A stretch of DNA of 64,000 nucleotides from Pseudomonadota bacterium. GTDB taxonomy: Bacteria > Pseudomonadota > Gammaproteobacteria > Steroidobacterales > Steroidobacteraceae. Made by a program: the position numbers and the translations under genes. Location: positions 1 to 64,000 of the forward strand of contig JAGTSG010000014.1 of NCBI GenBank assembly GCA_018261655.1. The letters are read 5' to 3'. The notes beneath the pieces were generated by a model that saw only the letters and a list, made by a program, of their open reading frames with translations, did no database searches and was not told the DNA's origin. Shown here piece after piece: positions 1 to 64,000 of this stretch. Each line of letters opens with the position of its first letter. Position 1 is the stretch's first letter.

Positions 1-12
1 ATGACGGGGAAC

Positions 13-1317
13 TTAAGCTTTCACTTCACTCTGATGACGCGGCGGGAAAGCGGTGGCGACCGGCGGCCGCCGGCATCCGGGCTTGGTGAACAGCAGGTGG
101 ACGTCACCCAGCTGCCGCTCGAGGAACCCGCCCTCGCAGTAGCAGAGGTAGAACTCCCACATGCGCACGAACTCGTCCGGGTAGCCCAGCGCACGGACCT
201 CGGGAAGGCGGGCGAAGAACCGCTCGCGCCAGTGCCGGAGCGTCGTGGCGTAGTGCGGGCCGATGTCCTCGAGGTGAAAGAGCTTCATGTCCGTGGCGCG
301 CCTCGCGGACTCCAGGATCACGCTCACCGACGGGATGAAGCTGCCCGGGAAGATGAAACGCTGGATGAAGTCGACGGACTTCAGCGCCTGCTCGTAGAAC
401 TGGTCCTGGAGCGTGATCGCCTGGATCAGCGCGGCGCCCCGTGGTTCGAGCAGCGCCGAGCACTTGCCCAGGTAGGTGTCGAGGTAGCGATGCCCGACGG
501 CCTCGACCATCTCGATCGACGCCAGCTTGTCGTAGGTGCCCTTCAGGTCCCGGTAGTCGTCGAGCAGCAGGGTCACCTGCGAGCCGAGGCCCTCGCGGGC
601 GATCAGGTCCGCGGCGTAGTCGTGCTGCTCGCGTGAGATCGTCGTCGTCGTGACGTGCACGCCGTAGTGCTTCGCCGCGTGCACGGCCAGCCCGCCCCAG
701 CCGGTGCCGATCTCGACCAGCCTTTCGCCGGGGCGCAGGTCGAGCTTGCGGCACACGGCGTCGAACTTGGCGACCGAGGCCTCGTACAGGCTCGCCTGCG
801 GCGTCTCGAAGATGCCGCAGGAGTAGGCCATGGTCTCGTCCAGGAACAGGCGGAACAGGTCGTTGCCGAGGTCGTAATGCGCGGCGATGTTGCGGCGGCT
901 GCCTTCGGGGCTGTTGCGGTTCAACCAGTGCAGGAGGCGCCGCAGCGGGGCGCTGACGACGGCGAGACCGGAATCCATGGCGTTCATCAGCTCACGGTTG
1001 ACCACCATGATGCGCACGAGCGCCGTGAGGTCGTCGCAGGTCCAGTCGCCGCGGATCCACGACTCGCCGGCGCCGACGGTCCCGCCGAACGCGGCGTCCG
1101 CCCAGAACTGCGGGTGCCTCACCTCGAGGGTCGCGGACAGCGGGCAGCGGGCCGTGCGGCGCCCGAAGTCGAGCGTCTCGCCGTCCTCGACGATGCGCAG
1201 CCGCCCGTCGGGGAGGCGGGAGAACAGGCCGAGCATCGAGCGCCGGCCGAGTGCCTGGATGGGGCCTGCCTGCGCGACCGGGCTCGCACCTGCCGCGGGA
1301 ACGATGGAAGGCTTCAT
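13..1317 (-). CDS. cfa: Cyclopropane-fatty-acyl-phospholipid synthase family SAM methyltransferase
   Basis: 434 aa; motifs NIAAHYDLGNDLFRLFLDETMAYSCGIF, VEIGTGWGGLAVHAA, SIEMVEAVGHRYLDTYL typical of CFA synthases. Confidence 0.93.
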   Translation of the reverse strand: MKPSIVPAAGASPVAQAGPIQALGRRSMLGLFSRLPDGRLRIVEDGETLDFGRRTARCPLSATLEVRHPQFWADAAFGGTVGAGESWIRGDWTCDDLTALVRIMVVNRELMNAMDSGLAVVSAPLRRLLHWLNRNSPEGSRRNIAAHYDLGNDLFRLFLDETMAYSCGIFETPQASLYEASVAKFDAVCRKLDLRPGERLVEIGTGWGGLAVHAAKHYGVHVTTTTISREQHDYAADLIAREGLGSQVTLLLDDYRDLKGTYDKLASIEMVEAVGHRYLDTYLGKCSALLEPRGAALIQAITLQDQFYEQALKSVDFIQRFIFPGSFIPSVSVILESARRATDMKLFHLEDIGPHYATTLRHWRERFFARLPEVRALGYPDEFVRMWEFYLCYCEGGFLERQLGDVHLLFTKPGCRRPPVATAFPPRHQSEVKA

Positions 1318-2102
1318 GGGGAGGTCCTCGTCGTTGCGGTCTCGCGGGGCCCGGACTTCGACGGGTGGGTGAAGACGGGGACCCGCTTCAGCAGCAGGCG
1401 CAGCGCCTGCCAGTAGATCATCGCCACGACCTTCAGCGTCATGAGCGGGTAGGCGAGCAGGGCGCGATCCAGCGCGCGCGCACTGATCGGCTCCCGCCTG
1501 AGGTCCAGCGTGGCGTCGAACACGCGCTCGCCGTCACGGTGGTTCTCCACGTGCACGTGCAGCGAGGGGCCCGGCTCGTCGAATCGCCAGTCGTAGTCCA
1601 TGCCCATCGGCATGAAAGGCGAGACGTGAAATGCCTTCGCGAACCGCCAGCACAGGGCGCGGCCCTCGCGTTTGGCGGTGCCGGCGTCCAGCACGTAGGC
1701 ATGGCGCTCGTCCCAGGGCGTATTGTTGATGTCCGCCACGACGTAACGCACGGCGGTCCCGGTGGCGTCGAAGCAGTAGTAGAACGTCACCGGGTTCATG
1801 CAGTAGCCGAAGTAGCGCAGGTGGGTGAGCATGCGGATCGGCCCGTCGGGTCGCACGCCCGCCTGCGCCTCGACGCGCGCGCGGACTGCTTCGTCGAGCG
1901 GCAATTCCGCGGGACCGAGGTAGTCGCTGCGACGGAACCAGGCCGGCGCCGGCCGCCGGGCCGACCACAGCCAACTGGCATCGAAGACGCCGGGGAGCTC
2001 TGCCAGGTCGAGATAGACCATGAACAGCCGGTAGCGGAAGGCGTTCCCCGCCGGCGCCCGGCGGCGATGCCTAACCCACCCTGCGTAGAGGCAGCTCTGC
2101 AC
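1314..2102 (-). CDS. DUF1365 domain-containing protein
   Basis: YAGWVRHRRRAPAGNAFRYRLFMVYLDL, HLRYFGYCMNPVTFYYCFD, KAFHVSPFMPMGMDYDWRF; probable GTG start at 2102; overlaps neighbours (ATGA). Confidence 0.88.
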   Translation of the reverse strand: MQSCLYAGWVRHRRRAPAGNAFRYRLFMVYLDLAELPGVFDASWLWSARRPAPAWFRRSDYLGPAELPLDEAVRARVEAQAGVRPDGPIRMLTHLRYFGYCMNPVTFYYCFDATGTAVRYVVADINNTPWDERHAYVLDAGTAKREGRALCWRFAKAFHVSPFMPMGMDYDWRFDEPGPSLHVHVENHRDGERVFDATLDLRREPISARALDRALLAYPLMTLKVVAMIYWQALRLLLKRVPVFTHPSKSGPRETATTRTSP

Positions 2103-3348
2103 TGTCTGTCCACCGCTCGAACTGCGACAGGACCGTGAGCCCGCTGACGAGGCCGTCCTCGTGGAAGCCACTGCGCCAGTATGCGCCGCAGTAGAAGCTG
2201 CGGCGCTGGCCGCTGATCTCGCCGTGGCGCTTCTGCGCGGCGACACCCTCCGGCGTGTAGACCGGATGGCTGTAGCTGAACCGGCGCAGGACCTGCTTCT
2301 CGTCGACCAGGTCACCGAGGTTGAGCGACACCAGGTAGCGGCGCCGCGTCCCGAGCGCCTGCAGCACGTTCATGTCGTAGGTCAGGGCCACTCCGCGACC
2401 CGCGTCGCGGCGCAGGTGATAGTTCCACGCCGCGCGGGCCAGCGGACGCCGCGGCAGCACCGACTCGTCGGTGTGCAGGATCACGTCGTTGGGCGCGTAG
2501 GGGAACGCGCCGAGGATCTGCCGCTCCGCGTCGGACGCGTCCTCGAGCATCGCCAGCGCCTGGTCGCTGTGGCAGGCGAACACGACGGCATCGGCGTGGA
2601 CGGTCTCGCCGCGGCGGGTTCGCAGCACGACCTCGTGCGGCAGGCGCCGCACCGATGCCACCGGCGTCGAGGTGCGGATCGACCGGGCGAACGGCGCGGC
2701 CAGCTTGCGGACGTACTCCCGCGAGCCGCCGGTGACCGCCTTCCACTGCGGGCGGTCGTCGACGGAAAGGAATCCGTGCCGGTGGAAGAAGTCGATGAAG
2801 AAGCGTGCCGGGAAGCGCAGCATCGCGTCGGCGTCGGCCGACCAGATGGCGCGGCCCATCGGCACGATGTAGCGCTCGATGAAGGCGCCGCGGAACCCGT
2901 GCGCCTCGAGCCAGTCCCCGAGCGGCGTGTTCTCGTCGCCCGCGGCGAGGAAGCGCGGTGCGACGCGGTTGAAGCGCAGGATCTCCCAGATCATGTGCAG
3001 GAACCGCGGGTTCAGCAGGTTGCGGCGCTGCGCAAACAGCGCGTTGACGGAGGTGCCGTTGTACTCGAGCCCGGTGCGCTCGCATTGCAGGCTGAAGCTC
3101 ATGTCCGACGGCTGCCAGGCAACGCCGAGCCGCCCGAGCATCGCGATGAAGTTCGGGTAGGTCCAGTCGTTGAAGACGATGAAGCCCGTGTCCACGGCGA
3201 CGAGGCGGCCGTCTTCCTCGACGTCGACCGTGCTGGTGTGGCCGCCGACCCAGTCCTCGGCCTCCAGCACCGTCAGCTCGTGGCGGCCTGCGAGTCCCGC
3301 CGCGACGGTGAGGCCTGCGATGCCGCTGCCGACGATGGCGACCCTCAT
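2071..3348 (-). CDS. NAD(P)/FAD-binding amine-oxidase-like protein
   Basis: MRVAIVGSGIAGLTVAAGL Rossmann motif, VGGHTSTVDVEEDGRLVAVDTGFIVFNDWTYPNF typical of the flavoprotein paired with DUF1365/Cfa. Confidence 0.9.
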   Translation of the reverse strand: MRVAIVGSGIAGLTVAAGLAGRHELTVLEAEDWVGGHTSTVDVEEDGRLVAVDTGFIVFNDWTYPNFIAMLGRLGVAWQPSDMSFSLQCERTGLEYNGTSVNALFAQRRNLLNPRFLHMIWEILRFNRVAPRFLAAGDENTPLGDWLEAHGFRGAFIERYIVPMGRAIWSADADAMLRFPARFFIDFFHRHGFLSVDDRPQWKAVTGGSREYVRKLAAPFARSIRTSTPVASVRRLPHEVVLRTRRGETVHADAVVFACHSDQALAMLEDASDAERQILGAFPYAPNDVILHTDESVLPRRPLARAAWNYHLRRDAGRGVALTYDMNVLQALGTRRRYLVSLNLGDLVDEKQVLRRFSYSHPVYTPEGVAAQKRHGEISGQRRSFYCGAYWRSGFHEDGLVSGLTVLSQFERWTDSAELPLRRVG

Positions 3349-4298
3349 GGCCGGTCTCCCGGCCGCGCGTCGCGCACCGCCACGGGAATCGGCTTCAGGT
3401 CCCAGACGACGCCGAGCCACGACAGCAGCTTCAGGCCGTACCAGGTCAGGTCGATTTCCCACCAGTAGAAGCCCTGGCGGACCGAGCTGGGATAGTGGTG
3501 GTGGTTGTTGTGCCAGCCCTCGCCCAGCGTGAGCAGCGCCAGCCAGAAGTTGTTGCGGCTGTCGTCGCCGGTGGCGTAACGCTGCCGGCCGAACACGTGG
3601 CACAGCGAGTTGATGGTGTAGGTCGCGTGGTACACGGCCACCGTGGACACGAAGAAGCCCCAGACCAGCAGCTGACCGCCGCTGGTGCCGAGTTCCGGCC
3701 GGTGGGCCTCGAGCCAGTTGCCGGCCCACAGCAGGGCCACGGCCAGCGCGACCGGCGCCACGATGTCGAACCGGTCCAGCCAGCGCAGTTCCGGGAATCG
3801 CTCCAGGTCCTTCACGCGCGAGAGATCCGGCCGGAAGCCGCCCTGCGTGAGGAACCACCCCATGTGGCTCGACAGGAAGCCCTTGTGCCGTGGCGAGTGC
3901 GGGTCCTCGGGACGGTCCGAATAGGCGTGGTGGTGCCGATGGTGCGCCGCCCACCAGAGCGGACCGCGCTGCGCTGAACTGGCGCCGAGCAGGCCGAAGA
4001 GGAACTGGGCAGTACGCGAGGTCCTGAAACTGCGGTGGGAGAAGTAGCGGTGGTAGAAGCCCGTGACCGCGAACATCCGCAGCACGTATAGCGCCGCGGC
4101 CACGGCCAGGGCGGTGGCGCTGACGCCGACCTGGAAGACGGCCAGGCAGGCAGCGTGCATCAGGATGAACGGCACGATGCGCATCCAGTCCACCGCGTCG
4201 GGGCGGGCCGGCGCAGGCAGGTCGGCGTGGTCCGAGGCGATCCACCGCAGCAGCGCCCGCCAGGGGCGCCAGGCGTCCTGCGTCGCGGCGCGCTGCAT
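3345..4298 (-). CDS. Acyl-CoA (stearoyl-type) membrane fatty acid desaturase
   Basis: Three histidine boxes: HRYFSHRSF, HHRHHHAYSD, WHNNHHHYPSS. Confidence 0.92.
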   Translation of the reverse strand: MQRAATQDAWRPWRALLRWIASDHADLPAPARPDAVDWMRIVPFILMHAACLAVFQVGVSATALAVAAALYVLRMFAVTGFYHRYFSHRSFRTSRTAQFLFGLLGASSAQRGPLWWAAHHRHHHAYSDRPEDPHSPRHKGFLSSHMGWFLTQGGFRPDLSRVKDLERFPELRWLDRFDIVAPVALAVALLWAGNWLEAHRPELGTSGGQLLVWGFFVSTVAVYHATYTINSLCHVFGRQRYATGDDSRNNFWLALLTLGEGWHNNHHHYPSSVRQGFYWWEIDLTWYGLKLLSWLGVVWDLKPIPVAVRDARPGDRP

Positions 4299-4852
4299 CA
4301 GCGGTCGTTTCCTTGCTCGCCGAGCAGCTGCGCGCGCAGGTCCTGGATCGCCGTCCGCGAGTCGAGCCAGATCCTGAGGAAGGCGGGACCGAACTCAGGG
4401 TCCTTCACCTGGCCGAGCAAGCCCCGGCTGTCGAAGAACAGGGTTCCCTGGCCCGGCACCACGACGGCGGTGAGGTTGTCGCCACGGGCGACGTCCTTCC
4501 AGATCCGGTCGAGCTCGCGGGACCAGGCCGTCCGCGCGGGCGCCGGGGCGAGCGCGAGGCGTTCCCACTCGCCTGCGGTGATCTCGATCAGCTGCTGGCG
4601 CGAGAACTTGCGCTCGTACCACAGCGCGAGCGCCACCGGCTTGCCGCCCTCGAATCCGTCGAAGCGGCCATCGGCGGTCCACAGGCTGGCCTCGTAGATG
4701 CCGAGACCGAGCCAGGTCAGGCGACCCTGTCCGACCTGGCGCAGGTCGTGTCCGGCGTCGCGCACGCTCGCCGGCAGGCCGGCCTGCGCCGACGTGGCCA
4801 TCAGCCCCGCCGCAATCAGCCCGATCCAGGCTGCCGCCCTGTGTTTCCTCAA
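4298..4852 (-). CDS. Chalcone isomerase-like exported protein
   Basis: Signal peptide; GLGIYEASLWTADGRF..LALWYERKFSRQQLIEIT matches CHI-like family pattern. Confidence 0.75.
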   Translation of the reverse strand: MRKHRAAAWIGLIAAGLMATSAQAGLPASVRDAGHDLRQVGQGRLTWLGLGIYEASLWTADGRFDGFEGGKPVALALWYERKFSRQQLIEITAGEWERLALAPAPARTAWSRELDRIWKDVARGDNLTAVVVPGQGTLFFDSRGLLGQVKDPEFGPAFLRIWLDSRTAIQDLRAQLLGEQGNDR

Positions 4853-4960
4853 GTCGAACCCTCCCTGTCCAGTACAGGCGTGGATGGCATGGAGACCGCG
4901 TGGTACCCCTGCCTTTCGCGGGCTGCCGGACGTTGGATTCGTGTTCCGCGACGCGACCGG

Positions 4961-6394
4961 TCAGGCGCCGGCCTTGAGGGCCTCGAAGCGGCGCAGCGCG
5001 TCGTCGCGGCTGCCGCGCGGATCGACGATGGGCTCCGGGTAGGTCACGCCGGGCGTGACCCCGGCCGCGGCCAGCGCATCCGCCGGCGCGGCCCACGGGC
5101 AGTGCACCCAGCGGTCGGGCAGGGCGGCGAGTTCTGGGATCCAGCGCCGGATGTAGTGCCGGCCGGGATCGAACTTCTCCGCCTGAAGGACCGGGTTGAA
5201 GACCCGGTAGTAGGGAGCCGCGTCGGCGCCGCATCCGGCGGTCCACTGCCAGCCCAGCGTGTTGTTCGCCAGGTCGGCATCCACCAGCGTGTCCCAGAAC
5301 CAGCGCGCGCCCTCGAGCCAGTGCATGAACAGGTTCTTGGTGAGGAGCGAGGCGACGACCATGCGGACGCGGTTGTGCATCCAGCCCGTGTGCCACAGCT
5401 CGCGCATTCCGGCGTCCACGACCGGATAGCCGGTCAGTCCGCGCTGCCAGGCCGCGAGCTGCGCCGTGTCGCGGCGCCAGTCGAGACGCTCGAAGCGGCC
5501 GTCGAGGGGCGTGTCGACGGTGTGAGGATAGTGATAGAGCAGGTGGTGCGCGAACTCACGCCAGCCGAGCTCGCGCACGAAGGCATCGGCGCCGGTTCCG
5601 CCGCCGGGAGCCGCCTGGCGGGCGGCCGCCAGCGCCTGGCGGGGCGACAGCTCGCCAAAGTGCAGGTGCGGCGAGATGCGCGACGTACCCGCCACGTCCG
5701 GCCGGTCACGATCCCGCCCGTAGTCCGCCAGCGCGTCACGCGTGAACGTGTCGAGCGCCTTCAGCGCGCCCGGCTCGCCCGGTTGCCAGGCCTCCGCGAG
5801 CCCCGCGTCCCAGCGGATGCGGGGCGCGAGGTCGAGTTCCTCGAGCGGCACGCTGGCCAGCGCATGCTCGCCGCCACCGATGCGGCGGGGCGCGGCGCGC
5901 GGCGGCGCTATCCCATCCACGGAGGCCATGCAGGTCTTCCAGAACGGCGTGAAGACGCGGTAGGGGTCGCCGCTGCGGGTCTGGACGGTCCAGGGCTCGA
6001 ACAGCAGGTGGCCGTTCTGCGAGGCGGCATGCAGGCCACGGGCGACGAGTGCCGACTTCACCGCCCGGTCGCGGGCGATCGCGGCCGGTTCGTAGAGACG
6101 GTTCCAGTGCACCGAGGTCGCGCCGGTTTCCTTGGCCAGCTGGAGCAGGGCCTCCAGGCTAGGGCCGCGACGGATCACGAGCCGGCTGCCGCGCTGGTCC
6201 AGGTCGGCTGCCAGCGACGAGAGGCTGCGGTGCAGCCACCAGCGGCTCGCCGCGCCGGGAGACCAGCGGCCGTCCTCTTCAGGCGCGTGCAGGTAGACCG
6301 GGACGACGACGTCCGCGCTGGCCCGGGCTTCTTCGAGCGCAGGGTTGTCGGTCAGCCGCAGGTCGCGGCGGAACCACACGATGGCAACGCTCAC
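4961..6394 (-). CDS. phrB: Deoxyribodipyrimidine photolyase
   Basis: 477 aa; IVWFRRDLRLTDNPAL, MHNRVRMVVASLLTKNLFMHW, ANNTLGWQWTAGCGADAAPYYRVFNP. Confidence 0.95.
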   Translation of the reverse strand: MSVAIVWFRRDLRLTDNPALEEARASADVVVPVYLHAPEEDGRWSPGAASRWWLHRSLSSLAADLDQRGSRLVIRRGPSLEALLQLAKETGATSVHWNRLYEPAAIARDRAVKSALVARGLHAASQNGHLLFEPWTVQTRSGDPYRVFTPFWKTCMASVDGIAPPRAAPRRIGGGEHALASVPLEELDLAPRIRWDAGLAEAWQPGEPGALKALDTFTRDALADYGRDRDRPDVAGTSRISPHLHFGELSPRQALAAARQAAPGGGTGADAFVRELGWREFAHHLLYHYPHTVDTPLDGRFERLDWRRDTAQLAAWQRGLTGYPVVDAGMRELWHTGWMHNRVRMVVASLLTKNLFMHWLEGARWFWDTLVDADLANNTLGWQWTAGCGADAAPYYRVFNPVLQAEKFDPGRHYIRRWIPELAALPDRWVHCPWAAPADALAAAGVTPGVTYPEPIVDPRGSRDDALRRFEALKAGA

Positions 6395-6432
6395 GGTCGG
6401 GCCTTTCCTGCGTCCGGTGACTGGGGAGGGGT

Positions 6433-6473
6433 GGCTTCACGGCGAAGCCCGCGCGGCGCTGCACGCCGCGCGG
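6433..6473. terminator. Tandem stem-loops 3' of htpX
   Basis: GGCTTC-acggc-GAAGCC (6433-6449) then CCGCGCGGCG-ctgca-CGCCGCGCGG (6449-6473), perfect 10 bp stem; no clear T tract. Confidence 0.5.
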
Positions 6474-6530
6474 CCTTCCCCACCTTGTTCGCAGGCGGCG
6501 GCCGCCGTGGATTCGGCGGCCGCGCCGGCG

Positions 6531-7403
6531 TCACTGGTTGCGCAGCGCAGCGATCCGTTCGTCGAGCGGCGGGTGGCTCAGGAACAGCTTCTTCAGCCCC
6601 TGGCCGAGGCCGCCGGCGATACCGAAGGCGGCCATCTGGTCGGGCAGGGCGTGGGGCTGGCTGCGTTTGAGCGCCTCCAGCGCGCCGATCATGTTGTGGC
6701 GTCCGGCGAGATTTGCGCCGCCGGAGTCCGCGCGGAACTCGCGCTGGCGCGAGAACCACATGACGATCATGGTCGCCAGGAAGGCGAGCACCAGCTCGGC
6801 GACGATCGTCGTGATCCAGAACGCCGGGCCGTGCCCTTCGCGGTTGCCGAAGACGACCTTGTCGACGACGCTGCCAATGACGCGCGAGAACACGAACACG
6901 AAGGTGTTGACCACGCCCTGGATCAGCGTGAGCGTCACCATGTCGCCGTTCGCGACGTGACTGACCTCGTGGCCGAGGACGGCCTCGACTTCCTCGCGTG
7001 ACATGCGGTTGACGAGCCCGCTGGAGACCGCCACCAGCGCGTTGTTCTTGTTCGCACCGGTGGCGAAGGCATTCGGCTCCGGCGAGTCGAAGAAGCCGAC
7101 TTCCGGCATGCCGATGCCGGCCAGCTGCGCCTGCCGGCGCACCGTCTCCACCAGCCAGGTCTCGGTCGGTGTGCGCGGCTGTTCGATGACCTTCACGCCC
7201 ATCATCTTCTTCGCGGTCCACTTGGACATGGCGAGGGAGACGAACGCGCCGCCGAAGCCGATCAGCGCGCCGAACACCAGCAGCGAATTGAAGTTGATGC
7301 CCTGCTGGTCGAGCCACGGCTCGAAGCCGAGGAGCCTCAGCGTGATGCTCGCGACGATGAGGATCGCGAAGTTGGTGACCAGGAACAGCAGGATGCGTTT
7401 CAT
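6531..7403 (-). CDS. htpX: Membrane metalloprotease HtpX
   Basis: 290 aa from [37 protein letters not shown] (HExxH). Confidence 0.94.
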
Positions 7404-7650
7404 TGGGCTCTCTCTCCGTGGATCCGGTTCGCGTCGTTCTGACCGCGGCCGCCCGCGCCGGGTTCCGGACGGGGCCGCCATGCTATCAGTCCGGGGCGCG
7501 TCGCCAACGTGGGGCCGCGGGCGCGGCGTTCAAGCGCTCCCCGGTCCCCCTGCCGGGCCGTCGCGGCACCTGTCCTGGACGGGCGGCAGGTGCGGCGCCG
7601 GCCTCCATCGCGGAAATCCGTAAACCTCCCGCAAGGCTGCCCATGTGACA

Positions 7651-7720
7651 ATCCTCTCTTGAAACGGTATTAATGAACAATTAAACAAGAACTTGCATTC
7701 GTTTGTACGGTATCCGTTCC
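7651..7720 (+). promoter_or_regulatory. AT-rich promoter/operator patch upstream of wHTH regulator
   Basis: Conspicuous AT-rich island in a very GC-rich region; direct repeat ACGGTAT (7664-7670, 7707-7713); possible -35 TTGAAA at 7659. Confidence 0.4.
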
Positions 7721-7754
7721 TGAAACCGGCGCCACGCCCGGGTGGAGTGCACGC

Positions 7755-8144
7755 ATGGGACCGACGGCAAAGGGCGAACAGGGGGTCGGCAGGGATCCGG
7801 GTCCGCCGGCTGCGCAACCGCCGGGGCAGGGCAGGCACTGGACCTTCCTGTCCAATCATGGGCACGTGCTGATCTGCCTGGCGCGCGATCCCGAGGCCCG
7901 GCTCCGGGATGTCGCGGTCGCGGTGGGCATCACCGAGAGGGCGGTGCAGAAGATCGTCTCCGACCTCGAGGAGGCGGGCGTGGTCGAGCGCGTGCGCGAC
8001 GGGCGTCGCAATCGCTACCGGTTGTTCCTGGACAAGCCGTTGCGGCATCCGATCGAGGCCCACCGCACGGTGGGCGCCCTGCTGGGCACGATCCTGAACC
8101 CGGTGACCGTGAAGCGCCTGCTGGATGCCGCCGCAGCGGAGTGA
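7755..8144 (+). CDS. MarR-like winged-helix transcriptional regulator
   Basis: [41 protein letters not shown] wHTH. Confidence 0.75.
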
Positions 8145-8220
8145 TCAGCCTGCCGGGATCTACCGGCCTGTCGGGATGCGCGCCGATGGCCATGGTTGAA
8201 ACGACCTGGGAAAACGCCTG

Positions 8221-9867
8221 ATGGGCAAGCGCGCGTGGCGTTATGCGCCGTTCCTGGCCTGGCCCTTCGTCGCCGCCGTCGCGGTCGCGTTCCGGGTGCC
8301 GCTGGCCATCGACGAGACCCGCTACCTGACGGTGGCCTGGGAGATGTACTCGCGCGGCGACTGGCTGGTGCCGCACCTCAACGGCGACTTCTACACCCAC
8401 AAGCCGCCGCTGCTGTTCTGGATGATCCTGATCGGCTGGAAGGCCTTCGGGGTGAGCGAGTGGTGGCCGCGGCTCGTTCCCGCGCTCGTCGGTCTCGCGG
8501 CCTGGGGATTGCTGTGGCGGCTGGCCCGGCGTCTCTGGCCGCAGGTTGAGGACGTCCCCCCTCTGGCGGTCATCCTGACCGGGGGAATGCTCGTCTGGGC
8601 GGTCACCAGCACCCTGATCATGTTCGACCTGCTGCTCACCGCCTGCGTCCTGCTCGGGATCCTGGGGCTGGCTCGCGCCGGCGCGGATGACGCACGCGGC
8701 TGGTGGTTGTTCGGTCTGGGACTCGGGCTCGGGATCCTCGCCAAGGGCCCGGTGGCGCTCCTGCAGCTGCTGCTGCCGGCCGCGCTCGGCCCGGTCTGGA
8801 GCGCAGTGGCCCGTGCGCGACCCGGCGCGTGGTACCTCCGCCTCGGGGGCGGCTTCCTGCTGGGGGCCGCCATCGCGCTCGCCTGGGTCGTGCCGGCCGC
8901 GATCGCGGGGGGCGAGGAATACTCGCGCATGATCCTCTGGAACCAGACGGCCGACCGGCTGGCGCAGAGCTTCGCGCACCAGCGGCCGTTCTGGTGGTAC
9001 TTGCCCCTCGTGCCGGTGATGTCGCTGCCCTGGATGCTGTGGCGGCCGGCGTTGCGCGGCGCGAAGGACGCCGTGCTCGCGCTCGAGCCGGGGGCGCGGT
9101 TCTGCCTGGCGTGGGCCCTTCCCGTCTTCCTCGTCTTCTGCGTCATCAGCGGCAAGCAGCCCCAGTACCTGCTGCCGCTGATGCCGGCGGTCGCGTTGCT
9201 GGCGGCGCGCGGCATGGCCACGAGCTATGCGATGTCCTATCGCGCCGGGCGGGTGGTGGCGCTGCTGCCGCTCATGGCGGTCGCCATCGCGATGATCGCC
9301 TCGATCTGGCCCGGCGGGGACTGGCACGACGGCTGGCTCGAGGAGGTCCACCCGGCCTGGACCGTGGCGGTGTGCGCCGTGCTCGCCTGGGCCGCGCTGC
9401 CGTTTCGCGTGAGTCTGATCGAGGGCGCGGCGCGGCTCCACGTTGCCGTCGCGCTCTCGCTGGCGCTGGTGACGGCGGCCCTGCTCGGCTCCGCGACCGG
9501 CCGGCCGTACGGCGTGGGCCCCGCCGCGGCCGAGGTCGCCGCCCTGCAGCAACAGGGGCTGACGGTCGCCTATCTCGGTGACTACCACGGCCAGCTCGGT
9601 TTCGTCGGGCGCCTGCGCGACCCGCTGCCCGAGTTGCGGCGGCCGGCCGACCTGCAGGCGCTGGCGGCTCGCGACCCGTCGGCGCGGGTCCTGGTCGAGT
9701 CGCGCGGCAACCCGCTCGTTGCGGCGCCGCAGTTGCCGTCGGCGGCGCTGGCCTACCGTACGGGGTACTGGTCCATCTGGGAGGCGCGACAGCTGGTGGC
9801 GCACCCCGGGATCCTCGAGGCGATTCGCGCGCGCGGACTGCGGCCGGAGGTGGAATCAACGGAGTGA
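8221..9867 (+). CDS. Glycosyltransferase family 39 (ArnT-like)
   Basis: [46 protein letters not shown]; multi-TM. Confidence 0.87.
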
Positions 9868-9938
9868 CTTTGGTTACTGATCGGTCGCATGCTGCAGCGC
9901 AAAGTTGCGCCTCCGAATGGACTGGAGGATTGAGAATC

Positions 9939-10142
9939 ATGAGCATCGACCGCGCGGTGTTCGCCATGGCCGGCTTCATGGTGTTGCTGAGCCTGCTGCT
10001 GGCGCATTTCGTCAGCCCCCTGTGGCTGTGGCTCACGGCCTTTGTCGGACTGAATCTCCTGCAGTCCGCGTTCACCGGGTTCTGCCCGGCGGCCCTCATC
10101 TTCAAGCGGCTCGGCCTCAAGGCCGGCTGCGCCTTCAACTGA
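9939..10142 (+). CDS. DUF2892 (YgaP-like TM domain) inner membrane protein
   Basis: 67 aa, [47 protein letters not shown]. Confidence 0.88.
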
Positions 10143-10155
10143 GGCGACCCCTGCC

Positions 10156-11217
10156 ATGGGCCGACTGCCTGCCCGTCTTGCCGCGGTCCTCCTGCTGACC
10201 ATTCCCGTCCTCGCCGCCTGCGGCGGAGGCCACGAACCCGGGGTCACGGCGACCGCGCCGGGCGCCCAGCTCGAGACCCTCGTCGTTGCCGCGGGCCCGG
10301 GCGAGGGGGAGCGGATGTTCGACGGCATCGTCGAGGCCGTTCAGCAGGCCACCATCGCCGCGCAGACCTCGGGCCGGATCGTGGCCCTCGGGCGTGACGT
10401 GGACGACCCCGTGGCGCGCGGCGACATGATCCTCCGGATCAGCGGTGTCGAGCAGCGCGCGAGGCTGGACGGGGCGCAGCAGGCGCTGACCGAGGCGCGA
10501 GCCGTGGCGGCCGAAGCCCGCGCGCGCTACGCGCGCGTGAGCGACCTCGCCGCCAGGAAGCTGCTGTCGGGGGCGGACCTCGACCGCGCGACCGCGGACC
10601 GTGACGCGGCCGAGGCGCGCCTGGCATCTGCCGAGGCGGGCGTCGCGGCGGCGCAGGAACAGTTCGGCTACACGGAGATCCGCGCGCCGTTCGCGGGCGT
10701 CGTCACCGCGCGCCACGTGGAGGTCGGCGAGGCGGTCAGTCCCGGGCAGCCGCTGACGGCCGTCGCCGCCCTCGGCGCGCTCCGCGTCAACGTCGATGTG
10801 CCACAGGCGTTTGCGGACGAGATCCGCGGGCTCGGCGCCGCGCGCGTCTACGCGGGCAAGCAGGTGCTCGACTCGGCGCAGGTGACGGTATTCCCGGCTG
10901 CCGCGTCGGCGTCCAATACCGTCCGGGTACGCATCGACCTCGAGCCGGGCGTGGGTGATCTCTACCCGGGGATGTTCGTCAAGGCCGGCTTCCGCTCCGG
11001 CGAACCCGCGGCGCTGCGCGTCCCGGCGCGCGTCGTGGTCCGGCGCAGCGAGGTGACCGCCGTCTACGTGGTCGGGGAGGACCGGCAGGTCCGGCTCCGC
11101 CAGGTCCGGCTCGGACGCCAGGCGGGGGACGAATACGAGGTGCTGGCCGGGCTGTCCGCGGGCGAACGCGTTGCCGCCGACCCGGTGGCGGCGACGCTGG
11201 TCGTCGAGGGACGCTAG
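10156..11217 (+). CDS. RND efflux periplasmic adaptor (MFP) subunit
   Basis: Lipoprotein signal (LAACGGG); GRIVALGRDVDDPVARGDMILRI, FGYTEIRAPFAGVVTARHVEVGEAV. Confidence 0.93.
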   Translation: MGRLPARLAAVLLLTIPVLAACGGGHEPGVTATAPGAQLETLVVAAGPGEGERMFDGIVEAVQQATIAAQTSGRIVALGRDVDDPVARGDMILRISGVEQRARLDGAQQALTEARAVAAEARARYARVSDLAARKLLSGADLDRATADRDAAEARLASAEAGVAAAQEQFGYTEIRAPFAGVVTARHVEVGEAVSPGQPLTAVAALGALRVNVDVPQAFADEIRGLGAARVYAGKQVLDSAQVTVFPAAASASNTVRVRIDLEPGVGDLYPGMFVKAGFRSGEPAALRVPARVVVRRSEVTAVYVVGEDRQVRLRQVRLGRQAGDEYEVLAGLSAGERVAADPVAATLVVEGR

Positions 11218-11220
11218 CGA

Positions 11221-14200
11221 ATGTCCGCCGCCCCACTCGGCTTCTCGGGCCGCGTCGCCCGTACTTTCCTCACCAACCAGCTCACGCCGCTGCTGGCGCT
11301 CGCCGGCCTGCTGCTCGGGCTGTTCGCGGTGCTGGTGACGCCGCGCGAGGAGGAGCCGCAGATCGACGTGACGATGGCGAACGTCATCGTGCCGTTCCCC
11401 GGCGCCAGCGCGGCGGAGGTGGAGAGCCTGATCGCCGAGCCGATGGAGCAGGTGCTGGCCGAGATCTCCGGCGTCAAGCACCTGTACTCGGTGGCGCGGC
11501 CGGGTGCGGCGGTCCTGACGGTCGAGTTCGAGGTGGGCGTGCCGCGCGACACCGCGATCGTCCACCTGTACAACGCCATCTTCTCGAACCTCGACATGCC
11601 GCCGCCCAACCTCGGCTGGCTGCAACCGATCATCAAGCCCAAGGGCATCGACGACGTGCCGGTCGTCACCGTGACGCTGTGGACGCGCGACCCCGCGCGG
11701 GGTTCCTACGACCTCGGGAAGGTCGCGCATGCGCTCGAGGGCGAGCTCAAGCGCGTGCACGGCGCGCGTAACGTCTACACGGTGGGCGGCCCGGACGACG
11801 TCGTGCACGTCGAGCTGGACCCGCAGCGGCTGGCCGGCCACGGGCTGACGGCAACCGAACTGGTCGCGCGGCTCGAGGCCGCCAACATCGTGCGCCACGC
11901 GGGCGGACTGGTCGGCGGCGGCGTCGAGACGCCGGTGCAGGCGGGCACCTTCCTGGCCGGACGGGAGGACGTCGCGGGACTGGTGGTCGGCCTGAGCGAC
12001 GGGCGCCCGGTCTTCCTCGAGGACGTGGCGCGCGTGTCGGCGGGTCCCGACCAGCCGGACCAGTACGTGTGGATGGGCGCCGGCCCCGCCGCATCGAGCC
12101 GTGGCATCGAGCTGACCGGCGAGGTGCCCGCGGTGACCGTCGCGCTGTCGAAGCAGCCGGGCATGAACGCCGTGGACGTGACGCGCAGGGTCGTGGCGCA
12201 GCTCGAGTCGCTGCGCGGCGTCGTCATTCCGGAAGGCGTCGAGGCGACGGTGACGCGCAACTACGGCGAGACGGCCAACGACAAGGCGCAGAAGCTGATC
12301 CAGAAGCTGTCCTTTGCCACGGCGTCGGTGGTGCTGCTGGTGCTGCTCGCGCTCGGCTGGCGCGAGGCCGTCGTGGTGGGCGCCGCGGTCGTCGTCACGC
12401 TCGCGGCCACGTTGTTCGCCTCCTGGGCCTGGGGATTCACGCTCAACCGCGTGTCGCTGTTCGCGCTGATCTTCTCGATCGGCATCCTGGTCGACGATGC
12501 GATCGTCGTCGTGGAGAACATCCACCGCCACATGGCGCTCGGCGGCCGCAGGCTGCTGGACGCGATCCCGCAGGCGGTCGACGAGGTCGGCGGCCCGACG
12601 ATCCTGGCGACCTTCACGGTGATCGCTGCGCTCGTCCCGATGGCCTTCGTCACCGGGCTGATGGGGCCGTACATGAGCCCGATCCCCATCAACGCCAGCC
12701 TCGGCATGGTGATCTCGCTGGTCGTGGCCTTCGTGTTCACGCCGTGGCTGTCGAACCGGATGATGGCCGGCCACGACTTCAGCCAGCACGCGGGCCACGG
12801 GAAGGCGCCGCTCGAGCCGCTCTTCGAGCGCGTGATGTCGCCATTCCTGACGCATCCTGCGGCGCGCCGCAACCGCCTTCGCCTCTACGGCGCGACACTG
12901 GTGGCGATCCTGGCCGCGGTCAGCCTCGTTGGCCTCAAGTGGGTCGTGCTCAAGATGCTGCCCTTCGACAACAAGTCGGAGTTCCAGGTCGTGGTCAACA
13001 TGCCCGAGGGCACGCCGGTGGAGCGCACCGCGCAGGTGCTCGGCGAACTGGCCGCGGAGGTGCGCAAGGTTCCCGAGGTGACGGACTACCAGGCCTACGC
13101 AGGCACCGCCGCGCCCATCAACTTCAACGGGCTGGTCCGGCAGTACTACCTGCGCGAGAGCAGCGAGCTCGGCGACCTGCAGGTCAACCTGGTTGACAAG
13201 CACGACCGCGAACGGCAGAGCCACGAGATCGCCGCTGGCCTGCGGCCGTCGCTGGCCGCGATCGGCCGGCAATACGCTGCGTCGGTGCAGGTCGTGGAGG
13301 TGCCGCCGGGACCGCCGGTCATGGCGCCGATCGTCGCGGAAATCTACGGGCCGTCCTACGAGTCGCAGCGCGAGCTGGCCCGCGAGGTCCGCAGGATCTT
13401 CGACGGCACGGCCGACATCATCGACGTGGACGACAGCCTGGAGGCCGATGTCGACCGGCTGGTCGTCACCGTGGACCGCCAGAAGGCGGCCATGCTGGGT
13501 GTCCCGCAGCAGGCGGTGACCGAGACCATCGCCATGGCCACCGGCGGGATCGACGCCACCTTCGTCCGGCTGGGCCGGGAAAAGTACCCGGTGGCCGTGC
13601 GCGTCGAGCTGCCGGTGGCCGAGAAGGCGAGCCTCGATCGCGTGCTGGCGCTGCGGGTGCGGACGCTGGCCGGCGACATGGTGCCGCTGTCGGAGATCAC
13701 GCGCGTGGAGCGGGTCGGCTGGGACCCGGTCATCTACCGCAAGGATGGCTCGCGCTACGCCTGGGTGACCGGCGACGGCGGCGGCGAGCTCGACAGCCCC
13801 CTGTACGGCATGTTCGGGATGGTCGGGCGCGTCGCGGACGAGAAGCCGGGCGGCCGCGACGTCCGGCAGTACTTCACGCGGCAGCCGGACCCGAGCGCGG
13901 GGTTCGCCATCAAGTGGGACGGCGAGTGGCAGATCACCTACGAGACCTTCCGTGACATGGGCCTCGCGTACTCGGTCGGGCTGATCCTGATCTTCCTGCT
14001 CGTCGTCGCGCAGTTCGGCAGCTACGCGGTGCCACTGGTCATCATGGCGCCGATCCCGCTGACGCTGATCGGCATCATGCCCGGCCACGCGTTGCTGGGC
14101 GCGCAGTTCACGGCCACCTCGATGATCGGCATGATTGCCCTGGCCGGCATCATCGTCCGCAATTCCATCCTGCTGGTGGACTTCGTCAACGTCGAGCTCG

Positions 14201-14433
14201 CGGCCGGCAAGGACCTGGCGCATGCTGTCATCCGCGCGGGCGCGGTGCGCGCCAAGCCGATCGTGCTGACGGCCGTGGCGGCGATGATGGGGGCCTTCTT
14301 CATCCTCGACGACCCCATCTTCAACGGCCTGGCCGTGTCGCTGATCTTCGGCATCCTCGTGTCGACCTTGCTGACGTTGCTCGTGATACCCATCCTCTAT
14401 TACAGCTACCGCCGGAGGCAGCTCCAGGGCTGA
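11221..14433 (+). CDS. RND efflux transporter permease
   Basis: 1070 aa; PGASAAEVESLIAEPMEQ, FSIGILVDDAIVVVENIHRH, AGIIVRNSILLVDFVN. Confidence 0.95.
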   Translation: MSAAPLGFSGRVARTFLTNQLTPLLALAGLLLGLFAVLVTPREEEPQIDVTMANVIVPFPGASAAEVESLIAEPMEQVLAEISGVKHLYSVARPGAAVLTVEFEVGVPRDTAIVHLYNAIFSNLDMPPPNLGWLQPIIKPKGIDDVPVVTVTLWTRDPARGSYDLGKVAHALEGELKRVHGARNVYTVGGPDDVVHVELDPQRLAGHGLTATELVARLEAANIVRHAGGLVGGGVETPVQAGTFLAGREDVAGLVVGLSDGRPVFLEDVARVSAGPDQPDQYVWMGAGPAASSRGIELTGEVPAVTVALSKQPGMNAVDVTRRVVAQLESLRGVVIPEGVEATVTRNYGETANDKAQKLIQKLSFATASVVLLVLLALGWREAVVVGAAVVVTLAATLFASWAWGFTLNRVSLFALIFSIGILVDDAIVVVENIHRHMALGGRRLLDAIPQAVDEVGGPTILATFTVIAALVPMAFVTGLMGPYMSPIPINASLGMVISLVVAFVFTPWLSNRMMAGHDFSQHAGHGKAPLEPLFERVMSPFLTHPAARRNRLRLYGATLVAILAAVSLVGLKWVVLKMLPFDNKSEFQVVVNMPEGTPVERTAQVLGELAAEVRKVPEVTDYQAYAGTAAPINFNGLVRQYYLRESSELGDLQVNLVDKHDRERQSHEIAAGLRPSLAAIGRQYAASVQVVEVPPGPPVMAPIVAEIYGPSYESQRELAREVRRIFDGTADIIDVDDSLEADVDRLVVTVDRQKAAMLGVPQQAVTETIAMATGGIDATFVRLGREKYPVAVRVELPVAEKASLDRVLALRVRTLAGDMVPLSEITRVERVGWDPVIYRKDGSRYAWVTGDGGGELDSPLYGMFGMVGRVADEKPGGRDVRQYFTRQPDPSAGFAIKWDGEWQITYETFRDMGLAYSVGLILIFLLVVAQFGSYAVPLVIMAPIPLTLIGIMPGHALLGAQFTATSMIGMIALAGIIVRNSILLVDFVNVELAAGKDLAHAVIRAGAVRAKPIVLTAVAAMMGAFFILDDPIFNGLAVSLIFGILVSTLLTLLVIPILYYSYRRRQLQG

Positions 14434-14465
14434 AACCGGCCACCACCGACAAAAGGGGACATGAC

Positions 14466-15734
14466 ATGGCAACCGTAGTGGTACTGGGCGCGGGACTGGG
14501 CGGCATCCCGACGGCCTACGAAGTGCGCAGCAAGCTCGACGTCAGCCACCGGGTCGTCATGGTGGGCTCGAGCGAGTTCTACGAGTTCACGCCGTCCAAC
14601 CCCTGGGTTGCGGTCGGCTGGCGCAAGCTGGAGCAGACCCGTGTGGACATGCGCCGGCCCTTCGAGCGCAAGGGCATCGAGTTCGTCCCGGAGCTGGCGA
14701 CGCACATCGACGCGCCCGGGCGGAAGCTGACGCTCAAGAGCGGCAAGGTCATCGACTACGACTACCTGGTCATCGCCACCGGCCCGAAGCTCGCCTTCGA
14801 GGAAGTGCCGGGACTGGGACCGGAAGGCTTCACGCAGTCCATCTGCACCCACGACCACGCCGAGCGCGCCTGGCGGGCGTACGAGAAGTTCGTGGCCAAC
14901 CCGGGCCCGGTGGTCATCGGCGCGGCGGCGGGCGCCAGCTGCTTCGGTCCCGCCTACGAGATGGCGATGATCCTCGACGCGGACCTGCGCAAGCGCAGGA
15001 TCCGCGACAAGGTACCGATGACCTTCGTCAGCAGCGAGCCGTACATCGGCCACATGGGCCTGGGCGGCGTCGGCGACAGCAAGGGACTCATGGAGTCCGA
15101 ACTGCGGCAGCGCCACATCAAGTGGATCACCAACGCGAAGGTGGCCGAGGCGCAGGAGGGCAAGCTCCGCGTCCAGGAGATGGACGACGAGGGGAAGCTG
15201 CGCAAGGAGCACGAGCTGCCGTTCAAGTGGGCCATGATCCTGCCGGCGTTCAAGGGCGTGGACGCCGTCGCGGCGGTCCCGGAGCTGTGCAACCCGCGCG
15301 GCTTCGTCATCGTCGACGAGCACCAGCGCAGCAGGAAGTACCCGAGCATCTTCTCCGCCGGCGTCTGCATCGCCATCCCGCCGGTCGAGGTGACGCCGGT
15401 GCCGACCGGCGCCCCGAAGACCGGCTTCATGATCGAGTCGATGGTGAGCGCGATCGCCGAGAACATCGCCGCGGACCTGTCGGGTCGGCCCGCGGAAGCC
15501 AGGGCGACCTGGAACGCATTGTGCCTGGCCGACTTCGGGGACTCGGGCGCCGCCTTCGTCGCGCTGCCGCAGATTCCGCCGCGCAACGTCACCTGGGCGC
15601 GCCAGGGCTATTGGGTCCACGTCGCCAAGATCGCGTTCGAGAAGTACTTCCTGCGCAAGGTCCGCACCGGCTCGATCACGCCGGTGTACGAGAAGTACGT
15701 CCTGAAGATCATGGGGCTGCACTCGCTGAAGTAG
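14466..15734 (+). CDS. Sulfide:quinone oxidoreductase-like FAD flavoprotein
   Basis: VVVLGAGLGGIPTAYEVR; FYEFTPSNPWVAVGWR; DYDYLVIATGPKLAF; IFSAGVCIAIPPVEVTPVPTGAPKTGFMIE. Confidence 0.85.
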   Translation: MATVVVLGAGLGGIPTAYEVRSKLDVSHRVVMVGSSEFYEFTPSNPWVAVGWRKLEQTRVDMRRPFERKGIEFVPELATHIDAPGRKLTLKSGKVIDYDYLVIATGPKLAFEEVPGLGPEGFTQSICTHDHAERAWRAYEKFVANPGPVVIGAAAGASCFGPAYEMAMILDADLRKRRIRDKVPMTFVSSEPYIGHMGLGGVGDSKGLMESELRQRHIKWITNAKVAEAQEGKLRVQEMDDEGKLRKEHELPFKWAMILPAFKGVDAVAAVPELCNPRGFVIVDEHQRSRKYPSIFSAGVCIAIPPVEVTPVPTGAPKTGFMIESMVSAIAENIAADLSGRPAEARATWNALCLADFGDSGAAFVALPQIPPRNVTWARQGYWVHVAKIAFEKYFLRKVRTGSITPVYEKYVLKIMGLHSLK

Positions 15735-15775
15735 CGCCGCGCCCGACGCACCCGACGCACACGGCTCGAGCGCTC

Positions 15776-16106
15776 AAAGGGCGGATCCCCGCTGCGCTTG
15801 CGCGGTTTGCCTGGCGCGGTCTTCGGTCGGCCGGTCTTGCCCGGCACGGACGCTCGACGGGCGGGTCCCCGCTGCGCTCGCTCGGCTCCGCTGCGCTCCG
15901 CAAGCACAACTCGCTCGCTCCGGGGGACGCCGCCCTTCGCGCCCGTGCCTCGCGCGTGCTGCCGCCGTTCGGGCGCGGTCGAGGGAGGGCCGGTCCCCGA
16001 AGCGAGGGAGTTTGGATCGGCCCGAAGGGCCCGACCGAGCGAAGCGGGACCGGCCGACCGCTGACCGCGCCAAACAGACTGCGCGAGCGCCGCTGGGACG
16101 CTGCCC
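15776..16106. repeat. Cluster of palindromic (REP/MITE-like) repeats arranged as a nested inverted repeat
   Basis: Outer arms 15776-15833 and 16048-16106 are imperfect reverse complements (gaccggccgaccg..gaccgcgcca..); inner units 15859-15930 and 15988-16055 are also inverted relatives; unit 15988-16055 has perfect ends GGCCGGTCCC/GGGACCGGCC. Confidence 0.8.
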
Positions 16107-16138
16107 GATGAGGGCCCGTTCCGGCGTTATGCGCTCCG

Positions 16139-16588
16139 TCAGACGACCGACTCGAGCCAACGCGCCAGCGATCCCGCGTCCAGGGCCCCGGCCTGTTGCG
16201 CCACCGGCCGCCCGCCGCGGAACACGATCAGCGTCGGGATGCTGCGGATGTTGAAGCGCGCCGCGAGCTGCGGCTCGGCATCGGTGTTCACCTTGGCGAA
16301 TCGCAGGCGCGGCTCGAACTGCCGGGCGGCCGCCTCGAAGCGGGGCGCCATCGCGTGGCAGGGGCCGCACCAGGGAGCCCAGAAGTCCACGACGACGGGC
16401 AGGCCGCCGCGCGCCACGTGGGCTTCGAAGGCCCCTGCGTCGAGTTCGGTGGGATGTCCGGTGAACAAGGGGGACTTGCAGCGCGGACAGCGCGGATGAT
16501 CCCCCAGGCGTTCCGCCGGGACGCGTGCCAGGCCGTGGCAGGCGGGACAGGCGACGTGGACGGGATCCTGGCTTGCTGCGACCGGCAT
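16139..16588 (-). CDS. trxC: Thioredoxin 2 (zinc-ribbon thioredoxin)
   Basis: N-terminal [25 protein letters not shown] and [17 protein letters not shown]. Confidence 0.93.
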
Positions 16589-16661
16589 GGGGTCCTCCCG
16601 GGGTGGCCGGACCGGCGGCCGGGGCGCGCGGCGGTCCTGCGCGCCTTACGGACGTCGCGGC

Positions 16662-16690
16662 CTTGAAAAGTGACCGAAACTACCTACATC
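16662..16690 (+). promoter_or_regulatory. Candidate sigma-32 (RpoH) heat-shock promoter for cbpA
   Basis: CTTGAAA (16662-16668), 14 nt spacer, CCTACATC (16683-16690), ~30 nt before ATG 16720; -35 fits consensus, -10 only partly. Confidence 0.5.
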
Positions 16691-16719
16691 CCAAGTGGGA
16701 CCCATCGGAACCGATTTCA

Positions 16720-17676
16720 ATGCAGTTCAAGGACTACTACGAGGTGCTCGGCGTCGGGCGGGACGCCAAGGCCGAGGACATCAAGCGGGCCTACCGGCGG
16801 CTCGCCCGCAAGTATCACCCGGACGTCAGCAAGGAACCGAACGCCGAGGAGCGATTCAAGGAGGTCCAGGAGGCCTACGAGGTGCTGAAGGATCCCGAGA
16901 AACGCGCGGCCTACGACCAGCTGGGCCGCGACTACCGCCCGGGCCAGGACTTCCGCCCACCGCCCGACTGGGGCCAGGGCTTCGAATTCTCGGGTCCGGG
17001 CGGCGCCGGGGGCTTCAGTGACTTCTTCGAGCAGCTGTTCGGCCAGGGCAGCCCGTTCGGCGGCCGGGGGCCCGGGCGGCAGTTCGACGTTCGCGGCGAG
17101 GACCACCACGCGCAGATCGACCTGTCGCTCGAGCAGGCGTATGCGGGCGGGACGCACACCATCGGCCTGCAGCATCCCGAGACCGGCCGGGACGGCCGCG
17201 TCGAGCTGCGCAGCCGCCAGCTGAAGGTCAGGATTCCCGCCGGGGTCACTGACGGACAGGTCATCCGGCTGGCCGGGCAGGGCGCGCCCGGTGTCGGCCG
17301 CGGCGGCCGCGGCGACCTGTACCTGAAGGTGGCGCTGCGGCCGCATCCGTTGTTCGTCGTCGACCGGCGCGACGTGACGCTGACGCTGCCAGTCGCGCCC
17401 TGGGAGGCCGCCCTCGGCGGCGTCGTACCGGTGCCGACGCCGGGCGGCACCGTCGAGCTGCGCCTGCCGCCCAACAGCCGCGCCGGACAGAAACTCCGCC
17501 TGAAGGGCCGCGGCCTGCCCGGGACGCCGCCGGGCGACCAGTACGTCGTGCTGCAGGTGGTCCTGCCTCCGGCGGAGACTCCGGCGGCGCGCGAGCTGTT
17601 CGAGCGCATGCGCCGCGAGCTGCCATTCGACCCGCGCGCCAACCTCGGAGGAGCCCATGCCACGCACAAGGCATGA
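16720..17676 (+). CDS. cbpA: DnaJ-family curved DNA-binding protein CbpA
   Basis: [38 protein letters not shown]; DnaJ C-terminal domain without zinc finger; followed by cbpM. Confidence 0.93.
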
Positions 17677-17965
17677 GCCCGACCCGGGCACGATCGCCTT
17701 CGAGGACCTCGGCGAGGCGCTTGGCGTCGAGGCGACGGTCGTCATGGAATATGTCGAGCTCGGCCTCGTTCACCCCTGCCAGCAGGCCACGTCCCGGACC
17801 CTGACGGCGGCGGACGTCGCCCGGGTGTCGCGGGCGTTGCGCCTGGCCCGGGAATTCGACGTGCACGCTGCCGCAGCGGCCATGCTGGTCGAGCTGCTGG
17901 AGGAGCGCGACGCCCTGCGCCGGCGTGTCGCCTGCCTCGAACAGGTCGCGGGCACGCCGGCGTGA
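17657..17965 (+). CDS. cbpM: Chaperone modulator CbpM (MerR-like)
   Basis: 102 aa; [12 protein letters not shown]..; directly downstream and overlapping cbpA. Confidence 0.82.
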
Positions 17966-18864
17966 CGCCACGCCACGCCGGGCCGCGTGCCGCCGACCTG
18001 CGGCGGCTGATCGAGGCCCGCCACGCGCGCTTCCTGGCGGAGCTGCAGGCCGCGGAGCGGTCGCCAGGGGTTCAGGCCGTCCACCGCACCCGGGTCGCGG
18101 CGCGTAGCCTGCGGTCGCTCCTGGCCACGCTGAAGCCGGCCTTGCGGCCCACGCTGTTCGCGCGGTCGCGTCGCGACCTGCGCAACATGGCCGTCGAGCT
18201 CGAGGAGGTCCGTGAGGCCGACGTCCGCCGGTCGTGGCTGGCCGCGTTGGCCCGCGAGAGCGGGGTGCTGACACCCGGCGCCGGCCGGGCGCTCGTCGTC
18301 GAGCTCGAGCGTGAGCGTGACGCGGCGAGGAGGCGGCTCAGGAAGCACCTTCGGTCGCAGGCCTATCACGAGCGGACCCTGCGCCTGGCCGCGACGCTCA
18401 GCGACCGGCGCCTCGTGCCGGGCGACGTGGACGCCGCGAAAGTCGTGCACAGGCGGCTCGCCCGGCGATGGAAACGCCTGCGGCGCGCGCTCGCGGCCCG
18501 GGTCGACGACCCGCAGGCGCTGCACGAGCTGCGGCTCGCCGCGAAGCACGCGCGCTATGCGAGCGAGGCGCTGATGCCGCTGCTCGGGATCGAGGCACCA
18601 AGGGAACTCAAGGCGCTCAGGAGCCTGCAGGACTGCCTCGGGGAGCACCGCGACGCAACCGAGGCGGGGGAGTGGCTCGCCGGCCTCGGCGAGCCTCTCG
18701 GTCCCGTGCTGCTGCGGCGCCTCGAGGGTCCGATCGAGCAGGTGAAGGAGCGAAGGCTGCGCGAGCTCGACCGGCTCGCGGCGCGATTCACCGAACCGCG
18801 GCTCGTGCCGCCCGCGGTCAGCCCAGCCCGACGCCGAGCAGCCGCCCGATCAGCCAGGTCGTGA
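17962..18864 (+). CDS. CHAD domain-containing protein
   Basis: VHRTRVAARSLRSLLATLKPAL, VHRRLARRWKRLRRAL, LHELRLAAKHARYASE. Confidence 0.88.
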   Translation: MTPRHAGPRAADLRRLIEARHARFLAELQAAERSPGVQAVHRTRVAARSLRSLLATLKPALRPTLFARSRRDLRNMAVELEEVREADVRRSWLAALARESGVLTPGAGRALVVELERERDAARRRLRKHLRSQAYHERTLRLAATLSDRRLVPGDVDAAKVVHRRLARRWKRLRRALAARVDDPQALHELRLAAKHARYASEALMPLLGIEAPRELKALRSLQDCLGEHRDATEAGEWLAGLGEPLGPVLLRRLEGPIEQVKERRLRELDRLAARFTEPRLVPPAVSPARRRAAARSARS

Positions 18865-19849
18865 GGCCCGCGCCACCACCGATCGCCATCATCCTGAGCC
18901 CGCCCATGACGGCGCTGCGCCCGGTGAACAGCGACAGCGCCGTGCCGACGCCGAACAGGCTCGCCCCGGTCAGCAGCACCGTTGCGCGCACGCCGCCCCC
19001 CGGCGGGCCCAGCAGGAATGGCAGCAGCGGGACGATCGCCCCGGCCGCGAAGGCCGCGAACGAGGACAGCGCGGCGCCCCACGGCGACCCGAGGTCGTCG
19101 GGATTCAGGCCGAGTTCCTCGCGGGCGAGCGTGTCGAGGGCGTGGTCCGGGTCCCTCATCAGCTCACGCGCCAGTTCGCGCGCGCGGCCGACTTCCATGC
19201 CGCGCGCGGCATAGATCAGGGCCAGTTCCTCGGCCTCCTCGTCCGGATACTCCGCGAGCTCGTCGCGCTCGAGCCCGATCTGGTACTCGAACATCTCACG
19301 CTGCGAGCGCACCGACACGTACTCGCCCGCGGCCATGGACAAGGCCCCGGCCAGCAGGCCGGCGACGCCGGCCGTCAGCACGGGTCCCGGACCGGCACCG
19401 GCGCCGGCCACGCCCAGGATCAGGCAGGCATTGGACACCAGTCCGTCGTTGATCCCGAAGACCGCGGCGCGCAGGTTGCCACCCCCCCCGCGGTGCCTTG
19501 CGCCGACCTGTTCGACACGGGTCGGCATGGCATGCCCGTCGAGGGTGGCCCGGTCGTAGACCGAGAGCCCGCGCAGCTTCATGGCGACCAGCACCGGCCT
19601 GAGGCGGCGCGGGCCGAGCCGGGCGATGAGCGCCGCGACCAGGCGGGCCCGGGCAGACGGGCTGAAGCTCGCGTGCGTGCCGTCCTCCGGCAGCAGCTTC
19701 GCCCACGTCAGGGCCTGGTCCTCGGCGGCCGCCGCCAGCGACTCGAACAGACGGCGCTTGGGGGGATCCGGCTCGACCTGGGCCAGCCGCCGGTACAGCC
19801 AGGCCGATTGCCGCTCCTGGAACCAGCTCTCTCTCGCGTCCTCGGCCAC
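18818..19849 (-). CDS. VIT1/CCC1 family transporter with N-terminal ferritin-like region
   Basis: NLRAAVFGINDGLVSNACLILGVAGA, GALSMAAGEYVSVRSQREMFEYQI; N-term YRRLAQVEPD..RRLFESLAAAAEDQA. Confidence 0.88.
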   Translation of the reverse strand: MAEDARESWFQERQSAWLYRRLAQVEPDPPKRRLFESLAAAAEDQALTWAKLLPEDGTHASFSPSARARLVAALIARLGPRRLRPVLVAMKLRGLSVYDRATLDGHAMPTRVEQVGARHRGGGGNLRAAVFGINDGLVSNACLILGVAGAGAGPGPVLTAGVAGLLAGALSMAAGEYVSVRSQREMFEYQIGLERDELAEYPDEEAEELALIYAARGMEVGRARELARELMRDPDHALDTLAREELGLNPDDLGSPWGAALSSFAAFAAGAIVPLLPFLLGPPGGGVRATVLLTGASLFGVGTALSLFTGRSAVMGGLRMMAIGGGAGLTTWLIGRLLGVGLG

Positions 19850-19852
19850 GGC

Positions 19853-20272
19853 TCAGCCCTGCGACCGGTCGCCCGGCGTGACGTGTTCGAGCAGGCGCCC
19901 GACGTGCCAGGCCAGCAGGCGGTCGACGTGCGGCTTCTCGATGAAGTCGAGCGCTCCGGCGCGCATGGCCTTCACGGCGGTCGCGATCTCGCCGTCCGCA
20001 GCGAGCAGGATCACCGGTGAGCGGACCTGGCGCGAGCGCAGCGCAGCGATCAGCTCGATGCCGCTCATGTCCGGCAGCTCCAGCTCGCTGATCACGCAGG
20101 CAGGCGCCGGGCCCGGCGCGTCGAGCATCGCGGCCGCGGTCGTAAAGACCTGCACCTCGGCGCCCAGCGCGGACAGGAGCTCGGCGAGGTGCCGAGTCAT
20201 CGCCTCGTCCGGGTCGACGATGAAGACGGTGGAGACGCCGCGGTCGTCGTTGTTCTCGAGGTCGGCAGGCAT
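19853..20272 (-). CDS. Stand-alone response regulator receiver protein
   Basis: VFIVDPDEAMTRHLAELLSALGAEVQVF, SPVILLAADGEIATAVKAMRAGALDFIEKPH. Confidence 0.8.
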   Translation of the reverse strand: MPADLENNDDRGVSTVFIVDPDEAMTRHLAELLSALGAEVQVFTTAAAMLDAPGPAPACVISELELPDMSGIELIAALRSRQVRSPVILLAADGEIATAVKAMRAGALDFIEKPHVDRLLAWHVGRLLEHVTPGDRSQG

Positions 20273-20354
20273 GGCGCATCGCGGCGCCGTCACGATGGAA
20301 ATAAAGCGGGGGCGGCGCCGGTCGCGGGAGTATCCGGGCGCGTTCAAGCACACC

Positions 20355-20393
20355 TGAATAAGAGGAAACCCCTATCGCGGCGCGACAGGGGTT
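20355..20393 (-). terminator. Rho-independent terminator downstream of the FixJ-like gene
   Basis: AACCCCT (20367-20373)/AGGGGTT (20387-20393) stem; on the minus strand followed by TTTCCTCTTATT. Confidence 0.75.
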
Positions 20394-20420
20394 GCCGTTG
20401 GACGCGCGGTCCGCGTGGAA

Positions 20421-21038
20421 TCAGTCCTCGCGATGCGCCTCGATCACCATGCGCACCAGGTGGGCGAGCGAGTTCGCTCCCATTTTCTCCATCACGCGCG
20501 CGCGATGGATCTCGACGGTCCGCTGGCTGACGTTCAGGTCGCCGGCGATGACCTTGTTGGCCTTGCCCTGGGTGACCAGTTCCAGCACCTCGCGCTCGCG
20601 GGGCGTGAGCTGCGACATGCGCCGCCGGATCTCGTCGCGCTCGCGCAGCTCGCCGCGCATCTCACGGTCCTTCTCGAGGGCCCGGTTGATGCGGTCGATC
20701 AGGTCCTGGTCGCGGAACGGCTTCTGGATGAAGTCCACCGCGCCCGCCTGCATCGCCTCCACCGCCATCGGCACGTCGCCGTGGCCCGTGATGAACACGA
20801 TCGGCATGATCGAGTGCCGGTCGTTCAGGTGCTGCTGCAGCTCGAGGCCGCTCATCCCGGGCATGCGGATGTCGAGCACGAGGCAGCCCGCCCGGCCCGG
20901 GTCGAACTGGTCGAGGAACTCCTGCGCGGACGCAAAGGTCTCGACCGGAAGCCCGACCGACTTCAGCAGCAGCCTGAGCGAGGTCCGCACGGCCTCGTCA
21001 TCGTCCACGACGAACACTGTCGCCGGCTTTTCCTTCAT
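20421..21038 (-). CDS. fixJ-like: FixJ-family response regulator (receiver + LuxR HTH)
   Basis: VFVVDDDEAVRTSLRLLLKSVGL, GAVDFIQKPFRDQDLIDRI, LTPREREVLELVTQGKANKVIAGDLNVSQRTVEIHRARVMEKM. Confidence 0.92.
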   Translation of the reverse strand: MKEKPATVFVVDDDEAVRTSLRLLLKSVGLPVETFASAQEFLDQFDPGRAGCLVLDIRMPGMSGLELQQHLNDRHSIMPIVFITGHGDVPMAVEAMQAGAVDFIQKPFRDQDLIDRINRALEKDREMRGELRERDEIRRRMSQLTPREREVLELVTQGKANKVIAGDLNVSQRTVEIHRARVMEKMGANSLAHLVRMVIEAHRED

Positions 21039-22987
21039 TTGTCGCTCCCTGGCATGGCCGGAAGTGTAAAGAATACAGTGGCGCCGCCGCCCGGTGTTGG
21101 CCGGTGTGCAAGGCGGCCCCCGTGGGCCCTCAGGATGGAGCGGCTGATGGCGATCCCGAGGCCCGTCCCGGTCGGCTTTGTCGTGTAGAAGGGGTTGCCC
21201 AGGTGCTGGGCGACCTCGTCCGAGATGCCCGGCCCGCGGTCCTCCACGCTGATTTCCACGGCGCCGTCCTCGTCCCGGCGCATCCGCATCCTGATCTCGC
21301 GGCCGGCGGGGGAGGCCTCGTTGGTGGCGTCGATCGCATTGCGGATCAGGTTGAGCAGGACCTGCTGGATCTGCACCGGATCGCAGGCAACCAGCGGCAG
21401 GTCCTCCGCGGCCTCGACGCGGACCTGGATATCGTTGAGGCGCGCGTCCGGCTCCGCGAAGGTCATCAGCTCGGCGATCAGGCGGCGCGGCTCGATGAGT
21501 TCCGTATGCGCCTCCCGGTGCTTCACGAAGGAACGCAGGCGGCGGATGACCTCGCCGGCGCGCAGCGCCTGCGCGGAGATCTGCGACAGGGCGAGTTCGA
21601 CGTCCTCCGGATCGGCCGCACCGGGCGTAGCCAGCAATCGCCGCAGCGCCTGGGCGAAGGTGGCGATGGCCGTCAGCGGCTGGTTGATCTCGTGCGCGAG
21701 CCCGGCGGCCATCTCGCCCATCGTCGACAGGCGGGCGAACTGCGTTATGCGTTCCTGCGTCTGGCGGATCTCTTCCTGGGCGTTCTTGCGCTCGGTGATG
21801 TCGTGCAGGGTCCCGGCAGCCTGCACCCGTGACTCGGCATCGCGACCCAGCCGGGCGATGGAGTGAACGAAGCGGATCGAGCCGTCCGGCCGGACGATGC
21901 GGTACTCGGCGTCGAGCGGCTGCTCGTCCGAGGTCAGGCGGCTCCAGGCCGCGACGACCCTGTCGCGGTCGCCCGGGTGGACGCAGCGCGCCGCGTAGTC
22001 GGCCCAGGACAGCGGTCCTGCCTCGGGCTCGGTCCCGAGGATGACGTGCATCTGCCGGGACCAGTAGGACGGCCCGTCGGGCAGGCGGGTCTCGAAGTTG
22101 CCGAGGTTGGCGATGGACTGCGCGTCGCGGAGCAGCTGCTCGCTCTTGCGCAGGGCCTCCATCCGGCGTCGCTGGTCGGTGACGTCCTCGCCCGAGGACA
22201 GGGTGCCGATGACCAGGCCACGCTCGTCGCGCAGCACCACGTTGCGCCAGGCGATCAGCTTGCGTTCGCCGCTGCGGGTGACGACCTCGTGCTCGGCGTA
22301 CTGGTCGGGCGTCGCGGCGCCGTCGAAAAAGCGCCGGAAAATGGCCTGGACGTCGCCGCGCAGCTCGGGCGGCAGGCAGGTGGTGAACCAGTTCCTGCCC
22401 ACCAGCTCGTCCTCCGGCCAGCCGAGGATCTCGCCGCCCTTGCGATTGACCAGCGAAATGGTGCCGTTCTCGTCGAGGGCGAGCAGCATCACCTGCGCCA
22501 GGTCGAGGTAGGCCTGCGCGCGGTCACGCTCGCGGCGCAGCGCCTCGACCGCGCGCTTGCGATCGGTGATGTCGCTGATCAGCCCGACGAAGCGCGGCGG
22601 ATCGACGGAGGCGATCCGGCCGACGGAGAGGAACACCGGGAACAGGGTGCCATCCCGTCGCTGGGCCACGACCTCGCGGCCCTTGCCGATGATGCGCCGC
22701 TCGCCGCTGCGGATGTGGTGCGCAAGGTAGCCGTCGTGCTGGCTGCGGAAGGGCTCGGGCATCAGGACGGTGACGTTCTGGCCGATGACCTCGCTGGCGG
22801 AATAGCCGAAGAGCCGCTCGGCCGCGTGGCTGAAGGTCTCGATGCGGCCGGCCGCGTCGATCACGACGACGGCATCGACTGCGGCATCGAGCACCGCGCG
22901 GAGCTCGAGCTCCGCGACGTGGGCCGTGGCGCGTGCGCTGGTCTCGATCGGGTCAGTCACTTGGCGGGGCCTGCCGGAACCGTGCAC
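21035..22987 (-). CDS. FixL-like multi-PAS sensor histidine kinase
   Basis: Three PAS regions, HisKA GEMAAGLAHEINQPLTAI, HATPase GTGLGIAISRSILRAHGG; start uncertain (GTG at 22960 also possible); overlaps fixJ-like gene. Confidence 0.9.
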   Translation of the reverse strand: MHGSGRPRQVTDPIETSARATAHVAELELRAVLDAAVDAVVVIDAAGRIETFSHAAERLFGYSASEVIGQNVTVLMPEPFRSQHDGYLAHHIRSGERRIIGKGREVVAQRRDGTLFPVFLSVGRIASVDPPRFVGLISDITDRKRAVEALRRERDRAQAYLDLAQVMLLALDENGTISLVNRKGGEILGWPEDELVGRNWFTTCLPPELRGDVQAIFRRFFDGAATPDQYAEHEVVTRSGERKLIAWRNVVLRDERGLVIGTLSSGEDVTDQRRRMEALRKSEQLLRDAQSIANLGNFETRLPDGPSYWSRQMHVILGTEPEAGPLSWADYAARCVHPGDRDRVVAAWSRLTSDEQPLDAEYRIVRPDGSIRFVHSIARLGRDAESRVQAAGTLHDITERKNAQEEIRQTQERITQFARLSTMGEMAAGLAHEINQPLTAIATFAQALRRLLATPGAADPEDVELALSQISAQALRAGEVIRRLRSFVKHREAHTELIEPRRLIAELMTFAEPDARLNDIQVRVEAAEDLPLVACDPVQIQQVLLNLIRNAIDATNEASPAGREIRMRMRRDEDGAVEISVEDRGPGISDEVAQHLGNPFYTTKPTGTGLGIAISRSILRAHGGRLAHRPTPGGGATVFFTLPAMPGSDK

Positions 22988-23017
22988 GGACGGCGGCAGG
23001 GGCCGTCAGGGCGCGAC

Positions 23018-23356
23018 TCAGTAGTCGTCACGATCGCCGTAGCGACCGTCGTCGTCGTCCTCGTCGTCTTCGTCCCAGTCGTCGTCATCCTCGTCGTCTT
23101 CGTCCTCGTCTTCCCAGTCGTCCTCGTCCTCTTCCTCGTCGTCGTCCGCATTGGACGCCGCCCAGCCCTCGGGTTCCTCGGTCAGCTCGAGGTCCAGTTC
23201 CTTCCAGGTCTCGTAGTCGATCTCCTCGATGTCGCCGTCCACGTACTGGATCTCGACCAGCTCGGCGTCCTCGTCCACGGACAGTACCTGGAAGACATCG
23301 TCGTCCTCGAGGTTCTCGTACCACTGGCCCCGGACCGGATCGTGTTCTCTGCCCAT
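23018..23356 (-). CDS. Small protein with long Asp/Glu C-terminal tail (DUF6763-like)
   Basis: DPVRGQWYENLEDDDVFQVLSVDEDAELVEIQYVDGDIEEIDYETWKELDLE followed by ~40 residue acidic tail. Confidence 0.65.
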   Translation of the reverse strand: MGREHDPVRGQWYENLEDDDVFQVLSVDEDAELVEIQYVDGDIEEIDYETWKELDLELTEEPEGWAASNADDDEEEDEDDWEDEDEDDEDDDDWDEDDEDDDDGRYGDRDDY

Positions 23357-23469
23357 GCGGGCGACCTCTTTTACGGGTTCTGCGGATTCGGCTCGATCCC
23401 GAACCCCGAATATTAAGGTTGGCAGTGCGACCTAGCAACGCCGGTCGCTGTGCGGGGCTGCCCCAGGCC

Positions 23470-25212
23470 ATGGGCGAGACCTTCCTCAATCCGCTGGCGG
23501 AGTGGGTCTGGCGGACCCGCTATCGCCGCGTCGCGGGCACCGCGACCGAAACCGGCCCGGCCGACACGATGACGCGGGTCGCGCGCGCCATCGCCGCTGC
23601 CGAGCGCGACCGCACCGGTTGGACCGGCCGCTTTGCGCGCCTGCTGCAAGGCTACCGGTTCCTGCCCGGCGGCCGCATCCTCGCGACCGCCGGCGTGCCC
23701 GGCGATGCCACGCTCCTCAACTGCTTCGTCATGGGCCGGCTCGAGGACGCGCCGCTGCGACTGTTCCGGGCGCTCGGCGAGGGCGCGCACACGCTTCGCT
23801 TCGGCGGCGGCGTCGGCTGGGACTTCTCGACGCTGGCGCCCCGGGGAACACCGCTCGGCAAGGGAATGGTCGCGCCCGGGCCGGTCGCCTGCCTCGACCT
23901 GTGGAACGTCGCCTGCGGCGCCGTGACGGCCGGCTCGCCGCGCGGCGGCGCCATGATGGCATCGCTGTCGGCGTCGCATCCGGACGTGCCCGGCTTCATC
24001 GAGGCCAAATCGAAGCCCGGCGTCCTCGAGCGCTTCAACCTGTCGGTGCAGGTCGCGGACGCCTTCATGGCAGCGGTGGCGGTGGACGGCGCGTGGCCGC
24101 TGGCGGACTGGGCCGTGAAGGGCGGACGGGCCGCGGCGCCGCCCGCGATCCCGGCGCGGACGCTGTGGTCCCGGATGCTGGAGGCCATGTTGCGCGGATC
24201 GGAACCCGGGCTGCTGTTCACCGACACGCTCAATCGCGAGAACAACCTCTGGTGGCGCGAGAGCCTGGTGACGACCAACCCCTGCGGGGAAGCGCCGCTG
24301 CCGCCGTACGGCGCCTGCTGCCTCGGCTCGATCAACCTGGCCACGCTGGTGCGTGACCCCTTCTCGCGCCGCGCGTCGCTGGACGGCGAGGAACTCCGGC
24401 GTTTGACAACCACTGCCGTTCGCTTGCTCGACAACGTGCTCGATGCGACCCGCTATCCGCTGGCGCGCCAGCGGCGCGAGTCGCTCGCGACGCGCCGGAT
24501 CGGGCTGGGCATCACCGGCCTCGGCGACGCGCTCGCCCGGCTGGGCCTGCGCTACGACGGCGGGCCGGCACGCGAGGTCGCCGCCGCAGCGATGCAGTCG
24601 ATCAAGCTCGGCGCCTATGCGGCCTCGGTGGAGCTCGCTCGCGAGAAAGGTGCCTTCCCGGCCTGGGACCGTGACCGGTACCTGTCGGGGGCCTTTGCCC
24701 TGCGCCTGCCGGCCACCCTGCGCGACCGCATCGCGCGGCACGGCCTGCGCAACAGCCACCTGCTGGCGATCGCCCCGACGGGTTCGGTCAGCCTGCTCGC
24801 CGGCAACGTGTCGCCCGGGATCGAACCCATCCCGGCCCTGGAGCAACGGCGCCGCCTCGTCCTCGATGGGGTCGAGCGGGAATTCGTGATCGAGGACCGC
24901 GCCTGGGCCGAGTTCCGCGCCGCCAGGCGGGCGGCCGGAGCGGGCGCGTTCATCGAGGCTGCCGACGTGTCACCGGAGGCCCAGGTCGCGATGCAGGCGG
25001 CGCTGCAGCGGCATGTGGACGGCGCGATCTCGAAGACGGTCCTGCTGCCGCCCGGGATGGATGCCGGGGCCCTGGGCAGCCTGCTCGCCAGCGCGCACCA
25101 GAGCGGCGTCAAGGGAATCGCCGTCTACCGGCCCGGTTCGCTGCGCGGCAGCGCCCTGCTGGCCGGCTGCGCCGTGGGCCCGCAGGGCCGGGCCGCATGC
25201 GAGCCGGCCTGA
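23470..25212 (+). CDS. nrdJ: Adenosylcobalamin-dependent (class II) ribonucleotide reductase, short form
   Basis: 580 aa from MGETFLNPLAEWVW; LLNCFVMG, TNPCGEAPLPPYGACCLGSINL, KTVLLPPGM; no ATP cone. Confidence 0.9.
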   Translation: MGETFLNPLAEWVWRTRYRRVAGTATETGPADTMTRVARAIAAAERDRTGWTGRFARLLQGYRFLPGGRILATAGVPGDATLLNCFVMGRLEDAPLRLFRALGEGAHTLRFGGGVGWDFSTLAPRGTPLGKGMVAPGPVACLDLWNVACGAVTAGSPRGGAMMASLSASHPDVPGFIEAKSKPGVLERFNLSVQVADAFMAAVAVDGAWPLADWAVKGGRAAAPPAIPARTLWSRMLEAMLRGSEPGLLFTDTLNRENNLWWRESLVTTNPCGEAPLPPYGACCLGSINLATLVRDPFSRRASLDGEELRRLTTTAVRLLDNVLDATRYPLARQRRESLATRRIGLGITGLGDALARLGLRYDGGPAREVAAAAMQSIKLGAYAASVELAREKGAFPAWDRDRYLSGAFALRLPATLRDRIARHGLRNSHLLAIAPTGSVSLLAGNVSPGIEPIPALEQRRRLVLDGVEREFVIEDRAWAEFRAARRAAGAGAFIEAADVSPEAQVAMQAALQRHVDGAISKTVLLPPGMDAGALGSLLASAHQSGVKGIAVYRPGSLRGSALLAGCAVGPQGRAACEPA

Positions 25213-25309
25213 ACGCTGCGCTCGGTGCGTACACGGTTACGAGCGACTACGCATAGGCCGTCACGCGGCAATCCAGCAACATCGGGGCCCGGGTCAACAG
25301 GCATTGGGG

Positions 25310-25648
25310 ATGCAGGACAAGGATGCGGTCCGTCGGCGGCTGCTCGATCGCAAGGGCGAACTGCTCGTGCGTGCGGGCGAAGTGCATGCCGACATAACGC
25401 GGGCGTCGGGGCCCCTCGACAAGGATTTCGCCGAACAGGTCGTGCAGATGGAGAATGACGCGGTGCTGGCCGGCCTGAGCGAGTCGACCTCGGCGGAACT
25501 GGCGCAGATCAACAAGGCCCTCAGGCGCCTGGATGACGGCAGCTACGGTCAGTGCGTCATCTGCGGCCAGGACATCGACGAGCGGCGCCTGGCCGCGCTG
25601 CCCCATTCGGACCGCTGCATCCGCTGCGCCGAGTTCGCCTCGCGCTGA
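25310..25648 (+). CDS. DksA/TraR-type zinc-finger protein
   Basis: 112 aa; GSYGQCVICGQDIDERRLAALPHSDRCIRCAEF. Confidence 0.88.
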   Translation: MQDKDAVRRRLLDRKGELLVRAGEVHADITRASGPLDKDFAEQVVQMENDAVLAGLSESTSAELAQINKALRRLDDGSYGQCVICGQDIDERRLAALPHSDRCIRCAEFASR

Positions 25649-25671
25649 AGGCCCGCCGCAGGGCCGGGGGC

Positions 25672-26421
25672 TCAGGATCCGTGCTGGCGCGGTGGCGCGT
25701 GCTCGTGGCCGGCGGGCATGCCGGGACTTGCCGCCCCGTGGCCCGGCCCGTGCGGCGCCAGGAAGCCAAAGGCCGTCCATACCGCGAAGACGATCATCAG
25801 TGCGCCGGCCAGTCGTCGCGTCCTGAGCCCGGAGAGGCTGCGCGTGAACGCCGCGCCGGCCAGCGTTACCGCGAGCATTGCGGGCAAGGTCCCCGCACCG
25901 AAGGCCAGCATCGTGGCGGCCCCGCGGGCCGACGATCCCGACGCGGCGGCGAGCGCGAGCGCCGAGTAGACGAGGCCGCAGGGCAGGAATCCCCAGACCA
26001 GGCCGAGCCCGGCAAAGCGCAGCGGCACCGGGAGCGCCAGCGCGCGCCCGGCCAGCGGCCGCAGGCGGTTCCAGGCCCGGCTGCCAAGCCGCTCGAGCGA
26101 CAGCAGGTCGCGACCGGTGAGCAGCGACAGGCCCATCATGAGCATCAACAGCCCGGCGACCGCGCGCAGCGCGATGGCGAAAGGCCGCACCGGGACCTGC
26201 GCGACGGCGGCGCCCACCAGCGCCCCGACGGCGGCGCCGAGCAGCGCGTAGCTGCCGATGCGGCCGGCATTGAAGGTCAGCGCGGCGAAGGTCGCACGGT
26301 CTGCCGGGGCCTGCGTGCCAGCTGCCGCGGCGATGCCGCCGCACATGCCGAGACAGTGCACGCTGCCGGCCAGGCCTAGGGTCGCGGCAGCTGCCAGCAC
26401 CGGCCAGGCTGAGGCATCCAT
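25672..26421 (-). CDS. Sulfite exporter TauE/SafE family protein (CcoI/CcoS-linked)
   Basis: ATLGLAGSVHCLGMCGGIAAA..FNAGRIGSYALLGAAVG..GLVWGFLPCGLVYSALALA. Confidence 0.88.
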   Translation of the reverse strand: MDASAWPVLAAAATLGLAGSVHCLGMCGGIAAAAGTQAPADRATFAALTFNAGRIGSYALLGAAVGALVGAAVAQVPVRPFAIALRAVAGLLMLMMGLSLLTGRDLLSLERLGSRAWNRLRPLAGRALALPVPLRFAGLGLVWGFLPCGLVYSALALAAASGSSARGAATMLAFGAGTLPAMLAVTLAGAAFTRSLSGLRTRRLAGALMIVFAVWTAFGFLAPHGPGHGAASPGMPAGHEHAPPRQHGS

Positions 26422-26606
26422 CACGTGCCCTGGTCGGGTGGCGCCTCGCCGGGTCGCTTGCCCGACGCGTCGTGGTCGATGAGCACCGACCAGCCAGGCG
26501 TGTCGAGGTCGTCGAACTGGCCGTTGCCGACGGCCCAGAAAAAGGCCCATATGCCGATCACGACCAGAACGAGGCCGAGCGGAATCAGTATGTACAGGAT
26601 GCTCAT
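26421..26606 (-). CDS. ccoS: cbb3-type cytochrome oxidase assembly protein CcoS
   Basis: MSILYILIPLGLVLVVIGIWAFFWAVGNGQFDDLDTPGWSVLIDHD. Confidence 0.95.
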   Translation of the reverse strand: MSILYILIPLGLVLVVIGIWAFFWAVGNGQFDDLDTPGWSVLIDHDASGKRPGEAPPDQGT

Positions 26607-29044
26607 GCGTTAGCGCCTGCTTCCCGGGCCTGTCGCGCCGCGGCCGGCCCCGCCTGGGCGGGGGCCGCGCCACGCAGCCGCAGCGCGTTGCCCACCACCA
26701 GCAACGAGCTGGCGGACATGCCGATGGCCGCGGCCCACGGCGGAATGAACCCGAATGCCGCCAGCGGCAGCGCCAGCACATTGTAGGCGACTGCCCAGAC
26801 GAGGTTCTGCCGGATGATCCCCACGGTCCGGCGCGCGACGGCGACGGACTCCGGCAGCGTGTCGAGTTCGCGGGCCATCAGCACCGCGTCGGCGCTCGTC
26901 TGCGCCAGCGAACTCCCGGCGCCCATGGCGATGGACACGGTCGCCGCGGCCAGCACCGGCGCGTCGTTCACGCCGTCGCCGACCATCACGACCGGCTGAC
27001 CGGAGCCCTGGATCCCGTGGACCAGCGCCAGCTTCTCCTCGGGCCGCAGGCGCGCGCGAAACCGGTCGATGCCGGCGGCACGGGCCGCCGTTGCGACCGC
27101 CGCCTCGTGGTCCCCGCTCGCGATCTCGACCTCGAGGCCCAGGGACCTCAGCCTCGCGACCGCTTCGGCGGCCCCCGGCCGCAGCGCATCGCTGATCTCG
27201 ATCTCCGCCAGCCACTCGCCGTCGCGGCCGAGGTAGGTGTGGGCGTCGTCGGCGTCGCGCGGACCGGCGATCGCGGCGACGAAATCGCGCCTGCCGATGC
27301 GGTAACGCACGCCCTCCAGCCGGCCACCAATGCCGGCACCGGGCTCCGCCTCCACCTGTGTCGCGGCCCGGAGCGGGCCCTCGGGCCTGGCAAAGGCGCG
27401 GGCGATCGGGTGGGTGGACGCCTGCTCGAGGCTCGCCGCGACCGAGAGGCACTCCATCTCCCCCAGGCCCCCGAGCGGCCGGCAGCGCCGCACGACCGGC
27501 TGGCCGAGCGTCAGCGTGCCGGTCTTGTCCATCACCACGCGCCGCGCACGGGCAAGGCCCTCGAGCGCCTCCGCGCGCGTGACCAGCAGGCCCTGGCGTG
27601 CCAGCGAGGCGGTGGCGGCCGTGATCGCGGTGGGTGTCGCCAGCGACAGCGCGCAGGGACAGGTCACCACCAGCACGGCCAGGGTGGCCTCGAACGCGCG
27701 GGCAGGATCCACGATCATCCAGGCACCCGCGACACCGGCGGCGACGAGCAGGACGCCGGCGACGAACCACGAGGCCCAGCGGTCGGCCAGGCGCGCGATG
27801 GCCGGGCGCTCCGTCTGGGCGCGCTCGAGGAGCCTCACGATGCCGGCCAGCACGGTGTCGTGGCCGACGGCCGACACCACGGCACGCGACGGACGACCGA
27901 CGTTGATCGAGCCGCCCAGGACCGCATCCCCGGGGCCGCGCAGCACCGCCGCGGACTCCCCCGTCAGCATCGACTCGTCCACCGACGTCGCGTCCTCCAC
28001 CAGCACACCGTCCGCGGGGAATGCCTCGCCGGCGGCAACCAGCACCGTGTCGCCGGAGCCGAGTTCGGCGACCGCCACGCGCTCCGCGTTGCCGTTCCTC
28101 AACCGGGTCGCGCTGATCGGCTGGAGTCGGAGCAGGGCGTCGCTGGTGCTGCCGGCGCGGTGCCGCGCCGACATTTCCACGAACCGCCCGAGCAGCAGCA
28201 GGAAGGTGAACATCGTCACCGAGTCGAAATAGACTTCGCCGCGGTCGGTGAAGGTGTTCCAGGTGCTGGCCGCCCAGGCCAGCACGAGGCCGAGGGCCAC
28301 CGGCACGTCCATGCCGAGCTGGCGGGCGGCGAGGTTGCGCCATGCGCCCTCGAGGAAGGGCCGGCCGGCGTAGAGCAGCACCGGGGTCGCGACCAGCATG
28401 CTGACCAGCCGCAGGTAGTGGCGCAGCACCGGGTCCATGCCGTCGAAGGCCCCGGCGTAGAGCGCCACGGCAAACATCATGACCTGCATCATGCCGAGCC
28501 CGGCCACCGCCAGGCGCTTCAGGGCCTGGCGCCGTTCACGCTCGGCGACCTCCAGGGTGTCGGCGGCACCCAGCACGTGCGGTCGATAGCCCAGCGAGTA
28601 GATCGAGCGCAGCAGCGACGACAGGGCCGCGTCGCCCGTGCGCCACTCGAGGCGCGCCCGGCCAGTGGCCGGGTTGACGGCGATGCCGGTGACGCCGCTG
28701 CGGCGCTCCAGCCGGCGCTCGACCAGCCAGCCGCAGGCGGCACAGCGCACGCCCTCGAGCAACAGGTTGACGCTCGACAGCTCGCCGTGACGCCGTACCA
28801 GTCGGTCCTGCACCTCGGGCCTGTCGTAGGTCACCCAGGAGTCGTCGCCTTCGGTCCGGGGCCGGGGCGCGGGCGCGTCCCGAAAACGGTAGTAGTCCGT
28901 CAGCCCGGCGTCGCGGATGAACTCGGCCGCGGCCCGGCAGCCTTCGCAGCACATCGGCCGCGCCTCGCCGTCGAGCTTGACCTCGAGTCGCAGGTCGGCA
29001 GGGATGGGTTCGCCGCAGTGGAAGCACTGCGTGGTCGTCGGCAT
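26603..29044 (-). CDS. ccoI: Copper-translocating P-type ATPase CcoI
   Basis: 813 aa; CFHCGEPIP..PMCCEGCRAAAEFI, VRCAACGW, TCPCALSLATP, MDKTGTLTLGQP; next to ccoS. Confidence 0.94.
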   Translation of the reverse strand: MPTTTQCFHCGEPIPADLRLEVKLDGEARPMCCEGCRAAAEFIRDAGLTDYYRFRDAPAPRPRTEGDDSWVTYDRPEVQDRLVRRHGELSSVNLLLEGVRCAACGWLVERRLERRSGVTGIAVNPATGRARLEWRTGDAALSSLLRSIYSLGYRPHVLGAADTLEVAERERRQALKRLAVAGLGMMQVMMFAVALYAGAFDGMDPVLRHYLRLVSMLVATPVLLYAGRPFLEGAWRNLAARQLGMDVPVALGLVLAWAASTWNTFTDRGEVYFDSVTMFTFLLLLGRFVEMSARHRAGSTSDALLRLQPISATRLRNGNAERVAVAELGSGDTVLVAAGEAFPADGVLVEDATSVDESMLTGESAAVLRGPGDAVLGGSINVGRPSRAVVSAVGHDTVLAGIVRLLERAQTERPAIARLADRWASWFVAGVLLVAAGVAGAWMIVDPARAFEATLAVLVVTCPCALSLATPTAITAATASLARQGLLVTRAEALEGLARARRVVMDKTGTLTLGQPVVRRCRPLGGLGEMECLSVAASLEQASTHPIARAFARPEGPLRAATQVEAEPGAGIGGRLEGVRYRIGRRDFVAAIAGPRDADDAHTYLGRDGEWLAEIEISDALRPGAAEAVARLRSLGLEVEIASGDHEAAVATAARAAGIDRFRARLRPEEKLALVHGIQGSGQPVVMVGDGVNDAPVLAAATVSIAMGAGSSLAQTSADAVLMARELDTLPESVAVARRTVGIIRQNLVWAVAYNVLALPLAAFGFIPPWAAAIGMSASSLLVVGNALRLRGAAPAQAGPAAARQAREAGANA

Positions 29045-29048
29045 GGAG

Positions 29049-29561
29049 TCAGGATACCGCAGGCGCGGCCAGCCGGATCCCGGCCGCCGTATCCCGGAAG
29101 TCCCCCTTCAGGCGCCAGCCGCGATCGGGCGGCGTGATCTCGACGTACCAGTGCCCGGGCGGCAGCGGCTCGGTCGAGCCAACAAAGGCCGCGTCAACGC
29201 GCCGCAGGGTGATCATCCGGTCGAGTTCCGCGCGGGTCGCGTGCGACAGCACCAGCACCAGCCCGTCCGGCGGCTCACCCCGTGCCAGCGAGAGCTGCAC
29301 GCGGACGGACCCCGACACCGCATCGACCGCGAGCGTTGCCTCCGCGCCGATCGCCGCGGCCGCCGCATCGCGGCCCGGGTCGGTGTAGATCGCGAGCCCG
29401 TCCTTGCGGAAGTCGTCGCGCACGACGACGTCGCTCGACTTCACGGCGATGGCGAGCGTCGCGAAGGCGGCGACCACGACCGCGAGCGGCAGGCCCACGA
29501 CGAACCACATCAGCGGGACGCTGCTCCAGCGCGTGGCGGGGCGACCGTCCGGCGGGGTCAT
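29049..29561 (-). CDS. ccoH: FixH family protein (CcoH)
   Basis: W..VPLMWFVVGLPLAVVVAAFATLAIA..DDFRKDGLAIY; position between ccoG and ccoI. Confidence 0.85.
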   Translation of the reverse strand: MTPPDGRPATRWSSVPLMWFVVGLPLAVVVAAFATLAIAVKSSDVVVRDDFRKDGLAIYTDPGRDAAAAAIGAEATLAVDAVSGSVRVQLSLARGEPPDGLVLVLSHATRAELDRMITLRRVDAAFVGSTEPLPPGHWYVEITPPDRGWRLKGDFRDTAAGIRLAAPAVS

Positions 29562-30943
29562 GGCCCGAGGAACCGCGCGGCGCGCGAAGCCGTCAGGGCC
29601 GGGTCGTCCGCCGCGGTGATCGCGAAACGGATCTCGTGGCTGCCGCTGGCGGAGCCGCCCGGCACGCGCACCCGGACCGGCAGCGAGTGGACCTCGCCAG
29701 GGCCTACCCGGTGTCCGGACCCGGCTGCGGCGCCCGCCTCGCCGGCCTCGAGCACCAGGCCGGGCAGGCCGCTCGCGGCCAGCGAGTAGGTGTGCGCCGT
29801 GGTGTCCTTGTTGAGGATGCGCAGCAGGTACACGTTCTCGATGCTGCCGTCGGGCAGCGTGCGGTAGAGGGCGTTGCGGTCGCGCATGACGTCGAGGCCG
29901 ACGGGCGTCCGCAGCGAGATCGAGACGAAGAATCCGACGATGAGCGCCGCCAGCAGCGCGCCATAGACGATCATCCGCGGCCGCACGACGTGGCTGCCGC
30001 CGCCTTCCAGCGCCTTCTGCGAGGTGTAACGGATCAGGCCACGCGGGTAACTCATCCGGTCCATCACGTCGTCGCAGGCGTCGATGCAGGCGGCGCAGGC
30101 GATGCACTCGTACTGCAGTCCCTCGCGGATGTCGATGCCGGTGGGGCAGACCTGCACGCAGGCCTTGCAGTCGACGCAGTCACCGAGCCCCTTGCTCTGC
30201 GGGTCCACGTTCCGCGCCCGCGCGCCGCGCGGCTCGCCGCGCCTGGTGTCGTAGGCGATGATCAGGGTGTCGCGGTCGAACATCGCGCTCTGGAAGCGCG
30301 CATAGGGACACATGTACTTGCACACCTGCTCGCGCATGAAGCCGGCGTTGCCCCAGGTGGCGAAGCTGTAGAACAGCACCCAGAAGGTCTCCCAGGGACC
30401 GGTGGACAGCCCCAGCACCTTGCCCGCGAGCTCCTGGACCGGCGTGAAGTAGCCGACGAAGGTGAACCCGGTCCACAGCGCGAACAGCACCCACACGAGG
30501 TGCTTGCCGCCCTTGCGCAGGACCTTGTCCGCGCTCCAGGGCGATCGGTCCAGCTTGATGCGCCTGTTGCGGTCGCCCTCGAACCAGCGCTCGATCCGGA
30601 TGAAGACCTCGGTCCATACCGTCTGCGGGCAGGCAAAGCCGCACCACAGCCGCCCGGCCAGCGCCGTGAAGAAGAACAGCGACAATCCCAGGATGATCAG
30701 CAGCCAGGTGAGATAGAAGAAGTCCTGAGGCCAGAAGACGAGGCCGAAGACGTAGAACTTTCGCGCTGGCAGGTCGAACAGCACGGACTGGCGGTCGTCC
30801 CAGGAGACCCACGGCAGCACGTAGTAGAGGCCGAGCAGCGCCCAGACCGAGAGGTTCCGCAGGCGCTGGAAGCGCCCGTCCGTTTCGCGGGGATAGATCT
30901 TCTTGTGGGCCTCGTAGAACGAGGCCGGCTTCGCTACCGTCAT
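29558..30943 (-). CDS. ccoG: Cytochrome c oxidase accessory protein CcoG (FixG)
   Basis: WCGFACPQTVWTEVFIRIERW, KYMCPYARFQSAMFD, GDCVDCKACVQVCPTGIDIREGLQYECIACAACID. Confidence 0.95.
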   Translation of the reverse strand: MTVAKPASFYEAHKKIYPRETDGRFQRLRNLSVWALLGLYYVLPWVSWDDRQSVLFDLPARKFYVFGLVFWPQDFFYLTWLLIILGLSLFFFTALAGRLWCGFACPQTVWTEVFIRIERWFEGDRNRRIKLDRSPWSADKVLRKGGKHLVWVLFALWTGFTFVGYFTPVQELAGKVLGLSTGPWETFWVLFYSFATWGNAGFMREQVCKYMCPYARFQSAMFDRDTLIIAYDTRRGEPRGARARNVDPQSKGLGDCVDCKACVQVCPTGIDIREGLQYECIACAACIDACDDVMDRMSYPRGLIRYTSQKALEGGGSHVVRPRMIVYGALLAALIVGFFVSISLRTPVGLDVMRDRNALYRTLPDGSIENVYLLRILNKDTTAHTYSLAASGLPGLVLEAGEAGAAAGSGHRVGPGEVHSLPVRVRVPGGSASGSHEIRFAITAADDPALTASRAARFLGP

Positions 30944-31266
30944 CCGCCCGGACCACGGGGCTGCGGTCGCGCCGTGCGCACCAGGTACAGGGTCAGCGCG
31001 CTCGACAGCGTGCAGATCGCCCAGAAGAAGAAGAAACCGACGGCGTAGCCCGCCATCTTGTGGGTCAGCCAGTTGGGAGGCATCGCGCCTTCGCCGAACA
31101 CCGACGGATCGAAGAAGGCGAAGAAGAACATCGTCGCGACCGACGCGGCCAGGAACGACGGCCACAGCGTGACCGCCATGTCCTGCGCCAGCTGGCTCCA
31201 GGCGACCGGCCCCGGGTCGGCTTCCCCGGGATCGTCCACGCTGTCGGGTTGCGGGTCAGACTGCAT
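30940..31266 (-). CDS. Conserved-position unknown 2-TM protein between ccoP and ccoG
   Basis: 108 aa; SFLAASVATMFFFAFFDPSVFGEGAMPPNWLTHKMAGYAVGFFFFWAICTLSSALTLYLVR; overlaps both neighbours. Confidence 0.7.
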   Translation of the reverse strand: MQSDPQPDSVDDPGEADPGPVAWSQLAQDMAVTLWPSFLAASVATMFFFAFFDPSVFGEGAMPPNWLTHKMAGYAVGFFFFWAICTLSSALTLYLVRTARPQPRGPGG

Positions 31267-32133
31267 CGGCCGCTGCTGCCTCGGGAGCTCCTTCCGCCGC
31301 CGCGTCCGCGGCCGGCGCCTCCGCCTCGGGCGGCGGTGCGGGCGGCTGGTAGGGTGGCGCGAGGCTCAGGACGTAGGCGGCGAGCAGCCGCACCTTCGGT
31401 TCGCCGAGCAGCTCGAGCTGCGCGGGCATCTGGTTGTTGCGGCCGTTGACGACGCCGTAGCGGATCTCGGCGGCCGTGCCCTCGTACAGCCAGGTGTCGT
31501 CGGTCAGGTTGGGCGCGCCGACGGCCTGCATGCCCTTGCCGTCCAGGCCGTGGCACGACGCGCAGAACATCTCGAACTTCGGCCTGCCGGCGGCGGCCAG
31601 GTCGGCAGGCGCCTGCAGGCCCGACAGCGACAGCACGTAGGCCACCACCTCCTCGACGCCCTGCGCGCCGAGCGCCTCGCCCCAGGGCGGCATCACCCCG
31701 TTGCGAACATGGCGCAGTTGTTGGCGTAGAGGTTGCGCGCCACGCGCATCGCATCCGGGTCCTGTCCGAGCTGCTCGAGGCTCATCTCCGCGAAGCGCGC
31801 GTAGACCGGCGCAGCGGCGGCCTCGGCCGCGTCCACCTGCTCCTGCCACTGCGCCTCCTGCGTCCAGCCCTTCGTGCCCTGCCAGCTGCCCAGGCCGGGG
31901 TAGAGGACGAGGTAGACGATGCTGAAGGCGACCGAGCCGTAGAACAGCCACAGCCACCAGCGCGGGAGGGGGTTGTTGAACTCCCGCAGGTTGCCGTCCC
32001 AGGTGTGCCCGGTGGTTTCCGCGTCCGGCTGCTCCGCCGGCGACCGCTTCGAGGTCACCCACAACAGCCACAGGGCCCCGACGACGTTGATCGCCGTCAG
32101 GATCACGATGAACAGGGTCCAGCCCGTAGTCAT
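31256..32133 (-). pseudogene. ccoP: cbb3 oxidase diheme subunit CcoP, apparently disrupted by a small deletion/frameshift
   Basis: Frame 1 (31693-32133): MTTGWTLFIVILTAINVVG...FNNPLPRWWLWLFYGSVAFSIVYLVLYPG...NLYANNCAM|FATG*; frame 2 continues (V)RNGVMPPWGEALGAQGVEEVVAYVLSL...EMFCASCHG...; ~35 codons incl. first CxxCH completion missing at ~31707. Confidence 0.85.
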
Positions 32134-32134
32134 C

Positions 32135-32293
32135 TTACTTGTCCTCGTTCTTGTCCGAATCTTCTTCGAGCGGCATGCGGGCGGCCTGGTCGAACTTCTG
32201 CTTCTGTCGCCCGCTCCACGCCCACCAGACCACGCCCACGAAGGCGAGCAGCGCGAGCACCGTCGCCAGGCCCTGCAGGGTTCCCGGGTCCAT
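32135..32293 (-). CDS. ccoQ: cbb3-type cytochrome c oxidase subunit CcoQ
   Basis: 52 aa; LATVLALLAFVGVVWWAWSGRQKQKFDQAARMPLEED. Confidence 0.9.
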   Translation of the reverse strand: MDPGTLQGLATVLALLAFVGVVWWAWSGRQKQKFDQAARMPLEEDSDKNEDK

Positions 32294-32295
32294 CC

Positions 32296-32904
32296 CTACT
32301 TCCAGGTCTTGGATGCGGTGCCGAGGCCCTGCAGGTAGGCGATCAGCGCCTGCATCTCGGTCTTGCCCGCCACGTCGCCGGCCGCCGCTGCGACCTGCTC
32401 GTCCGTATACGGGACGCCGACCGCGCGCAGGGCCTGCATCTTGTCGCCGGTCAGCGAGCCGTCGACGGCCCGTTCGTCGAGCCACGGGAAGCCGGGCATG
32501 TTCGACTCCGGCACCACGTCGCGCGGGTTGAGCAGGTGGATCCGGTGCCACTCGTCCGAGTAGCGGCCCCCGACACGGGCGAGGTCGGGCCCCGTGCGCT
32601 TCGAGCCGAACTGGAACGGATGGTCGTACACCGACTCGCCTGCGAGCGAGTAGTGGCCGTAGCGCTCCGTCTCGGCCCGCAGCGGGCGGATCATCTGCGA
32701 GTGGCAGACGTAGCAGCCCTCGCGGACGTAGATGTCACGCCCCTCGAGTTCCAGGGCGCTGTAGGGCTCCACGCCCGGCGCCGGCTCGGTGACCTGGCCG
32801 GAGAAGTAGAGCGGTACGATTTCCGCCAGCCCGCCGAAGCTGATCGCCACGGCCGTCAGCACGCCGAGCAAGCCGACGTTCTTTTCGATCTTCTCGTGAT
32901 TCAT
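32296..32904 (-). CDS. ccoO: cbb3-type cytochrome c oxidase subunit II CcoO
   Basis: [71 protein letters not shown]. Confidence 0.96.
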
Positions 32905-32914
32905 GCTGCCACCC

Positions 32915-34339
32915 TCAGGCCGCTGCCGGCGCCATCACCGGCACGTCCTTCCCGGACGAGCCTGCGGCGATGGTTTTCCAGACGTTGTAGACCATGATGA
33001 ACATGCCGGAGAGCACCAGCAGTCCGCCGATGAGCCTCACCCCGTAGTACGGGTAGGTCGCGGCCAGCGACTCCACGAAGGTGTAGGTCAGCGTGCCGTC
33101 GTCGTTCGTGGCACGCCACATCAGGCCCTGCATCACGCCGGCGATCCACATCGAGGCGACGTAGAGCACGATGCCGATCGTCGTCGTCCAGAAGTGCACG
33201 TCGATCAGCCTGGTGGAGTACATCGCGGTCTGGCCGTAGAGGCGCGGGATCAGCGCGTACATGCAGCCGATGGAGATCATCGCCACCCAGCCCAGCGCGC
33301 CGGAGTGGACGTGGCCGATGGTCCAGTCGGTGTAGTGCGACAGCGCGTTGACCGTCTTCACGGACATCATCGGTCCCTCGAAGGTCGACATTCCGTAGAA
33401 CGACAGCGACACGATCATGAACTTCAGGATCGGGTCGGTGCGCAGTTTGTGCCAGGCGCCCGACAGGGTCATGATGCCGTTGATCATGCCGCCCCAGGAC
33501 GGCGCGATCAGGATGATGGAGAACACCATGCCGAGGGTCTGCGCCCAGTCCGGCAGCGTCGTGTAGTGCAGGTGGTGCGGTCCGGCCCACATGTAGATGG
33601 CGACCAGCGCCCAGAAGTGCACCACCGACAGGCGGTAGGAGTAGACCGGCCGCTCGGCCTGCTTCGGGACGAAGTAGTACATCATCCCGAGGAAGCCCGC
33701 GGTCAGGAAGAAGCCCACCGCGTTGTGCCCGTACCACCACTGCACCATGGCGTCCACCGTCCCGGCATAGACGGAGTAGGACTTGGTCAGCGTCACGGGG
33801 ACGGCCATGCTGTTGCCGATGTGCAGCACCGCGATGGTGATGATGTAGGCGGCGAAGAACCAGTTGGCGACGTAGATGTGCTTGACCTTGCGCTTGACCA
33901 TCGTGCCGAAGAACACCACGCCGTAGGTGACCCAGACGACGGCGATCAGCACGTCGATCGGCCATTCCAGCTCGGCGTATTCCTTGGACGTCGTGATCCC
34001 GAGCGGAAGCGTGATCGCGGCGAGCACGATGATCAGCTGCCAGCCCCAGAAGGTGAACGCGGCCAGCCGGTCGCCGAAGAGGCGGGTGTGGCAGGTCCGC
34101 TGCACGACGTAGTAGGACGCGGCGAACAGCGCGGAGCCGCCGAAGGCGAAGATCACCGCGTTGGTGTGCAGCGGCCGCAGGCGGCTGTAGGTCAGCCAGG
34201 GCACGTCGAGGTTCAGCGCCGGGAACATCAGCTGGGCCGCGATGATCACGCCGACCAGCATCCCGACGATGCCCCAGATGATGGTCATGATGGCGAACTG
34301 CCGCACGACCTTGTCGTTATAGGTCTCGACCCGTTCCAT
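32915..34339 (-). CDS. ccoN: cbb3-type cytochrome c oxidase subunit I CcoN
   Basis: 474 aa from [63 protein letters not shown]. Confidence 0.96.
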
Positions 34340-34743
34340 TGAGTTTTTCCCCACTTGATGTCTGGACAGCGCATGCCCCGGCCGCGGTCTGGCCGCAGGC
34401 CTCGCCATGCTACTGAGCGCCGCCGTGCGGCAGACATAGTGGCATTCCACCGGCCGGCGGCGGCCGGCCCGGCCGGCCCCACGCGCGTCCTCCCGCCCTG
34501 CGCGGTCCTTGTGGGACAGGCATTTGTGCGGAGGGCGCCGGGCCGGTCCGCCGTTATGCTGGATCCGGCCGCCGGGTCGGGGCCGGTGACCTGGGTCACA
34601 GACATCGGGACAGGAAGCTGACTGCGGACCCCGACAGGACGCTCGGCCTGCTGGTCGTGCGCTGCCCGGCCACCTGACCGGACGGTCCCTGCTCACGTAG
34701 AATCCATCCCACCCTCCACGAACCACGGAACACACGGTCGAAC

Positions 34744-36537
34744 ATGCTTTCCTACCGCGCTCCCCTCAGGGAAATCCGCTTTGTCCTGCACGAAGTGCTG
34801 CACGCCAGTCACCACTATGCCGAGCTCGGCCGCAAGGACCTGAACGAAGAGTTCATCGACAGCGTCCTCGAGGGCGCCGCGCGTTTCGCCGAGGAGGTGA
34901 TCGCGCCGACCAACGAGCCGGGCGACCGGGTCGGGGTCCGGCTCACCGACGACGGCGTGGTGACGCCCCCCGGCTTCCGCGAGGCCTACGCGCAGTTCGT
35001 CGGGGACGGCTGGGCGGCGCTCTGCGGTCCGGAGGAGTTCGGCGGCCAGGGGCTGCCCGAAGGCTTCGGCGGCCCGGTGGGCGAGTTGTTCGTCTCCGCC
35101 AACCAGTCCTGGAAGCTGTACAGCGGGCTGACGGACAGCGCGCTGCTGTGCCTGGAGAAGCACGCCAGCGACGAGCTGAAGGCGCTGTACCTGCCGAAGC
35201 TGGTGACCGGCGAGTGGACCGGGACCATGTGCCTGACCGAGGCACAGGCGGGCACCGACCTCGGCCTGCTCCGGTCCCGCGCGGAGCCCGACGGCGAGGG
35301 CAGCTACCGCATCACCGGCGAGAAGATCTTCATCACCAGCGGCGACCATGACGTCGCCGCCAACATCGTCCACCTCGTGCTGGCGAGGCTGCCCGACGCG
35401 CCGGCCGGGACGCGCGGCATCAGCCTGTTCCTCGTGCCGAAGCGCCTGCCCGACGCGAACGGCGAGCCCGGCGCGGCAAACGGCGTCCGCTGCAGCCGGC
35501 TCGAGGAGAAGCTCGGCATCCACGGTTCCGCCACCTGCGTGATGAACTTCGAGAACGCCCGCGGCTGGCTGGTGGGCGAGCCGAACGCCGGCCTCAGGAG
35601 CATGTTCGTGATGATGAACCACGCCCGGCTGTGGGTGGGCCTGCAGGGCCTCGCGCAGGCCGAGCGCTCGCGGCAGGCGGCGCTCGACTACGCGCGCGAG
35701 CGCCGCCAGGGCCGGGCCGCGCGGGGCAGCGCGAAGCCCGACAAGCCGGCCGACCTGATCGTGGACCATGCCGACGTGCGCCGCATGCTGCTGACGCAGA
35801 AGGCGTTCATCGAGGCGTCGCGCCTGCTCACTTACTTCGCCGGCATGCAGATGGACAAGGCGAAGTACCATCCGGATGCCGCCGAGCGCCAGCGCGGCGC
35901 CGACCTGCTGGCCATCCTGACGCCGGTGGTGAAGGCATTCGTCACCGACATGGCGGTGGAAGTGACCAACCTCGGCATCCAGGTGCACGGCGGTTACGGC
36001 TACATCCGCGAGACCGGCGTCGAGCAGTTCATGCGCGATGCGCGCATCGCCTGCATCTACGAGGGCACGAACGGCGTCCAGGCACTCGACCTGCTGGGCC
36101 GCAAGGTGCTCGGTTCGGGCGGCCAGCTGGCGCGCCTGCTGGGCGGGCTCATCGGGGCCTTCTGCCAGAACCACGCGGGCTACGAGGAGATGGCGGACTT
36201 CGTGCCGCGCCTTGCCGGCCTGCTCAAGGAGTGGAGCGAGGCGACCGAGCAGGTGGCGCAACGCGCTGCCCGCGATCCCGACGAGATCGGTGCCGCCGCC
36301 GCGGACTACCTGCAGTTCACCGGCTACCTCTGTCTGGCCTGGTGCTGGGCCAAGATGGCGGCGGTGGCGATCGCCGCGCTCAGGAACTCGCCCGACGACC
36401 CTGCCTTCTACCAGGCGAAGGTCGCCACGGCCCGCTTCTTCTTCGCCCGGCTGCTGCCCAGGGCCGAGGCTCACCTCGACGCCCTGCAGTCGGGGTCGGC
36501 GTCGGTCATGGCGCTCTCCACCGGGCAGCTGGGCTGA
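34744..36537 (+). CDS. Acyl-CoA dehydrogenase (long, C-terminal-domain type)
   Basis: 597 aa; [85 protein letters not shown]. Confidence 0.94.
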
Positions 36538-36541
36538 CGCG

Positions 36542-37702
36542 ATGTCGCAGGCGGACCAGGCGCGCGCGCGCCGCCTGGCCCGGGCGCGCCGCGTCGTGGT
36601 CAAGGTCGGGTCGTCGCTGCTGGTGGATGGCGCGACGGGGCGGCTCAATCGCAGCTGGCTCGAGTCGCTGGCCGCCGATGTCGCGACGATGCGGGGTCGC
36701 GGCCAGGACGTCGTGCTGGTGTCCTCGGGCGCCATTGCGCTGGGACGACGCCACCTCGGGCTGCCGGCCGGCCGCCTGCGGCTCGAGGAGAGCCAGGCGG
36801 CCGCCGCGGTCGGCCAGATCCGCCTCGCTCACGCCTGGAAGGAGGTGCTCGAGGCGCACGGCGTCGCCGTCGCCCAGGTGTTGCTCACCTTCGGCGACAC
36901 CGAGCAGCGCCGGCGCTACCTGAACGCGCGCTCGACGCTCAACACGCTCCTGGCACTCGGCGCCGTGCCGGTGATCAACGAGAACGACACGGTGGCGACC
37001 GCCGAGATCCGCTACGGCGACAACGACAGGCTCGCCGCGCGCGTGGCGCAGATGCTCGCGGCCGACTGCACGGTGCTGCTGTCCGACGTGCCGGGCCTGT
37101 TCACCGCGGATCCCGCGCGCGACCCGGGCGCGCGGTTCCTCGCCGAAGTCGGCGAGATCACCGCGGAGATCGAGTCGATGGCCGGCGGGCCGGGATCGGG
37201 CGTCGGCTCGGGCGGGATGGCCACCAAGGTCGAGGCGGCGCGCATCGCGGTCGGCGCCGGCTGCCACTTGTGCATCGCGTCAGGGAAGGTCCCGCATCCG
37301 CTCGCTGCGATCGAGCAGGGCGGGCGCTGCACCTGGTTCGTGGCGCACGAGCAGCCGGTCGCGGTCCGCAAGCAGTGGATCGCGGGCACGCTGAAGGCGG
37401 CGGGCGGCCTGGTCATCGACGAGGGCGCGGCGACGGCGCTGGGGCGCGGCAAGAGCCTGTTGCCGGCCGGCGTGGTCGCGGTGCAGGGACGCTTCGACCG
37501 CGGCGACGCGGTGCGCGTCACAGGGCCGGACGGCCGCGAGGTGGCGCGCGGACTGTCGGCCTATTCGAGCGACGACGTGCGCCGCATACTCGGACGCAGG
37601 AGCGCGGAGATCGAGCAGCTGCTCGGCTACCGGGGCCGTGACGAGGTCATCCACCGTGACGACCTGGTGGTCCTGGGACCGCGGCGCGGGAGCGGGGCAT
37701 GA
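36542..37702 (+). CDS. proB: Glutamate 5-kinase with PUA domain
   Basis: [38 protein letters not shown]-terminal PUA; adjacent proA. Confidence 0.95.
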
Positions 37703-38970
37703 CGGGGCGGGCGCTGGGCGAGGTCATGGACGAGCTGGGCGGCAACGCGCTGGCGGCAGCGCGCGTCCTGGCGCGTGCGCCCGCGCCGGTGAAAAATGCC
37801 GCGCTCGAGGCGGCCGCAGCCGCGCTGCGGCGCAATGCCTCCGTCGTCCTGGAGGCGAACGCCGCCGACATGCGCTCGGCGCAGGAGCGCGGGCTCGGCA
37901 GCGCGATGCTCGACCGGCTCCGGCTCGATGAATCGCGGGTCGAGGCCATGGCCGCCGGCCTCGGGCAGGTCGCGGCTTTGCCCGACCCCGTCGGGCGCGT
38001 GCTGGCGGAGTGGACGCGGCCCAACGGGCTGGTGATCCAGCGCGTCAGTGTCCCGCTCGGCGTCATCGGCATCATCTACGAGAGCCGCCCCAACGTGACG
38101 GCCGATGCGGGCGCTCTCTGCCTGAAGTCGGGCAACGCCGCGATCCTGCGCGGAGGGTCGGAAAGCGCCGCGTCGAGCCGCGCGATCCATGCGTGCCTGG
38201 TCGAGGGACTGGTCGCCGCCGGCCTGCCCGCGAGCTGCGTGCAGCTCGTTCCCACCCAGGATCGAGAGGCCGTCGGCTACCTGCTCAAGGGCATGACCGA
38301 CTACGTGGACGTGATCGTCCCGCGCGGCGGCAAGGGGCTGATCGCGCGGGTCCAGCAGGATGCGCGGGTACCCGTGATCGGCCACCTCGAGGGCAACTGC
38401 CACGTGTACGTGGACGGCTCGGCCGACCTCAACATGGCCCGCGAGATCGTGCTCAACGCGAAGCTGCGGCGCACCGGGATCTGCGGCGCCGCGGAGACGG
38501 TGCTGTTCGACCGCGCGGCCGTCGCCACCCACCTGGGACCGGTCGTCAAGGCTCTGCTCGATGCCGGTTGCGAGGTGCGCGGTGACTCGACGGTCCGGGC
38601 GGCGGATCCACGCGTCCTGCCGGCCACCGAGGACGACTGGTACACGGAATACCTCGACGCGATCATCGCTGCGCGGGTCGTGGACGGCGTGGACGGGGCG
38701 GCCTCCCACATCGCGAAATACGGTTCGGCGCACACGGAGTCGATCGTGGCCGAGGACCGCGCGGCGGCCGAGCGCTTCCTGGCCGAGGTCGACAGCGCGA
38801 TCGTGCTGCACAACGCATCGACGCAGTACGCCGACGGCGGCGAGTTCGGGATGGGCGCGGAAATCGGCATCTCGACCGACAGGTTCCACGCGCGCGGCCC
38901 GGTCGGGCTCGAGCAGCTGGTCAGCTACAAGTACGTGGTGCGCGGCAGCGGTCAGCTCAGGCCCGGCTGA
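37699..38970 (+). CDS. proA: Gamma-glutamyl phosphate reductase
   Basis: [54 protein letters not shown]. Confidence 0.96.
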
Positions 38971-38987
38971 CCCGGGAGCCCGCGGGC

Positions 38988-39467
38988 CTAGTGACCGTGC
39001 GGGTGGCCGTGCCCGTGCGCGTGGCCGGGTTGCGCGGCCGCCTCGGCGCAGCGTTCGCAGTTCACCCAGCCGGAGTCACCGTCGAGGTAGTGCTCCTTCT
39101 TCCAGATGGGGACCCGGTGCTTGACCTCGTCGATGATGTAACGGCAGGCGGCGAAGGCCTCGGCGCGGTGGCCGCTGGCGACGCCGACCCAGACCGCGAC
39201 TTCGCCGAGGCCGAGCTCGCCCAGCCGGTGCACGCAGCACGCGCCGCGGATGCCGAAGCGTTCGACGGCCTCGGCGACGATGCGCGCGCCTTCCTTCAGC
39301 GCCAGTTCCTCGAAGGCCTCGTAGTCGAGGCGCCGCACCTCGCGGCCCTCGTTCTCGTTGCGGACCCGGCCCTCGAAGGAGACGAAGCCGCCCGCGGCCA
39401 CGTCGGCGAGGCCCGCCGCCAGCGCGGCCGGGTCGATTGGCCCGCGGCTGAACGAAAACCCGTTCAT
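38988..39467 (-). CDS. moaE: Molybdopterin synthase catalytic subunit
   Basis: RRLDYEAFEELALKEGARI, VWVGVASGHRAEAFAACRYIIDEVKHRVPIWKKEHY. Confidence 0.94.
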   Translation of the reverse strand: MNGFSFSRGPIDPAALAAGLADVAAGGFVSFEGRVRNENEGREVRRLDYEAFEELALKEGARIVAEAVERFGIRGACCVHRLGELGLGEVAVWVGVASGHRAEAFAACRYIIDEVKHRVPIWKKEHYLDGDSGWVNCERCAEAAAQPGHAHGHGHPHGH

Positions 39468-39706
39468 CCGCCTGCCACCGGAGGAATGAAGACGATCTCG
39501 TCGCCGTCGGCGAGCGTCCGCGACCAGTCCGCGAACTCGGCGTTGACGGCCACCCGCAGCCGGTCGCGGCCCAGGCTGAAGCCATGGCGGGCCGCGAGTT
39601 CCTCGAACAGGCCCGCGGCATCGGCCGCGCCGGTCTCCACCGTCTCCTCGCCGCGGCCGGCCTGCTCGCGCAGCACGGCGTAGTACTTCAGCCGGACGCG
39701 CGCCAT
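39464..39706 (-). CDS. moaD: Molybdopterin synthase sulfur carrier subunit
   Basis: VRLKYYAVLREQAGRGEETVET..DEIVFIPPVAGG (C-terminal GG). Confidence 0.92.
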   Translation of the reverse strand: MARVRLKYYAVLREQAGRGEETVETGAADAAGLFEELAARHGFSLGRDRLRVAVNAEFADWSRTLADGDEIVFIPPVAGG

Positions 39707-40185
39707 CAGCCGGCGTCTCCCGCGCGGAAGTCGCTCTTGCCGCCGGTCTTCTCGACCAGGCGGACGTCCGCGATGACGATCCCGTGGGACAGGGCCTTGC
39801 ACATGTCGTAGACGGTCAGCGCGGCCACCGACGCGCCGGTCAGCGCTTCCATCTCGACCCCGGTCCGGCCGTGGACCGATACGGTGCAGCGGATGTGGAC
39901 GTCACTGCCCGCATCGCAGTCGATCTCGATGCGGCACTTCTCGAGTCCCAGCGGATGGCAGAACGGGACGAGGTCGTGCGTGCGCTTGGCCGCCATCGTG
40001 CCTGCGATGATCGCGGTGTGGAACACCGGGCCCTTGGCGGTGATGAAGCCCCGTGCGCGCAGCGTCTCCGCCACCGGGCCTGGCAGCCGGACCACGGCCG
40101 CGGCCGTGGCGCCGCGCAGGGTCACCTGCTTTTCGCTGACGTCCACCATCGCCGGGCGGCCTTCGCTGTCGACATGGGAGAGCAT
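39706..40185 (-). CDS. moaC: Cyclic pyranopterin monophosphate synthase
   Basis: [62 protein letters not shown]. Confidence 0.96.
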
Positions 40186-40187
40186 GT

Positions 40188-41246
40188 TCAGCCGCCGATG
40201 TAATACATCTCGATCTTCTTGTGCGAGCGCTTGCGGCTGAGCGCTTTGCGCTGCTCGCTGTAGCGGTCGTCACGGGCCTGCCAGGTGCCGCGAATGCGCG
40301 CGAGCAGCTCCTCGTCGCTGGCCGCCGCGCGCAGCGGCTCGCGCAGGTCGGTCCCGCGGGTCGCGAACAGGCAGGTGTAGAGGACGCCCTCGGACGACAG
40401 CCTTGCCCGGGTGCAGTCGCCGCAGAAAGGCTGCGAGACAGAGGAAATGAACCCGACCTCGCCCTGGCCGTCGGCGAAGGTGTAGCGCTCGGCGACTTCC
40501 CCGCGGTAGCTCGCCGCCGTCGCGACCAGCGGCCAGCGGGCCTCGATGCGCTGCTTCAGCTCGCGCGAGGGCACGACCCGGTCGGGCATCCAGTCGTTGC
40601 GGTTGCCGACGTCCATGTACTCGATGAAACGCACGACCACGCCGGTGCCGCGGAAGTGCTCGACCAGGCCGAGCACGCAATCCTCATTGAGCCCGCGCTG
40701 CACGACGGCGTTGACCTTGATCGGCTCGAGGCCTGCCTCCCGTGCGGCCGCGATGCCGTCCAGGACCCGCTCGACGCCGTCGAAGCCGCCGCTCGACCGG
40801 CGGAACACCTCGGGGTCGAGGCTGTCCAGGCTGACGGTGACGCGCCTGAGCCCGTTCGCCTTGAGCCGGGCCGCGTGCTGCGCGAGCAGCACGCCGTTCG
40901 TGGTCAGCGCCAGGTCGTCGACCCCGGGGATGGACGACAGCTCGCCGACCAGGTCGGCGATCCCCGAGCGCAGCAGCGGCTCGCCACCCGTCAGGCGGAC
41001 CTTGCGCACGCCGGCCTTCACGAACAGCCGCGTGAGGCGGACGATCTCCTCGAAGGACAGGCGCGCGGCCGCGGGCAGGAAGCGGTAGTTCTCGTGGAAG
41101 GTCTCCCGCGGCATGCAATAGGGGCAGCGGAAGTTGCAGCGATCCATGACCGAGATGCGCAGGTCCTGCAGCGGCCGGCCGTGGACGTCGGACGTCCCGA
41201 CTCCGCGGGGCAGGGGCATGACGGGCGCCTTGGATTTGTCGGTCAA
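40188..41246 (-). CDS. moaA: GTP 3',8-cyclase
   Basis: [18 protein letters not shown] radical SAM motif; [33 protein letters not shown]-terminal GG. Confidence 0.96.
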
Positions 41247-41291
41247 GTTCTCAGCCTCGGTGGCGGGCCGGACGGGCCTTCCCGACCGCCG

Positions 41292-41657
41292 TCACTTCTT
41301 GGTCCTTTCCTTGTAGACGCGCAGCTGCTCGTTGAAGCGATCCGCGACGGACTGGGCTTCGTCCACCGCGGCGTTGTTCTTCTTGGCCTGCATCACCTCG
41401 AACTCGGCCTTGCGCGCCTCGTCGACCTCGGGGTCGGCCCGCAGGGCCTCCAGCTCCATGGTCAGGCAGGCGGTGTAGGCGGTGATGTCGGCGTCGAACT
41501 GCTTGACCGCCCGCTGCGCCGCGACCATCTGCTCGTAGGTCGCGGTAGCGCCGTCGGGAATGTTCTCCGGCGGACGGGGGTAGATGCAGGTCGCCTGCGC
41601 GGCCATGGCAGCCAGCGCGGCGAACACCGACACAATGGAAAGAATCGCCTTTTTCAT
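41292..41657 (-). CDS. Exported protein of unknown function
   Basis: 121 aa, signal peptide MKKAILSIVSVFAALAAMAAQA then CIYPRPPENIPDGATATYEQMVAAQRAVKQFDADI. Confidence 0.6.
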   Translation of the reverse strand: MKKAILSIVSVFAALAAMAAQATCIYPRPPENIPDGATATYEQMVAAQRAVKQFDADITAYTACLTMELEALRADPEVDEARKAEFEVMQAKKNNAAVDEAQSVADRFNEQLRVYKERTKK

Positions 41658-41792
41658 CAGCAGGTTACCTCGGCAAAACGACAGCTTCGACCCGGCAGTG
41701 GGCCGGTGGGCAGTCTAGCGTAACCGGGCCGGACGGGCAGGGCCAGCCTCGAGCAGCAACCGCCGCGCCCGCGCCCCCTGCGCAGGGATTCC

Positions 41793-42140
41793 CTACAGGA
41801 GCACCTCGACCCGTCCTTCCACGACCCGAACCGGGAAACAGGCGAGCGGCCTGTGCGCCGGTCCGCCGAGGACACGGCCGTCGCGGACGTCGAACGAGGC
41901 GCCGTGCAAGGGACACACCAGCCGGCAGCCGCGCAGTCGGCCCTCGCTCATGTGCGCCTCGGCGTGGGTGCAGGTGTCCTCGAGGGCATACAGGCCTTCG
42001 CGTGTCGCGCACAACACCACGCGGCGGCCGTCCACCTGGAACCCGTGGGGGAGTCCCGCGATGAGATCCGCATGCGACGCCAGCGGATACCATCGGCCGT
42101 TGGTGTCGGGTGCGGATTCGTGATCGCCGGGACAACACAT
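41793..42140 (-). CDS. Rieske [2Fe-2S] protein (non-heme iron oxygenase ferredoxin subunit type)
   Basis: DTCTHAEAHMSEGRLRGCRLVCPLHGASFDVRDG (C-x-H, CPLH). Confidence 0.9.
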   Translation of the reverse strand: MCCPGDHESAPDTNGRWYPLASHADLIAGLPHGFQVDGRRVVLCATREGLYALEDTCTHAEAHMSEGRLRGCRLVCPLHGASFDVRDGRVLGGPAHRPLACFPVRVVEGRVEVLL

Positions 42141-42193
42141 CGTTGGGCGCCTACAATAACAGACGCCGTGCTGCCGCCCGATGATGGACCGGA

Positions 42194-44068
42194 TTGAACC
42201 CTTCCCCGACTGCACCGATCCCCGACTCGCGGCTCACGCTGGCCGCGCTCGGCGTCGTGTTCGGGGACATCGGGACCAGCCCGCTTTACGCCTTCAGGAC
42301 CTGTTTTGACGAGTTGCACGGCACGCTTCCCACCGAGGAAAACGTGCTCGGCCTCCTCTCGCTGATCGTCTGGGCGCTGACGGCCGTCATCACCGTCAAG
42401 TACGTGATGATCATCCTGCGGGCCGACAACCGTGGTGAGGGCGGTGCGCTGGCGCTGATGGCGCTGGTGCTGTCGGGACGTTCCCGCGTGCCGCGCCGCT
42501 GGATGCTCCTGCTCGGCATCCTCGGCACCACGCTGTTCTTCAGTGACGGTGCAATCACGCCAGCCATCTCCGTCCTTTCTGCGGTGGAGGGGCTCGAGGT
42601 GATCAATGACGAGATGGAAGGCGTCGTGATCCCGCTCGTGATCGCCATCCTGGTGGGCCTGTTCGCCGTCCAGCGCCACGGGACCGGTGCGATCGGGCAG
42701 CTCTTCGGCCCGCTGATGATGATCTGGTTCGTCGTGCTGGCACTGCTGGGGCTCCGGTGGATCGCCGTGAACCCGGTGGTGCTCCATGCGGTGGATCCGA
42801 CCCACGCCGTGCGTTTTCTGCTCACCCACCGCAGCGAATCGCTGATCGTGATGGCCGCCGTCTTTCTGGCGGTGACCGGCGGAGAGGCGCTGTATGCGGA
42901 CATGGGGCACTTCGGCCGCCGCCCGATCCGCCTGGCATGGTTCTGTGTGGTGCTGCCCGCACTCGTGCTCAATTACTTCGGGCAGGGCGCGAGGGTGCTC
43001 GCGGACCCGTATGCTGTCGTGAGTCCGTTCTTCCTGCTGGCACCCAAGTGGGGCCAGATACCCCTGGTGCTCCTCTCGACCGCCGCGACGGTCATCGCTT
43101 CCCAGGCCGTGATCTCCGGCGTCTTCTCGATCGCCCACCAGGCATTGCGGCTCGGACTGTTGCCCCGGTTCCTGGTGGTGCATTCGTCCGGCGAGTCCGC
43201 TGGACAGGTCTTTGTGCCCGGCGCAAACCGGATCCTGCTGGTGGCGACCATAGGGCTCGTGCTGGCATTTGGTTCCTCCGAGGCGCTGGCCTCCGCCTAC
43301 GGCATCGCGATCGCCCTGGCCATGCTCATCGACAGCATCCTCGTGGTGGCCTGGTTGTCGGATGGCGCGGACCGGCGGACACGCGCGCTCCTGGCCGTCA
43401 TGGCCGTGGCGGTCCTGCTGGACCTCGCGTTCCTCGCTGCCAACAGCCTGAAGATCCCGCACGGCGGCTGGTTGCCCCTGTTCGCGGGCACCTGCTTCAT
43501 GGGCCTCATGCTGACGTGGCAGGCCGGCAGGCTGACCGTACTCGACCGCGCCACGCGACGCAGGATGCCGATGCGCGAGCTCATGGCGAGGGCGAACGAT
43601 GTCAGCCGCCTGCGCGTTCCCGGGACGGCGGTCTACCTCAGCGGCAGCACCGAGACGGTGCCTGGCGCACTGCACCGCATGCTGGAAATCCAGGGCTTCC
43701 TGCATGAGCGGGTCGTGCTGCTCACCATCGAGACCGGCGACGAACCGCGGACCGTGAGGGGCGCGCGAGTGCGGGTCCAAGAACTGGCTCCGGGTCTCTT
43801 CCGCGTCGTGGCCCGCTGCGGGTTCATGGAGACGCCGAACGCGCCCGCGTTGTTGCGTGAGGCCGAGGCGGCCGGCCTGCCTTACCGCCCGGCCGAAACG
43901 CAGTATTTCCTGGGACTCGACCATGTGGTGGTGGCCCGTACCCACGGAATGCCGCGATGGCAGAAGCGCCTCTATGCCTACATGTCGCGGAACGAGCATT
44001 CCGCCACCGAGCACTTCAGGCTGCCTCCGGCAAGGGTCACCGAGATCGGCGAGCAGATCGACATCTGA
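42194..44068 (+). CDS. kup: Low-affinity potassium transporter Kup
   Basis: 624 aa; LGVVFGDIGTSPLYAFRTCF, DNRGEGGALALMAL; probable TTG start. Confidence 0.93.
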   Translation: MNPSPTAPIPDSRLTLAALGVVFGDIGTSPLYAFRTCFDELHGTLPTEENVLGLLSLIVWALTAVITVKYVMIILRADNRGEGGALALMALVLSGRSRVPRRWMLLLGILGTTLFFSDGAITPAISVLSAVEGLEVINDEMEGVVIPLVIAILVGLFAVQRHGTGAIGQLFGPLMMIWFVVLALLGLRWIAVNPVVLHAVDPTHAVRFLLTHRSESLIVMAAVFLAVTGGEALYADMGHFGRRPIRLAWFCVVLPALVLNYFGQGARVLADPYAVVSPFFLLAPKWGQIPLVLLSTAATVIASQAVISGVFSIAHQALRLGLLPRFLVVHSSGESAGQVFVPGANRILLVATIGLVLAFGSSEALASAYGIAIALAMLIDSILVVAWLSDGADRRTRALLAVMAVAVLLDLAFLAANSLKIPHGGWLPLFAGTCFMGLMLTWQAGRLTVLDRATRRRMPMRELMARANDVSRLRVPGTAVYLSGSTETVPGALHRMLEIQGFLHERVVLLTIETGDEPRTVRGARVRVQELAPGLFRVVARCGFMETPNAPALLREAEAAGLPYRPAETQYFLGLDHVVVARTHGMPRWQKRLYAYMSRNEHSATEHFRLPPARVTEIGEQIDI

Positions 44069-44136
44069 CGATCCGCGTTCGCACGCTGCGGGCGGACGGG
44101 AGATAATGGCGCCATCCCCTCCGATGGAGCGCCCCG

Positions 44137-45420
44137 ATGACCTGGCTCAACCGCGACGTGACCGAGATCGGCGGCCAGCGGCTGCATCCGGAGACGCTGA
44201 TGATGGGCTACGGGTACTTCCCGGGCCTGTCGGAAGGGGCGGTGAAGTGCCCGATCTTCCAGACGTCGACCTTCGTGTTCCGCTCGGCCGGCGAGGGCAA
44301 GCGGTTCTTCGAGCTGGCCTACGGCCTGAGCGAGCCGGCGCCGCAGGAGTCGATCGGACTCATCTATTCGCGGCTCAACAACCCGAACCTCGAGATCCTC
44401 GAGGGCCGCCTGGCCATCTGGGACGGCGCCGAGCGCGCGCTTGCCTTCTCGAGTGGCATGGCCGCGATCTCGACCTGCCTGTTCGCGACCTGCCGGCCGG
44501 GCGACGCGGTCATCCACAGCAACCCGGTGTACGGCGGTTCGGACTACTTGCTCGACAAGGTGCTGCCGCAGTTCGGTATCCGGACCGTCGCCTTCGACGC
44601 CGGCAAGGGCGCGCAGGGACTGCGCGACGCCGTCGAGGCCGCGCGGGAGACCGCGCGCGTCGCCGCCGTCTATGTCGAGACGCCGGCCAACCCGACGAAC
44701 GGGCTCGTGGACCTGGCCGCGTGCTCGGCGGTCGCCGACGAACTGGGGCGCCGGCAAGGATCGCGGCCGCTGGTCATCGTCGACAACACCTTTCTCGGTC
44801 CGCTGTGGCAACGCCCGCTCGAGCATGGCTGCGACATCGTCGTGTACTCGCTGACCAAGTATGTCGGCGGTCACAGCGACGTGGTGGCGGGCGCCTGCGT
44901 CGGGTCGCGGCAGGCGCTGGAACCGGTGCACCTGATGCGCACCATCCTCGGGACCATGACGGACCCGCACACGGCCTGGCTGCTGATGCGCAGCCTCGAG
45001 ACGCTCGAGCTGCGCTTCCGTAAGTCGGTGGACAACGCGACCCGGGTCGCCGGGTTCCTGCGCGGCCATCCCAAGGTCGAGCGGGTGGCGTTCCTCGGGT
45101 TCCTCGACCCCGACAGCGAGGAAGGCCGGCTCTACGCGCGGCAGTGCCTGGCCCCGGGCGCCACGTTCTCGTTCTTCGTGAAGGGCGGCGAGCGCGAGGC
45201 CTTCCGCGTGCTCGACGAGCTGCAGCTGGTGAAACTGGCGGTGAGCCTCGGCGGCACCGAGAGCCTGGCCTCGCACCCGGCGGCGATGACGCACTCGGAC
45301 ATCGAGCCCGCGCGCCGCGCGGCGCTCGGCATCACCGACAACATGATCCGGGTCTCCATCGGCATCGAGCATCCCGACGACCTGATCGCCGACTTCCGCC
45401 AGGCGCTCGCCACGATCTAG
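44137..45420 (+). CDS. Cystathionine gamma-synthase / methionine gamma-lyase family PLP enzyme
   Basis: YSRLNNPNLEILEGRLAIWDGAERALAFSSGMAAISTCLF, VDNTFLGPLWQRPLEHGCDIVVYSLTKYVGGHSDVVAG. Confidence 0.9.
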   Translation: MTWLNRDVTEIGGQRLHPETLMMGYGYFPGLSEGAVKCPIFQTSTFVFRSAGEGKRFFELAYGLSEPAPQESIGLIYSRLNNPNLEILEGRLAIWDGAERALAFSSGMAAISTCLFATCRPGDAVIHSNPVYGGSDYLLDKVLPQFGIRTVAFDAGKGAQGLRDAVEAARETARVAAVYVETPANPTNGLVDLAACSAVADELGRRQGSRPLVIVDNTFLGPLWQRPLEHGCDIVVYSLTKYVGGHSDVVAGACVGSRQALEPVHLMRTILGTMTDPHTAWLLMRSLETLELRFRKSVDNATRVAGFLRGHPKVERVAFLGFLDPDSEEGRLYARQCLAPGATFSFFVKGGEREAFRVLDELQLVKLAVSLGGTESLASHPAAMTHSDIEPARRAALGITDNMIRVSIGIEHPDDLIADFRQALATI

Positions 45421-45508
45421 GAGGGGTCAGACGCCGCTCTGTCCCTTGCGGCCCGGTTCCGCAGACACGCCTCTCCGCGGTGGTGGACAGGGTGGGGTCT
45501 GACTCCTC
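45421..45508. repeat. ~88 bp palindromic REP/RAYT-like element (GGGGTCAGAC ... GTCTGACYCC)
   Basis: Left arm 45421-45444 GAGGGGTCAGACGCCGCTCTGTCC vs reverse complement of right arm 45485-45508 GAGGAGTCAGACCCCACCCTGTCC: 20/24 identical. Confidence 0.75.
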
Positions 45509-45526
45509 TTGTGCTAAAGTTCCAGC

Positions 45527-45636
45527 CGGCCTTGGGGTGGTCTGAATGGACCTGAGACGCCGGCGGCCCCGCAAGGGGCTCACCTGCGAACCCGTCGAAC
45601 CTGATCCGGTTAGGACCGGCGTAGGGAGCAGGCGTG
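45527..45636 (+). ncRNA. TPP (thiamine pyrophosphate) riboswitch
   Basis: CTTGGGGTGG...GACCTGAGACG...ACCCGTCGAACCTGATCCGGTTAGGACCGGCGTAGGGAG matches the conserved TPP aptamer (CUGAGA; ACCUGAUCYGG..UARNRCCRGCGUAGGGA). Confidence 0.95.
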
Positions 45637-45694
45637 AAAGCTGAAGAACCTACCGCGCGCATCACCGCCTCCCGCCCGTAGTGGGAGCCGCACG

Positions 45695-47755
45695 ATGCGT
45701 GCCTGGACCGCGCTGACCGCGCTCGCGTTCCTGCCCGCCCTCGCAACGGCGGTCGAGCCCACGCGCCTCGAGGAAGTCGTCGTGACGGCGACCCTGCGCG
45801 ACATTCCCCTCGTGCAGTTGCCCGCGAGCGCGACGGTGCTCGACCGGCGCACGGTGGCGGATGCCGCGACCCAGCATCTGGAGGAACTGCTGCCGCAGGT
45901 GCCCTCGCTGTCCTGGGCGGGGGCGAGTTCGCGACCCCGCTATTTCCAGCTGCGCGGCATCGGCGAACTGGAGCAGTATCAGGGCGCGCCCAACCCGTCC
46001 GTCGGGTTCCTGGTCGACGAGATCGACTTCAGCGGCATCGGCATGGTCGCCACGCTGTTCGACGTCGAGCAGGTGGAGGTCCTGCGCGGCCCGCAGGGCA
46101 CGCGCTTCGGGGCCAACGCGCTGGCGGGGCTCATCAAGGTCAGGACGCGCGAGCCGCTGCCGCAGCCGGAACTCTCCGCCGAGGCGACGTTCGGCGCGGA
46201 CGCCATGGCCGGGGCCGGCGTGGTGGCGGGAGGCGCTGCAGGCCATGGCGGATCGGCGTGGCGGCTGGCCGTCCAGCGCGTGGCCAGCGACGGTTTCCGC
46301 AGCAATACCTACCTCGAGCGCAGCGACACGAATGCCCGCGACGAGCTCACCGCGCGCGGGCGGCTGAGGCTCGAGATCTCGGATCCCCTGCGCCTGGACC
46401 TGACGCTGCTCCACGCCGACCTCGACAACGGCTACGACGCCTTCGCGATCGACAACAGCCTCGTGACCCGCTCCGACCGGCCCGGCAGGGATTCCCAGCG
46501 CTCCACGGGCGCGGCGGCCGACCTGCGTTACGCGGCACCGTCATTCGAGCTGCGCAGCATCACGGCCTGGTCGCAGTCGGCCATCGAGGCCAGCTTCGAC
46601 GGCGACTGGGGCAACGACGAAGACTGGGCCGGCGCCGGACCCTACGACTTCTTCTCGCGCACGCTGCGCGACCGCGACACGTTGAGCCAGGACCTCCGGC
46701 TGTCGGGGAGCGCCGGGACGGCGACCTGGCTGGCCGGTGTTTACGGCCTGCGGCTTGTCGAGGATAACGCGCAGCGCGACGACGGCCTGTACCTGACCGA
46801 TGCCTTCACCAGGACGCTCGACAGTCGCTACCAGGCGACCCATGCCGCGGTGTACGGACAGGTGGAGTGGCCGGTCGCTTCGACGACCCTGCTGTCGGCG
46901 GGGCTGCGCCTCGAGCAGCGCGATGCCAGCTATGCGGACAGTGACGGCGTCCGCTTCGACCCGCGCGACCGCATGTGGGGCGGGCAGCTGTCGCTCAGCC
47001 GACAGCTGGGCGACGCGCACCACGCGTGGATGTCCCTGTCCCGCGGCTTCAAGGCAGGCGGCTTCAACATCGGCGCGGCGGTCCCGCCGGATCGCGCGGA
47101 ATTCGGGCCGGAGTATCTCTGGAGCGTGGAAGGGGGCGTCCGGGGACGCTGGGACGAGGCCGGGCTGTCAGCTGACGTCAGTGCCTTCTACCTGCGCCGC
47201 AGCGACCAGCAGGTCGCGACCTCGTTCCAGCTCGATCCTGAGGACCCGCTGACTTTCGTCTACCTCACCGACAACGCCGCGCGCGGGCAGGCCTTCGGGC
47301 TGGAGGCGACCGGCACGTGGCGTCCCGCCGAGCGCTGGGACCTGTCTGCGTCGCTGTCGCTGTCGCTGACGGAATACCTCGGCTACAGCGACGGCGAGCG
47401 CGACCTGGACGGGCGGGAGTGGGCCCATGCCCCGTCATGGAAGTATTCACTGGCCGCCACCTGGCGCCATCCCGCGGGATGGATGGGCCGCGCGGACGTC
47501 GGCGGGCAGGACGCGTTCTATTTCGACGCGAGCCACGACCAGCGGTCACGGCCGTACTCGCTGGTCAACCTGCGGACCGGTTACGAAGCCGCCCGGTGGT
47601 CTGTCCACCTGTGGGTGCACAACGTGCTCGACCAGCGCTACCCGGTACGCGGTTTCTATTTCGGCAACGAGCCGCCGGACTTTCCGGAGAAACTCTACGT
47701 CCGGCTAGGTGATCCGCGCCAGGCCGGCGTGACCGCCCGCTTCAGCTTCCAGTGA
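45695..47755 (+). CDS. TonB-dependent outer membrane receptor (predicted thiamine uptake)
   Basis: EEVVVTATLRDIPLVQLPASATVLDRRTV plug; terminal beta-barrel GVTARFSFQ; downstream of TPP riboswitch. Confidence 0.93.
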   Translation: MRAWTALTALAFLPALATAVEPTRLEEVVVTATLRDIPLVQLPASATVLDRRTVADAATQHLEELLPQVPSLSWAGASSRPRYFQLRGIGELEQYQGAPNPSVGFLVDEIDFSGIGMVATLFDVEQVEVLRGPQGTRFGANALAGLIKVRTREPLPQPELSAEATFGADAMAGAGVVAGGAAGHGGSAWRLAVQRVASDGFRSNTYLERSDTNARDELTARGRLRLEISDPLRLDLTLLHADLDNGYDAFAIDNSLVTRSDRPGRDSQRSTGAAADLRYAAPSFELRSITAWSQSAIEASFDGDWGNDEDWAGAGPYDFFSRTLRDRDTLSQDLRLSGSAGTATWLAGVYGLRLVEDNAQRDDGLYLTDAFTRTLDSRYQATHAAVYGQVEWPVASTTLLSAGLRLEQRDASYADSDGVRFDPRDRMWGGQLSLSRQLGDAHHAWMSLSRGFKAGGFNIGAAVPPDRAEFGPEYLWSVEGGVRGRWDEAGLSADVSAFYLRRSDQQVATSFQLDPEDPLTFVYLTDNAARGQAFGLEATGTWRPAERWDLSASLSLSLTEYLGYSDGERDLDGREWAHAPSWKYSLAATWRHPAGWMGRADVGGQDAFYFDASHDQRSRPYSLVNLRTGYEAARWSVHLWVHNVLDQRYPVRGFYFGNEPPDFPEKLYVRLGDPRQAGVTARFSFQ

Positions 47756-47767
47756 GGAGCTTCATCC

Positions 47768-48010
47768 ATGCACATTGCCGTCGACATCAGCCTGTACCCG
47801 CTCACGGAGTCATTCATTCCGCCGATCGAGGACTTCATCGCACGGATCCGCAGGCACGAGGGCCTGCGTGTCGTCACCAACGCGATGAGCACGCAGGTCA
47901 GCGGCGAGTTGCCCGTCGTGATGCAGGCGCTCGAGCAGGAAATAGGAGCCAGCTTCGCGGCCCGTCATCGCTCGGTGTTCGTGATGAAGGTGCTCGGCGG
48001 CGGTGACTGA
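47768..48010 (+). CDS. MTH1187/YkoF family thiamine-binding protein
   Basis: 80 aa; IAVDISLYPLTESFIPPIEDFIARIRRHEGLRVVTNAMSTQVSGEL. Confidence 0.85.
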   Translation: MHIAVDISLYPLTESFIPPIEDFIARIRRHEGLRVVTNAMSTQVSGELPVVMQALEQEIGASFAARHRSVFVMKVLGGGD

Positions 48011-48617
48011 CGCGTTACGCGACTCATGGCAGCGCGCCCTGGACCAGGCCGCGACGACCGGGCCGCTCGAGGTCGCGGCGGTGCTGCTGGGCTTCGCCTA
48101 CGTCTTCATGGCCATCCGCCAGCGGCGGGCGTGCTGGATCGCCGGAGGGCTCAGCACCGCCCTGTACGCGATCGTGTTCCTGGACGCCCGTCTCTACCTG
48201 CAGGCGGTCCTGCAGGTCGTGTACGTCGTGCTGGCGGTCCACGGCTGGCGCGAGTGGAGTCGTGATGCGCGGGTGGACGGCGTGCCCGTGGTCCGCCGCG
48301 TGTCGCTGCCGATCCACGCGGCGGCGCTGGCCGCCGCGCTCACGGCGACGGCCCTGACGGGCGCCGCCCTCGCAGCCTGGTCGGATGCCGCGGCGCCCTG
48401 GGCCGATGCGTTCGGCACCTGGACCAGCGTGGCGGCGACCTGGCTGATGATCCGCAAGGTTGCGGCCAGCTGGCTGTGGTGGATCGTCGTCGATGCCGGC
48501 CTCGCGGCCCTTTTCGCGTCGCAGGGGCTGCTCTTCACCGCGGCGCTTTACCTCGCATTTGCCGCGCTGGCGGCGGCAGGCTGGTTCGCCTGGCGCCGCG
48601 CGCCGCAGGTCGCCTGA
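48003..48617 (+). CDS. pnuT: PnuC/PnuT family transporter (predicted thiamine, PnuT)
   Basis: 204 aa multi-TM; VAAVLLGFAYVFMAIRQRRACWIAGGLSTALYAIVFLDARLYLQAVLQVVYVVLAVHGWREW. Confidence 0.87.
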   Translation: MTDALRDSWQRALDQAATTGPLEVAAVLLGFAYVFMAIRQRRACWIAGGLSTALYAIVFLDARLYLQAVLQVVYVVLAVHGWREWSRDARVDGVPVVRRVSLPIHAAALAAALTATALTGAALAAWSDAAAPWADAFGTWTSVAATWLMIRKVAASWLWWIVVDAGLAALFASQGLLFTAALYLAFAALAAAGWFAWRRAPQVA

Positions 48618-48618
48618 C

Positions 48619-49512
48619 GTGGAAGCGGCTCAGGAGCGGGACGCTCCCCTGATCGCCGAGGCGGCCTGCGCCCTCGGCATGGACAACCCGGCGGTCACGG
48701 CGCTGTCCGGCGGGTCCCGCAATCGCTGTTACCGGCTGGCGCAGGGTCCGCTCGACGTCGTCCTGCGGATCGCCGGGGACGGTGACGCGACTTACGCGGT
48801 GGAGCGCGGCGCGGAATTGCTGGCGCAGCGCACGGCTGCCCGCCAGGGCCTCGCACCGCGGCTGCTGCTGGAAGACCCTGAGCGCGGATACGTCGTCATG
48901 GAGCACCTGTCGGGCCCGGTGTGGAGCCGGGCGTGGGCCGCATCACCCGCCGGCGCCTCGCGCCTCGGCGAGTGGCTCGGACGACTCCACGCCGTCGCCG
49001 TGCCGCCGGGGCTGCGGCGCATCAGCTTCGTCGAGGTCCTCGATGATTACTGCGCGAGACTGGCGCCGGGCCTTCCCGCGGCCGCGCTGGCGGACCGGTG
49101 CGCGGAGCTTGCGCACGCGTTCGAACCGCCGGCCGCACCGGTCCTGTGCCACAACGACCTGCATCACCGCAACCTGGTCGAGTCGGCCGGCCGGTTGTGT
49201 GCCGTCGACTGGGAATATGCGGGGGCCGGTGATCCGGTCATGGACCTGGCCGGGTACGTCGCCTACCACGACCTCTCTGGAGACGCCACGCGGTCGCTGC
49301 TCGCAGCTTACGCGGCGCACGGGTATGCCCCTACCCGGGAGTCCCTGTCGCAGGCACGCTGGTTGTTCGAGGCGGTGTGGTGGGCATGGCTCGAACTCCT
49401 GAGACGGGAGACGGGCGCCGAGCCGCCGGAGCTGGCTGCCACGCGCGCCGGCCTGGAGCGGCGCCTCGCGCGCCCGGCGCGGGAGGCCGGGACGCCTAAG
49501 GCACCGACCTGA
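48619..49512 (+). CDS. Choline/aminoglycoside-kinase-fold phosphotransferase (predicted thiamine kinase)
   Basis: LSGGSRNRCYRLAQGPLDVVLRIAG; PVLCHNDLHHRNLVESAGRLCAVDWEYAGAGDPVMDLAGYV; GTG start adjoining pnuT. Confidence 0.85.
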   Translation: MEAAQERDAPLIAEAACALGMDNPAVTALSGGSRNRCYRLAQGPLDVVLRIAGDGDATYAVERGAELLAQRTAARQGLAPRLLLEDPERGYVVMEHLSGPVWSRAWAASPAGASRLGEWLGRLHAVAVPPGLRRISFVEVLDDYCARLAPGLPAAALADRCAELAHAFEPPAAPVLCHNDLHHRNLVESAGRLCAVDWEYAGAGDPVMDLAGYVAYHDLSGDATRSLLAAYAAHGYAPTRESLSQARWLFEAVWWAWLELLRRETGAEPPELAATRAGLERRLARPAREAGTPKAPT

Positions 49513-50971
49513 ACAGGACCCACTGGCGCAGCGTGCCGATGCGCTCCACCCGATGCTGGCAGAGTTCGAACTGCGCCAGCACGCCGTCGAGGCGCCGCGC
49601 CGGCACGATCAGCAGCATCCGCTCCGGCATGGCGAGTTCCTGGCATAGCGGCTCCGGCGCCGAGTAGCCGCCGGGGCCGACCGCGCCGGTGTGTGACTCC
49701 GCCTGCTCGACGTTCATCCGGAGGTAGTGCTTCAGTCCGTAACGTGCCGGCGCGTCGACGAAAACGATCTCATCGACCGTCGACAGGTCCACCGTCTGCC
49801 GCAGTTCGTCGGCCAGCCGCGAGGCGTCACCCTCGAAGGGGACCCACGGTCCGGCCGCTTTCAGCGCAATGGCGGCGACGGTGGCTGCTACGACGGCGAC
49901 GACGGCCTTGCGCCCGGACGCTGGCCAGTCGCCGAGGAACGCTGCGATCGCGAGGGCGATGGGCACCATCAATGGCAGCACGTACAGGGGCAGCCGCGAC
50001 TGCGCCGCGACGAAGACGATGAGCGGAAGCGCGACCCACAGCGCCAGGAAGCGGCGCGCGTCGCTGCCTTCGGCCCGCGCCGGCTGTCCGGCCGCCGCGG
50101 CTTGGCGCCACCGCGCCAGCGCCAGGCCGAGCCACGGCAGGCTGCCGATGATCAAGGTCGGCGGATAGACGACCAGCCAGCCCAGCCACCCGGCGTTGCG
50201 GTGGTGCTCGCCGCTCGCCACGCGGCCCACGGTCTCGTGCCGGACGAAGTAGTCGAGGAGGTCTGGAGAGTGCCAGATGAGCGCGACGAACCAGGCCAGT
50301 CCGACGATGGCGAAGGCGAGCAGGCCCGCAGGGTCGAAGAGGCGTGCCAGGGAAGCGCGGCGACGCCAGGCGACGAACCCGACGATGGCGCCGAGCGGCA
50401 GGAGTCCGGGAGGTCCCTTGGTCAGGAATGCCAGCCCGAAGCCGATCCACATCAGGCGCAGGCCGCCCGTGCGTGGCGGCGCGTCGGACGCGACCAGTCC
50501 GCAGGAGACGAATCCGAAGACGGCGAGCGTCTCGAAGAAGGTCAACAGCGTGTCGGTGGTCACCACGTTCATGGCGAGTACGGGGCCCCATGACGTCGCC
50601 CAGAGGCACGCGGCGAAGGCGGGCGCGGTCAGGCCGAGCCGGCGCGCAACTCCGAGCACCAGCAGGGCGGTGCCCACGAATGCCAGGGCATTCGGCATGC
50701 GGGCGGCCCACTCGTTGCTGCCGAATGCGCGGAAGCTCGCGGCGAGCGCCCAGTAGGTCAGCGGCGGCTTGGTGTAATGCGGCCGCTCGGGGTCGAGGCG
50801 CGGCACGAGCCAGTCGTCGAGGTCGACCATCTCGTGGGCCACGTCCGTGTAGCGCCCTTCGTCCGGGTCGACGAGGTGGCGTGAGCCCTGGAATGCGAGG
50901 GCGACCAGCAGGCTCACCACCAGCACGACCAGACCGTCGCGTCGGGTGCCTCGATCAGGTAGGGATGACAT
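49496..50971 (-). CDS. Glycosyltransferase family 39 (ArnT-like)
   Basis: LVDPDEGRYTDVAHEMVDLDDWLVPRLDPERPHYTKPPLTYWALAASFRAFG. Confidence 0.9.
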   Translation of the reverse strand: MSSLPDRGTRRDGLVVLVVSLLVALAFQGSRHLVDPDEGRYTDVAHEMVDLDDWLVPRLDPERPHYTKPPLTYWALAASFRAFGSNEWAARMPNALAFVGTALLVLGVARRLGLTAPAFAACLWATSWGPVLAMNVVTTDTLLTFFETLAVFGFVSCGLVASDAPPRTGGLRLMWIGFGLAFLTKGPPGLLPLGAIVGFVAWRRRASLARLFDPAGLLAFAIVGLAWFVALIWHSPDLLDYFVRHETVGRVASGEHHRNAGWLGWLVVYPPTLIIGSLPWLGLALARWRQAAAAGQPARAEGSDARRFLALWVALPLIVFVAAQSRLPLYVLPLMVPIALAIAAFLGDWPASGRKAVVAVVAATVAAIALKAAGPWVPFEGDASRLADELRQTVDLSTVDEIVFVDAPARYGLKHYLRMNVEQAESHTGAVGPGGYSAPEPLCQELAMPERMLLIVPARRLDGVLAQFELCQHRVERIGTLRQWVLFRSVP

Positions 50972-51092
50972 GGATCACCTATAATACGGGGCATCTGATC
51001 ACGGCGCGGCGCCTCGCACGGGAGCGACATGGCGCCTGCGGGGCTGCCAGGCGATCCGAAGGCACGGACTGCGATTGCAGGGGATACGGCAC

Positions 51093-51410
51093 ATGGCCGA
51101 CATGGTGGTGGTGGACAGGGACGGCGTGGAGCATCGCATCGCGGGGCGCCCCGGCGTCAGCCTCATGGAGACGCTCCGCGAGGTGGAGTGGGGCGTCGCG
51201 GCGATCTGCGGCGGCATGTGTTCGTGTGCGACCTGCCACATCTACATCGGCCCCGAGTGGGCGGGTCGCCTGCCGGCGCCGCAGCCGGACGAGAAGGAAC
51301 TCCTGCAGGAGCTGACCGGGTACGAGCCGGGGCGCTCCCGCCTGTCCTGCCAGGTCCATTTCGAGGAGTCGCTCGACGGCTTGAAGCTGGCGATAGGGCC
51401 GGACGAATAG
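51093..51410 (+). CDS. [2Fe-2S] ferredoxin (adrenodoxin/plant-type)
   Basis: VSLMETLREVEWGVAAICGGMCSCATCHIYIGPEW..SRLSCQVHFEESLDGL. Confidence 0.93.
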   Translation: MADMVVVDRDGVEHRIAGRPGVSLMETLREVEWGVAAICGGMCSCATCHIYIGPEWAGRLPAPQPDEKELLQELTGYEPGRSRLSCQVHFEESLDGLKLAIGPDE

Positions 51411-51464
51411 CCCGCGGAAGCCGCAGCGAGGCGGCGCCGGCCAGACCAGGAGGACGAACGACCC

Positions 51465-52244
51465 GTGGAACCGACCGTCAAGTTCGAGACCAGTGACAAC
51501 GTCGCCTGGGTGACGCTCAACCGTCCGGAAACCAGCAATACGATCAATCTGCAGTCAGGTCGCGACCTGCTGGATGCGGCGACGCGCTGCCGCGCGACGC
51601 ACGGGGTGCGGGCGGTAGTGGTCACCGGAGCCGGCAAGGCCTTCAGTTTCGGTGGCGACCTCGCGGCGATGACGAAGCACGAGGGTCGGGAGCGCGAGGC
51701 CTACCTGCGCGAGCTCACGGTGGACCTGCATGCCGCCATCGTGGCCTTCACGCGGCTCGAGTGCCCGGTGATCGCCGCCGTCAACGGCACGGCGGCCGGC
51801 GCCGGCGTAGGCCTCGTGGCCATGGCCGACCTCGTCGTTGCGGGGGAAGGCGCGAAATTCGCCCTGGCCTACACGGGTGTCGGGCTGACCCCCGACGGCA
51901 GCACGTCTTACTTCCTGCCGCGCATCCTCGGCCACCAGCGCGCGATGGAACTCGTGCTGCTGAACCGCACGCTGACCGCCGCCGAGGCGCTCGCCTGGGG
52001 CCTGGTCAACAAGGTCGTCCCGGATGCGGACCTGCGGGAGGAGACTCGCGCGCTCGCCGCTCGCCTGGCGGCCGGCCCGACCGCGGCCTTCGGCCAGGCG
52101 AAGCGACTGATGCGCAGCGAGGCGTCGCTCGAGGCGCATCTCGAGGACGAGAGCCGCACGATCGTGGCCCAGTCCGGCACGCCGGAGGCCGCCGAGGGCA
52201 TCGCCGCCTTCCTGGAGAAGCGCAGGCCTTCCTTTCCGCGCTGA
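51465..52244 (+). CDS. Enoyl-CoA hydratase/isomerase family protein
   Basis: VVVTGAGKAFSFGGDLAAM, CPVIAAVNGTAAGAGVGLVAMADLVVAGEGAKFALAYTGVGLTPDGSTSYFLPR. Confidence 0.93.
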   Translation: MEPTVKFETSDNVAWVTLNRPETSNTINLQSGRDLLDAATRCRATHGVRAVVVTGAGKAFSFGGDLAAMTKHEGREREAYLRELTVDLHAAIVAFTRLECPVIAAVNGTAAGAGVGLVAMADLVVAGEGAKFALAYTGVGLTPDGSTSYFLPRILGHQRAMELVLLNRTLTAAEALAWGLVNKVVPDADLREETRALAARLAAGPTAAFGQAKRLMRSEASLEAHLEDESRTIVAQSGTPEAAEGIAAFLEKRRPSFPR

Positions 52245-52296
52245 CGGGCGGGGCCCCGGCGAACTGCCGCGCGGCGGCCGCGGAACGGCCCTCGTT

Positions 52297-53049
52297 TCAG
52301 CGCTTCCGGGCCTGGCTCGCCACGGCTTCGGCAGCCGCCTTCACCGCCTCGGGGTCGCCGAGGAAACGCCGCGGTGCCGCGGGCGACAGCGACTCGTCGA
52401 GTTCGTAGAGGATCGGCACGCCGGTCGGGATGTTGAACTCGACGATGTCATGGTCCGACATGCGGTCGAGCATCTTCACCATCGCGCGCAGGCTGTTGCC
52501 GTGTGCGACGACCAGCACGTTCCTGCCGGACCGGAGCGCCGGCGCCAGCGCCGAGTCCCAGTAGGGCCTGACGCGCGCCAGGGTGTCCTTGAGCGACTCG
52601 GTCGCGGGTAGCTCCTCGCGGGTGAGCGACGCGTAGCGCGGATCGAAGCCGGGGTGGCGCGGGTCGTCGCCGGCCAGCGGCGGCGGCGGAATGTCGTAGC
52701 TGCGGCGCCAGACCTTGACCTGGTCCTCGCCGTATTCCTCCACGGTCTCGGCCTTGTTGAGGCCCTGCAGCGCGCCGTAGTGCCGCTCGTTCAGGCGCCA
52801 GCTCCGTTCCACAGGGATCCACATCAGGTCCATCTCGTCGAGCACGATCCACAGCGTCCTGATCGCCCGCTTGAGCACCGACGTGAAGGCGAGGTCGAAG
52901 CTGAGGCCCTCGCTCCTGAGCAGGCGTCCTGCATTCGCGGCCTCGGCGCGTCCCTGCTCCGTCAGGTCGACGTCGGTCCAGCCGGTGAACAGGTTCTCCA
53001 GGTTCCAGATGCTCTGGCCGTGACGGACCAGTACGAGCTTGCCGGGCAC
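52297..53049 (-). CDS. gpmA: 2,3-bisphosphoglycerate-dependent phosphoglycerate mutase
   Basis: [49 protein letters not shown]. Confidence 0.96.
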
Positions 53050-53088
53050 GACGCTCTCCCTGTCGCGTGGGGACAGGCGGATCTTACC

Positions 53089-53901
53089 TCAGGACGCGCC
53101 CGGCCTCGTCCCGCCGTGCGCGTCCAGTCCCCGTTCGCACCGTAAGCGCCGCTCGCTCCGCGTCCGCTCAAGGATTGCGCGCCCGGCACCTGCCGCGTGG
53201 CGCGGGGCGGGCGGATGGTGCAGGTGCCAGGCCAGGCCGGCGAAAGCCAGTGTCCTGCGGCGAACTCCGGCGTGGCCAAGCCGCACGCAGAGTTCCTTGT
53301 CCTCGGGTCCCCAGCCGCTGAATGACTCGTCCCAGCCGTTAACCCGCAACAGGTCGTCGCGCCAGAAGCCCTGGTTGCAGCCCTTGACGGCCACGAATGC
53401 GCTGGCGGCGGTCGCGGCCAGGCGCGCCAGCCGCGGGAGCCGCCGCGCCTGGGGCCGGTGGCGCAGGTCGGTGTCCTGCGGCCGCGGCGCGCGGCCGGCG
53501 CCCGGCCGCTCCAGGGCGCGCGCGGTGGCCGCAGGGTCGAGGGGAAGACGGCAACCCTGCACCCAATGGACCGGCCGGGCGGCCGCCTCGTGGTCGGCGA
53601 GGAAGCAGCGATCGAGCAGCATGTCGCCGTCCACCACGACCACGTAGTCGCCGCTGGCGCGCGACACTGCGAGGTTGCGCGCGCGGCACGCACGCCAGCC
53701 CGCGCGTGCCTGCCACGCATGGAGCACTGGAAAGGTTGCTCTCCGGGCGCAATCCGCGACGACTTCGCCGGTCGCGGGACCGGAGCCGTCGTCGGCGACG
53801 ATCAGCTCGTCGGGCGGCCGCGACTGGCCGCAGACGGACCGCAGCACGCACGCGAGCGCATCGGGCCGGTCCCAGGTCGTGACGACCAGGGCGATCCGCA
53901 C
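53089..53901 (-). CDS. Glycosyltransferase family 2 protein
   Basis: GTG start; VRIALVVTTWDRPDALACVLRSVCGQSRPPDELIVADDGS; GDYVVVVDGDMLL; NGWDESFSGWGPEDKELCVRL. Confidence 0.9.
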   Translation of the reverse strand: MRIALVVTTWDRPDALACVLRSVCGQSRPPDELIVADDGSGPATGEVVADCARRATFPVLHAWQARAGWRACRARNLAVSRASGDYVVVVDGDMLLDRCFLADHEAAARPVHWVQGCRLPLDPAATARALERPGAGRAPRPQDTDLRHRPQARRLPRLARLAATAASAFVAVKGCNQGFWRDDLLRVNGWDESFSGWGPEDKELCVRLGHAGVRRRTLAFAGLAWHLHHPPAPRHAAGAGRAILERTRSERRLRCERGLDAHGGTRPGAS

Positions 53902-53906
53902 GGCCC

Positions 53907-56900
53907 CTAGCGGTCCGACAGCCGGCGCACCGCCTGCAGGGCGACCGACAGCGTGGCGAAGTCGGTGCCGTCCACGCTGCGCATCTCCTGCATCGTGCGC
54001 CGCAGGTTCTCCACGCGGCGCGGGCGCGCCTTGATCCAGGCCGCGACCGCCTCTGCGGGTTTCCTGGCGCCGTGCCGGGCGAGCGCGTCGCCGCACAGGC
54101 TGCGCTGCAGCGTGTAGGCTTCCTCGCGCAGGGTGCCGCGCGCCACGGCCTGCCAGTGACCCTCGACCGCCAGGCGCTCGATCTCGCTCCTGATCCAGTC
54201 GATGCCGAGCTCGGCGCCGAGGCCGAAGTACACCCGCGCAGCGCGTTCCACCGGCAGCCGGCGCTGGCCCGCCACGGCCACGACGTCGATGGCCGCCTGC
54301 GCGGCCCCGAGGCCCGACACGCGGCGCGCAATCGCCTCGGGCGCGCCCTGCGAGCGCAGGCGCTGCAGCGAGGCCTCGTACTGCTGCGCCTCGATGCCGA
54401 CCAGGACGGATGGCAGCTTCTGCAGCAGTTCCTTGAGCCCCGGGCGCAGGGCCGACACCGCCTGGTCGATGTCCAGGCTGCCCTTGCGGTTGGCCAGGAC
54501 CCAGTAGGTCAGGTAGCGCAGCAGGCGGCTGCTGACGTAGAGCATCGAGTGCTGCAGCGCTGACGGGACCGCATTGTCGAGGGCCTCGATGTCGGCCCAG
54601 AGGTCGCGCATGTCGGTGATCTCGCGGGCGATCGTGTAGGCCCGCGCGATCTGGCCGATGTCGGACCCCGTGTCCTCCTGGGCGCGGATCGCGAACACCG
54701 GACCCATGCGGTTGACCAGGCTGTTCGTCGTCGCGGTGACGATGATCTCCCGGCGCAGCGGGTGCTGCAGGATCTCGCTGGCGAACCTGCGCTGCACCGG
54801 CACCGGGAAGTAGCGCGTCAGCTCGCGACCGAGGTAGGGGTCCTCCGGGACGTCGGAGGCGATCAGCTGCTCGTAGAGCCACAGCTTCGAGTAGGACAGC
54901 ACCATCGCCAGCTCGGGGCGGGTGAGCCCCTGGCCCAGGCGGCGCCGGTCCAGGATCTCGTCGTCGGCCGGCAGCGCCTCGAGGTGGCGGTCGAGCATCC
55001 CGGACCGCTCCAGCGCGCGGATCACGTGTGCGTGCTCGGAGAGGCGCTCCGCCGCGTGCGTCGCGGTGACCGAGATGGCCTGGCTCTGCAGGTAGTTGCC
55101 GCGCAGCACCAGCGAGGCCACTTCTTCCGTCATGCTCCCGAGCAGCCGGTCGCGGCTGGCGCGATTCAGGCCGCCGCGCTGCGTCACCGAGCTCAGCAGG
55201 ATCTTCGTGTTCACCTCGACGTCGGAGCAGTTGACCCCGCCCGAGTTGTCGATGAAGTCCGTGTTGATGCGGCCGCCGTTCAGGGCGTACTCGACCCGCC
55301 CGCGCTGCGACAGGCCGAGGTTGCCCCCTTCGCCGACCACCTTGCAGCGCAGCTCGCGGCCGTCCAGCCGCACCGCGTCGTTGCTGCGGTCGCCGACGTC
55401 GGCGTGGGTCTCCTCGTGGGACTTCACGTAGGTGCCGATGCCGCCGTTCCAGAGCAGGTCCACCGGCAGCCTGAGGATCGCGCGCACCACGTCGCGAGGC
55501 GGGGCCGAGGTGGCCTCGATGCCGAGCAGGCGGCGGGCCTCGGCCGACAGCGGAATCGACTTCGCGTGCCGCGGGAAGACCCCGCCGCCCTTCGAGATCT
55601 GCTTGCGGTCGTAGTCGTCCCAGCTGGAGCGCGGCAGCCTGAACAGCCGCTCGCGCTCGCGGAAGCTCCGCGCCGCGTCGGGGCTGGGGTCGAGGAAGAT
55701 GTGCTGGTGGTTGAAGGCCGCAACCAGCCGGATGTGCCTGGATAGCAGCATGGCGTTGCCGAACACGTCGCCCGACATGTCGCCGATGCCGGCGACGGTG
55801 AAGTCCTCGGACTGGATGTCCTTGCCCATCTCGCGGAAGTGGCGCTTGACGCATTCCCAGCCGCCGCGGGCGGTGATCGACATCTTCTTGTGGTCGTAGC
55901 CGGCGGAGCCGCCGGAGGCGAAGGCGTCGCCGAGCCAGAAGCCGTACTCGGCCGAGATCGCGTTGGCGACGTCCGAAAAGCTGGCGGTTCCCTTGTCGGC
56001 CGCGACCACGAGGTAGGGGTCGGCCGGGTCGGCGCAGACCACGTCGGGCGGCGGGACGACCTTGCCGTCCACCAGGTTGTCCGTCAGGTCGAGCATCGAC
56101 CGAATGAACAGCCGGTAGCACTCCGTGCCTTCGCGCTGCGCCTCGTCGCGCGCCGCCGGCAGGCGCCGCGGCACGAAACCGCCCTTCGAGCCGACCGGCA
56201 CGATGACCGTGTTCTTGACGTGCTGGGCCTTCATCAGGCCGAGGATCTCGGTGCGGAAGTCCTCGCGCCGGTCGGACCAGCGGATGCCGCCGCGCGCCAC
56301 CTTGCCCATCCGCAGGTGGACGCCCTCGAAGCGCGGCGAGTGGATGAAGATCTCGAACATCGGCCGCGGCAGCGGCGCGTCCGGCACGGCGCGGGAGTTG
56401 ATCTTGAGCGACAGGTAGGGACGCGGGCTGCCGTCCGGGTTCATGCGGTAGTAGCTGGTCCTGAGCGTGGCGTCGATCGCGGCCAGGAACGCGCGCACGA
56501 TCCGGTCGTCGTCCACGCGCGTGATCCGCCCGAGGATGTGGTCCAGCGACTTGCGGTGCCGGACCTCGAGCCGGTGGCGCTCGGCCGGCTTGAGCGACGG
56601 GTCGAACCGCGCCTCGAACAGGCCGGCCAGGTGCGCGGCAGCCGCCGGGTTCGAGGCCAGCGCCTCCTCCATGTAGGCCTGCGACAGGGGCAGGCCGAGC
56701 TGCACGAACCAGCGCGCGTAGGTGCGCAGCACCGCGACCTGCCGCCAGTGCAGGTCGGCGGCCAGTACCAGCCGGTTGAAACCGTCGTTTTCCGTGTGGC
56801 CCAGCCACAGCTGGGTGAAGGTGTCAGCGAAGCGGGGGCCGTCCGTCTCGAGGTCGATGGTCACGCGTTGCGGATGTTCCAGCTCGAAGTCCTGGATCCA

Positions 56901-58730
56901 GCACGGCTGGCCTTCCACGGCCAGTTCGTAGGGCCGCTCGCTGATCAGCTTGAGGCCGAGGTTCTCGATCGCCGGCAGCACGTCGGAGATCGGCATCGGC
57001 GTGCCGCAGCGGAACAGCTTGAACTGGACCTTGTGGGCCGGCTGGCCGGCCGGGCGGTACAGCCTCATCACCAGCCTCGCCGGCTCGCGACGCAGTTCCT
57101 CGAGCCGCGCGACGTCGTGCACCACGAGCTCGGGCGGGGTGTCTTCCTCGTAGGCAGCAGGGAAGGCGCTGCCGTAGCGCCTGAACAGGTCGGCCGGTGC
57201 CAGGCCCGCGGCGCCATCGGCGAGCGCCTGCTGCAGCCGGTCGCTCCAGGTGCGGACCGCGTCGGCGATGAGGCGCTCCAGGCCGGCGACGTCGGCGTCG
57301 CGGTCGTCCTCGGGGTTGGTGCGCACCAGCAGGTAGACGCGGGCCAGCAGGGACTCCGACAGCTGGACCTGCGACTCGACCTCGATGCCGCCGAGCGCCT
57401 CGAGCACGATCTGCTCGATGCGCTGGCGGACCTGGGTGTTGTAGCGGTCGCGCGGGACGTACAGCAGGCAGGTGTAGAAGCGGCGGAAGGCGTCGCGGCG
57501 CGTAAACAGCCGGACCTCGCTGCGCTCGTACAGGTTGACGATGCCGCGCACGATGCGGATGAGCTCGGCGACGCTCGCCTGGAAGAGCTCGTCGCGGGGA
57601 TAGAGCTCCAGCGCGTGCAGCAGCGCCTTGCCGTCGTGGCTCGACGGCGCCAGCCCGAAGTGGGCGATGACGCGTTGCACCTTGTGGCGCAGCACCGGGA
57701 TGTCGCGGGGGCTGCTGCTGTAGGCCGTCGAAGTCCAGAGGCCGATGAACCGCCTCTCGCCGACGACGTCGCCGCGCGCGTCGAAGGTCTTGAAGCCGAC
57801 GTAGTCGAGGTGCGTCGCGCGGTGCACCGTGGAGACCGAGTTGGCCTTGGTGATGATGAGCAGGTCGCGGGAGCGCGCAAACTCGCGGATGTCGCCGGAC
57901 AGGACCACCGGGCGCGAAGCCTCGGCGCGACTGCGCCCGGGCCGCAGCAGGCCGAGGCCGGATTCACGCACGGGAACCAGGCGGTCGCGTGCCGCGCCGC
58001 GTTGCAGGCGGTACTCGCGGTAGCCGAGCAGCGTGAAGTGGTTGTCTTCCATCCACTCCAGCAGGGCACGCGCCTCGCGCACCTCGCCCGGCGGCACCGG
58101 CGGCGGGCTGGCCTCGAGCTGCGCGGCGATCTCCCGCGTCCGGGCGCGCATCTCCATCCAGTCCGAGGTGGCGCAGCGCACGTCGTCCAGCGACTGCAGC
58201 AACCTGAGCCGCAGGGCCTCGAGCTGCTCCGGGTCGTCCAGCCGCTCCACCTCGATCAGCTGCCACGACTCCGACCGGGCCGTCGCGGGCGCGTCGTCGG
58301 GGAAGTGCCCCTTGAGCCGGCCCTGCCGGTCACGCGCCACCGACAGCACGGGGTGCGCGATGAAGTGGACCCGGATGCCGCCCTGGATGAAGACGATCCC
58401 GATGGAGTCCACGAGGAACGGCATGTCGTCGGTCACGACCGCGACGAGGGTGTGCGGCGAGGTGAAGCCGTCGCGGTCCGGGGCCGGGTTGAAGACCCGG
58501 ACCAGCGACTCCTCCGGCCGGCGCAGCAGCGCCATCCGCGCGTGCATGATCGCCGCCGACGCGAGGTAGTCCCGGTCGCGGGCGGCGAGGTCCTCCTCGG
58601 CGACACCGTGATAGTAGGCGCGGACCAGGTCGTCGACCGGCACCGGCAGCTCGCGCCCGGCCGTCTTGACGGCGCGTGCCGCGATGCCCTCGATGATCCG
58701 GAGGCGTTGGGCGGGGACATGGCCAGGCAT
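53907..58730 (-). CDS. gdhB: NAD-specific glutamate dehydrogenase, large (GDH180) type
   Basis: ~1607 aa from MPGHVPAQRLRIIEGIA; KVARGGIRWSDRREDFRTEILGLMKAQHVKNTVIVPVGSKGGFV; DPYLVVAADKGTASFSDVANAIS. Confidence 0.95.
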   Translation of the reverse strand: MPGHVPAQRLRIIEGIAARAVKTAGRELPVPVDDLVRAYYHGVAEEDLAARDRDYLASAAIMHARMALLRRPEESLVRVFNPAPDRDGFTSPHTLVAVVTDDMPFLVDSIGIVFIQGGIRVHFIAHPVLSVARDRQGRLKGHFPDDAPATARSESWQLIEVERLDDPEQLEALRLRLLQSLDDVRCATSDWMEMRARTREIAAQLEASPPPVPPGEVREARALLEWMEDNHFTLLGYREYRLQRGAARDRLVPVRESGLGLLRPGRSRAEASRPVVLSGDIREFARSRDLLIITKANSVSTVHRATHLDYVGFKTFDARGDVVGERRFIGLWTSTAYSSSPRDIPVLRHKVQRVIAHFGLAPSSHDGKALLHALELYPRDELFQASVAELIRIVRGIVNLYERSEVRLFTRRDAFRRFYTCLLYVPRDRYNTQVRQRIEQIVLEALGGIEVESQVQLSESLLARVYLLVRTNPEDDRDADVAGLERLIADAVRTWSDRLQQALADGAAGLAPADLFRRYGSAFPAAYEEDTPPELVVHDVARLEELRREPARLVMRLYRPAGQPAHKVQFKLFRCGTPMPISDVLPAIENLGLKLISERPYELAVEGQPCWIQDFELEHPQRVTIDLETDGPRFADTFTQLWLGHTENDGFNRLVLAADLHWRQVAVLRTYARWFVQLGLPLSQAYMEEALASNPAAAAHLAGLFEARFDPSLKPAERHRLEVRHRKSLDHILGRITRVDDDRIVRAFLAAIDATLRTSYYRMNPDGSPRPYLSLKINSRAVPDAPLPRPMFEIFIHSPRFEGVHLRMGKVARGGIRWSDRREDFRTEILGLMKAQHVKNTVIVPVGSKGGFVPRRLPAARDEAQREGTECYRLFIRSMLDLTDNLVDGKVVPPPDVVCADPADPYLVVAADKGTASFSDVANAISAEYGFWLGDAFASGGSAGYDHKKMSITARGGWECVKRHFREMGKDIQSEDFTVAGIGDMSGDVFGNAMLLSRHIRLVAAFNHQHIFLDPSPDAARSFRERERLFRLPRSSWDDYDRKQISKGGGVFPRHAKSIPLSAEARRLLGIEATSAPPRDVVRAILRLPVDLLWNGGIGTYVKSHEETHADVGDRSNDAVRLDGRELRCKVVGEGGNLGLSQRGRVEYALNGGRINTDFIDNSGGVNCSDVEVNTKILLSSVTQRGGLNRASRDRLLGSMTEEVASLVLRGNYLQSQAISVTATHAAERLSEHAHVIRALERSGMLDRHLEALPADDEILDRRRLGQGLTRPELAMVLSYSKLWLYEQLIASDVPEDPYLGRELTRYFPVPVQRRFASEILQHPLRREIIVTATTNSLVNRMGPVFAIRAQEDTGSDIGQIARAYTIAREITDMRDLWADIEALDNAVPSALQHSMLYVSSRLLRYLTYWVLANRKGSLDIDQAVSALRPGLKELLQKLPSVLVGIEAQQYEASLQRLRSQGAPEAIARRVSGLGAAQAAIDVVAVAGQRRLPVERAARVYFGLGAELGIDWIRSEIERLAVEGHWQAVARGTLREEAYTLQRSLCGDALARHGARKPAEAVAAWIKARPRRVENLRRTMQEMRSVDGTDFATLSVALQAVRRLSDR

Positions 58731-58798
58731 GGGGGGTCCTCTTGCGCTCGTGGCCGCCGACGCCCCGTGACCGGATGGGGGCCGTCCCGCGGCCGCGA

Positions 58799-59290
58799 TC
58801 AATGGTTGGTTGCGCGAATTATACGGTCAGCGGCCAGTTCCCGGGCGCGGCCGAGCAGCCTGTGAAGTACGGCGTCGAGGGTCCGTGATTCTGCGGATGA
58901 CAGGACCTTCAGGAGTTCCTGCTCGTAGTCGAGAGCCGCGGGCGAGACCTCGATGTATACCGCCATCCCGGCCGGTGTCAGCCGCAGGCGCGACCGCCGC
59001 CGGTCGGCGGTCGCCGCGCGCCGGGTGACCCGCCTGTGGCGCAGCAGGCGGGCCACCGCGCGGCTGACCGCGACCTTGTCCATGGCCGTCCTCTCGGCGA
59101 CCTGCGCGGCCGACAGGCCGGGCTCGCGGGCCAGCACTGCCATGACGCGCCACTCGGGCGTCGTGAGGTCGTGTCTTGCTGCGTAGGCGGAGGCGATCGT
59201 CGCCGAGACGATGTTGGCCAGCACCGACAGGCGGTACGGCAGGAAGTGCTCGAGGTGGAGCAGGTCGTCCGTGGCGAGCCGGCGGGTCAT
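58799..59290 (-). CDS. MarR family transcriptional regulator
   Basis: DLTTPEWRVMAVLAREPGLSAAQVAERTAMDKVAVSRAVARLLRHRRVTR; divergent from hppD. Confidence 0.9.
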   Translation of the reverse strand: MTRRLATDDLLHLEHFLPYRLSVLANIVSATIASAYAARHDLTTPEWRVMAVLAREPGLSAAQVAERTAMDKVAVSRAVARLLRHRRVTRRAATADRRRSRLRLTPAGMAVYIEVSPAALDYEQELLKVLSSAESRTLDAVLHRLLGRARELAADRIIRATNH

Positions 59291-59331
59291 GCGCAGTCCT
59301 TGCCGCAGCGGGCGGCTGCGTGATAATAATG

Positions 59332-59345
59332 GTTTCAATTGTAAC
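59332..59345. promoter_or_regulatory. Candidate MarR operator between marR and hppD
   Basis: Near-perfect palindrome GTTtCAATTGtAAC in an AT-rich patch between divergent genes. Confidence 0.55.
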
Positions 59346-59387
59346 TAAATAGCCTCCCCCCGGGGGAGGGCGCCGGAGGTGGGGGAG

Positions 59388-60434
59388 ATGGCGGACCTTT
59401 TCGACAATCCGATGGGAACGGACGGCTTCGAGTTCGTCGAGTACACGGCGCCGGATCCGCAGCAGCTGCGGACGCTGTTCGAGCGCTTCGGATTCCCGGT
59501 CGTGGCGCGCCACCGCCGCAAGAACGTCACCCTGCACCGGCAGGGAGACATCAACTTCATCATCAACGCCGAGCCGGGCGGGTTCGGACAGCAGTTCGCG
59601 GTCCAGCACGGACCCAGCGCCTGCGCGATGGCCTTCCGTGTCCGGGATGCCGCCTTCGCCTGGCGGCGCGCGCTGGAACTCGGCGCGGAGCCGGGCCCTG
59701 ACACGGCCGGGCCGATGGAGCTCAACATTCCCAGCATCCGTGGCATCGGCGGCAGCCTGATCTACCTCGTGGACCGCTACGGCGGCTCCACCATCTACGA
59801 CGTCGACTTCGTGCCCGTGACTCCGCCGGCGACGGTCCAGGCCGCCGGCCTCACGGAGATCGACCACCTGACCCACAACGTGCAGCGCGGCAACATGGAC
59901 AAGTGGGCCGGCTTCTACGAGCGCCTGTTCAACTTCCGCGAGATCCGCTACTTCGACATCGAGGGGAAGAAGACCGGGCTGTTCAGCCGGGCGATGACCA
60001 GCCCCTGCGGCAGGATCCGCATTCCGATCAACGAGTCGCAGGACGACAAGAGCCAGATCGAGGAGTACCTCAGGGAATACCGGGGCGAGGGCATCCAGCA
60101 CATCGCACTGGCCACGGAAGACATCTACGCGACGGTCGACGCGCTGCGGGCCAACGGCGTCGCCTTCCAGGACTCGCCGGACACCTATTACGAGGGCGTC
60201 GGCGCCCGCGTCACCGGCCACAGCGAGTCGATCGCGGAACTGCAGAAGCGGCGCATCCTGATCGACGGCTCGGACAAGGACGGCATCCTGCTGCAGATCT
60301 TCACCCAGAACGTGATCGGTCCGATCTTCTTCGAGGTCATCCAGCGCAAGGGCAACCAGGGCTTCGGCGAGGGCAACTTCCGCGCGCTGTTCGAGTCGAT
60401 CGAGCTCGACCAGGAGCGGCGGGGCGTCATCTAG
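59388..60434 (+). CDS. hppD: 4-hydroxyphenylpyruvate dioxygenase
   Basis: FEFVEYTAPDPQQLRTLFERFGF, EIDHLTHNVQRGNMDKWAGFYERLFNFREIRYFDI, GVQHIALATEDI-like, NVIGPIFFEVIQRKGNQGFGEGNFRALFESIE. Confidence 0.96.
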   Translation: MADLFDNPMGTDGFEFVEYTAPDPQQLRTLFERFGFPVVARHRRKNVTLHRQGDINFIINAEPGGFGQQFAVQHGPSACAMAFRVRDAAFAWRRALELGAEPGPDTAGPMELNIPSIRGIGGSLIYLVDRYGGSTIYDVDFVPVTPPATVQAAGLTEIDHLTHNVQRGNMDKWAGFYERLFNFREIRYFDIEGKKTGLFSRAMTSPCGRIRIPINESQDDKSQIEEYLREYRGEGIQHIALATEDIYATVDALRANGVAFQDSPDTYYEGVGARVTGHSESIAELQKRRILIDGSDKDGILLQIFTQNVIGPIFFEVIQRKGNQGFGEGNFRALFESIELDQERRGVI

Positions 60435-61543
60435 GGGCCGGCGGATCGCGGATCGCGAGTCGAGTGGCGACCGGGTGGCCGGTCCCCGAAGTCAGCCTGT
60501 TGTGCTTGCGGAGCGCAGCGGAGCCGAGCGAACGCAGCGGGACCGGCCGCCCGGGTCGCGCCCGACAGCGCCAGTTTCACGCCGCGGTCGTAGAACTCGT
60601 CGACCAGGGAAATGAACCGCCGCGCCTCGTCGTCCCGTGACGGGCCGAAGCAGGGCACGCCCGAGATCACCACCGTGTGGTGCGTGCGCGCGATCTCGAT
60701 GTAGTCGGCCTGCGACCTCGGTCCCGCGCAGAGCGCCTCGAAGTCGAACCAGATGACATCGCCGGTCCTGCGCCTGACCGGGATGGCCCGTCCCTCGACC
60801 TCGATCGAGCCACCGGCCTCGCCCGGCCCCCCGGCGATGGACTCGAAGCGACGCGCGAGCAGCCGGTCGGCATCGCCGGCGTGGCTGCTGACAAACAGCG
60901 GCGCCCGCTCGAGTTCCCGCAACCGGTAGTCCGTGCCGCCGTCGACCTCCACCACGTCGGTGTGCCGCTCGATGAGCTCGATGGCCGGGACGAACCGCTG
61001 GCGCTGCAGCCCGTCCCGGTAGAGGTCCCGCGGCGGCGCGTTCGACGTGACCGCGAGCGTGACGCCGCGCGCGATGAGGCCCTCGAACAGGCCGGCAAGG
61101 ATCATGGCGTCGGCGATGTCGCTGACGAACAGCTCGTCGAGGCACAGCAGCCGGCAGGTGGAGGCGATTCCGGCGGCGACCTCGCCGAGCGGATCGGGCA
61201 GGTCACGATGCCGCCGCAGGCCGGCGTGGACTTCCTGCATGAAGCGGTGAAAGTGGGTGCGGCGGGCCGGCACGCCGGCATGCGCGTGGAAGAGGTCCAT
61301 GAGGAAGGTCTTGCCGCGACCGACGCCGCCCCACAGGTAGATCCCGGGGACCGCCTCGCGCGCTGGCGCGCGGCCGAGGCGCACCTCCAGCCGGTGCACC
61401 AGGCTCCGCTCGTGCCGTTCGCCGCGTTGCAGCGCGAGGCGCAGCGACTCGAGCCGCGCGACCGCACGGCGCTGCGCCTCATCCGGCCCGTAGCCGTGGC
61501 GCGCGAGCTCCGCGGCGTAGGCCGCTGCCAGTGTGTCCGGCAT
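60431..61543 (-). CDS. zapE: Cell division protein ZapE / AFG1-like ATPase with repeat-derived C-terminus
   Basis: GIYLWGGVGRGKTFLMDLFHAHAGVPARRTHFHRFMQEVH, LCLDELFVSDIADAMILAGLF; C-terminus after YDRGVKLALSG is encoded by the palindromic repeat. Confidence 0.92.
   Translation of the reverse strand: MPDTLAAAYAAELARHGYGPDEAQRRAVARLESLRLALQRGERHERSLVHRLEVRLGRAPAREAVPGIYLWGGVGRGKTFLMDLFHAHAGVPARRTHFHRFMQEVHAGLRRHRDLPDPLGEVAAGIASTCRLLCLDELFVSDIADAMILAGLFEGLIARGVTLAVTSNAPPRDLYRDGLQRQRFVPAIELIERHTDVVEVDGGTDYRLRELERAPLFVSSHAGDADRLLARRFESIAGGPGEAGGSIEVEGRAIPVRRRTGDVIWFDFEALCAGPRSQADYIEIARTHHTVVISGVPCFGPSRDDEARRFISLVDEFYDRGVKLALSGATRAAGPAAFARLRCAPQAQQADFGDRPPGRHSTRDPRSAGP
60468..60558. repeat. Palindromic repeat, second copy of the 15.8-16.1 kb family
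   Basis: GGCCGGTCCC (60477-60486)/GGGACCGGCC (60539-60548), arms extend to 60468-60558; interior gtgcttgcggagcgcagcggagccgagcg is the reverse complement of 15864-15909. Confidence 0.85.
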
Positions 61544-61561
61544 CGCCGCGCGTCGTCCCGC

Positions 61562-63511
<1,950 letters not shown>

Positions 63512-63552
63512 CGTCCTCCCCCCGCGTGCCGGACAGGCCCCGTCGGCACCTG

Positions 63553-64000
63553 CTACCGCGCGGGTGTCAACGGGTCCCCGGCATTTTCGCGCACCAGGGC
63601 GGCGGCGACCAGTTCAGCGACGTCCAGCGTGCGGACCGCCTCGTCCTGCCCCAGCGCCTTCAGCCCGTCGCCCAGCATCACGGCGCAGTAGGGGCAGGCG
63701 GTCGCGATGACCGTCGGCGACATGGCGACGGCCTGCCCGGCGCGCAGGACGTTGATGCGCGTGCCGATCGTCTCCTCCATCCACATGCGTCCGCCGCCGG
63801 CGCCACAGCACATGGCCTTCTCGCGGTTGAGCGGGAATTCCACCGGCGCCTGGCTCGTGACGGCCTCGATGGCCCGGCGCGGCGCGCCGAACTCGCCGTT
63901 GTGCCGGCCTAGGTAACAGGGGTCGTGCAGGATGACGCGCTCCGGCCGCGGTGCGACCCGGATGCGTCCCTCGTGCAGCAGCTGGTCGATCAGCTGGGTA
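63553..64000 (-). CDS. (Fe-S)-binding CCG-domain protein (heterodisulfide-reductase-like), 5'-truncated by the window end
   Basis: Open frame from 63999: TQLIDQLLHEGRIRVAPRPERVILHDPCYLGRHNGEFGAPRRAIEAV...AMCCGAGGGRMWMEETIGTRINVLRAGQA. Confidence 0.9.
   Translation of the reverse strand, partial: TQLIDQLLHEGRIRVAPRPERVILHDPCYLGRHNGEFGAPRRAIEAVTSQAPVEFPLNREKAMCCGAGGGRMWMEETIGTRINVLRAGQAVAMSPTVIATACPYCAVMLGDGLKALGQDEAVRTLDVAELVAAALVRENAGDPLTPAR

Follow-up and report, generated by a model that had tools for sequence, protein, structure and literature searches.

ccoP in a draft cbb3 oxidase locus lacks a net 106 nt that include part of the first heme c site

A cbb3 locus with a split ccoP

The window analysed here, a 64,000-nt stretch of DNA, is part of a 95,098-base contig (C33) in a metagenome-type draft assembly of 122 contigs and 2.22 Mb that is 74.6% complete. 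It carries a cbb3 oxidase locus in the order ccoNOQP-ccoG-ccoH-ccoI-ccoS, which is complete apart from a broken ccoP, the neighbouring cco genes all being open (Table 1). We named ccoN, ccoO, ccoQ, ccoG and ccoI from their Pfam matches, and ccoH and ccoS by position and appearance only. ccoP stands last in the ccoNOQP group, with ccoN, ccoO and ccoQ intact upstream of it. Between ccoP and ccoG lies a 108-aa ORF (30940-31266, minus strand) with the look of a membrane protein, which starts within the end of ccoP and gave no match in a Pfam search. Elsewhere in the window, two response-regulator ORFs resembling FixJ lie next to each other at 19853-20353 and 20421-21038, both on the minus strand, and the first of these (166 aa) seems to have no DNA-binding domain.

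Table 1. Positions in the window of the two parts of ccoP, the junction between them and other genes of the cbb3 locus
Feature	Position	Strand	Description
ccoS-like small ORF	26421..26606	-	from the ORF list; named by sequence appearance and position only
ccoI, copper-type P-ATPase	26603..29044	-	intact; Pfam E1-E2_ATPase, ATPase-cat_bd and HMA
ccoG	29558..30949	-	intact; Pfam Fer4_18 and FixG_C
ccoP 3' part	31256..31726	-	other frame; RNGVMPPWG..., CASCH; Cytochrome_CBB3 (PF13442), 54.1 bits
deletion junction	31706..31707	-	net 106 nt absent versus three congeners; join without microhomology
ccoP 5' part	31693..32133	-	146-aa ORF; FixP_N (PF14715), 85.8 bits; ends NNCAMFATG, then stop
ccoQ	32135..32299	-	intact; Pfam FixQ, 38.1 bits
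ccoO	32296..32904	-	intact, 202 aa; Pfam FixO, 271.5 bits
ccoN	32915..34339	-	intact, 474 aa; Pfam COX1, 403.2 bits; same length as ccoN of G005

The ccoP gene runs on the minus strand from 32133 to 31256 and, instead of forming a single ORF, is split by a net loss of 106 nt into two frames with one in-frame TGA. Read on that strand, the DNA at the join is ...AACAACTGCGCCATGT followed directly by TCGCAACGGGGTGATGCCGCCCTGG... The first frame retains the FixP_N membrane anchor and ends within what should be the first c-type heme site, where NNCAM gives way to FATG and a stop, so that no CxxCH is formed. The C-terminal frame reads RNGVMPPWGEALGAQGVEEVV...CASCH... and ends at a stop at 31256; this second c-type heme site is thus intact but out of frame. 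Together the two pieces contain one FixP_N and one Cytochrome_CBB3 domain, as against two Cytochrome_CBB3 domains in an intact relative.

Extent of the loss and the record in related genomes

The nearest relatives of the window among the genomes compared are metagenome-assembled genomes of Gammaproteobacteria, including one with the label Steroidobacteraceae. In the three nearest relatives of the locus (L031, L032 and L094, from genomes G005, G004 and G003), CcoP is uninterrupted and reads NNCA[M/A]CHGSDARGA.GFPNL...YGR.G.MPPWG through the affected region, with NHCAM in L094. Where these congeners carry 36 codons, the window has 2 nt, so that a net 106 nt are absent between 31707 and 31706, a number that leaves a remainder of one on division by three. 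A blastn alignment across the join accordingly places a gap of 1 in the query against a gap of 107 in the subject. The missing stretch extends from the second Cys of the first CxxCH to just before RNGVMPPWG, sparing the first Cys and taking the second Cys and the His. On either side the gene remains readily alignable, with 86% identity to residues 1-149 of G005 CcoP in the 5' part and 77% identity to residues 171-320 in the 3' part.

A wider comparison gave the same picture. Both CxxCH motifs are kept in 107 of the 107 complete CcoP ORFs from the 109 related loci that we fetched, a set in which some genomes are counted twice because they appear in two collections; the other two loci are cut by contig ends. 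Given this uniformity, the lesion belongs to one genome and is not a variant of the family, and we rejected a natural lineage with single-heme CcoP among the ORFs compared. No congener that has a ccoP carries the join. These results bear out much of the initial annotation, which had described an otherwise complete cbb3 locus (the ccoNOQ, ccoG, ccoH-like, ccoI and ccoS-like ORFs are indeed all open) and a deletion of 105-110 bp that is not a multiple of three, with the first heme site gone and the second preserved. The second ccoNOQP locus that it suggested seeking was not found in this 74.6% complete assembly, and neither was a second intact ccoP or a ccoP fragment.

The two halves of ccoP also retain a record of selection. 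Upstream of the break, dN on the window branch was 0.020, compared with 0.046 and 0.090 on the branches of the other two lineages (G005 and G004), and downstream it was 0.036, compared with 0.071 and 0.140; the window branch is therefore the lowest in both halves, although these values are rough, given that dS is high (about 0.6-0.7 for pairs that include the window) and that in an unrooted three-way split the G004 branch is inseparable from the root. The substitution pattern suggests that purifying selection has acted on ccoP practically up to the present, with no sign of decay. Such a pattern argues that the lesion is very young, that it is a polymorphic or minority allele, or that it is not real; a long-fixed loss is not indicated.

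The junction itself is clean. We found no microhomology at 31706/31707, no repeated 10-14-mers in the window that cross the join and no Ns, which makes a repeat-driven collapse by the assembler an unlikely cause; as the two sides of the join share neither k-mers nor microhomology, we rejected that route. With GGT as the ancestral Gly codon, the join (ATGT followed by TCGC) would be a simple deletion without any overlap, whereas an ancestral GGC, the codon of the relatives, would mean that a T had been gained. A hairpin-driven deletion was likewise rejected, because the corresponding segment of a relative folds no better than shuffled sequences (z = 0.56).

To judge the contig as a whole, we set it beside the contigs of two congeners that are syntenic with it. 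Against G005, for which about 73 conserved ORFs (28,700 aa) could be compared along 95 kb, the only convincing frame break is the one in ccoP; we took the remaining flagged splits and stops, not all of which were inspected by hand, to be ORFs that are antisense or off-frame, or to fall where genes meet. An isolated lesion on a contig of this length indicates that the sequence is not generally error-ridden, and we rejected an error-prone contig as the explanation.

Origin and consequences of the break

Two readings of the break are close to equally likely, and we favour only slightly the one in which the contig carries a null ccoP allele, produced by a recent non-homologous deletion of net 106 nt, which we rate at even chances. 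In the other, which we place a little below even, the organism's ccoP is intact and the break is an artefact of assembly, library preparation or sequencing, the consensus having followed a read that is chimeric or carries a deletion, a faulty join, or a variant from a minority strain. The lack of overlap at the join and the clean sequence around it speak for a real deletion, present in some templates at least: k-mer collapse does not give a clean zero-overlap deletion, there is no N-gap, the contig has no similar lesions elsewhere and the bin holds no separate intact ccoP copy or fragment. On the other side, the intact selection record and the draft status of the source favour an artefact or a minority variant. 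Purifying selection extends right up to the break, the lone lesion happens to hit the sole heme-copper oxidase in a metagenome-type draft, and assembly errors, with coverage and the assembler as their causes, account for many seeming pseudogenes in bacteria (PMC11017572). The initial annotation had left the choice between a real lesion and an assembly deletion undecided, and the evidence still stands there.

Other explanations fare much worse. It is very unlikely that the organism uses a split or frameshifted one-heme CcoP. The TGA overlaps an ATG (GGGGTGATG), which makes reinitiation possible on paper, GGG-TGA would in principle permit -1 re-pairing, and both pieces are under strong constraint; but two CxxCH motifs are present in every complete CcoP ORF compared, the cytochrome domain is cut partway through (a Cys without its partner Cys or His, with the Met end kept) and not at its boundary, an export signal is absent from the C-terminal piece, and the congeners lack the join. 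Programmed frameshifting, which the initial annotation had named as something that could refute a lesion, would not restore a full-length protein. The missing 36 codons, and with them the first CxxCH, are encoded in no frame of the surviving DNA, and the site is not conserved as a recoding signal, the congeners reading GGC there in an uninterrupted frame. As no frame supplies heme 1, we rejected both frameshifting and reinitiation as a rescue. Slightly less probable still is an older, decaying pseudogene in a dispensable cbb3 locus: the ccoP frame is indeed broken, but the adjoining cco genes are intact, the window branch has a low dN and there is no second lesion. We give the least credence of all to the idea that a cbb3 oxidase functions, in this one species, with two overlapping frames supplying a split CcoP that carries a single heme.

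If the null-allele reading is correct, the net 106-nt deletion would have struck the first cytochrome c domain in a ccoNOQP-GHIS locus whose remainder looks functional, and translation would yield a membrane anchor with a heme-less stump. Heme is attached to c-type cytochromes in the periplasm, so a downstream piece reinitiated at TGATG, having no export signal, would receive none. CcoN, CcoO and CcoQ would still be made, and with electron entry through CcoP lost, the cbb3 oxidase would be expected to be inactive or poorly assembled. Whereas the sequence facts are observed, these functional effects are deduced from established CcoP biology. The 'altered oxidase function' raised in the initial annotation is unlikely, a null CcoP being expected and not a modified one. 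In Neisseria, where cbb3 is the sole oxidase, CcoP is essential for microaerobic growth, and in some organisms active complexes have been seen without CcoP (PMC2924362).

Such a loss would be costly here, because cbb3 is the only heme-copper oxidase in the 74.6% complete assembly. G004 and G005 have three and four matches, respectively, to the heme-copper oxidase family (PF00115), and further members may simply be missing from the incomplete draft. The assembly also contains one cytochrome bd (G000:C95), which could cover respiration if cbb3 were lost, possibly together with an aa3 oxidase that was not recovered in the draft.

Relation to known CcoP variants and apparent pseudogenes

The ccoP break is biologically ordinary and needs no new mechanism. 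As ccoP shows no decay and its relatives are intact, we caution against inferring loss of cbb3 respiration when a draft genome shows one clean break, standing alone, in a core respiratory gene. Were the deletion real, it would represent a strain-level loss of high-affinity respiration, of modest ecological interest.

Three known cases frame this comparison. Canonical diheme CcoP/FixP, such as CcoP1 of Pseudomonas stutzeri (PDB 3MK7), has the same anchor at the N-terminus and the same second heme c domain, and its gene agrees in operon position and order; the window gene differs in its broken frame and in the absence of the stretch matching residues of about 146-181, which on that structure make up most of the first heme domain and stop just short of the RxxxMPxWG segment. 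Loss or truncation of parts of CcoP is known in nature (PMC2924362). The truncated CcoP of Neisseria meningitidis has naturally lost a heme domain to a lesion of its reading frame in one lineage, as would be the case here; there, however, a nonsense SNP fixed in the species removes only an accessory third heme and leaves a working diheme CcoP (PMC2924362), whereas the window ccoP loses the core first heme. Finally, the spurious pseudogenes of draft assemblies are likewise conserved genes that evolve as if functional yet show a lone break in frame (PMC11017572), but the break described here is a clean 106-nt deletion, as opposed to an indel of a few bases or one internal stop codon.
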